DNA from: a virus
IMG/VR virus record: IMGVR_UViG_3300032223_003149
Location: 1 to 31,450 of that record
Strand: one strand, 5' to 3'
Length of the DNA: 31,450 bases
The position numbers and the translations under genes were made by a program. How positions within the stretch are numbered: the stretch's first letter is position 1; every line of letters begins with the position of its first letter. The notes under the pieces were generated by a model that saw only the letters and a list, made by a program, of their open reading frames with translations, was not told the DNA's origin and searched no databases. This document shows, piece by piece, positions 1 to 31,450 of the stretch.

Positions 1-772
1 AATTTGGAGCTCCAGCAGCATTATCAAATAACGAATCATCGTAGTTAGCAGAAATTATAGATTCTAATGCTTTAAATCCAACAGAAACATTATCTGGAAC
101 ATTAGTATATTTGCTGATAATTGCTGTTTGTGGGGCTACGTAAATGAAATAACCCTTCTTAAAAATAATACCTTCTGTAGTTGTAAAAGCATATCCTTTA
201 CCAACAGCATCGCTGTATGAAGATACTAAAACTTGTCCTTGAGAAGTGCCAGCTGCAGTTGTAAATGTGAGAGTTTCGCCTGGATCAAATTGTTTCTGAG
301 AAACTCCATTAGCATAAAGAGCGCTATTATTATATTTTATGTAAATTGTATTTAAAGCTGGGTTCGAAGCAACAAGACCAGGGAGAGTGTTTATAACAGT
401 AGCTGTAAGACCACGAGAATTTGTTACAATAAGATCTTGTAAATCTGTAACCGTTAGCGCTGTAGTATTTGCGTAAGTATCATTAAGCTTAACATAACTG
501 TAATCATTATCAAAAGTAAAAGAACAACCCTTAATAACAGAACCTTCTTTGAATATATTCTGACCAAATGAGGCAATTTGATTCTGTAAAATCGACTGTA
601 ATTGGTTTAATTCTCTTACCTGTACAGCTGTACCTGGTTTAAACAATACCTTATAATATTGTTTTGCTGGATCAAAATCATCAAAATAAGGACTTACATT
701 TAAATTTGTTTCAAGAAGTGTTGGGTTACCACCGCTACCAGAACTATTACCAGGTACTGTAATTGTTGCCAT
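1..772 (-). CDS. DUF4815-type virion protein, 5' part (runs off left edge)
   Basis: The frame opens at ATG 772 and stays open to the left edge, giving the first 257 residues of a longer protein. After a Gly/Ser-rich start (about 17 residues) comes a stretch with LFKPGTAVQVRELNQLQSIL and NIFKEGSVIKG, which I recognise as the DUF4815 signature of phage structural proteins, often fibre or baseplate associated. The rest visible is beta-rich. A strong AGAGG site overlaps the stop codon of the upstream gp8 gene, so the two are probably translationally coupled. Family assignment comes from motif memory; the exact virion position is unknown. It is probably a baseplate-attached or fibre protein, judged by its place at the end of the baseplate operon. 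Confidence 0.75.
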   Translation of the reverse strand, partial: MATITVPGNSSGSGGNPTLLETNLNVSPYFDDFDPAKQYYKVLFKPGTAVQVRELNQLQSILQNQIASFGQNIFKEGSVIKGCSFTFDNDYSYVKLNDTYANTTALTVTDLQDLIVTNSRGLTATVINTLPGLVASNPALNTIYIKYNNSALYANGVSQKQFDPGETLTFTTAAGTSQGQVLVSSYSDAVGKGYAFTTTEGIIFKKGYFIYVAPQTAIISKYTNVPDNVSVGFKALESIISANYDDSLFDNAAGAPN

Positions 773-780
773 TATTTCCT

Positions 781-3700
781 CTAAAATTTAATTATTAATT
801 TTACTTGTTCAGTAGAAGTCAAGGATTTATCGAATTTTTCTAAATTTCTTGTATAAATTACTTCACCAGATTCTCTAACAAAGTCAGGTAATCTTATAGA
901 ATTTTCTCTACTAGCAATACCGACAGCGCCAGAAGTTCGACCTGTAATTAATTTATCAGGGCTTATTGTGAAAACTCCTAGGAAAGGTGTTGTTTGTAAA
1001 CCAGAAATATAGTTAACATCATCTAAAATAATAACCGAATAAACTGTATTTATAGTTGCTGTTTTAGTTTCGCTTGCGTTTTTAATAATATGTTGTTCTA
1101 AAAATGGTCTATTTGTCGTTTCATTAAATGGAGACAATTTAGAAACATTAGTTAATTTCATAGTTTTATTTACTGGGTCATGATACTTTACAACAGCTGT
1201 TGCATTCGTAGCCATTGATTTTATTGTTTCACCGACAGACCAAGTAGTATCGCCAGTATATTCTATGTCCAATTCATCGCAGGTGCTTATAACACGACCT
1301 GTAGCCCAAGAAACATCTTGTACAACATATTCATAAAGCGCGTATGGTTTATTGTTACCATTTTGATCAAAAGAAATTCTAACAGTTTGATTGACTTTAT
1401 TTCCAAAACTATTGGTAACATCAACAGTTCCATTAGCTATGTATATCGAATCAATAGTAGCATATGTATTTGTAACTGCTTCATATATTTGATCTCCACC
1501 TGCAAATTTACCAAGAACATCTGTCATTCGAATTTGCTGTGTATCTCCTTGCGGAGTTAAATACTGATTTAACTTACCGCTTCCGCCTCTAGAAATATCA
1601 GATACGCTCTCTAATGATGCAGGTAAGAAAAAGTATTTCGTATTTGCGTAGTATACATTAGCAACATATCCTGTACTTAAACCATAGATATTATCATTTA
1701 TACTAGAGTATACAAAAGATCCAGTTGAATTTTTTAACTCAACAACAGTTGAATTAGCAGATACTACAACGCCAGCTGATGATGTAAATGGTTGAACTAC
1801 AATTTCACCAACATTAAATACACCTGGATCGTATCTTAAAGAATGACCTAAATCATTAGAACCAACTGTAGTAAAACTAATGTTAGCGTATACTGGATTT
1901 TGATTATTCTTTACAAATTTGTGAATTTCAGGCTGTGTAGTCGTTCTTAGTTCTGTTAAAGTAACATTAACTAAAGATATAGTAGAAGAAACAGCAATCG
2001 CACTGGTATTGGTAAAAGAAATATAATAATATGTATTTGCTGTAAGGCCACCTATCGCAGTATTATTTGTAGGAACATTATAATAAACTAAATCTCCTAT
2101 ATTAAACAATTGATCTGCGTTAGGAATGTTTATACTATCGCTGTCAACATTAATATTATATGTATTTGGAAATACAGTAGGGCCAGTATTTGGTATAAAG
2201 TTCGAAAGAGCTACTGCTGACGAGTTTGCAAAACTTATAAAGTAATGAGAATTATTTGCTAGAGGCGAAATAGCGCTGCCGATTAAACTCTTGTAAAGAA
2301 TTCTGTCTCCAATATTAAATGGATTATTGGTAATTTTAATTATATTATTATTACTTGTTAATTTATGTTGTTCTGGGGTTGTTGCTGTTCTAGCTTCTGT
2401 TAAATCAATATTTGCGCCATTAATCGTTAACGATAAAGCTATATCTGTAACGTTCGTAAAGGATACGTAATAACTTGTATTACCAGTTAATCCGCCGATA
2501 GCAGTATTATTATTTGGTACACTATAATATATTCTGTCTCCTACTTTAAATAAAGTACTAGCAGATGGAACTTTAATAGTGTTAGCTGAAGAATTTACGT
2601 CCAAAGTATTAGCATAAATTGTAGAGTTAGGTAATACAGAAGAACCATTAAAATGCATTTCTGTAATATCAGGCTGAGTTATTGACAAACTAGTACGATC
2701 GAAATTACTAGTATCAAAAACAACATCATTGAACAATGGATTTTTTATAATTCCAATATTTCTATAAGAACCGTATGTTGGTAACTGAAAACTTTCTTGC
2801 GAAGCATTATTAAATGTTTTATTAATACCGCAATATGTAGCGCCAAGTTCAGTATAGGCTGAATAACCATGGCCATGAATAGGGCTTAATTGAGGTATAG
2901 CGATAGCGCTATCGTTAAGGTGTCCTCCACCAGTAGGCGCTAAATTGTCAGCATTGTATCCCCAGCCAGAAATAATATGTACATTTGCCTTTGTATAATT
3001 TTGGCCATGATTAATCATAGTAACTGAAGTTATAGATCTTGTTGGGTTTTTATTTGTTAAATCTACAGTACAATAAGCCATAGCTCCATTACCATCACCA
3101 GAAATAACAACAGTTGGTGATATAATGTATTCAGTTGAATCGTCCGGAGATGTATATGAAGAAACAATATAAGCATTACCAACAGGAACACCATTTTGTC
3201 TAGACACAAACATCTTCGTACCTTCAAGGAATTTATAAGGTACTGGATCTGATGGAGGTATTGTAAACCCACCATAATCAACTTCTACTGTAATATTTGG
3301 ATTTGAAATAACTTTACTAATTCTAGCTCTAGTATTAGTAGCACCACCTATCATATAAAAACCATCAACAAACCCAGCTGGATTTTGAATATTATTCACA
3401 ATCATAAATGTACTATTTGCAAAAGATATTGTTCCATTTGCATTTTGAGAAATATCATTAGAATCAACTACAGTAACGCCTTCTCCAATAATATATGAAG
3501 CACCAAGAGGTGTAATATCTTCATATTCAAGTTCAAGAGAAGTTAAATTAGTGTAAATAATGTGAGCCTTAGTATAATGACTCAATACAGATTCTACAGA
3601 TGCAGCAGAAGGAATTAAGTAATTATTTGCATTAGTAATATCTTCTAGGTATGGTGGGTTTACCACCATATAAGAATCATGATAAACAGCTTTCGATGAA

Positions 3701-5475
3701 GTAACAACAGCGTTAATAGATGTACAAGATGTTTTAATAATTTTGTTTGTTGGGCTAACTACAAAAGTTTTTCCAGAATCGATTTGAACTGTGAGTAAAG
3801 TGCTATTCGCAAATATAATTGTACCAGTATTTCCGTTCTGAATAACTGCATCGCCAACAGTAAAAGAGCCTGCTAGATTTGTAATATTTAAATCATATTC
3901 AGTAATAGTTGGCGGATATATTTCTGTAATTCTTCTGATAGGCGCACGGAAGCCTGTGGATGCATTATCTTCATCTACTTTAAGATATGTGTTTAAAGAA
4001 TACTGTGTGGTAAAATCAACATTACTTACAAATATGTGAGTTTCAGGATTAGATGATCTTGCTTCTGTTAGATTAACATTAACGCCACCAAATGTAGGAG
4101 AAATAGTAGAAACTGCCATATCAGTAGCGTTGGTCCAAGAAACATAATAACTTGTATTACCAATTAAGCCGCCGATAGCGGTATTACCTCTTGGGACTCT
4201 ATAATATAACTTATCACCAACACTAAAAATTTTATTAGCATTAGTAACTTTAATTGTGTCAGAAATAGCATTAACACCTGTTACACCATCTGTTGGATAA
4301 GCTGTAACAGAAACGCTGCCATTCTTTACAACGTCTACATATTCTTCTCTAACAACACTTACTCTGCCTTTTTTCTGTACAGGCGCATCTTTTGTGCTAT
4401 AAATTGGATATTCTAGTAGGAACGTTTTATCTAATGGAGATTCGTTTTGAACCAAATAAGCTACGCTATTTGCGTGTAAAATTTCACCAAAAGCTTCTGT
4501 TCCAGATTGATATATTGTATCACCTAGATTAAAAGATCCTGTCTTGTATACATAAACTAATTTACTGACAAGTTGATCTACGATATCTCCAATAGTGAAT
4601 AAAGGACCACCGTATATTCTTTTATGATCTAAATTAAGATTCTGGTAATAACTGAAAGGAGGATCTACAGTAACATTTTTACTATCACCGTCATAAAAAT
4701 TAATTACTCTGCTTTGACCAGCTCCAAAACCAGCCTTCAAATAAATTGAAGAATGCTTATAATAATCATCTGTTGGAGCGCTTGTTAGTGGTAAAGTAAC
4801 TGTTGAAGTATTAACAAAAGATCTTAAAAATCCTTCTTCATAAATTTCATATCCTTGACCAGCATTCATAAGAACAATATTATCAATCGTTCCTGCAACA
4901 GCATTATCTGTAACCTCAGTGTTTGGCGTTACAGGAATATAACTAGCTGTTTGAAATTTAGCGTACGCTGCAGTTTCGCATGTGAACATATATTTCCAAA
5001 TATATCCATCAGCTGTTTGGAATGTGCTAGAAGTATCAGTAATAGAAGGCTTGACAGTTGATGGGATACCGTTTGGAAAACTTGGTGTGTAACCATTATA
5101 GATGCACTTATAAACTTCTTTAGCATCAGTAATTACGAAAAAATTCTTTGTATAAAGATCAGGGTCGTTATGATCGTAACGAGCATATGTAGTGCCAGAA
5201 GTCCATTGATATCTTTTTACCATAAAACTGATATCTGTATCAAATATCTTCTTACCATAAATCATATTTTGATAAACAGACTGTTCTATTTGAGCTATAG
5301 AACCATTAGCAGGCAAAACTTTCGTTTCATCAACAATCCCAGTTTCCGGATCAACCCATGGATCTGGTTTACCAATAATACAATAATATGCGTTTTTATC
5401 ATCAATTACTGCGTTGATGAAATTATTAACAGCGTCAACTTTTTGATTGATCGTTAGGACTGCTTGATCTGTCAT
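781..5475 (-). CDS. 8: Giant gp8-like baseplate wedge protein with internal repeat modules
   Basis: T4 gp8 (334 aa) is a dimeric wedge protein joining gp6, gp7 and gp10. This protein has 1564 residues. The N-terminal 210 residues match the gp8 plan (GKPDPWVD near residue 36, DGYIWKYMF near 156), and the C-terminal 35 (RESGEVIYTRN to IIKF) match the T4 gp8 tail RHSGEMIYMEN to ILFTF. Between them about 1300 residues are inserted, made of beta-rich repeats: four copies of a VGD-YY / NTAIGG / YYVSFTN / LTEAR / HKF module (near 406-485, 965-1041, 1043-1101 and 1111-1188) and several shorter VGE--Q----G-I--ANST units. The gene lies between the gp10/fibre chimera and DUF4815, with a late-like box just upstream. 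Homology at both ends is clear; the role of the insert is unknown. Confidence 0.85.
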   Translation of the reverse strand: MTDQAVLTINQKVDAVNNFINAVIDDKNAYYCIIGKPDPWVDPETGIVDETKVLPANGSIAQIEQSVYQNMIYGKKIFDTDISFMVKRYQWTSGTTYARYDHNDPDLYTKNFFVITDAKEVYKCIYNGYTPSFPNGIPSTVKPSITDTSSTFQTADGYIWKYMFTCETAAYAKFQTASYIPVTPNTEVTDNAVAGTIDNIVLMNAGQGYEIYEEGFLRSFVNTSTVTLPLTSAPTDDYYKHSSIYLKAGFGAGQSRVINFYDGDSKNVTVDPPFSYYQNLNLDHKRIYGGPLFTIGDIVDQLVSKLVYVYKTGSFNLGDTIYQSGTEAFGEILHANSVAYLVQNESPLDKTFLLEYPIYSTKDAPVQKKGRVSVVREEYVDVVKNGSVSVTAYPTDGVTGVNAISDTIKVTNANKIFSVGDKLYYRVPRGNTAIGGLIGNTSYYVSWTNATDMAVSTISPTFGGVNVNLTEARSSNPETHIFVSNVDFTTQYSLNTYLKVDEDNASTGFRAPIRRITEIYPPTITEYDLNITNLAGSFTVGDAVIQNGNTGTIIFANSTLLTVQIDSGKTFVVSPTNKIIKTSCTSINAVVTSSKAVYHDSYMVVNPPYLEDITNANNYLIPSAASVESVLSHYTKAHIIYTNLTSLELEYEDITPLGASYIIGEGVTVVDSNDISQNANGTISFANSTFMIVNNIQNPAGFVDGFYMIGGATNTRARISKVISNPNITVEVDYGGFTIPPSDPVPYKFLEGTKMFVSRQNGVPVGNAYIVSSYTSPDDSTEYIISPTVVISGDGNGAMAYCTVDLTNKNPTRSITSVTMINHGQNYTKANVHIISGWGYNADNLAPTGGGHLNDSAIAIPQLSPIHGHGYSAYTELGATYCGINKTFNNASQESFQLPTYGSYRNIGIIKNPLFNDVVFDTSNFDRTSLSITQPDITEMHFNGSSVLPNSTIYANTLDVNSSANTIKVPSASTLFKVGDRIYYSVPNNNTAIGGLTGNTSYYVSFTNVTDIALSLTINGANIDLTEARTATTPEQHKLTSNNNIIKITNNPFNIGDRILYKSLIGSAISPLANNSHYFISFANSSAVALSNFIPNTGPTVFPNTYNINVDSDSINIPNADQLFNIGDLVYYNVPTNNTAIGGLTANTYYYISFTNTSAIAVSSTISLVNVTLTELRTTTQPEIHKFVKNNQNPVYANISFTTVGSNDLGHSLRYDPGVFNVGEIVVQPFTSSAGVVVSANSTVVELKNSTGSFVYSSINDNIYGLSTGYVANVYYANTKYFFLPASLESVSDISRGGSGKLNQYLTPQGDTQQIRMTDVLGKFAGGDQIYEAVTNTYATIDSIYIANGTVDVTNSFGNKVNQTVRISFDQNGNNKPYALYEYVVQDVSWATGRVISTCDELDIEYTGDTTWSVGETIKSMATNATAVVKYHDPVNKTMKLTNVSKLSPFNETTNRPFLEQHIIKNASETKTATINTVYSVIILDDVNYISGLQTTPFLGVFTISPDKLITGRTSGAVGIASRENSIRLPDFVRESGEVIYTRNLEKFDKSLTSTEQVKLIIKF
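1912..2581 (-). repeat. Three near-tandem copies of the VGD/NTAIGG module in gp8
   Basis: Three consecutive protein modules are encoded at about 2353-2581, 2170-2346 and 1912-2140. The first and third share FxxGDxxYY, NNTAIGGLT, YYxSFTN, a short strand pair, LTExRT and PExHK. The middle copy keeps GDRILY and HYFISFANSSAVALS but has lost NTAIGG and the LTEAR end. The copies are diverged at the DNA level, so this is old duplication within a coding region rather than a fresh DNA repeat. Boundaries are approximate. Confidence 0.8.
4021..4258 (-). repeat. Isolated fourth copy of the VGD/NTAIGG module in gp8
   Basis: This segment encodes residues about 406-485, with SVGDKLYYRV, NTAIGG, SYYVSWTN, NLTEARS and ETHIF in the same order as the three copies near the C-terminal side. 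It is the most complete copy together with the one at 2353-2581, and lies about 480 residues away from the cluster. Confidence 0.8.
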
Positions 5476-5502
5476 TTATTTTTCTCTAATCCTATGTAAT
5501 TA

Positions 5503-5514
5503 TATTTATTTATT
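5503..5514 (-). promoter_or_regulatory. Late-promoter-like box before gp8
   Basis: Read on the minus strand, the gap between the gp10-type gene and gp8 contains two overlapping AATAAATA octamers (5514-5507 and 5510-5503), each one base from the T4 late consensus TATAAATA. The second ends 28 bases before the gp8 ATG and is followed by an AGAG ribosome site. Such octamers arise often by chance in AT-rich DNA; intergenic position and spacing are the support. Confidence 0.4.
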
Positions 5515-6910
5515 ATGTTCCAATTGCGTGCCAGAAAACATTTGTAGATGTAGTATTAGTTGTTCTTATCGAAGCCCCTGTTTTTACCCAAGAAATAACA
5601 GCTGGAACATACGTTCCCCCTGGAGTATTTGAAGTCGCAGTAACGTTATAAGCATTTGTAGTATAAGCAGAAGAAAATGTAATATCTCCATTCGTAGTAT
5701 TTGAAGAAACCCATCCCCAATTCATCTTTAAACCATTTGGTAAATATGTATAACCATTCGCACCACTGGTATATGTGCCAAGGTTTAAAGTATTGGTAGT
5801 AACATTCGCAGAAGCAACATTAATAAAACCAGTATGTGTTATACCAAGAGTATTTGCAATAAAATTACTATTAAAATTTAAATTTGTAGAATCTACTGTA
5901 AATTTTGTACCGATAGAACCTGTTGCTGCATTTACAGCTCCAGTATGATACATACCAAGAGTATTTGCGATAAAGTTAGTACCAACTGTTAAATTCGCAG
6001 AATTACATTGCAGAGTAGTAAAAATACCTAAAGTATTAGCTTCGACAATAGTACTTACTTTTACATTAGAACCAACAAGTATACTTGCTGTATTAATTTG
6101 TCCAGAAACGTTAGCAGATACTGCCCAAATATTATTACTGTATATGTTCCAAATCGCTGTTGTATTACCAATAGTACGATTATTAGAACTTGGGTTAATA
6201 GTAGTATTAGCTATAATAGTATTTGAAAAAATAGTATCACTATTAATATTATTAGAATATACATTCCAAACTGAAGTAGTATTACCTAACCCAAGATTAT
6301 TGGCAGCTGGTGTAAAATTAACATTTGATTGCCAAGCTGTTCCAGAATTTTTATAAACAATATTAGCGAAAGTAGCAGCTACAATACCTGTACCATCTGC
6401 AGCTGCGCTGGTAGCAGCATTATTTGCTAATATAATATATTTGTCATTTGTTGTTATGGCAATAGCATTTGTAAAAATAGTTGCGCCAGTAAGATTAAGG
6501 TTTCCAGTAACAGTCAAGTTACCGGAAACAGTCGCAGCGCCACCAATCGTTGCAGCACCAGTTACTGCTATAGAAGATCCATTAACAACGCCAGTATACG
6601 ACGGTAGATAAGAAGCTATATTAGCACCTAACGTTGAATTTAACTGATAAGAAGCAGCTGCTGTCCCACCAAGGTATAAAGAATTATTAACGCTAGATAC
6701 AGCTATTAAGTCTACCAAATCTTCCGTAGTAGTATAATTTGCAAGATTAGCAGTTAAATCAGTAGGATGAACAACGCCAGCATCAGTATTCGCATACAAT
6801 TCAGCAAAATTATCATTAGATTTTCTAAAAGCTTCTCTTAAAGTGTCACCTGTATTATCATTTGGTTGAGTGCCAATATTAATTGTTCTATCTGATAGTT
6901 GTCTTGTCAT
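5513..6910 (-). CDS. gp10-type dock domain fused to a fibre shaft and tip
   Basis: The N-terminus reads INIGTQPNDNTGDTLREAF and then KSNDNFAELYA, matching the N-terminal dock segment of T4 gp10 (INIGNVVDDGTGDYLRKGG, INENFDELY) and related fibre proteins. Residues 95-390 are Asn/Thr/Gly-rich beta repeats, including twice a GNTTxxWNxYSNNI unit and twice an NFIANTLGxxHTG unit, as in trimeric fibre shafts. The last 80 residues (LPNGLKMNWGWV to FWHAIGT) resemble the gp53-like C-terminal tip of tail fibres (QWG, then WxAIG). At 465 aa it is shorter than T4 gp10 (602 aa). I infer a baseplate-attached short fibre with a receptor-facing end. AGGA ribosome site upstream of ATG 6910. Confidence 0.75.
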   Translation of the reverse strand: MTRQLSDRTINIGTQPNDNTGDTLREAFRKSNDNFAELYANTDAGVVHPTDLTANLANYTTTEDLVDLIAVSSVNNSLYLGGTAAASYQLNSTLGANIASYLPSYTGVVNGSSIAVTGAATIGGAATVSGNLTVTGNLNLTGATIFTNAIAITTNDKYIILANNAATSAAADGTGIVAATFANIVYKNSGTAWQSNVNFTPAANNLGLGNTTSVWNVYSNNINSDTIFSNTIIANTTINPSSNNRTIGNTTAIWNIYSNNIWAVSANVSGQINTASILVGSNVKVSTIVEANTLGIFTTLQCNSANLTVGTNFIANTLGMYHTGAVNAATGSIGTKFTVDSTNLNFNSNFIANTLGITHTGFINVASANVTTNTLNLGTYTSGANGYTYLPNGLKMNWGWVSSNTTNGDITFSSAYTTNAYNVTATSNTPGGTYVPAVISWVKTGASIRTTNTTSTNVFWHAIGT

Positions 6911-6923
6911 TTAATAATTCCTA

Positions 6924-9900
6924 TTAATTATGGTCTACTGATATTCCATCAGTGTTATTATCTACTTTATAATTAGTGTTATCTACAGTTACTGTAAAAT
7001 AACTAGAAAGTTCAAAAGAAACTGACTCAACTTCCTCGGTCATCATTTCATTAGATACAATATATTTGCCGAATAAAAGAATTCCTGCAGGATGAACTAA
7101 TTTTTTAACATAATTTTCATATGTATCTAACATTCTTGGAGCAACAATCTCATAAGAATATTTTTGATAATAATAACTATCTTGCAGATACATCTCATCA
7201 CTAAGGAAGCTTTTATTATTTTTCCAGTAACCTTTACCAATTCCTGTTCTATCAACAACTGTAGTTCCAGTAACAGCGTATGGATTTGAATTAGAAAGCA
7301 ATTCTACAACAGAATTTCTACCATATCCATAACCACTGTCAACAATTTCAACTGCTGTTACAATACCATTAGCAGAACCAGCTTTTGCAGATACAGAAGC
7401 ATTAAATCCTTTTCTTGTACCTTTGTATGGCCCGAAAGGCTCATAAATTTCAAGATCATATATCAATGGTTCCATAATACTAACGACAGGATCAACAGAA
7501 TAACCCTTACCTGGATTAATATCAGTAAGAGAAGCAATAGTACCAACTTCTTTCTGACGATACTGCAGAATACTCAAGTCTATATCTAAATTCTTTCTTC
7601 TACCACCACTCGGTCCAAAAGCCGGATCCCAATCAGTTAATCTATCAACTTTACCGATAGTAGCGCTTGCTTTATCATAATAAACAGTATATATTATGTA
7701 ACTTGGATATAAATGTCTAGTTAAAATATCTGTATATGGATCTAATCCAATATCTTCAGGAAATAAAATATCAGGATTTGTGCCTATTGGGCTTGGCGCT
7801 GGTCCAGTAGTATTTATTGAAGTACCATTAACTGTTAAAGATATTTGAAACTGATGTTCATTAACATATTTTGTATAGTATGTTGTACCAGCAGTAATAC
7901 CGTTTGGTAAAGATCCATTGTAAGATTTAAATGTTACAGGAGTACCATTAACTGGAGCTGAATACGCAGGAACAGTTATAACTGCTGGTGAAGATATAGA
8001 AATATAAGTCGAATCAATAGCAGTTCCTATTGATTTTATCGTTTCACCATTAATGAAAAAACCCTCAATAGCTGATAGAGTGTGAGTTTCAACATATTCT
8101 CCAATGTTTGGAGGAGGTCTAGTTTCAATGATAGGAATTTTTGAACCGTTTTTGGTGAACGAAAGACCTATAGAAGAAGAATTAACGCTCGCACAATAAT
8201 ATACAGTATTTGACAATAATGGAGTATAAGCCTGCACGTATCCAGTAACTGTTATAAGATCTGCTACTGAAGTTTCAAAAGTAACACTACTGTTTGTACA
8301 AGAAGTAACATAATGTATACCATTATAACTACTTGAAGTAACTCCTGAAACTAATATTGCTTGATTAGCTACATATGGAGCACGATTTTGCTCAGCAAAG
8401 TTTATCGTCACAACATCATCAGTATTAGTCATAGTATTAATTTTAAATTTATTACTAGCTTCTACATATCCCAATACTGTTATACTGCCTGTTGTAGAAG
8501 TTTGAAAAGTAACACTGTTGTATGTACAAGAAGTAACATTATACATACCATTATAACCAGAAGGTGTAACTCCAGAAATTGTTATTGGTTGACCAACTAC
8601 ATATGGAGGAAATTTTTGTGCAGCAAATGATACTGTGACAGTGCCACTGTTATTGACCATACTAGTAATTTGAAAACGATCGCTAGTATATGATGCGCTG
8701 ATTGGCGTATTTGGCGCAGGTACTCCAAAGGTATTAGGAGAAGCATATATTACTCTATCACCAACACTAAAATATGTGTTAGCGTTGATCAATCTAATTA
8801 CTTGATTTGCAGAATCTATACCATTTCTAATAATAGTGTCATCATCAGGAGTTCCTGTGTGAGGATATATTATATGCTCATAAGATGAACGTATTTTAAC
8901 ATTTGCAGCTAATGAAGTGCTTGTAGCAATAACAACATTAGCATAACAATTTACAGTATTAATACCATATACGCTAAAAATTGACAATTTAGTTTTAGAA
9001 ACATTGCTTATCAATTTTACAGGAACTATAGAAGGTAAACCGTTTTTTACAATATTATAAACTGTATCGATACTACTTCCTGTTACTTGTATGTAATTGT
9101 TGTTGAGATTAATTCCAACATTTAAATCAGTATCTATGCCTGTATCAACATTAACTATTCTAAGATCATTAATACCTAATTCTGTATTAGATAATATTTC
9201 TCCATTTGCCAAATATGCGCCGTCTGAAAGTAAAACGCAATCTGCATCTAAAACTCTAACATCAGACATCTTAAGCATATCGCCTGCAGAAAAGGTACCA
9301 GTTATTCCAGATATATGAATATTATAACCTTCTGCAGTAATATCCATTTCTTCGAGCGCAGTATCTCTAACATGATCTAAATTGATGTTATAGATTTCTT
9401 TATTTACGATGCTACCTATTTTGAAATTAGCTTGTTGTTGAGCGCCAGTATTTACATATACATAACCATCAGAATAATATGGATTAAAAGTAGTGCCATT
9501 AACAGTTTGTGTTAAAGAAATATCTTTATATAAAGAAAATGCTTTTCCTTTATATTTTAGAGGTAATTCGCTATCTGGTATTACTTTAATAAAATACTGA
9601 TAAGTATCGGTATTTAAATCGTCCATACCAACGACATAACCTATACGAATACTGGTTGCATCCTTTAAACCATGTTTTTCTGCAGTATAAACAACAACAG
9701 GATTAGTTTGCGTTGTATTCTGGATAGCTATAGCTTTACCGTCGACATTAATTGCAGCATCAACAGAAAATCCTGTTCCGCCTTTTAATAACTCAAAAGT
9801 AACTTCACCATTTTTTTCAGTAGTAGCTCTTACTCTAGCTAAACCGCCTCTTCCGCTATATTTTACATTAAGTATATCACCAATATTATAACCTAAACCG

Positions 9901-10571
9901 CCATTAACGATGCTTACAGATGTTAAAGAACCAAAAACAACAGGAGCGCTTGCTACTGATATTTCTGGTATAGCTTCGCAAAATATCTTTTCACCGTATC
10001 TGAAATCACCATTCATATTAGAAAGAACTAATACATTAATGACTTTATCATTGGCTGTTTTAACATAATAATTCTCAACAGTTGCAGTAGACAATGTTGA
10101 ACTTGAATATATCTTATTACCAATCATTCTTGACAAATAAGGATTATCAGAAACTTCAATGTATATCGGTCTTACCCATTCACTTTCCGATAATTTAAAT
10201 ATATGATCGCCTGGAATATATGTTTCAATATCTTCATTAAAAATCATTTTAAACAGAAGCTTATAAGAAGATTCTGCGCCTTTCGATCTATAAAGATCTA
10301 AAATATGTTTAATTAATAATTTTTTATCTGATAGGATATTTTCTGGTAAAGAATTAATATATTTGTTTTTGAAATATGTAATGTAATTTTCTAACGTTGT
10401 GTCAATGTCTCTAGATTCTAAAAGGTTTCTAGAAACATCAATAACATTACCTGTAGATTCTAACCATTCATAATATGATTTAACGAACTCGATAAAAATC
10501 GGTCCTTCCTCTTTATAAAATTGAGGAAATTGATTTTCAATAAACGGGGAAATAAATTTATCTATTTGCAT
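6924..10571 (-). CDS. 7: gp7-like baseplate wedge protein with inserted modules
   Basis: The 1215-residue protein matches the C-terminal third of T4 gp7 (1032 aa): helical start FYKEEGPIFIEFVKSYYEWL, RDIDTTLENYITYF, then KGAESSYKLLFKMIFNEDIE (T4: KGIEASYKFLFKVLYNEEVE), and near the end VKKLVHPAGILLFG (T4: IRFVHPVGFGF). The large T4 N-terminal part is absent, and beta-rich material fills residues about 200-1100. It includes a roughly 77-residue tandem repeat (628-705 and 706-782) and pieces of the module seen in gp8. The start overlaps the gp6 stop codon (TAATG), consistent with wedge partners gp6 and gp7 being made together. The identification rests on the terminal segments. Confidence 0.8.
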   Translation of the reverse strand: MQIDKFISPFIENQFPQFYKEEGPIFIEFVKSYYEWLESTGNVIDVSRNLLESRDIDTTLENYITYFKNKYINSLPENILSDKKLLIKHILDLYRSKGAESSYKLLFKMIFNEDIETYIPGDHIFKLSESEWVRPIYIEVSDNPYLSRMIGNKIYSSSTLSTATVENYYVKTANDKVINVLVLSNMNGDFRYGEKIFCEAIPEISVASAPVVFGSLTSVSIVNGGLGYNIGDILNVKYSGRGGLARVRATTEKNGEVTFELLKGGTGFSVDAAINVDGKAIAIQNTTQTNPVVVYTAEKHGLKDATSIRIGYVVGMDDLNTDTYQYFIKVIPDSELPLKYKGKAFSLYKDISLTQTVNGTTFNPYYSDGYVYVNTGAQQQANFKIGSIVNKEIYNINLDHVRDTALEEMDITAEGYNIHISGITGTFSAGDMLKMSDVRVLDADCVLLSDGAYLANGEILSNTELGINDLRIVNVDTGIDTDLNVGINLNNNYIQVTGSSIDTVYNIVKNGLPSIVPVKLISNVSKTKLSIFSVYGINTVNCYANVVIATSTSLAANVKIRSSYEHIIYPHTGTPDDDTIIRNGIDSANQVIRLINANTYFSVGDRVIYASPNTFGVPAPNTPISASYTSDRFQITSMVNNSGTVTVSFAAQKFPPYVVGQPITISGVTPSGYNGMYNVTSCTYNSVTFQTSTTGSITVLGYVEASNKFKINTMTNTDDVVTINFAEQNRAPYVANQAILVSGVTSSSYNGIHYVTSCTNSSVTFETSVADLITVTGYVQAYTPLLSNTVYYCASVNSSSIGLSFTKNGSKIPIIETRPPPNIGEYVETHTLSAIEGFFINGETIKSIGTAIDSTYISISSPAVITVPAYSAPVNGTPVTFKSYNGSLPNGITAGTTYYTKYVNEHQFQISLTVNGTSINTTGPAPSPIGTNPDILFPEDIGLDPYTDILTRHLYPSYIIYTVYYDKASATIGKVDRLTDWDPAFGPSGGRRKNLDIDLSILQYRQKEVGTIASLTDINPGKGYSVDPVVSIMEPLIYDLEIYEPFGPYKGTRKGFNASVSAKAGSANGIVTAVEIVDSGYGYGRNSVVELLSNSNPYAVTGTTVVDRTGIGKGYWKNNKSFLSDEMYLQDSYYYQKYSYEIVAPRMLDTYENYVKKLVHPAGILLFGKYIVSNEMMTEEVESVSFELSSYFTVTVDNTNYKVDNNTDGISVDHN
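8225..8688 (-). repeat. Two tandem copies of a GYNG/VTSCT module in gp7
   Basis: Two adjacent copies of about 77 residues share the order FxIxxMxN, V--FA-Q--PPYV--Q, I-VSGVT, YNG--YVTSCT, SVTF-TS and ITVxGYV-A. They are clearly diverged but still similar in DNA (for example the gtacaagaagtaacat string occurs in both). They lie inside a module of the gp8 type (see findings). Boundaries are approximate. Confidence 0.85.
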
Positions 10572-12412
10572 TAAGTTTTAACCAAATCTAAAGAAATGCC
10601 AGAAATACTATCAATTTCTAATATCACATTATCTTTACAATATATATCTTTAGCTAAAGGAGCAGCTGAAAGTTTTAAAGATCCGTATATATTATCAAAT
10701 ATTGTTTGATTGATTTTAATAACACCATTAATATAATCAATAGAACCAACTATTGAAAAATTTGGTGTAATTAGAGAAGGATTTTGTTCATACTGAAAAA
10801 GTGTACCTTTACCATTAATACTATCAAAATTAGTAATTGTACCTTTACTGTCAGTATAAGAATTTATATAATCAGTAAAAATGAAATTTTTACGCAAGTA
10901 TGTGAAAACTGAAGAAGATACTGTTCCAGGAATAATTTTATTTTGTAAGTAGCAAGTTACAGAATAAAAAGTTTTTAATGGCGGTGTAAACTCTCTATAA
11001 ATTTTAGCATAAGTTTCGTTACTCACAATACCAATATCAGAATCATTAATTTTTTGTTCTAATTTTGATAGTCTAAATGCTGTATTAAATCTTTGTAAAC
11101 TGTCAACATTATACTTTTTAATAGAGTCAATAATTTCTGACTGTATAACTGAAGGCGAAGATTGAGTTGCAGAAAAATCAACATGAACATTTGAAGTTAG
11201 CGTTACATACATATATTCTGGATCAATAATTCTGACCGATATGCCAATAGGCGATAATTTATTTAAAAGAGTTTCAACATCAGTTCTTCTAGATTGTGTT
11301 AATGGAACACCAGAATAAGTGCTAGAAGTTATATAAACTTTTCCATATTCTACAGCTGTATTAGTAACCCCACCAGAATAAACATTAACATCTTCTATTT
11401 CTGGGAATTGCTGTAGTATGGTTGTTTTATAATCTTGAGCCGTTATACATCTATTTTGAGTTTGAAAATGTCTTGGAGCGTTAAATCTTATAGATTCTAT
11501 ACCCTCAGCATTCGCGCCACCAACAGAAGAAGATATAACATTAATAGTAGGAGTGTATACTATACCTCCATTATAAACTCCAAGATCTTGCGTAAGATCA
11601 AATTGTCCTACACCATTACCATCAGAACCAGAAGATACGATATAATTTGCATAAACAATCGCACCATTAATTGGCTTATGACCGAAAACATTATCTCCAA
11701 AAAGAACTTCATAAGTTTGATTAGCTGAAGCTTGTAGAAAATATACATTAGAAGTACTGTTCAAATCATATAACGTATCAACATATTTGTAAACTGAATT
11801 TGTAATTCCACCATTCTCAGAAACTGTAATTGTCAAACTATTAGTGTCAATATTTTGATTCGAGAGAATAAATTTTTGTGTTTCTTGAGAATAATCTATA
11901 ACAAAAACATCATCACTGTAATATCCTTCATATATTGGAAGATCGACAATACCATATATTAAAGATGCAGGATCGTCCTGTACAGCTCTTGTCATTGAAA
12001 GGTAAGAAGTTTTTTGTTTTGTAACAAAATTATAAACACCGTTCGCATTTTTGCCACTAAAGATTGTTCCTTTTGGGATTATAAGAGGATTAGTAATACT
12101 CTCTGTTTGTAGAGCAAAAGAAATAGTAGCAGTTGCAGAACGAGTTGATCTTGGTAAATAATTTAATTCTTTAGCATGCGAAACGATAGAATCATATTTC
12201 TGAGCAGAATCAAGAAACATTTCAGAAGCGACCATATTCAGATAAAAAGAATTTAAATATGTATTGTATGACATAACGTCTAACAATACATTCATATTCG
12301 ACCCTTCGAAATTATAATCTTTAAAAGTTGGATCTGATTTTAAAAATGTGATAAATTTTCCTTTTAGAGTATCAAAATCTAAAGAAGAAACATCGAGGGA
12401 ACTATTTGCCAT
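10571..12412 (-). CDS. 6: gp6-like baseplate wedge protein (baseplate J family)
   Basis: T4 gp6 (660 aa) forms the iris-like core of the wedge and belongs to the baseplate J family. This 613-residue protein shows the family start YNFEGSNMNVLLDVMSYNTY (T4: YDFEGSRLNVLCDLLAYNTL), then LNYLPRSTRSA, IPKGT, YEVLFGDNVFG, RCITAQDYKTTI (T4: RCVTATDYDTF) and PEYMYV. Length and order fit well. Its ATG directly abuts the gp25 stop codon. T4 genes 25, 6, 7 and 8 are in the same order, so this part of the T4 baseplate cluster is conserved here apart from the inserted gp10-type gene between 7 and 8. Confidence 0.93.
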   Translation of the reverse strand: MANSSLDVSSLDFDTLKGKFITFLKSDPTFKDYNFEGSNMNVLLDVMSYNTYLNSFYLNMVASEMFLDSAQKYDSIVSHAKELNYLPRSTRSATATISFALQTESITNPLIIPKGTIFSGKNANGVYNFVTKQKTSYLSMTRAVQDDPASLIYGIVDLPIYEGYYSDDVFVIDYSQETQKFILSNQNIDTNSLTITVSENGGITNSVYKYVDTLYDLNSTSNVYFLQASANQTYEVLFGDNVFGHKPINGAIVYANYIVSSGSDGNGVGQFDLTQDLGVYNGGIVYTPTINVISSSVGGANAEGIESIRFNAPRHFQTQNRCITAQDYKTTILQQFPEIEDVNVYSGGVTNTAVEYGKVYITSSTYSGVPLTQSRRTDVETLLNKLSPIGISVRIIDPEYMYVTLTSNVHVDFSATQSSPSVIQSEIIDSIKKYNVDSLQRFNTAFRLSKLEQKINDSDIGIVSNETYAKIYREFTPPLKTFYSVTCYLQNKIIPGTVSSSVFTYLRKNFIFTDYINSYTDSKGTITNFDSINGKGTLFQYEQNPSLITPNFSIVGSIDYINGVIKINQTIFDNIYGSLKLSAAPLAKDIYCKDNVILEIDSISGISLDLVKT

Positions 12413-12868
12413 TTATCTGACTCTTTTTATTATGAAATTTAATGAAATTGGCTCTGGATTATTTATAAGAGAAAATACGATGTTTACTTGTAACTCGTTG
12501 TCATTATCAGTCGGTTTCACAGATACGTCTAAAAGATCTACTCTCGGCTCATTAAATTTTATAGTATTTTTAATATTAAATTCAATATTAGCTCCTGGCC
12601 AAAAATTTTTATTAATAGTTTCATCTGCGCTAAAAATATTTGGTTCAAATAATGAACTCATAACATTAGAACCAACAGTTGGTTGAAACAAACGTTCTCC
12701 AAGATTCGTATAGATAAGGTTCTTTAATGATTGTTTAATCGATTGTTCATTTGTAACTTTACCAAGATTATTTCCTATCGGCGACATAGCAAAACTGTTC
12801 AAGAAATCGGAAAAATATTCTTGTTTTTTCGTTGTAGATGTTAATGTATCTGCTCTTGTTATTGTCAT
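12413..12868 (-). CDS. 25: gp25-like baseplate wedge protein
   Basis: A GPW/gp25-family protein of 151 aa (T4: 132 aa), sheath-proximal wedge component that pairs with gp6 and gp53. Visible family features are SFAMSPIGNNLG, then SIKQSLKNLIYTNLGERLFQPTVGS (tail part of the family's L-T--GER-F-P-FGS motif) and a C-terminal beta hairpin. A longer open frame reaches 12946, but residues before ATG 12868 overlap the PAAR gene in another frame and look nothing like the family; ATG 12868 lies two bases after the PAAR stop codon, so I use it. Confidence 0.92.
   Translation of the reverse strand: MTITRADTLTSTTKKQEYFSDFLNSFAMSPIGNNLGKVTNEQSIKQSLKNLIYTNLGERLFQPTVGSNVMSSLFEPNIFSADETINKNFWPGANIEFNIKNTIKFNEPRVDLLDVSVKPTDNDNELQVNIVFSLINNPEPISLNFIIKRVR
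12460..12467 (-). promoter_or_regulatory. Possible internal late promoter for gp6
   Basis: A perfect TATAAATA octamer on the minus strand lies near the 3' end of the gp25 gene, ending 48 bases before the gp6 ATG. It matches the T4 late consensus exactly. A few perfect octamers are expected by chance on each strand at this base composition, so only the placement speaks for it. Confidence 0.3.
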
Positions 12869-12870
12869 TT

Positions 12871-13140
12871 TTATCCGCCTGCGAATACGTTTGTTGAACC
12901 GTTCATAGCTGGATGTCCACAAGACGCAAGATCTCCTGCGCGACAAACAGGTCTACCATTAACAAAAACATTTGAACTACCAACCATCATTGATGGGAAT
13001 GTATGTGGACCCTTACCATGCGGCGCAGCTTTATCCCAAAGTCTTACTGCTGGCATACCATTAACGAAAACGTTAGGAGAACCTGTGGTAAAAGGACCAC
13101 CAGCTAAATCTCTTCCTGTGTCTCTTGCTACGCCTCTCAT
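12871..13140 (-). CDS. PAAR-domain spike tip protein
   Basis: An 89-residue PAAR-family protein. It shows two copies of the unit SxNVFVNGxPxxR (residues about 21-34 and 55-68), plus CRAGD, SCGHP and a final STNVFAGG. In T4 the equivalent is gp5.4, a small metal-binding cone that caps the end of the membrane-piercing spike. His and Cys residues (H41, H46, C67, C74, H76 approximately) could supply metal ligands. It overlaps the upstream Ig-like gene by ATGA and lies in the same operon as the spike it should cap. Confidence 0.92.
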   Translation of the reverse strand: MRGVARDTGRDLAGGPFTTGSPNVFVNGMPAVRLWDKAAPHGKGPHTFPSMMVGSSNVFVNGRPVCRAGDLASCGHPAMNGSTNVFAGG

Positions 13141-14000
13141 GTAAATGTCTTATAATTTGAGACAGCTGTTGCTGACGCTGTCGGTAAAGAACTCCATACT
13201 GTAGTACCATCACCATATTTAAGCACATTGGTATCTGTAGCAAATCCTGCCTGCCCCTTTAACAAAACAACAGTTGCTAAATTGGTAGCAGTATCTTTTA
13301 CTATATTGTTATTTAATGTTTGTAACTGAACTGCTGACAATATTTGATTAGTAGCAGAAGCTGAAGCTGTAGTATCGATAGCGTTACCTTGTTGCACATA
13401 ATAATTTACCATAGAAAGAGCGCCCATCCAATCATATCCACCCATAGTACGGATTCCGCCATTTGATGCTAAATTTAACATAGAATTTGAAGAAATAGAA
13501 ATAGAATTTGCAGAAATTGCAACATTAGATAATAACTTGCTGATATTGCCTATGTAATTTCTAATTTCAGAAGAATTTACTGCAATTGTTTCTAAAGCTC
13601 TTGCCATATTTCTAAATTCTTTAGTATAATCAAAAGCTCCAGAGTTGCTGCTTTGAGAAACCCATAATCCATTAGCAGAAAGTCCAGATGATATTGTAAC
13701 AGTATTAGAACCAGTGCTACTTGAATAAACAGAGTCTCCACTATAAGCAGCAGTAAAGGTTGGTGTAGCTCCTGATGAATAAATTGATAAATCAAATGTT
13801 AATCTAGCAATATTATCAACTATAGGCACGGTTACGGAATCATTAAATTTAACCGTTCCAGTACATATACCTGATGCAGTAACAATAGCTGTAAGAGTTG
13901 CAATACCATCATTAGTTAATTTAGAAGAGCCTCCAGGTATTGAATCTGGCCAAGTACCATAAGGGCTAACATATAATGCAGTTGTCGTAGATATTGTCAT
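13137..14000 (-). CDS. Ig-like-domain virion protein between spike and PAAR tip
   Basis: A 287-residue protein. Residues about 30-105 form an Ig-like beta sandwich of the kind with ATLTAIV, GTVKF, VPIVDNIARLTF and FTAAYSGDSVYSSSTG. The middle (about 115-175) is helical and Asn/Ser-rich, and the C-terminal part contains LLKGQAGFATDTNVLKYGDG followed by TTVWSSLP, a motif of phage fibre and receptor-binding proteins. No catalytic motif is visible. Placement between the spike gene and the PAAR gene in a baseplate operon suggests a virion protein, perhaps surface-binding through the Ig-like fold. The exact position in the particle cannot be told. AAGG ribosome site upstream. Confidence 0.6.
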   Translation of the reverse strand: MTISTTTALYVSPYGTWPDSIPGGSSKLTNDGIATLTAIVTASGICTGTVKFNDSVTVPIVDNIARLTFDLSIYSSGATPTFTAAYSGDSVYSSSTGSNTVTISSGLSANGLWVSQSSNSGAFDYTKEFRNMARALETIAVNSSEIRNYIGNISKLLSNVAISANSISISSNSMLNLASNGGIRTMGGYDWMGALSMVNYYVQQGNAIDTTASASATNQILSAVQLQTLNNNIVKDTATNLATVVLLKGQAGFATDTNVLKYGDGTTVWSSLPTASATAVSNYKTFT

Positions 14001-14014
14001 TTTAAAAAACCTTT

Positions 14015-15121
14015 TTAATTATTTAATCTAATTGGTCCAGAACCAGCTGCTGATAGTATTTCTATTAAAGCTGGTGTGATAGCTATCGTAGAAGTACCAA
14101 CAGTTAGAGTTATAGAAGCTGCAGTAATAGCTATAGATGAAGTACCGACTGAAGCTGTTATCGAAGAAGGTGACATAATAATTTTTGAGGCACCAATACT
14201 CGATGTTATTGTTCCTGGTGTTAAAAGTACCGATGTAGTTCCAACGTTTGCAGATAATGCAGCAGGAACCATTTTAATACTACTAGCACCAACATTAGCT
14301 GTTAATAATGTTGGAGTGTTCGCCGCTATCGTTGCTGGTGTCATTAATATTGTGCTACCAGCTGTAAGAATACCAGCATTAATTAGTATTGAAGTTGGAC
14401 TTTCTAATGTAAGAAGCTGACCAGATTTAACTTTACCTTTTCCAAGCGTAGCTGTTAAATCAAAATTACCTGTTTGGACATGTATTCCATGATCGCCAGT
14501 GCCTACCATTTCAATACTGTTACCAACTATTGAACGTACATGATCTCCTACATGTTCTTGGTGAAGATTACCTTCATGGGAATGAACAACATCACCGCTA
14601 GATGTATGAAAGGTTTCGCCGCCTGTGTTATTGTGAAAAGAACCTTGACCAGAGCCACCTATTATTTTTTGACCAGCTCCATTGTATATGTTACTCCCAG
14701 AAGCTATACCAGTATCTTTTTTTGTATCTATATGTCTGTTAGCGCTAGTAGAAGATGCGTGATTGCCATCCGCATGATCATGTTTACCTTTTGCAACATA
14801 CTGTCTATGATGCCCAGCGTGTAATTCGTTACTATGCGCGCCTTCTGATTCTGAAGTTTCATGCGTTTCAGTAGAACCATTAGGATGTAACTTTTCTAAG
14901 AAAAACGTTGATGGTGTTTTAGGATCTATGTGACGTATTTCTTGCCCACCAAGATTGTCTACCCAACCAAAAAGATTCCAAGGTTGAACTTCTGTAGATC
15001 TTGTAGCAGGCGAATCTCCAAGTTTTTTTTCTTTATCTGCTTCTTTTTTAACAGAATTAGTATAATTATCTAAAGCTAAAGTATTTTGTAATTGTTGAAT
15101 TTCTGGTGTTAGATCAGCCAT
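14015..15121 (-). CDS. gp5-type central spike (beta-helix), separate from the hub
   Basis: A 368-residue protein. Residues 40-75 (WNLFGWVDNLGGQEIRHIDP and following) resemble the junction before the T4 gp5 C-terminal helix. Residues 85-215 are unusually His-rich. From about 275 to 354 there are five 16-residue repeats with consensus xxVGxSSIxxTPaxIt (for example ASVGTSSIAITAASIT), the signature of the intertwined triple beta-helix of gp5C and VgrG spikes. In T4 this helix is the C-terminal part of gp5 and is cut from the hub during maturation; here it has its own ATG two bases before the hub stop codon. It should trimerise, dock on the hub, and carry the PAAR tip. Confidence 0.8.
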   Translation of the reverse strand: MADLTPEIQQLQNTLALDNYTNSVKKEADKEKKLGDSPATRSTEVQPWNLFGWVDNLGGQEIRHIDPKTPSTFFLEKLHPNGSTETHETSESEGAHSNELHAGHHRQYVAKGKHDHADGNHASSTSANRHIDTKKDTGIASGSNIYNGAGQKIIGGSGQGSFHNNTGGETFHTSSGDVVHSHEGNLHQEHVGDHVRSIVGNSIEMVGTGDHGIHVQTGNFDLTATLGKGKVKSGQLLTLESPTSILINAGILTAGSTILMTPATIAANTPTLLTANVGASSIKMVPAALSANVGTTSVLLTPGTITSSIGASKIIMSPSSITASVGTSSIAITAASITLTVGTSTIAITPALIEILSAAGSGPIRLNN

Positions 15122-15122
15122 C

Positions 15123-16838
15123 TTATAAACTCTTTAATAATATGTGTGTTAGTACTGCAGTTTTATTAAAAGAACCGCCAAGATTTTTAACCGCTGCATA
15201 TGTTATAGCGCCTTCAGTAACAGCAGTTGCCACATCACCAGCAATATCACCAAGTTCCTGACCTAAAACATCACCAAGAACATCAGTAACAGTATTACCT
15301 ACGATATTTCCTGCAATACCTGTAACATTTGCAAAAGCACCACCAGCTATAGAAGACAACCCTCCTAAAGCTCCTAAAGCGCCAATACCAGGCAAACCAA
15401 AGGCAGGCAAAGAAGCTGCTTTCATAGATTTAATTATTGCCATATTTTTTGCAAATAAGTTTAGAGAAACTGCAACTCTACCAACATTTAAAGATGATGT
15501 AGGTAAATGTAAAGATTGTGTCAAATTAATTATAGCACCAACAGCTCCAAGAATACCAAGCAAAGCAGCTGGATTTGCAGAACTATTTTTACCAATCGTT
15601 TTTTCTAAACCAGTATTTTGAGTATAAGTTATACTGCTTTCTAAAATTTTGTTTAATTGAGTAGGAGTAATATTTTTACTTCTAACATATAAATCTAAAA
15701 GTTCATATAAATGTTCTTCTGCTAACGAATAAACATGTTCTGTTGGAGAAGAAAACGGATGATCTGTAGAAGTTCTTAAAGTATAAACGTAATCTCCTTT
15801 CGGACCTTTCCATTCAATAAATCCTTTCCATGGGTCAGAAGCTGAATCATAATATTGTTGAATATAAAGATCTGGAGCTGAAGTTACAATAGGCAATGGC
15901 ACAGGATCTGTGGTAGTATGATAAACTACATCTGGTTTATTAGAAACTGGTAAATTCGAAGTTCCGTTTTCAGTAGCAGTATTAATCAACTTACCTAACG
16001 ATTCTACTACAATATTCTGATACTGACTATCAATTTGTTTTATACCATCATTTTGTAAACATTTTGTAAACGTATCGATAACTTGTTCGTAACCATATTT
16101 GTTAGAAAGTAAATACAAAGCTCCTGTCAAAGAATTAATAACTGTACTTTGTATACCAGAAGATTTACCAGATTTACTATTCATACTCATAATCGCTGAC
16201 ACTAATGCGAGCGCAGAAAACATCTGAGCTAGAGATTGTGCAGCACCAAGTGGATCTACTTTCTTAAGAGCTGATGGCAAATCCATTCCTGGAGATGCAC
16301 CAGCTATAGTGCCATCATCAGCTTTAGGAGCGAATTTTTTCCTAGCTTCATTAACACCATCAGGTCCTTCGCCGTTTTCTACATATCTAGCAGAGTTATA
16401 TTCGTCTGATTGTGTGTCTAAAGGTTTACCACCTACAGATGGATTGTTTGGTGTTTTACCAAGACTATTACCTTCTCCTGGATTATATGGGTAATCAATG
16501 CCTTTCGAATTTTGATCATTTCCTTCTTGACCACCAGTGTTATCGCTTTTATCTGATGGTTTATAAGCTCTGTAATATGTTCCAAAAATTATAGGATATT
16601 TTTTAGTATCAGTATCAAGCCAAGTACCAACAACTCGGGAACCCTTTACCATTCCTGAAGGTAGTGTTCCTGTTTTTGCTGTAGAAGCAGATGTAACAGG
16701 TAAAATTGGCAAAGCCCAAGGAAGGTTTTTATCTTTTATATTTCTAGTGTCGTCATGTAAACCATAGATACGTATTTGTACGCGACCCTGTCTATCAGGA
16801 TCTTCTATATTTCTAACTTCAGCTAAAAACGTTTCCAT
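15123..16838 (-). CDS. 5: gp5-type hub protein: OB fold without lysozyme
   Basis: The N-terminal 95 residues (AEVRNIEDPDRQGRVQIRIY, GLHDDTR, LPWALPILPVTSAS, KGSRVVGTWLDT, PIIFGTY) match the OB-fold domain of T4 gp5, which binds the gp27 torus. The following 475 residues have no T4 lysozyme motif. They include a low-complexity linker with repeated NPG/GGKP turns, a region around 310-400 of mixed character (YYDSASDPWKGFIEWKGPKG) and a long Ala/Gly/Ile-rich C-terminus (about 430-560) with LGILGAVGAI and GIGALGALGG stretches that could be membrane-active or packed inside the tail. Upstream TAATG overlap with gp27. OB-fold assignment is firm; the rest is unassigned. Confidence 0.82.
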   Translation of the reverse strand: METFLAEVRNIEDPDRQGRVQIRIYGLHDDTRNIKDKNLPWALPILPVTSASTAKTGTLPSGMVKGSRVVGTWLDTDTKKYPIIFGTYYRAYKPSDKSDNTGGQEGNDQNSKGIDYPYNPGEGNSLGKTPNNPSVGGKPLDTQSDEYNSARYVENGEGPDGVNEARKKFAPKADDGTIAGASPGMDLPSALKKVDPLGAAQSLAQMFSALALVSAIMSMNSKSGKSSGIQSTVINSLTGALYLLSNKYGYEQVIDTFTKCLQNDGIKQIDSQYQNIVVESLGKLINTATENGTSNLPVSNKPDVVYHTTTDPVPLPIVTSAPDLYIQQYYDSASDPWKGFIEWKGPKGDYVYTLRTSTDHPFSSPTEHVYSLAEEHLYELLDLYVRSKNITPTQLNKILESSITYTQNTGLEKTIGKNSSANPAALLGILGAVGAIINLTQSLHLPTSSLNVGRVAVSLNLFAKNMAIIKSMKAASLPAFGLPGIGALGALGGLSSIAGGAFANVTGIAGNIVGNTVTDVLGDVLGQELGDIAGDVATAVTEGAITYAAVKNLGGSFNKTAVLTHILLKSL

Positions 16839-18067
16839 TACTTATAACCACCCTTAATAGCTTCAACTATCATTGTATATCTTGGTTTATTACCTTCTGG
16901 CAAAATTCTATGTCTTATCTTAACAATCAGAACTTTATCATTAACTTGCTTTTCTCCATCATCCTGCCCAGCATCAGCTTTCTTAGGAAGCTTCAGTGTA
17001 ACTACATCACCAACTTTAATGGCAGGATTTCCATGGATTTCAAACTTAATTGTATTTTGAGAAATATATGCTAAAAATCTTGCTCTATTTACTCTAGCGT
17101 CAGCAATACCTGTTTTTTGTCTTTCGTTCGAAGGATCAACAACACCTTTTCTTATTGGTTTTTTACTCGTTGTTACGCTATCAGCCTTGTCAGTAACATC
17201 TTTAAAAGAATCAGTATTACCTAACAGTTTAAACTCTGCCTGTTGATTACCTTTACCCTGATTAACGCCAGTTTGTAAATTGTAATAATTTCTGTTAGAA
17301 GCAGAACCAGCCAAAGTTGTAGAATTGAATGTTGATGGTATTTCACACCATAATAAATTTTTCATTTGATCGGCGTTTGTCGTGGTTGTAGCTCCAACAG
17401 TATTATCCTGTTTAAATTCGAATTTAGATCCTTTTGTCATTAAATATTCAAAAGTACAAAACATATATTTTTCACTACCGTTGTCATACGTTGGATATAA
17501 TACGTAAGCTGATGATTTATACTGCTGAGATACATGACTTTCACGAATTTTTTCCAGGAACCCAAAAACAGTTTCATAATGAGCATATTGTTTTTGTGGT
17601 TTTGTAGGATCTGGCGTATCAACTTGTTTATCAGATATTTCTTTTATAGCTTTTTGAACCATCTGATGTGTTGGTGTTTGTCCATCAAAATCATTAGATA
17701 TGTATGTGTTTGCATTTCTGTTCAACTCAGGGCTAACGAATTTCATAGTATATGTTTTATGCTTCATAGCACCTTTATTGTCCATACTCTTATCATTAAC
17801 ATCAACATTTTTAAATGTTTCCATTTTTAATGTAATGATTTCTCCACCTGGAACAGTAAAAGATATATTAACATCTTGAGCAGGTCCTAGATTATATCTT
17901 CCCATTGCATCATTTTCATCAAGCACTTCTAAATCAGCTGCAACGATTGGAGACAATATGTCATAATACACATTGAATTCTAATTTTTTAGCCTGCTTAG
18001 GATCGTTTAAATTTAAACTTCCTACAGTAAAATTTTTAAATTGTACGTCGCCTGGAGATGCATGCAT
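16838..18067 (-). CDS. 27: gp27-like baseplate hub protein
   Basis: A 409-residue protein. It sits directly before the OB-fold hub gene and has the features of the gp27 / late-control-D hub fold: an N-terminal beta domain (VYYDILSPIVAADLEVLDEN, VPGGEIITLKME), a helix-rich insert (HQMVQKAIKEI, FGFLEKIRESH), then a beta domain ending KVGDVVTLKLPKK, NDKVLIVKIRHRI and PRYTMIVEAIKGGYK. The last part matches the gp27-type end, in which a strand pair closes the torus (T4: GVKIIFNDS, FYVDEVIHEL). T4 gp27 has 391 aa, and the length fits. It forms the trimeric ring joining tube and spike. Sequence identity to T4 is low; assignment uses fold pattern and context. Confidence 0.75.
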   Translation of the reverse strand: MHASPGDVQFKNFTVGSLNLNDPKQAKKLEFNVYYDILSPIVAADLEVLDENDAMGRYNLGPAQDVNISFTVPGGEIITLKMETFKNVDVNDKSMDNKGAMKHKTYTMKFVSPELNRNANTYISNDFDGQTPTHQMVQKAIKEISDKQVDTPDPTKPQKQYAHYETVFGFLEKIRESHVSQQYKSSAYVLYPTYDNGSEKYMFCTFEYLMTKGSKFEFKQDNTVGATTTTNADQMKNLLWCEIPSTFNSTTLAGSASNRNYYNLQTGVNQGKGNQQAEFKLLGNTDSFKDVTDKADSVTTSKKPIRKGVVDPSNERQKTGIADARVNRARFLAYISQNTIKFEIHGNPAIKVGDVVTLKLPKKADAGQDDGEKQVNDKVLIVKIRHRILPEGNKPRYTMIVEAIKGGYK

Positions 18068-18945
18068 TATTTCATTGTGCTTTCTAAATTATCAGCTACA
18101 AGTTTAGCATATGATTTATCTAATACTTTAATAGTTTTATTATACGCATTTCTATTATATTCATATTGATAATATGATATTGGATACCAATATATTTCTT
18201 CTTCTAACATAAAATTATTTTGAATAAGTACAGAACTAGTTATTGTCGCAGAAGCGTTACTTTCTAAACCAGTTATGTAATAATGATAATCACTTCCTTC
18301 AATTTCAAATATTGAATCTCCAGAAACATGTTGTAAGTAAACAACATTATCAATTATGGCAGATATTTGCCCTTTACCGCTGATATTATTATCAGTGGAT
18401 GTTAACTTACATATTTCTCCATTTTTAAAAAGGCTTGCACTGCCATTTACATCATATTTAACTAACTTATTAGTATTATAAATTTGATCAATCTTTTTTC
18501 TCTTATACTGAATGATTTTCGAACCTTGTACATCAGGCTCCCAATATCTCTTTATAGTTGGTAATAGAGAATCATAACGTGATATTGATATTGTTTCGCC
18601 ATTTTCCCAATTACATTCATAATGCTTAATTCTATTTGTAGCCAATTCGAAACTACCATATTTTTTAACAATAAATTCATTAAAAGCATTATCTTCCATA
18701 TACCATTCATAATATGGGTCTATTATTTGATTGCTTAGATAAATAACCCAACTTTTATACGAATCATCATAATATCTATGACTGAACTGATCTGCTCTTT
18801 CGTCTGCAACAATTTCATATGGATAAAATAAATACGGATTCTTAAGAACGTTGTTTAAAAAAACAATACGTTTGGTTATATCAACAGCAGCGCTATCGTT
18901 ATACTTAATTAATGGGAATTTTTCAAAATATCTATCTTGGGACAT
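18067..18945 (-). CDS. 53: gp53-like baseplate wedge protein
   Basis: T4 gp53 (196 aa) joins wedges to the hub. This 292-residue homologue keeps the family pattern: RYFEKFPLIKYND at the start, helix with YYIYPY-like PYLFYPYEI, then SWVIYLSNQIIDPYYEWYM (T4: YWVLLMCNDNYDPYYGWIT) and a C-terminal helix with NKTIKVLDKSYAKLV (T4: MNDLIRIMEKSYG). Residues about 150-240 are an extra beta-rich insert (KLTSTDNNISGKGQ, VVYLQHVSGDSIF) absent from T4. Start overlaps the gp48 stop region; stop overlaps the gp27 ATG. Strong assignment from the paired motifs. Confidence 0.88.
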   Translation of the reverse strand: MSQDRYFEKFPLIKYNDSAAVDITKRIVFLNNVLKNPYLFYPYEIVADERADQFSHRYYDDSYKSWVIYLSNQIIDPYYEWYMEDNAFNEFIVKKYGSFELATNRIKHYECNWENGETISISRYDSLLPTIKRYWEPDVQGSKIIQYKRKKIDQIYNTNKLVKYDVNGSASLFKNGEICKLTSTDNNISGKGQISAIIDNVVYLQHVSGDSIFEIEGSDYHYYITGLESNASATITSSVLIQNNFMLEEEIYWYPISYYQYEYNRNAYNKTIKVLDKSYAKLVADNLESTMK

Positions 18946-19818
18946 TTATATACCTAACAAATAATCGTCTTGAGTCCACAATTCAATTTCTTTCAATTGA
19001 ACTGCCAAATTAACAACTGTAGGAGCTCCATTTCTAAAGAAAGAAGGCATTCCTCCTCCGCTATAATCTACAGAAACAGCAGAAACTGCGCAAGGTTTAA
19101 ATTTAAATGTAAATTGATCTTGTGGAAAAAATTTAATTAAAGCAATATTTGGGTAATTCAAAAAAGGTCCATTATAAGAAGGTAACATGTTAAATTTGAA
19201 ATAATTAATAATTCCAGCAAGGACGTTAGATTCCTGTTCATTGTTTGGTGTAAAAGTCCACTGTAAAGTATGTTCTTTAAAATTACTAGTCTTAAACAAC
19301 ATCGTTAAAAACGGATTTATTGACACGCCAAACTGAGATCCTAATACTTGATCTACAGCTCCAGGTAATCCAGAAGCTGCTATGGAGGCGATACCACCAG
19401 TAATATTTCTTCCAAAATTTAAATATTGGGCAATAGTTGGTAAGACATTCAAACCAGCTGTTGCTCCTAAAGCTGCTGCCGCTTCTTGAGCAGTGCCACC
19501 AGCAGAAAGAACTTCAATAGCAGCCGCAACAGCTCCACCTTCTATTTGTTCCCATGTAACTGTTTGAGTATCATTAATTTTCTTAGGTAAAGGTAAAGAT
19601 ATGCCACCCAAAGGATTCAAAAATGGAGCTCTAAAAACTGAAAAACGTTGATACTGAACGAATTGTATTTGAGTATAAAAAGCTCTTTCTGTTGTAACGA
19701 GGTCTCCTGGGAACATATAAGTAAGATTCCCTGTTCTTGGCGGCATAGGGAACTTAGGATTAGTTATGTAATCATTATTAACTTTAGGCGCGCCAAGAGC
19801 GTTATAATTAAATGGCAT
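18946..19818 (-). CDS. 48: gp48-like baseplate cap / tail tube initiator
   Basis: First gene of the long baseplate operon, 290 residues. Visible: Pro/Gly-rich N-terminus, an Ala/Gly-rich middle (GGAVAAAIEVLSAGGTAQEA, about residues 93-155), then a tube-fold C-terminal half with LQWTFTPNNEQESNVLAGII and NYFKFNMLPSY (T4 gp48: TWDLTPRSTEDLMAIINIYQYFNYFSY), PCAVSAVSVDYSG (T4: PCQIQSIRFDKTP) and VNLAVQLKEIELWTQDDY (T4: FTLEITMREIITLNRASLY). gp48 sits on the hub and nucleates the tail tube. T4 has 364 aa, here 290. AAAGG ribosome site 6 bases before ATG 19818. Confidence 0.85.
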   Translation of the reverse strand: MPFNYNALGAPKVNNDYITNPKFPMPPRTGNLTYMFPGDLVTTERAFYTQIQFVQYQRFSVFRAPFLNPLGGISLPLPKKINDTQTVTWEQIEGGAVAAAIEVLSAGGTAQEAAAALGATAGLNVLPTIAQYLNFGRNITGGIASIAASGLPGAVDQVLGSQFGVSINPFLTMLFKTSNFKEHTLQWTFTPNNEQESNVLAGIINYFKFNMLPSYNGPFLNYPNIALIKFFPQDQFTFKFKPCAVSAVSVDYSGGGMPSFFRNGAPTVVNLAVQLKEIELWTQDDYLLGI

Positions 19819-19832
19819 GAAAAACCTTTATG

Positions 19833-19863
19833 TATCGCGATAAATATTTTACAATATTTATTA
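19833..19863. promoter_or_regulatory. Divergent late-promoter region with two adjoining palindromes
   Basis: The 60-base gap between gp48 (minus) and gp4 (plus) contains a palindrome TATCGCGATA (19833-19842) next to a perfect inverted repeat TAAATATT-ttac-AATATTTA (19841-19860). The plus strand reads GATAAATA (19839-19846), ending 33 bases before the gp4 ATG. The minus strand reads AATAAATA (19862-19855), ending 37 bases before the gp48 ATG. Both are one base from the T4 late consensus TATAAATA. The boxes face each other, so each start site would fall in or beside the other box. This is the only gap that must serve both operons, which makes a promoter role likely. Confidence 0.6.
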
Positions 19864-19878
19864 GGAATTGTTGAGATT

Positions 19879-20322
19879 ATGAAAACTTACAAAGGATTTT
19901 TTAAACCCAAAAATCCAAACAAATACAAAGGTGATCCCTCGAATATTATTTATCGTTCTGGATGGGAACTTAAATTTATGATGTATTTGGATGAACGAAA
20001 AGAAATTGTAAGTTGGGGATCGGAAGAAGTAGTTATACCATATCGTTCCCCGATAGATGGAAAGATACATCGTTATTTTACCGATTTTATTGTTACAAAA
20101 ATAAATAATGAAGGTATAAAGGAAACTTCTATAATAGAAATCAAACCTTCAAAACAAACTGTTCCTCCTAAAAAACAATCTAAAATAACAAAACAATACA
20201 TTACAGAAGTTAAAACTTGGGGAGTCAATGAGGCAAAATGGAAAGCAGCGGCTGCATATTGCCTTGATAGAGGTTGGACGTTTCATATATTTACTGAGAA
20301 AGAATTAGGGATTAAATTTTAA
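19879..20322 (+). CDS. 4: gp4-like head completion nuclease
   Basis: A 147-residue protein closely matching T4 gp4 (150 aa), needed to finish DNA-filled heads before tail joining and related to nucleases. Shared pieces: KYKGDPSNIIYRSGWELKFM (T4: KYRGDPKKITYRSNWEKFFF), IVSWGSEEVVIPY, HRYFTDF, IIEIKPSKQTVPP and VNEAKWKAAAAYCLDRGW, FHIFTEKELG. D69, E87 and K89 form the nuclease-type D-ExK set. A longer open frame begins at 19648, but its extra part crosses gp48 and the promoter region; ATG 19879 gives the family start. It leads the plus-strand operon. Confidence 0.93.
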   Translation: MKTYKGFFKPKNPNKYKGDPSNIIYRSGWELKFMMYLDERKEIVSWGSEEVVIPYRSPIDGKIHRYFTDFIVTKINNEGIKETSIIEIKPSKQTVPPKKQSKITKQYITEVKTWGVNEAKWKAAAAYCLDRGWTFHIFTEKELGIKF

Positions 20323-20852
20323 TGGCTGACGAAAATAACATAGTTAAAGCTGATGACGCTGTCAGTTGGTATAAAAGTAAAATAGGCGATTTAGCCAATC
20401 AAAAAATTGAGTTTAAAAAAGAGTCATTCCCTCAAATTGGGAAAATGTATCTTTTCGCCTATGATGCTAAACATAAAGATAAATTGCCATTTTTTGATAT
20501 GTTTCCTTTAATTTTTCCAATTGAATATTATTCTGATGGATTTCTAGGATTAAATTTACATTATCTCCCCGAAGGTTCTCGACAAGAATTATTAAACTCG
20601 CTATCATCTCTATCAACAGACAATAAATATACAGATAATACCAAATTAAATATTTCATACAGTGTTTTAAAATCTGCAGCAAGTAAATTTAGTGGTTATG
20701 ATAATTGTATTAAACGATATCTTCTGGGGCAAGTTCGAAGTTCTTTTAGTTATATAAGTCCCAATGATTGGTCTAAAGCTGCAGCTCTTCCATTACAAAA
20801 ATGGAGAATTAACCCTGATCTGAGATATAGAACATCATCACCACCGTATTAA
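20322..20852 (+). CDS. Conserved phage protein of unknown function (176 aa)
   Basis: Starts at an ATG overlapping the gp4 stop (TAATG). Contains GKMYLFAYDAKHKDKLPFFD, FPLIFPIEYYSDGFLGLNLHY, LPEGSRQELL, TKLNISYSVLKSA, CIKRYLLGQVRSSF, and SPNDWSKAAALPLQKW. I recognise this as a family that recurs in T4-like phages of marine and alphaproteobacterial hosts, but I know no established function. In T4, gene 2 (DNA-end protector) is next to gene 4; equating the two would be only a guess from position. The protein looks globular and soluble with no membrane segment. Tight coupling with gp4 suggests a head or DNA-end role. Confidence 0.7.
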   Translation: MADENNIVKADDAVSWYKSKIGDLANQKIEFKKESFPQIGKMYLFAYDAKHKDKLPFFDMFPLIFPIEYYSDGFLGLNLHYLPEGSRQELLNSLSSLSTDNKYTDNTKLNISYSVLKSAASKFSGYDNCIKRYLLGQVRSSFSYISPNDWSKAAALPLQKWRINPDLRYRTSSPPY

Positions 20853-20860
20853 GGAAAAAT

Positions 20861-21433
20861 ATGCCTTTCAATATAGATTCGTTTAAAGCAAATATTGATG
20901 AATATGGTTATTTACAGAATAACAAATACGAAGCCAGAGTATACACTCCTCCATTTTTAGCAGGAGGTATTAATGGCGGTGGCGATCGTATGGCGAGTAT
21001 AATGAGGTTTCGTATCGATACCGTTAGAGCTCCAGGAATTCAAATTCTTTCCGCAGACAATAATAGATATGGTGTTGGTCCAACACAAAAACAACCTATT
21101 AATGCTCAATTTAACGAAATTTCTATTTCATTTATTGTTGACGAAAATGGAGAAATTTGGCAATTTTGGTATGACTGGGTAAGAGGAATATATGAATTTA
21201 CTTCAGATAATGTTACTAATCGTCAAGGTAGATATTCATCAAGATATAAAAATGAATATGCTTCTTTTATGCAAATATTAGTATTTGATAATTATGGAAA
21301 TACAGCAAAAACATTTAACATATATGAAGTATTCCCAACTTCTATTAACGAAACATCTTTATCTTGGAACGATACTAATCAAGTATTAAAGCTTGGCGTC
21401 ACATTGTCATATAAAGAATTTAATATCGAATAA
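20861..21433 (+). CDS. Tail-tube-fold protein (gp19/gp54 type)
   Basis: A 190-residue protein with the T4 tube-fold signature. It starts NNKYEARVYTPPF, continues FRIDTVRAPGIQILSADNNRY (tube-type clasp region), ISISFIVDENGEIWQFWYDW (T4 gp19: WTVTVMNDEAHDARQKFVDW) and ends YEVFPTSINETSLSWNDTNQ then LKLGVTLSYKEF (T4 gp19: LWPTNVGEINLDWDNNNEIQTFEVTLAL). T4 gp19 (163 aa, tube) and gp54 (320 aa, tube initiator) share this fold. Being in a baseplate/hub operon favours a gp54 role; size and the tube-then-chaperone gene order favour a tube role. The choice is open. AAGGA ribosome site 5 bases upstream. Confidence 0.75.
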   Translation: MPFNIDSFKANIDEYGYLQNNKYEARVYTPPFLAGGINGGGDRMASIMRFRIDTVRAPGIQILSADNNRYGVGPTQKQPINAQFNEISISFIVDENGEIWQFWYDWVRGIYEFTSDNVTNRQGRYSSRYKNEYASFMQILVFDNYGNTAKTFNIYEVFPTSINETSLSWNDTNQVLKLGVTLSYKEFNIE

Positions 21434-21457
21434 ATGATTTAACTATGGAGTTATATT

Positions 21458-22165
21458 ATGTCATTGCCTAAAATTTCACATCCAACATACAACATCAAAG
21501 TTCCTTCTTTAAACAAGAACTATAAATTTCGCCCATTCCTTGTTAAAGAAGAAAAAATCCTATTAATGGCTAAAGAATCAGATAAAGAGGCTGATATTTT
21601 CTCAGCTATCAAACAAATTGTTAATGTTTGTTCTTTGGACGATTTGAACGTAGATAAACTAGCTATATTTGACCTTGAATATCTGTTCTTGAAAATCAGA
21701 GCATTTTCTATAGAAAATATTATCAAAGTTTCTTATAAAGATCTAGAAGATAATAAGAATTATGATTTTACTATAGATTTAAATGAAATTGAAGTCAAAT
21801 TTCCTGAAAAAATTGTCAATAATATAAAAATAACTGAAAATATGGGTATAATTATGAAATACCCATCTGCATCAATTTATGATGACAAAGAATTTCTTGA
21901 TTTAGATAAAGATTATCTTTTTGAACTTATAATAAGATGCGTAGATAAAATATACGAAGAAGATACTATTTTCGAAGCTAAGGATTATTCAAGAAAAGAA
22001 ATAGGCGATTTCTTAGAAAATTTAGATAGTAAAACATTCGCTTCGATACAAGAATTTCTTGTAAATTCTCCAAAATTAGAACATGTAATTAAATACAAAA
22101 ATTCATTCGACAACGAAAGGGAAATAACGTTAAATTCGTTGAATGATTTTTTTACGTTGCGCTGA
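21458..22165 (+). CDS. 26: gp26-family baseplate hub assembly protein (0-frame product)
   Basis: A 235-residue T4_baseplate (gp26) family protein. The start YNIKVPSLNKNYKFRPFLVK followed by EEKILLMA is the family hallmark; the rest is acidic and helical. T4 gp26 (208 aa) helps assemble the hub and tape measure. The zero frame ends at TGA 22163-22165, ten bases after a run of seven Ts that permits a -1 shift (next entries). GGAG ribosome site 8 bases before the ATG. It is flanked by the tube-fold gene and, after a holin-like gene, by a possible tape-measure gene, which fits a tail-assembly chaperone. Confidence 0.88.
   Translation: MSLPKISHPTYNIKVPSLNKNYKFRPFLVKEEKILLMAKESDKEADIFSAIKQIVNVCSLDDLNVDKLAIFDLEYLFLKIRAFSIENIIKVSYKDLEDNKNYDFTIDLNEIEVKFPEKIVNNIKITENMGIIMKYPSASIYDDKEFLDLDKDYLFELIIRCVDKIYEEDTIFEAKDYSRKEIGDFLENLDSKTFASIQEFLVNSPKLEHVIKYKNSFDNEREITLNSLNDFFTLR
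22147..22153 (+). promoter_or_regulatory. -1 frameshift slippery heptamer T-TTT-TTT
   Basis: Seven Ts sit so that the last two zero-frame codons on the site are TTT TTT, the form XXX-YYY needed for simultaneous -1 slippage. In the -1 frame there is a TGA at 22144-22146 directly before the site, and the frame is open from 22147 to 22323. The zero-frame stop follows 10 bases downstream. A 6-base complementary pair (TACGTT 22173-22178, AACGTA 22195-22200) may form a weak downstream stem. Confidence 0.75.
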
Positions 22166-22326
22166 GTCACAATACGTTAGAAAATTACTATCATAACGTA
22201 TTTACTTTAGCTCAGCACCATAAATATTCTATAAGCGATATTGAAAATTTAATGCCTTTTGAACGTGATATATATGTACAAATGTTAATTGCTTACGTCA
22301 AAGAAATAGAAAATAAGAGGAATTAA
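22153..22326 (+). CDS. -1 frame extension of gp26 (57 aa, GT-like tail chaperone end)
   Basis: After a -1 shift on the T run, translation continues YVALSHNTLENYYHNVFTLA, then QHHKYSISDIENLMPFERDI and YVQMLIAYVKEIENKRN to TAA 22326. The predicted fusion has 289 residues (232 + 57). No ATG, GTG or TTG lies in this frame before the internal ATG of LMPF, which is 34 codons in, so independent initiation is unlikely (only a CTG at 22162 is available). The segment has a compact helical look and resembles C-terminal domains of lambda-type GT chaperones in its HKYS-I-DIENLMPFERD pattern. That likeness is by eye only. Confidence 0.7.
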   Translation, partial: YVALSHNTLENYYHNVFTLAQHHKYSISDIENLMPFERDIYVQMLIAYVKEIENKRN

Positions 22327-22328
22327 TA

Positions 22329-22841
22329 ATGGCAAAATTCGCTTCAAAAGATATAGATGAAGAACCAATACCACCAGTTGAAAGAGAGTTCACACCTAAA
22401 TCAAAACTTGTTCCTCCTCCGATCACAACTATATCAACGCCTCCACCAGCAGCTCCACAAATTTCAGTAGTAGAAACAGTTATTACTACACCTCCTCCTG
22501 CTCCTGTTCAAACTCCTCCGCCTGCTAGCGCTGCGCAAGTTGCACTTGATACTTCTGTATTCGAACAACAAGTTAAAAAGGAAGAAGAACATTGGATGAA
22601 GTCATACTGGCGTCCTGCCATGGGATGGCTTTATATGATAATTTGTTTCGTTGATTTCGTAGTGTTTCCAGTCATAGCAATGTTTATGCCAGTTGTCTTA
22701 AAAGGTGTTGGTATTCAAATGCAATATGTTGCTTGGCAATCTCTCACACTATCAAACGGCGGATTAATTCACCTTGCTTTCGGCGCTATACTTGGTGTAA
22801 CATCTTATACTCGCGGTCAAGAAAAGATCGCAGGAAAATAA
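22329..22841 (+). CDS. Holin-like membrane protein with proline-rich N-terminus
   Basis: A 170-residue protein. Residues 1-72 are Pro-rich and probably disordered (PPPITT, PPPAAPQ, TPPPAPVQTPPP). Residues 95-168 match the three-TM holin type found in gene transfer agents and many alphaproteobacterial and T4-like phages: SYWRPAMGWLYMIICFVDFV, VFPVIAMFMPVV, LTLSNGGLIHLAFGAILGVT and SYTRGQEKIAG (family: WRP-M-W-YM-IC--DF, LT--G-GL-H-A-GAILG-T-Y-R--EK). It may be a holin, or a membrane protein aiding DNA entry given its place inside a tail operon directly before a hydrolase gene. The GAGG ribosome site lies inside the end of the frameshift extension. Confidence 0.7.
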   Translation: MAKFASKDIDEEPIPPVEREFTPKSKLVPPPITTISTPPPAAPQISVVETVITTPPPAPVQTPPPASAAQVALDTSVFEQQVKKEEEHWMKSYWRPAMGWLYMIICFVDFVVFPVIAMFMPVVLKGVGIQMQYVAWQSLTLSNGGLIHLAFGAILGVTSYTRGQEKIAGK

Positions 22842-22844
22842 TAA

Positions 22845-25055
22845 ATGGCAGATCAAAATTTAGCAGCATTAGCTCAACAAATTAATAGATTTTCTGATAC
22901 AGCGTCAGAACATTTGAACACATTTAGGCAATCTGCAGGCGAACAAAATAGATCTATTACCAAAATGATAAAGGACATAGCTGGTCATTTTACCAGACAA
23001 AACGGTTCTTTAGAAAATATCTCAGCATCTATGTCTGATAATGCTGACAGTATTAATAATTTATCAAGAAAAATTGACAACAGCACAGGTATAATGAATC
23101 AAAGCATAGGCGTACAATCTAGTATGCTTAGTGAGTTACAAAATATTAACAGTTCTATTGGAGCTCTAATAAAGGTTACAAGACAAAATATTAATAATAA
23201 CAATAATAACACAAACGATCCCAAAGGTGGTGGTTTATTAAAAAATTTAGAACAAACTTTATGGGGTCTTGGTGCAACTAGAACCGCCGCAAGATTAAGA
23301 ATGGGGCGTAGTTGGTTAGGTGGACCTGCAGGGCAAGCTCTTGGAGCCGCAGGCACTTTAGGTAAATATGGATTTATGGCAGGAGCTGGAATTTATGGTG
23401 GAGCTTCTATAGGTCAAGGTTTGATGGGCGACCGTCAAACTCCACTAGTTTCAAATACTACTACTGCAAAGGATTTACCAGAAGGCGCAAGTGCATTACT
23501 TGATACCATTGCTGGACGCGAAAGTGGTGGAGATTATAATAAAATAAACCACAAAGCATTTCCTTCTGGACTACAAAAATCAGGCAAAGAAGGAGAACAT
23601 CCTTTTAAAGGTCAAAAAGGTTATACGGCTGCAGGTAGATATCAATTTTTAAATAATACATGGGAAGAAACAGCGAAAAAAGCTGGATTAGATCCAAACG
23701 ATTTTTCTCCTGAAAATCAAGATAGAGCTGCTTGGTATCTAGCTAAACAAGATTACAAAAAAGGAACTAAGAGAAATCTTGAAGAAGATATCAAAGATCC
23801 TAAAATGGCAGGTACAATATTAAATAATTTAGGTTCTTGGAAAGAAGCTGATAAAGGTGTTGCAGCTCCAGCATTTTCAGAAAAAACTTTCCAGCAAAAT
23901 ATGCAAAAGGAAAAAGCTAGAAGAGAAGAAGCAGCTGTAAAAACCAACGAACAAGCTAAAACAACCCCACAAGCCCAGCAAAATCAGTCAGAAACAACAA
24001 AAGCTCCATCAGCGCCTGCTGTTAAACCAGAAGAAGGTGAAGGTCAAGGTCCAGCTGCTAGCGCTACTTCAAAACCACAAACAACAGAACGTCAAGGCGA
24101 AGGTAAAGTTGATGAAAAACAAGCGAAGGAATTCCTTTCATCAAGACAAACTGGCGGCGCTGGTTTCGTTGGAGTAAACGCTGATAAACTCAATTCTGAT
24201 TTTGCTGTTAAACTAACGGAAGCTATTCAATTTGCAGAAAAAGCATCTGGCGAACGAATTGGTATAACTGAAGGTTATAGACCTCCAGAAGTTCAGGCTC
24301 AGTATTATGCAAATTATATCGGCAAAGACGTAGAATGGAATGGGCAAAAATATAGCCCACAAAAACAAGGCGGTCTTGCAGCTCCTCCTGGTCAATCGAA
24401 TCACCAAAAAGGTACAGCTGTTGATATATCTGGCGGAAGAGCTAGAGAAATACTCAGAGCAAATGCTTCCAGATTTGGTTTGAAAGATTTAGGTTCAAAA
24501 GATCTTCCACATTTTCAATTGTCTAGCGGCGAAAACGAAGAACAAATTTCTAGAAGAGAAAGACCACAACCACAACAATCTTATGCTTTTGCAGGCGGCG
24601 GACCAGGATATCACCCAATGACTCCTTTAATGATGGGAGGAGGAATGAGAGGTATGGGAGGTATGGGCGCATTAGGTATGGGAATGATGAACCCAGCTAT
24701 GGGTATGATGATGGGCGGAAGAATGGGTAGAACTGGAGGTTTAATAGGTCTTGGAGCAAATATATTAGACAGTATACTTTCTAGACCATCACGTGAGGAA
24801 AAACCAACAGCTCCTGCTAGAATGGTTGCTCCATCAGTACCACAGCCATCAAAAGAAATTGAAAGAGCAGCAGTAAACGAAAAAGTTGAAGATAGTTCTA
24901 AGAAAAACCAACCTCCTGTCGTTATTCAACAAGGAGGAGCGCAGCAAAAACAACAACCAAACATCAGTGAATCTGCTAGAAGAGATAAAGTTACGTCAGC
25001 CGCCAATCCTTGGGCTATGGAACTTAAAGAATACTATAAAACTTCTCTTGCATAA
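22845..25055 (+). CDS. Two-domain peptidoglycan hydrolase, possibly tape-measure type
   Basis: 736 residues. The first 130 are helical and coiled-coil-like (repeated ISASMSDNADSINNLSRKI, MLSELQNINSSIGALI); residues 140-205 are Gly/Ala-rich and hydrophobic. A lysozyme/transglycosylase domain spans about 211-335: TIAGRESGGDYNKIN (E226 as likely catalytic acid) and GYTAAGRYQFLNNTWEETAK then DFSPENQDRAAWYL, close to lambda endolysin R (TGAGRYQLLS, DFSPKSQDAVAL). A second domain at about 426-562 is peptidase M15/VanY-like: RPPEVQAQYY, SNHQKGTAVDI (H520, D527) and LPHFQL (H556) as zinc ligands. A Met/Gly-rich stretch (586-645) and a basic, Gln-rich tail follow. It may replace the missing gp5 lysozyme in puncturing the wall. 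Confidence 0.78.
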   Translation: MADQNLAALAQQINRFSDTASEHLNTFRQSAGEQNRSITKMIKDIAGHFTRQNGSLENISASMSDNADSINNLSRKIDNSTGIMNQSIGVQSSMLSELQNINSSIGALIKVTRQNINNNNNNTNDPKGGGLLKNLEQTLWGLGATRTAARLRMGRSWLGGPAGQALGAAGTLGKYGFMAGAGIYGGASIGQGLMGDRQTPLVSNTTTAKDLPEGASALLDTIAGRESGGDYNKINHKAFPSGLQKSGKEGEHPFKGQKGYTAAGRYQFLNNTWEETAKKAGLDPNDFSPENQDRAAWYLAKQDYKKGTKRNLEEDIKDPKMAGTILNNLGSWKEADKGVAAPAFSEKTFQQNMQKEKARREEAAVKTNEQAKTTPQAQQNQSETTKAPSAPAVKPEEGEGQGPAASATSKPQTTERQGEGKVDEKQAKEFLSSRQTGGAGFVGVNADKLNSDFAVKLTEAIQFAEKASGERIGITEGYRPPEVQAQYYANYIGKDVEWNGQKYSPQKQGGLAAPPGQSNHQKGTAVDISGGRAREILRANASRFGLKDLGSKDLPHFQLSSGENEEQISRRERPQPQQSYAFAGGGPGYHPMTPLMMGGGMRGMGGMGALGMGMMNPAMGMMMGGRMGRTGGLIGLGANILDSILSRPSREEKPTAPARMVAPSVPQPSKEIERAAVNEKVEDSSKKNQPPVVIQQGGAQQKQQPNISESARRDKVTSAANPWAMELKEYYKTSLA

Positions 25056-25058
25056 AAA

Positions 25059-25080
25059 AAAGGGAGCCGAAGCTCCCTTT
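25059..25080 (-). terminator. C(UUCG)G hairpin terminator for gp32 mRNA
   Basis: Stem AAAGGGAGC / GCTCCCTTT with loop TTCG on the minus strand, followed by further Ts (a run of eight Ts in total from the stem end). It lies directly after the gp32 stop codon and just after the end of the plus-strand operon. The cUUCGg tetraloop is typical of strong T4-type terminators. On the plus strand the loop is CGAA and the T tract is short (TTTAATATT), so termination there should be weaker. Confidence 0.88.
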
Positions 25081-25084
25081 AATA

Positions 25085-25990
25085 TTAACCAGCCAATTTC
25101 TTGAAGAATTCTAACGATTCATCTTCGTCATCGTCTTCCATTTGAGACTGCTTAGGTGTATCAACAGCCTTAAACTTAGGTGCAGGTTCCGTGCGAGTCC
25201 AAGGAAGCTCTTCCTCCTCAGCCTTCTTAACGATCTTTGCAGCTGTTTCAGTTGAAAGTACACGAGCGAGACGCTCCTTGAGTTCATCATAAGACTTAAA
25301 GTTCTTAGGATCAAGGAATTCCTGAAGAGAATGTTCCTTCTTCCAAGTAGCTTCAAGTTCCTCATCATCGCTCATCAAAGGTCCGACCTTATCAAACTCC
25401 GAACGGTCATAATTACGATAACCTTCAACATTACGAATCTTCAACTTGAAATTAGCACCTGCCCAAAGATCAAATGGGTTAACAGGTTCCTCTCCAGGAA
25501 ACTGAGGATTCATCGCTTCATTCAACTTATCGAAAATCTTCTTGCCATACTTGTACAAGAACACCTTACCTTCATTTTCAGGATTACCTGAATCAGTAAC
25601 GACATAAATATTGGAAATAAAGTGAAGTCGACGCTTCTGCTTACGAGCAATTTCCTTGTCAGACTCAATGCCAGAGTTCCACAACTGAGAATTATACTCA
25701 GAAACAGGATCCTGCTTACCAAGAGTAGTCAAAGAATTTTCAATGTACCAAGAACCAGTTGGACCCTGAAAACCATGGTCAAACATGCGAATGAAAGGTA
25801 CATCTTCATTTTGAGGAGCGGGTAGGAAACGGATAACAGCATAGCCATTGCCAGCCTTATCTACAGTTGGGTTCCAAAAGCGATCATCGCCCTTCTTTTC
25901 CCCCTGATTACCATTTACCTTAGAAAGTTCGCTGGTAAGTTGTTCAAGAGACTTCTTGCCAGACATAGACTTGAGCTTAGAAAAATCCAT
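25085..25990 (-). CDS. 32: gp32-like single-stranded DNA-binding protein
   Basis: A 301-residue homologue of T4 gp32 (also 301 aa), which coats ssDNA in replication, recombination and repair. N-terminal basic/Ser part KLKSMSGKKS corresponds to the cooperativity (LAST) region. The core keeps NGYAVIRFLPA, FDHGFQGPTGSWYIEN, SNIYVVTDSGNPENEGKVFL, YKYGKKIFDKLNEAM and WAGANFKLKIRNVEGYRNYD. The C-terminus is acidic (EDDDEDESLEF), the protein-docking tail. The protein has no cysteine at all, so three of the four T4 zinc ligands (C77, C87, C90) are missing; only the His of DHGF remains. Codons are visibly more GC-ending than in neighbouring gp59, fitting high expression. CGGAG ribosome site. Confidence 0.95.
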   Translation of the reverse strand: MDFSKLKSMSGKKSLEQLTSELSKVNGNQGEKKGDDRFWNPTVDKAGNGYAVIRFLPAPQNEDVPFIRMFDHGFQGPTGSWYIENSLTTLGKQDPVSEYNSQLWNSGIESDKEIARKQKRRLHFISNIYVVTDSGNPENEGKVFLYKYGKKIFDKLNEAMNPQFPGEEPVNPFDLWAGANFKLKIRNVEGYRNYDRSEFDKVGPLMSDDEELEATWKKEHSLQEFLDPKNFKSYDELKERLARVLSTETAAKIVKKAEEEELPWTRTEPAPKFKAVDTPKQSQMEDDDEDESLEFFKKLAG

Positions 25991-26001
25991 TTATATTCTC
26001 C

Positions 26002-26045
26002 GTATTGTTTGTATTGATAGTATTGTTAGTATATCGAGCAGTATA
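26002..26045 (-). promoter_or_regulatory. Repeat-rich gp32 mRNA leader, possible autoregulatory operator
   Basis: On the minus strand the last 64 or so bases before gp32 hold three CAATAC units at a 9-base spacing (plus-strand GTATTG at 26002-26007, 26011-26016, 26020-26025), ending next to the CGGAG ribosome site, and two TATACT units upstream (26028-26033, 26040-26045). The stretch near the ribosome site is A/C-rich and looks unstructured. T4 gp32 represses its own translation by binding an unstructured leader with short repeats, so a similar operator is plausible. Confidence 0.45.
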
Positions 26046-26061
26046 ACGCTCAACATTATTT

Positions 26062-26090
26062 AGTATACTTCTATTCATCAAAATAGTCAA
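26062..26090 (-). promoter_or_regulatory. Sigma70-type promoter for gp32
   Basis: Minus strand: TTGACT (26090-26085), 17-base spacer, TATACT (26067-26062); each box differs from consensus at one position. The -35 lies inside the 3' end of gp59. Predicted start near 26055 gives a leader of about 64 bases. This would let host polymerase transcribe gp32 separately from gp59. Confidence 0.7.
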
Positions 26091-26652
26091 GAATAATCTT
26101 TCTTATTTTATCCTTATCATACTTGATAAACGGAACGTACTTCTCAACTTTGGTCTTGAGTGTATCCCAAACCAAATCGTACTGCATTTTAGAATCCCAA
26201 TGTTTTTTAGCACCAGATAATTCTAAAAGCAAACACATTGTTTCTAACGAAATTTCTTTTCCCAAATATTTTTTCAAAAGAAACGGATGTTCATTATTCT
26301 TACATACAAAATTTTCATTAAAAACTGGATTAAGATTTGAAAGTTCTGTTTTAAACACATAGCTTAAACTTTGTTGTCTTTTCAACCAATCTTTGTAGAT
26401 GTTTTCGGCAATTTCGCTATATGCTAATTCGCGTATCCAAGCTTTTTCATTGTTGGAAAGATTAGCTATTAAAAAATTCTCAATATCAGGATGTTTTGCT
26501 AACTTTTGAAAAAACAATTTGTCTTTACGTTTTTCAAACGAATTAACGTTCAGTTTAACTTTACCATTGTACTTGAAATAATCATATGATGGTTTTGTAA
26601 AATGATTCTTCAACGCAACATAATGTTGATAGCATTCAAAAGCTGACATCAT
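26071..26652 (-). CDS. 59: gp59-like helicase loader
   Basis: T4 gp59 (217 aa) loads the gp41 helicase onto gp32-coated forks. This 193-residue protein shows YDYFKYNGKVKLN then FEKRKDKLFFQKLAKHPDIE and NFLIANLSNNEKAWIREL (T4: YDVIKYNWCMRVS, YQKRRDKYFFQKLSEKYKLK, LIFISNLVANQDAWIGDI), and later ISLETMCLLLELSG and DLVWDTLKTKVEKY (T4: ISFETFILLDSF, NLVWNNYSIKLKAY). It is directly upstream of gp32, as in T4 (33-59-32 order). Start overlaps the preceding stop (ATGA); a second ATG three bases later is equally possible. AT-rich codon use contrasts with gp32. Confidence 0.92.
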   Translation of the reverse strand: MMSAFECYQHYVALKNHFTKPSYDYFKYNGKVKLNVNSFEKRKDKLFFQKLAKHPDIENFLIANLSNNEKAWIRELAYSEIAENIYKDWLKRQQSLSYVFKTELSNLNPVFNENFVCKNNEHPFLLKKYLGKEISLETMCLLLELSGAKKHWDSKMQYDLVWDTLKTKVEKYVPFIKYDKDKIRKIILDYFDE

Positions 26653-26918
26653 GAACTAACTTTGTTGTAGTAATCTGAGAAGAAAGAATGACACTCATTC
26701 CAAAAACTAAGACGATCGTCACCATCAAGCTTCCATGCCTGATACAGTTGCCAAATGCGACTATCGAGATCGTCCATATTCGTTGAAGACTTACCTTCAA
26801 GAACTGTGAATCCTTGCTCTTCAACATATTCAATAATGTCGTCGAGATCAAAATCGTCTAGATCAACATCTACTTCTGTTTCGATATATGCTGTTGCTGA
26901 TTTACTTCTAAAGCCCAT
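26649..26918 (-). CDS. Small acidic protein of unknown function
   Basis: An 89-residue protein with an Asp-rich N-terminal third (TEVDVDLDDFDLDDIIEYVE) and a helical C-terminal part with several aromatic residues (IWQLYQAWKL, RLSFWNECHSFFSDYYNKV). I recognise no family. It is translationally coupled on both sides: its ATG 26918 shares a base with the metallopeptidase stop (TGATG), and its stop overlaps the gp59 start. A GTG three bases earlier (26921) is an alternative start with better ribosome-site spacing (AAAGG). Being between gp33/metallopeptidase and gp59, it is probably made early to middle in infection. Confidence 0.65.
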   Translation of the reverse strand: MGFRSKSATAYIETEVDVDLDDFDLDDIIEYVEEQGFTVLEGKSSTNMDDLDSRIWQLYQAWKLDGDDRLSFWNECHSFFSDYYNKVSS

Positions 26919-27364
26919 CACTTCACCTTTAAAGAATCAATGTATTTTACATACAATCCTTTTTCCATACCATGGGCTTCAATTTCCCATGGATGAAACC
27001 AATAGTCTGAATTATTCAAATCGTGAATTTCATTTTTCCATTTGATCTTATCAAGTCTAACATAATCCTTCAATTCGCCTTTAGCATACTGCTTAACATG
27101 AACCATTTCATGAGCTAAAGCGAAAAGGATTTGTTTTCTGCTTAAATTTTTGTTTATTGTTAATATGAAATCGCGATTTTTTCGACCATTCTCATCTGTT
27201 TCGCAATATGCACATTCGCGAGAAGATAAATTTTCAAAAGAAAGATTTATTGTTATTTTGTGGTAAAGGTTTTCTTTTAGAAGCCATTTTCCATAAAATT
27301 TAATAGCTTCTTTGCAATCTTTTACTGGAATTTTTGATGGTTTGCCTGAAGTCGTTATATACAT
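26918..27364 (-). CDS. Small zinc metallopeptidase-like protein (HEMVH)
   Basis: A 148-residue protein with the zinc-peptidase signature ALAHEMVHVKQY: H85 and H89 as ligands, E86 as general base. A conserved-looking WFHPWEIEAHGME (about 122-134) offers the third acidic ligand (E127 or E129). It resembles the small SprT-like / DUF-type HExxH proteins common in phages. I start at ATG 27364 because a GGAGG site lies 6 bases upstream; an open frame continues to 27412 but its extra ATG at 27376 forms part of that ribosome site. Substrate unknown; it could be a cytosolic protease acting on host or phage proteins. It interrupts the T4 33-59 neighbourhood. Confidence 0.72.
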   Translation of the reverse strand: MYITTSGKPSKIPVKDCKEAIKFYGKWLLKENLYHKITINLSFENLSSRECAYCETDENGRKNRDFILTINKNLSRKQILFALAHEMVHVKQYAKGELKDYVRLDKIKWKNEIHDLNNSDYWFHPWEIEAHGMEKGLYVKYIDSLKVK

Positions 27365-27392
27365 AATAGCCTCCATCTTTTTCCAATATTTA

Positions 27393-27614
27393 TCAGATTG
27401 GCAACCTAGCACCCCTCTTAAGTATGTTTAAATTTTCAGCTTCTGCTTGAATTTTTGACTTGAAAACTGGGTCTTTTTTGATCAATCCAGCCATATACTC
27501 AACTTCAATTTTATTTTTCTCACACCAATAAACAACAGCGTCAATGTATTCAATGTTTTTAGTTCGGCAAAGTTTTTCTATCTCTTCAATAACGTTATTA
27601 CTCATCTGGATCAT
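27393..27614 (-). CDS. 33: gp33-like late transcription co-activator
   Basis: T4 gp33 (112 aa) bridges RNA polymerase and the sliding clamp for late transcription. This 73-residue protein aligns with its central and C-terminal part: VIEEIEKLCRTKNIEYIDAV, VYWCEKNKIEVEYMAGLI, KSKIQAEAENLNIL (T4: IIEKMVEEFGMSYLEATTAF, LEENSIPETQFAKFI, IEKIQSEAIDENLL). The T4 C-terminal clamp-binding tail (ending LDFLL) has no clear counterpart; this protein ends RGARLPI. Start could be ATG 27614 (AAAGG 8 bases upstream) or ATG 27605, which overlaps the upstream stop as ATGAGTAA. Order gp33, two inserted genes, gp59, gp32 supports the call. Confidence 0.8.
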   Translation of the reverse strand: MIQMSNNVIEEIEKLCRTKNIEYIDAVVYWCEKNKIEVEYMAGLIKKDPVFKSKIQAEAENLNILKRGARLPI

Positions 27615-27807
27615 AATTGTAACCTTTTATCAACTTTAAACCGAAATTTACCATGTCACTAGCTACCAGCGTGCAGAATACGATACCAGCTAGTTCCCAA
27701 AATGGCGGAAATTTAGCAAGATATATTACACCATAAAATACAAACTGAGAAAGTACAAGTATCAAAACTCCAACAGGAACATCTTTTATAAATTTTGTTT
27801 CTTTCAT
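27598..27807 (-). CDS. Small two-TM membrane protein
   Basis: 69 residues with two hydrophobic segments (VPVGVLILVLSQFVFYGVIY at about 10-29 and WELAGIVFCTLVASDMVNFG at about 37-56), a short charged N-terminus and the C-terminus LIKGYNYDPDE. I take ATG 27807 because a GAGG site precedes it by 5 bases; the longer open frame (to 27849) would run through the tRNA gene. Function not recognisable; small phage inner-membrane proteins can be holins, superinfection factors or host-effector proteins. It is the first protein gene after the tmRNA-tRNA cluster and is probably co-transcribed with it. Confidence 0.65.
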   Translation of the reverse strand: MKETKFIKDVPVGVLILVLSQFVFYGVIYLAKFPPFWELAGIVFCTLVASDMVNFGLKLIKGYNYDPDE

Positions 27808-27822
27808 ACTATCCTCAAAGAT

Positions 27823-27914
27823 TGGTAGGGGTGCTCGGATTTGAACCAAGTCGAGAACGCTAATCGGGCGCTGAAAGGCTTATAAGACCTCCCTGTGTAC
27901 CAACACCCACCCCC
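27823..27914 (-). tRNA. Class-II-like tRNA with unusual features, isotype uncertain
   Basis: Folds as acceptor GGGGGTG/CACCCCT (one G-U), discriminator A and encoded CCA; T arm CTTGG-TTCAAAT-CCGAG; a 24-base variable region with a CGC/GCG stem, as in Leu/Ser/Tyr tRNAs. The anticodon loop is CTTATAA if the stem GAGGT/GCCTT is used, placing TAT (reads AUA, Ile) after U33, which is odd for a class II tRNA. The D arm is very short (GTG-TTGGTA-CAC) and position 8 is G, not the usual U. Leu-like D loop and A73 are present. It could be a degenerate or specialised tRNA. Confidence 0.6.
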
Positions 27915-27919
27915 ATAAA

Positions 27920-27996
27920 TGGCGCCCTCTGAGCGATTCGAACGCCCGACCCACGGAGTAGAAATCCGTTGCTCTATCCTGCTGAGCTAAGAAGGC
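27920..27996 (-). tRNA. tRNA-Arg(UCU)
   Basis: Complete cloverleaf of 77 bases: acceptor GCCTTCT/AGAGGGC, D arm AGCTCAGCAGGATAGAGC, anticodon arm ACGGA-TTTCTAC-TCCGT with TCT in the anticodon position, T loop TTCGAAT, encoded CCA. It decodes AGA (and AGG), the arginine codon preferred throughout the AT-rich structural genes here, so it probably compensates for host codon supply. It ends five bases before the next tRNA and begins eight bases after the tmRNA hairpin. Confidence 0.95.
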
Positions 27997-28004
27997 AAAA
28001 AGGT

Positions 28005-28147
28005 GGCGGGATTCTGTTTCCACGTTCCCGCCGAACGCATTCTTATGCAGCTAGGGCATAAGAGAGAGGTGCATTATCGTTTGCATCTAACGTTTACTTA
28101 GGTCTCTTCGCAACTTTACTACAACCCGTCGAACCTATTTCGCCCCC
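28005..28147 (-). ncRNA. ssrA: Permuted tmRNA, coding piece with tag reading frame
   Basis: The 5' half of tmRNA: GGGGGCGAAATAGGTTCGAC then GGG, the conserved tmRNA 5' end, with the acceptor strand GGGGGCG. The resume codon GCA is at 28084-28082 and the tag frame gives ANDNAPLSYALAA then TAA (28045-28043); with the charged alanine the tag is AANDN-...-ALAA, ending in the LAA-type protease signal. After the tag comes a strong hairpin GGCGGGA/TCCCGCC (28005-28032) followed by ACCTTTTT, which is either a tmRNA helix or a partial terminator. This half lies after the acceptor half, so the gene is circularly permuted. Confidence 0.92.
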
Positions 28148-28223
28148 CTCAAAAACACACTGTTACACTCACTATATGGAGTAAGAATCGATGCTATAAA
28201 AGCAAGGATCCCCAATGTGCTTT
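28148..28223 (-). ncRNA. Intervening segment of the permuted tmRNA precursor
   Basis: A 76-base stretch between the CCA end of the acceptor piece and the 5' G of the coding piece. In permuted tmRNAs this loop is removed during maturation. It begins with a small hairpin (AAAGCA / TGCTTT around GGGGATCC). No open frame or other motif is visible. Confidence 0.75.
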
Positions 28224-28292
28224 TGGTGGAGGCGGGGAGTACTGCCCTCCCGTCCGAATCGTTTATTCCTTACGCCTCAACGACCGAAGCAA
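28224..28292 (-). ncRNA. ssrA: Permuted tmRNA, acceptor piece
   Basis: The 3' half of tmRNA, transcribed first. It ends ATTCGGAC, GGGAG-GGCAGTA-CTCCC, CGCCTCC, ACCA, matching the tmRNA 3' end (E. coli: TTTCGGAC, T arm, acceptor, ACCA). CGCCTCC pairs with the GGGGGCG of the coding piece over all seven positions (one G-U). CCA is encoded at 28226-28224. The seven-base T loop GGCAGTA departs from the usual TTCRANY. The upstream boundary is set from the predicted transcription start and is approximate. Confidence 0.9.
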
Positions 28293-28299
28293 TATATTT

Positions 28300-28328
28300 A
28301 TTCTACTACTAATAGTTTTTAAAGTCAA
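28300..28328 (-). promoter_or_regulatory. Sigma70-type promoter for the tmRNA-tRNA cluster
   Basis: Minus strand: TTGACT (28328-28323), 17-base spacer, TAGAAT (28305-28300), one mismatch in each box. The TGA inside the -35 is the stop codon of the upstream 85-aa gene. The predicted start near 28292 is right at the tmRNA acceptor piece. An AT-rich inverted repeat (AATAGTT/AACTATT) surrounds the -35. An AATAAATA octamer overlaps the -10 (28302-28295) and could give late expression as well. Confidence 0.72.
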
Positions 28329-28582
28329 TAACTATTTTTCTTTCTTACACTATGTTCTGCAATAAACTCTTCTGCATCAGGACGATAAATGTAATACTTC
28401 AGTATCGTCTCAAGAGCTTCTGAAAGAGCAAAAGCGTTAAACATATCTTCATATTCATACTGCTTAAGAGGGCCAGGACACTGCTTCAGCCTACGGATTT
28501 CCTCCTGCTGGGCAATGTAATCCTTCTTAATAGTGTCAACAACGATTCTATCTACAAGAGTGTCATCAATTTCAAATTTCAT
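28325..28582 (-). CDS. Small conserved-looking phage protein, function unknown
   Basis: 85 residues: MKFEIDDTLVDRIVVDTIKK then DYIAQQEEIRRLK, and after a Cys-Pro turn a helical part with YEDMFNAFALSEALETILKY. I recall similar short MKFEIDD-type proteins in T4-like phages, without an assigned role. ATG 28582 shares a base with the stop of the upstream 373-aa gene (TGATG) and has AAGG 7 bases upstream; the GTG at 28585 is a weaker alternative. Its stop codon is embedded in the tmRNA -35 element. Confidence 0.7.
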   Translation of the reverse strand: MKFEIDDTLVDRIVVDTIKKDYIAQQEEIRRLKQCPGPLKQYEYEDMFNAFALSEALETILKYYIYRPDAEEFIAEHSVRKKNSY

Positions 28583-29703
28583 CACATCACCTTCATTAGT
28601 ACAGTGTTTTCGTTTATACGGATTTGAAGAGGTTTATCGGTCTTCAACTCATCCATCAGTTTCCTCAGAATGATCTTGCCACCATTTTGAAGCTTGGTTA
28701 GAACATCTTCTGGTTTACGCCCGCAACCCTTGCTGAGGGAAGTTTTCTCATCATAACCAATGATAGAGGTTCCCTTGATTTGCAAGCCACCACGATCCAA
28801 TGCACGGAATACCGTAACAACCTTGTATTTGGTATTGAACGTCCACAGTTCCTGTGCACCAATAATCTTTTCTGGATTAATCGAAGCAATCTTGAAGGTA
28901 TTATCCTCCTTCTGATACTTGAGGTTCTTGAGCTTCTTCTCAACAGAAACAGCGCGAGGCTTACGTGGTGCGCGAGTTTTCTTAGTTACATTACCATAAC
29001 GATCTACATCCTCAATCATCTTATTGAGAAATTCGATACGCTTACGCAACTGAGGCTTAGACAAATATCGATACGCTTCCTTGAGTTGCGGATCTCCACC
29101 CTCATACGCTTCAATCAACTCAGCAAGCCAAGGAGAATAATGAGCTATGATTGACGTGCAATACGTAGCTGGGATTTCCTTGGCTTTGAGCCAATCGTAG
29201 ATGGAAAACTCTTCTCCAGAGTCAATCATTTCTTCGATTTCGCCAATGATGTCGTGCTGGCGTTCGCGAATACGTTCCTGAATAGAAATGACAGGAGCTG
29301 ATTTTGACTCTTTAGGATCATCCTTTGACACACGAGCCAAGGATTCTTTTAGCTTGTTTTCGGCGTAAACTTTCGCGCTCGAAGGTAGCTGATAGCCCTT
29401 GCTGAGCATACGGAATACCCAAGCTGCAGTTGAAGGAACCCAAGCATCAGATACACGCTTGATATGCTTAGCTTCTGCCAATCGATTGTTAGCCTTCAGG
29501 TACGTATCGATGTATTCACGAGCATCACTCGTATCGCACATGCAATTATACCAATTCAAGGCAAGACCATATTCTCCATCGGTCATAGCACCAAGGAAAA
29601 CAGGCTCGTCGCCCATATATTTCAAGTTGACCAGGTACGATTCGCTACGTGATACGCGAATTTTCTTAGGGGTCTTTTTGATGATAGATGCACGACGAGC
29701 CAT
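28582..29703 (-). CDS. Conserved phage protein of unknown function (373 aa)
   Basis: A basic 373-residue protein. The N-terminal 30 residues are Lys/Arg-rich (RRASIIKKTPKKIRVSRSES); residues 30-120 are helical (MTDGEYGLALNWYNCMCD, AWVFRMLSKGYQLP); a segment at 145-255 is charged and helical, then TKKTRAPRKPRA (about 242-253), and the C-terminal 110 residues appear beta-rich (YKVVTVFRALDRGGLQIKG, QIRINENTVLMKVM). The basic segments suggest nucleic-acid binding, which is inference. I believe relatives occur in other T4-like phages but know no function. It has a perfect consensus promoter and a GGAG ribosome site, and higher GC than the structural genes, so strong early expression is likely. Confidence 0.75.
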   Translation of the reverse strand: MARRASIIKKTPKKIRVSRSESYLVNLKYMGDEPVFLGAMTDGEYGLALNWYNCMCDTSDAREYIDTYLKANNRLAEAKHIKRVSDAWVPSTAAWVFRMLSKGYQLPSSAKVYAENKLKESLARVSKDDPKESKSAPVISIQERIRERQHDIIGEIEEMIDSGEEFSIYDWLKAKEIPATYCTSIIAHYSPWLAELIEAYEGGDPQLKEAYRYLSKPQLRKRIEFLNKMIEDVDRYGNVTKKTRAPRKPRAVSVEKKLKNLKYQKEDNTFKIASINPEKIIGAQELWTFNTKYKVVTVFRALDRGGLQIKGTSIIGYDEKTSLSKGCGRKPEDVLTKLQNGGKIILRKLMDELKTDKPLQIRINENTVLMKVM

Positions 29704-29727
29704 GTTTTCAACTCCATTCTAGTAATT

Positions 29728-29756
29728 ATTATACTCTAGAATTTAGGGTTTGTCAA
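29728..29756 (-). promoter_or_regulatory. Perfect-consensus sigma70 promoter for the 373-aa gene
   Basis: Minus strand: TTGACA (29756-29751), exactly 17 bases, TATAAT (29733-29728). Both boxes match consensus at all positions. The predicted start near 29721 leaves a short leader with GGAG before ATG 29703. The TGA inside TTGACA is the stop codon of the upstream GIY-YIG gene, the same arrangement as at the tmRNA promoter. Confidence 0.9.
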
Positions 29757-30436
29757 GACCAAAATTTACTCCAAAGCTCCATCACACTATCAATATTCTT
29801 GCATGTGACAGCAAGCTTGTAGTCTGTCTTACCAGCAGGCTCGACTTCATAGCCATTTTCGCTATTCAGCCACTTGGTGATCTTGCTCTTAATATCTTCG
29901 AGATCGTCGCCCTTGAAGTATGACGCAAACTCGAAGATGATCTTTACGCTTTCCTCGGCAAAGTACCAATAGAAGGTGAAGTAGATACCACGGTTTGCAT
30001 TACTGACAACGTAGTAACTTGTTTCGTTAATCTGCAGAGTACGAATTTTACCACGAAGATCGTCATAATGATCTGTATACCAAATTGGAAACTCTTCGAA
30101 ATTATCGACCTTACCAGCCTGGAAGTCGGTAAACATAGACGAGAGAGAAGTCATAACAAAGCATTCCTTATAGTGACCAGCGACAGAATTGTCTTTTGGA
30201 TTAGCGATATTGATGAGGTATGATTCGAGCAGAAAGCTAGGTTTGTCATTGAACTTTTCCAAATTGCGAGCTATAATTTGGCAGTTCTCGTACTTGTAGC
30301 CTTTGTCTTTGAGGTGGGAAAGACAACGATCATCTTTCCCTTTGCCGATGTACATAGTTTGGAATCCATCGTCGAAGTAACGATAGACATACTCACCAAG
30401 AGTTCTAAAAAACTCTGCAGTCGGTTTCTCTATCAA
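29753..30436 (-). CDS. GIY-YIG nuclease-like protein with extra C-terminal domain
   Basis: 227 residues. The N-terminal 90 residues read GEYVYRYFDDGFQTMYIGKG then KDDRCLSHLKDKGY, with SFLLESYLINIANP: the YVY / YIGKGK / DRCxxH / E pattern of the LEM-3-like GIY-YIG family. Likely catalytic residues are both tyrosines, the Arg of KDDR and the Glu of LLES. The C-terminal 130 residues (YYVVSNANRGIYFTFYWYF and following) are unassigned. The start is a TTG overlapping the DUF932 stop (TTGA), with GGAGG four bases upstream; no ATG is suitably placed. It may cleave DNA or RNA; a free-standing homing role cannot be excluded. Confidence 0.75.
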   Translation of the reverse strand: MIEKPTAEFFRTLGEYVYRYFDDGFQTMYIGKGKDDRCLSHLKDKGYKYENCQIIARNLEKFNDKPSFLLESYLINIANPKDNSVAGHYKECFVMTSLSSMFTDFQAGKVDNFEEFPIWYTDHYDDLRGKIRTLQINETSYYVVSNANRGIYFTFYWYFAEESVKIIFEFASYFKGDDLEDIKSKITKWLNSENGYEVEPAGKTDYKLAVTCKNIDSVMELWSKFWS

Positions 30437-31386
30437 GAAGCCTCCGCCATTTCAACTGCAAGCTCGAGAGCACGAGTCTTGACACCCTTGTGATAGCCGT
30501 ACCAGGCAGAGGTAAGACGAGTATCAGCCGAGCGACCAGCGAGATGGTCAGTCAGATAGGTAACAGCATTGAAGGGCTGCCACCAAGAGCCTTCCGCATA
30601 ATCAGCACCTGGCTGGGTATACAGAATAGACATAGCGGTTTCAGCGTTCTTAGAGATTTCCTTGACCTTAGCCGCACCAGAAACAGGGAAGATACGAGTG
30701 AAGTATTCAACGATATCTTCATCCTTAGCCTTTTTGGAACCAAGGAACTGAGCCATTTCCTTGTACTTAGCAAGCTTATCGGTAGCGATACCGAGCATTT
30801 CCTTGACGTTAGAGGGGTCAAAGACCTTACGGTGAGAGATCTTCACCATACGCTCGACCTTGCTATTCAGAGACAGAGTCAACGTGTTATTACAAACGAC
30901 ACGAATAGGCGTAAAGCGAACATCGGTCGAGAAGCCATACTTATGGAAGTTAGAGAACAGAAGGTACGAGTCGATCTGATCTCCCTTAAAGAGTTCGAAC
31001 GATTCCTTCACCTTAGCAAGACCCCAAACGATCTGCCCACCCTTCAACGAACCAGCGGTATGCATTTCCATATCACCAGCAGCGACAAACTCATTGAAGA
31101 ATTCAAACGCTTCGGTGTTCTGAACCGGATTCCAGTCATCAGAAACAACATCCAGAATCGCATCATCCATAGAACGAACAAGAGCCGACTGACCAATCGG
31201 AACCTGCTTACCACCAACAGTAGCAAACGCCTGAACCTTTTCAACATTCCAATTCAAACCAGCGGCTTCCAACATCTGGTCGGGAGTCAGGTCCGCAGGA
31301 ACCTTAGTACCCAACCCATGCCAGGGAGTTTCACCAACATAAGCCATCTGAGCCTTACCATTCACATTTTCGATTTCATGAGCCAT
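30433..31386 (-). CDS. DUF932 / TIGR03299 phage-plasmid protein
   Basis: 317 residues, near full length for the family. Hallmarks: start AYVGETPWHGLGTKV, then AALVRSMDD-like QSALVRSMDDAILDVVSDDW, PVQNTEAFEFF, GGQIVWGLAKV, YLLFSNFHKYG, RFTPIRVVCNNTLTLSL and ISHRKVF. These are typical of DUF932 proteins found in phages and plasmids, often highly conserved, with unknown biochemical role. Codons are GC-rich compared with the structural genes. AAAGG ribosome site before ATG 31386. It is the first gene of an overlapping pair with the GIY-YIG gene. A reverse-strand open frame across it is a shadow. Confidence 0.9.
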   Translation of the reverse strand: MAHEIENVNGKAQMAYVGETPWHGLGTKVPADLTPDQMLEAAGLNWNVEKVQAFATVGGKQVPIGQSALVRSMDDAILDVVSDDWNPVQNTEAFEFFNEFVAAGDMEMHTAGSLKGGQIVWGLAKVKESFELFKGDQIDSYLLFSNFHKYGFSTDVRFTPIRVVCNNTLTLSLNSKVERMVKISHRKVFDPSNVKEMLGIATDKLAKYKEMAQFLGSKKAKDEDIVEYFTRIFPVSGAAKVKEISKNAETAMSILYTQPGADYAEGSWWQPFNAVTYLTDHLAGRSADTRLTSAWYGYHKGVKTRALELAVEMAEAS

Positions 31387-31444
31387 AACAAAGTTCCTTT
31401 CACATTACCAGTCAGTCAAGAACCACTCAACCAACCATAAGATA

Positions 31445-31450
31445 ATTATA
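31445..31450 (-). promoter_or_regulatory. Possible -10 element upstream of DUF932
   Basis: The right edge of the window reads TATAAT on the minus strand, 58 bases before the DUF932 ATG. The matching -35 would lie outside the window, so this is only a partial promoter. The leader (31387-31444) contains no gene and no clear hairpin. Confidence 0.4.

Follow-up and report, generated by a model that had tools for sequence, protein, structure and literature searches.

How the end of a gp26-family gene in an uncultivated phage is read, as one short protein or as a short and a long form with a common N-terminal domain, is the question raised by this locus. The window, i.e. the whole stretch of DNA analysed, is a 31450-base IMG/VR virus record. 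Very probably, a T4-like phage makes its pair of tail assembly chaperones from this locus, with the short and long forms generated by -1 programmed frameshifting as a T4-type G/GT.

The gp26-family gene and its reading frames

20861-21433, plus strand: tail-tube-like protein, directly upstream of the gp26-family gene (phrog_45 tail tube, E 3e-30)
21458-22165, plus strand: gp26-family gene, predicted short tail assembly chaperone (TAC-N, G-like), 235 aa (PF12322, phrog_150, predicted fold)
22144-22146, plus strand: TGA closing the -1 frame directly 5' of the slippery site (read from the sequence)
22147-22153, plus strand: slippery heptamer T TTT TTT (T TTT TT[T/C/A] in 158/158 loci, wobble bases fixed)
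22163-22165, plus strand: zero-frame stop TGA, ten bases past the heptamer (read from the sequence)
22147-22326, plus strand: -1 frame extension (predicted TAC-C, T-like; gp51 family), matching phrog_634 and the fused C terminus of T4 gp51
22329-22841, plus strand: small holin-like membrane protein, downstream (phrog_3427, E 2e-7; PF11351 slightly under cut-off)
22845-25055, plus strand: large protein of 736 aa with a VanY-like peptidase domain (PF02557, E 3e-8)

In profile searches, the gp26-family gene matches PF12322 (E 4e-53; 180.6 bits, with a curated cut-off of 24.5) and phrog_150 (E 3e-58). The tube-like gene lies directly 5' of it, and the large gene located 3' is, by its position, a candidate tape measure; the phiM12 counterpart of the latter carries the annotation 'similar to tape measure proteins'. 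This large protein has a coiled-coil-like N terminus in addition to the VanY-like peptidase domain, and could be a tape measure equipped with a domain for degrading the cell wall.

The zero-frame codons near the end of the gp26-family gene are AAT GAT TTT TTT ACG TTG CGC TGA. The extension lacks a start of its own because the TGA at 22144-22146 closes the -1 frame immediately 5' of the slippery site, an arrangement common to 39 of 158 loci. Past this TGA the -1 frame is open for 59 codons, 57 of which follow the site, until the TAA at 22324-22326. Its first ATG is found at 22252, within the conserved LMPFERD block, and further upstream only a CTG is present at 22162. The initial annotation had described exactly this geometry, namely a -1 frame closed before the heptamer and open afterwards, a zero-frame stop ten bases downstream and no normal start before a late internal ATG, and the positions bear it out; the arrangement is far beyond chance. 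A shift at this point would result in a product of about 289 aa, with NDFFYVALSHNTLENYY as the predicted junction peptide in the window. The slippery site is U UUU UUU, whereas that of lambda is G GGA AAG.

Conservation among relatives and identity of the extension

A set of 158 distinct loci with both parts was assembled from six annotated records together with three viral-contig scans; a 159th (L161), without a usable pair, was left out of the counts. The initial annotation had proposed aligning relatives in search of a conserved slippery site and extension, and both were found at 158/158 loci, with the extension always in the -1 frame. The heptamer falls on a conserved Phe-Phe and reads TTTTTTT in 95 loci, TTTTTTC in 62 and TTTTTTA in one. 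All 158 loci use TTT for the first Phe and have T as the last base of the codon before it, whereas across seven further conserved Phe positions of the gene these frequencies are 50-85% and 10-46%, respectively; the wobble bases of the heptamer are fixed far past coding need. In a set thinned so that residues 1-180 were no more than 60% identical, 97/97 loci retained the heptamer.

Among 13 cultured phages, which belong to several families, 12 likewise have a T TTT TTN site (S-PM2, DLP6, phiM12, S-WAM1, ACG-2014j, pf16, Ci1, phiM9, OLIVR5, BUCT608, R10Z and XG4), the sole exception being Vibrio phage K476. In K476 (L192, 4182-4405) the heptamer is replaced (ACG CTT TTT GCG TAA TGATGG) and a -1 frame ATG overlaps the gp26 stop, and this lineage may have swapped frameshifting for a separate start. 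In about 15 loci (L042, L053, L056, L072, L123, L130 and similar ones) the zero frame extends 24 nt past the heptamer, compared with 0-9 nt, and therefore the short form has a longer tail there.

The profile search with the 59-residue -1 translation returned phrog_634, 'baseplate hub assembly catalyst' (gp51), at E 9.6e-24, along with a weaker match to the end of phrog_150, the gp26 profile; this identity as gp51 was overlooked in the initial annotation. According to tblastn, the extension is found in 627 phage records, cyanophages for the most part. A joined gp26-gp51 CDS is present in 0/12 annotated records (L001-L003, L005, L006 and L187-L193), gp51 being a tiny separate ORF or omitted, and hundreds of public records would misannotate the pair. 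The gp51 of cyanophages has been reported to have only about 20% of the length of T4 gp51, unexplained there (Sullivan et al. 2010, PMC3037559). Both in cyanophages and in marine vibriophages, gp51 would look truncated because gp26 supplies the missing N-terminal part via frameshifting.

In T4, gp26 and gp51 are encoded by separate genes on opposite strands, and both proteins match PF12322 (gp26 E 9e-64, gp51 E 4e-52). The extension is found only on gp51, fused in frame to a gp26-like domain, and the C terminus of this protein matches phrog_634 at E 1.2e-23. On sequence grounds, T4 genes 26 (short form) and 51 (same domain plus extension) are paralogues. The frameshift genes, T4 gp26 and T4 gp51 form three separate groups in the tree, which cannot date the duplication because its branches are long. 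None of the 10 T4-type gp26 genes with a readable end has the slippery heptamer; they keep Phe-Phe or a related pair, typically as GA[A/G] TTC TTT, and the heptamer therefore tracks the need for frameshifting rather than the amino acids.

AlphaFold models, for which the alignment was built without rows from annotated records, are confident, with a pLDDT of 88.8 for gp26 and 91.3 for a T4-type gp51. The best three PDB matches of the gp26 model in VIA-align were 3fgx (Z 8.1), the HK97 tail assembly chaperone 2ob9 (Z 7.5) and YqbN 3klu (Z 7.1), Z values of 7-8 being close to the level called common in the notes of VIA-align; they were followed by 5ir0 (Z 4.9), with all others at <=2.8. Both 3fgx and 3klu are prophage tail proteins of the XkdN type. 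The 2ob9 match spans 84 residues and corresponds to residues 1-90 of the predicted gp26 fold. In Foldseek, 2ob9 ranked 27th for the gp26 model with an E-value that is not significant, no VIA-align match above Z 4.6 was obtained for the T4-type gp51 model, and PDB sequence searches with the gp26 and gp51 profiles returned chance matches only. The N-terminal domain appears to resemble the HK97 chaperone in its predicted fold, a likeness at fold level only.

RNA signals and alternative readings

22161-22167, plus strand: 5' arm of a covarying downstream stem, with a 7-nt spacer from the heptamer (pair counts, synonymous null)
22210-22216, plus strand: 3' arm of the same stem (pair counts, synonymous null)
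22171-22202, plus strand: upper hairpin of the window's own predicted structure (ATACGTTA/TAACGTAT), a form that relatives do not keep

In the gap-free alignment of the 89 loci with T TTT TTT, bases 15-23 from the heptamer start pair with bases 62-70. Across these loci 86.7% of cells pair in the stem, compared with 20-38% when one arm is slid, and both sides changed in 31 cells, compared with 9.6 in shuffled data (0/500 shuffles as high; sequence relatedness ignored). The mean longest helix in the stem register is 7.56 vs 4.07 in same-amino-acid variants (21.7 SE, relatedness ignored). Against synonymous variants, the mean folding z of the group is -2.65, and for the window stretch only 0.95% of the variants reach an equally stable folding. 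A search of Rfam at the locus found no relevant family, apart from a chance microRNA match. S-PM2 (L001 4019-4060) features a long perfect hairpin past its slippery site (GTTCTATAATAAT/ATTATTATAGAAC), which differs from the window stem and has a folding z of -4.0 against synonymous variants.

The loci with T TTT TTC have an SD-like core 8-11 nt upstream (about 10) more often than the T TTT TTT group. At this site the Glu codon is GAG in 24/30 cases, compared with 29% elsewhere in the gene (p 1e-8, relatedness ignored), and the downstream stem and the SD-like core are anticorrelated (Fisher p 1e-4, relatedness ignored). The odds appear about even that lineage-specific, undescribed RNA signals drive frameshifting in T4-like chaperones, with a compensatory stem 7 nt past U UUU UUU in one lineage (which would also tie distant amino acids together), an internal SD-like element some 10 nt 5' of U UUU UUC in the lineage of the cyanophages, and a later switch of T4 to gene duplication and fusion. 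The two signals may be novel: no earlier report of them was found in a search that covered Vladimirov et al. 2022 through later papers citing it. The stem and the SD-like element would represent a natural series of bacterial frameshift stimulators.

A less likely reading, which nevertheless deserves weight, accepts the frameshift and regards the downstream pairing as a by-product of conserved codons instead of a stimulator. It is consistent with the outcome of RNAalifold, which called no consensus stem in the 89-sequence T TTT TTT alignment or its 54-sequence subset, and the evidence for the stem therefore consists of pair counts, synonymous nulls and folds of single sequences. It is also consistent with the T TTT TTC group, where a stem in the register of the window was not found and 1/62 loci has 8 or more pairs. 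However, pairing exceeds the synonymous nulls, the stem is kept by differing codon pairs (AGT/GCT, AAT/ATT and AAC/GTT), and a stable lineage-specific hairpin occupies the same place in most cultured phages.

The remaining alternatives concern the frameshift itself. Most public records, including those of S-PM2, DLP6, phiM12, phiM9 and OLIVR5, annotate gp51 as a small gene of its own, yet its translation as such, through coupling or reinitiation past the gp26 stop, is highly unlikely. Separate ATG-started genes in relatives had been named at the outset as evidence against frameshifting. An ATG is indeed found directly past the gp26 stop in some annotated phages and within the first 11 codons past the site in 37 of the 158 loci, so reinitiation is possible in some of them, and K476, having no heptamer, may use that route. 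That part of the objection stands; against the rest, 44 loci have only GTG or TTG in this interval and 77 have none of the three codons, the extension in the window has no start before 22252, the heptamer is equally invariant in loci with and without an ATG, and T4 gp51 unites the extension with a gp26-like domain. Slippage during transcription of the T run, which would produce the long form without ribosomal frameshifting, is suggested by the seven T of the window and is exceedingly improbable: in 62 of the 158 loci the run is only six T long and ends with a C, shorter than known polymerase-slippage runs (nine in the cases named in PMC5009743), and the downstream stem and the SD-like element are in line with ribosomal frameshifting. 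A split of one gene through an error in sequencing or assembly is practically negligible as an explanation. Homopolymer runs are error-prone, but the same split at the same codon recurs in 158 independent loci and in 12/13 cultured phages, and this explanation was rejected since the relatives refute it.

Proposed mechanism and relation to known systems

In the favoured reading, a T4-type G/GT pair, most ribosomes would end at 22163 and release the 235-aa short form (gp26, G-like), while a minority would move back by one base at U UUU UUU, probably aided by the stem-loop that starts 7 nt downstream. The slip would lead to the 289-aa long form, whose C-terminal 57 residues would correspond to gp51 (T-like). 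If lambda G/GT is a guide, the shared domain may coat the tape measure and the extension may recruit the tail tube. Both the -1 frameshift mechanism and the view of the gp26 family as the T4-type G/GT, put forward in the initial annotation, are strongly supported by the conservation, by the fused T4 paralogue gp51 and by the fold. If true, the long-obscure T4 hub proteins gp26 and gp51 would gain a testable role as tape-measure chaperones.

The initial annotation knew of no report of such a frameshift for the gp26 family, but it was already in print in 2022 according to citations in PMC12846349 and PMC10885494. There, the poly-T frameshift signals in TAC-N genes are credited to Vladimirov, Gautam & Davidson, Virology 2022 (PMC12846349), and the two-gene strategy of T4 to Vladimirov et al. 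2022 (PMC10885494). With both credited to the 2022 paper, the central claim is therefore already published. The core idea has been public since then, and the surprise is limited accordingly. The abstract of that paper reportedly describes frameshifting as conserved in several T4-like groups, with T4 using genes 26 and 51.

G-T frameshifting has been described as widely conserved, with T4 as an exception (Atkins et al. 2016, PMC5009743). The T4-like chaperones of Vladimirov et al. 2022, including T4 26/51, share with the window the gene family, a short and a long form and, according to PMC12846349, a poly-T site in TAC-N, whereas the uncultivated phage of the window is apparently not named in that paper. 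Lambda G/GT and HK97 (Xu, Hendrix & Duda 2004) similarly have a -1 shift close to where a short chaperone gene ends, and this gene too is preceded by a tail-tube-type gene; unlike in these phages, in the window a holin-like gene lies between the chaperone gene and the candidate tape measure. Vandenendeviridae and Andersonviridae (PMC12846349) also feature a -1 frameshift at the TAC-N end and an extension that annotations wrongly treat as a gene of its own or omit, but they are other phage families and their motif is an invariant GTTTTT.

Follow-up and report, generated by a model that had tools for sequence, protein, structure and literature searches.

The locus examined here raises the question of whether a phage carries and maintains a working tmRNA gene split into two permuted pieces, or only the remains of a host gene, and of how the spacer between the two pieces evolves. 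The window (the whole stretch of DNA analysed, 31,450 nt) is a 31.4-kb virus record. Very probably, its tmRNA gene is a working, phage-maintained two-piece gene of the alphaproteobacterial type, which would be expressed from its own promoter and processed by host enzymes, and in which the intervening sequence (IVS) is swapped as a cassette.

The window contains a complete permuted tmRNA gene of alphaproteobacterial type at positions 28290–28002 on the minus strand. The covariance search proposed in the initial annotation was performed, and both Rfam models matched over their full length and above their curated cut-offs: RF01849 (alpha_tmRNA) with 108.2 bits (E 6.8e-29, cut-off 50) and RF04321 (tmRNA_permuted) with 105.6 bits (E 7.2e-20, cut-off 47). 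ARAGORN reported a tmRNA* (permuted) with the tag ANDNAPLSYALAA. As that annotation had described, the acceptor half precedes the 5' half, and all elements were located at the expected place. The acceptor half (28224..28290, minus strand; RF01849 and RF04321) consists of the 5' strand of P2, the T arm (28235..28251) with a 5-bp stem, and the 3' acceptor strand with ACCA (28234-28224). It is followed by the IVS (28148..28223), which extends from the CCA to the 5' end of the mRNA half and is exactly 76 nt long, the length given earlier for the loop between the halves. The two strands of the IVS closing helix (28214..28223 and 28152..28161) pair with each other, and the IVS hairpin had a fold z-score of -5.0. 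The mRNA half (28002..28147; RF01849) includes the 5' acceptor strand GGGGGCG, the resume region, the tag, and a 3'-terminal hairpin (28005..28032) with the conserved GGAAACAGAA loop region, placed by the Rfam model alignment. The folding z-score of the window tmRNA was -4.0.

Pairing of the acceptor strands at all seven positions was verified, pair 3 being G3·U70, and A73 and the CCA are encoded. The G·U wobble at pair 3 is an alanine identity element, which marks tmRNA for alanyl-tRNA synthetase; G3·U70 was present in every phage and bacterial tmRNA copy scanned. The claim that the gene has a tag of its own also stood, as the codons from 28084 to 28043 encode ANDNAPLSYALAA followed by a stop, with the ANDN start retained (reading frame 28043..28084, minus strand; ARAGORN and coordinates). 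The span given by ARAGORN (27952-28316) overruns into the tRNA-Arg gene at the 3' end, and the 3' end of the tmRNA is probably better set by the Rfam limit (28002) and the terminal hairpin (28032-28005).

Directly upstream of the tmRNA, a sigma70-like promoter TTGACT-N17-TAGAAT is predicted (28300..28328, minus strand; 10 of 12 consensus letters), and an octamer resembling a T4 late promoter, AATAAATA, overlaps its -10 element (28295..28302, minus strand). In the window, sigma70-like matches in the promoter region were no commoner than in shuffled sequences; the sigma70-like architecture was common to most relatives and to four loci recovered by IVS alone. All 41 relatives and the window have the octamer NNTAAATA 65–70 nt ahead of the 3' acceptor strand. 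In these phages, the motif TATAAATA, the T4 late promoter core, was 16-fold enriched upstream of same-strand genes (29 of 68 sites, 1.8 expected, none antisense), the contigs being related and thus not independent. The octamer of 13 of the 42 loci is CTAAATA, which makes a poorer late promoter and is accompanied by a good -10 element, so that early, late, and dual use are all compatible with the data. Judging from the consensus, the tmRNA gene most likely has its own promoter with sigma70-like elements overlapping a T4-late-like motif. Elsewhere in the window, two back-to-back ATAAATA motifs (19839-19862) lie between divergent structural genes and are likely divergent late promoters.

The carrier is a fragment of a T4-like myovirus, which agrees with the phage-borne origin claimed in the initial annotation; its observation is confirmed, and its interpretation is supported. 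Genes for a gp6-like baseplate wedge, tail tube cap, baseplate hub, gp59, gp32, and a gp33-like regulator were recognized. The tmRNA is followed on the minus strand by tRNA-Arg(TCT) (27920..27996; ARAGORN, Rfam), lying directly downstream in an arrangement common to most relatives, and then by a 92-nt tRNA with a TAT anticodon and a long variable arm (27823..27914; ARAGORN), the gp33-like late promoter transcription regulator (27393..27614; PHROG 254, E 3.5e-15), the gp59 helicase loader (26071..26652; Pfam PF08993, PHROG 269), and the gp32 single-strand DNA binding protein (25085..25990; PHROG 224, E 1e-116). The TAT-anticodon tRNA is also conserved in relatives L082, L084, L090, L111, L112, L114, and L121. 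ARAGORN named it tRNA-Ile; a class-II body is unusual with TAT, and both Ile and Leu identities are candidates.

The tmRNA type, together with Porin_2 genes beside the tmRNA in two relatives, suggests an alphaproteobacterium as the host of the window phage. These outer-membrane porin genes are located directly 3' of the phage tmRNA and tRNA-Arg (L091:5583-6929 and L102:8441-9832). Beijerinckiaceae and other Hyphomicrobiales gave most of the bacterial matches to the 5'-piece pattern, but their tmRNAs group apart from the phage ones, so that these matches point to no particular host. When isolate phages were searched for direct DNA similarity to the window, the matches were mostly to tRNA-Arg, and the tmRNA was matched by short pieces only.

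Whether a permuted phage tmRNA had been described before was left open in the initial annotation; it had. Buchholz et al. (2022; PMC9004378) reported one in Methylophilales phage Melnitz and also placed one in Pelagibacter phage Mosig, and obtained 53 two-piece ARAGORN calls, of which 50 were marine or aquatic, from 18,146 phage genomes. A tmRNA database paper of 2025 lists 79 unique bacteriophage tmRNA sequences (PMC11915505). Like the window gene, those of Melnitz and Mosig are permuted, of alphaproteobacterial type, and carried by T4-like phages in which no phage SmpB was found. Their annotated SsrA stands just upstream of the late-transcription coactivator, followed by gp59 and gp32, and the window likewise has the order gp33-gp59-gp32. 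The window gene differs in being followed by tRNA-Arg and the TAT tRNA and in having an IVS common to other uncultured phages. Unlike the Melnitz/Mosig kind, the window has no glutamine riboswitch (the Rfam matches were to tmRNA and tRNA alone); this element is common but not defining for phage two-piece tmRNA (PMC9004378). The tags given by ARAGORN are ANDNYVPVDYALAA for Melnitz and GEDNFALAA for Mosig versus ANDNAPLSYALAA for the window. One-piece phage tmRNAs, as listed in PMC4131195 (Bacillus phage G, mycobacteriophages Bxz1, Wildcat, and others), are phage-carried as well, but are not permuted and belong to other host groups. Bacterial permuted ssrA (RF01849, merged RF04321) shares with the window gene the order of halves, the acceptor stem with G3·U70, the T arm, the tag type, the terminal hairpin, and the IVS closing helix, but represents another lineage with shorter IVSs, and IVS sharing between divergent genes was not seen there.

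Relatives were defined as IMG/VR loci encoding relatives of the protein at 28582-29703 (41 loci). A permuted tmRNA was present beside this neighbour gene in all 41, the copy of L101 ending before the tag at the contig end. RF04321 was matched by 33 of the 45 records searched. The phage copies scored 75–123 bits on this model, below most sampled bacterial copies, and given these lower scores, some function of the phage copies could be altered. Caulobacter phage Cr30 and Sinorhizobium phage phiM12, which are related in gp6, gave no RF04321 match. Among 32 distinct relatives, pairing of the T stem was complete (100%), and three of its five pairs had two-sided changes. In the same set, the IVS closing helix was 92.5% paired, compared to at most 77% with strands re-dealt, and had two-sided changes at 9 of 10 pairs, in a register picked after viewing the same sequences. 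Both helices lay outside the search criteria; pairing of the acceptor strands was a criterion for finding relatives, and its 100% pairing in the covariation count is not independent evidence. The IVS helix also occurs in bacterial genes, where it is less regular.

In a tree of the mature parts, 41 of 42 phage copies fell on one side of a branch with support of 97/98, and 57 alphaproteobacterial copies together with the copy of a Mesorhizobium phage fell on the opposite side; the alignment behind the tree has about 225 columns, the sampling of bacteria is limited, and the phage side includes some long branches. The tmRNAs of Melnitz and Mosig grouped with that of the window apart from the bacterial ones, a provisional grouping given the long branches of Melnitz, Mosig, and the Rhodobacter phage. 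On the basis of this split, the phage tmRNA is most likely an old phage lineage rather than a fresh host capture, as far as a short alignment and a limited bacterial sample indicate. Previously unannotated permuted tmRNA genes were found in Rhodobacter phage RcSimone-Hastad (L126:421-834) and Mesorhizobium phage Cp1R7A-A1 (L127:425-834).

The tags of the relatives keep ANDN starts and end mostly in LAA or VAA, which argues for genuine tagging rather than for a decoy. Variant ends were KIAA in L088 (8332-8690) and ALVA in L122 (9034-9415). An ANDN start and an LAA end also occur in bacterial tags; since the window tag keeps both, we do not favour the suggestion of the initial annotation that tagging is redirected away from host control. 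No match to SmpB was found in 26 phage records and none to SspB in 17. From established tmRNA biology, the RNA must then rely on SmpB, AlaRS, EF-Tu, processing enzymes, and proteases of the host.

We propose the following working of the gene. Transcription would proceed from the overlapping sigma70-like/T4-late-like promoter, and the RNA would begin no more than a few bases ahead of its first structured position. The precursor is predicted to form one long hairpin composed of the acceptor stem, a small CCA-containing internal loop, and the IVS helix. Host tRNA-processing enzymes would remove the IVS, and the two pieces would stay joined via the acceptor and P2 helices. The RNA would be charged by host AlaRS via G3·U70 and delivered to stalled ribosomes by host SmpB and EF-Tu; the tag ANDNAPLSYALAA would then be added and the product degraded by host proteases. 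The phage would most likely benefit because ribosomes are kept circulating while mRNAs are cut in infection, and ribosome rescue during infection, which the initial annotation had suggested for its late phase, is the most likely use of the phage tmRNA.

An early use, in which tagging and degradation of host proteins would recycle their amino acids (the suggestion of Buchholz et al. for Melnitz), appears unlikely. The good sigma70-like promoter that the window shares with most relatives would suit it, as would a ClpP-family protein in six tmRNA-bearing phages, though PHROG points rather to head maturation proteases; tmRNA, however, targets stalled ribosomes rather than finished host proteins, and the late-type octamer that overlaps the promoter indicates late use, too. 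The ClpP family comprises peptidases degrading tagged proteins, and the gene was found at L277:1432-2001 and in records G014, G026, G029, G031, G035, and G039. Still less probable is that the phage tmRNA ties up host SmpB as a decoy or inhibitor, the role put forward for the mycobacteriophage DS6A tmRNA, which lacks a tag. A phage tmRNA consisting of the tRNA-like domain only is known, and in E. coli the endogenous tmRNA is inhibited by an RNA of this form (PMC11915505, PMC4131195), but a decoy has no need of the tag frame, resume codon, stop, and degron-like end that nearly all relatives keep. A recently captured or decaying host ssrA fragment carried without function, e.g., after imprecise excision, is scarcely credible, for although prophages can carry ssrA fragments (Buchholz et al., PMC9004378) and the RF04321 scores of the phage copies are below most bacterial ones, the elements are intact in 41 relatives, the stems are preserved by two-sided changes, and the copies form a separate lineage at a genome position common to Melnitz and Mosig. 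Ribosome rescue by a tmRNA that the phage maintains is the reading that we keep.

The IVS of this gene has a history of its own. The window and its near twin L082 were 98% identical over 8.9 kb of DNA, and their mRNA pieces were identical over the 130 nt compared and differed near the 3' end, but their IVSs were unrelated (42%) and the acceptor half had several differences. The reverse was observed for 15 pairs among the first relatives, in which the IVSs were about 89–96% identical and the mRNA pieces merely 55–73%. The window and L135, for example, had identities of 93% in the IVS, 70% in the mRNA piece, and 59% in the neighbour protein. In L091 and L290, the 92-nt IVS was identical at an mRNA-piece identity of 55% and a neighbour-protein identity of 42%; these two loci had a 131-nt exact match at the tmRNA and no second exact match of at least 24 nt in a comparison of 10.8 x 14.6 kb. 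The borders of the shared stretches fall in or near the acceptor strands.

Across 46 phage genes, identity of the mRNA piece correlated with that of the acceptor half (0.84) and hardly with that of the IVS (0.23). A similar IVS combined with a dissimilar mRNA piece was found in 31 phage pairs and in 0 of 2415 bacterial pairs, with four phage loci chosen by IVS and fewer close groups in the bacterial sample. In the first sample, IVS length ranged from 23 to 170 nt in phages and from 12 to 70 nt in bacteria; the shortest phage IVS, 23 nt, belongs to relative L110 (9125-9443). Scans of IMG/VR with the IVS alone (four families) retrieved 18 stretches, all of them known as tmRNA loci or read as such and including new, more distant phages. 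A first IVS pattern scan, which was over-specific, gave no matches, and a scan of 385 alphaproteobacterial genomes, run without a positive control, gave no match to the window IVS. Because IVS identity is uncoupled from mRNA-piece identity and the same IVS is shared by divergent phages, we conclude that the IVS evolves separately from the other parts of the gene and is exchanged as a cassette between very different phages. Being little constrained beyond its closing helix, it would be replaced when tmRNA genes of different phages recombine locally.

As to what drives the exchange, ordinary homologous recombination of co-infecting phages at short conserved acceptor sequences, with neither a dedicated driver nor selection, has an even chance of being the explanation. 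The conserved acceptor flanks of about 11–20 nt on either side of the IVS would allow it, and adjacent segments of the acceptor half are mosaic too (window vs. L082). On the other hand, the tracts are just about 100–130 nt long and recur at one site (131 exact nt in L091/L290, against no other exact match of 24 nt or longer), and genes of homing-endonuclease type adjoin the tmRNA in some relatives. The sharing is most improbably an artefact of metagenome assembly: every sharing locus is an assembled metagenome contig and conserved acceptor sequences could mislead an assembler, but contigs of different sample numbers contain the same cassette, both of its flanks differing within about 130 nt, and the 15 sharing pairs were noticed before any IVS-directed search.

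The exchanged IVS may also be a mobile cassette of short structured sequences spread by targeted, endonuclease-driven gene conversion or by an advantage of the excised RNA, a reading that we hold only tentatively; the horizontal exchange itself is observed, and targeting and selection are candidates only. An advantage of the excised RNA might be, for example, one against a defence or rival nuclease recognizing the spacer. The tmRNA has neighbouring genes of homing-endonuclease type in L086 and L106, and L088 gave a weak GIY-YIG match; in most relatives examined, no recognized endonuclease was found next to the tmRNA. Homing endonucleases are thus a possible driver. In intronless homing of T4-like phages (PMC2988022, PMC13096335), as in the IVS, a short segment is replaced between related phages. 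The homing-type genes next to the tmRNA of L106 and L086 are a further similarity, and cleavage of the IVS would be a candidate step. The SegB homing endonuclease is reported to occur frequently together with tRNAs. The protein encoded at 29753-30436 (minus strand) of the window has a start that looks GIY-YIG endonuclease-like by eye (YVYRYFDDG...MYIGKGKDDRCLSHL), with no Pfam match and a weak PHROG match. This gene was rejected as the IVS driver, being near the tmRNA only in L082, L099, and L100, with no general link.

The two-piece phage tmRNA itself was already known, and the exchange of its IVS is the new point; we did not find it described in the literature, in a search that was not exhaustive. 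A group of T4-like phages carries the permuted tmRNA as a regular component rather than as something captured by chance, and the need of a phage for ribosome rescue becomes testable. The IVS exchange is the part worth following. Should the cassette prove truly mobile, tmRNA genes would be added to tRNA and intron sites as places of active exchange between phages, and the diversity of a spacer that is discarded would call for a reason.
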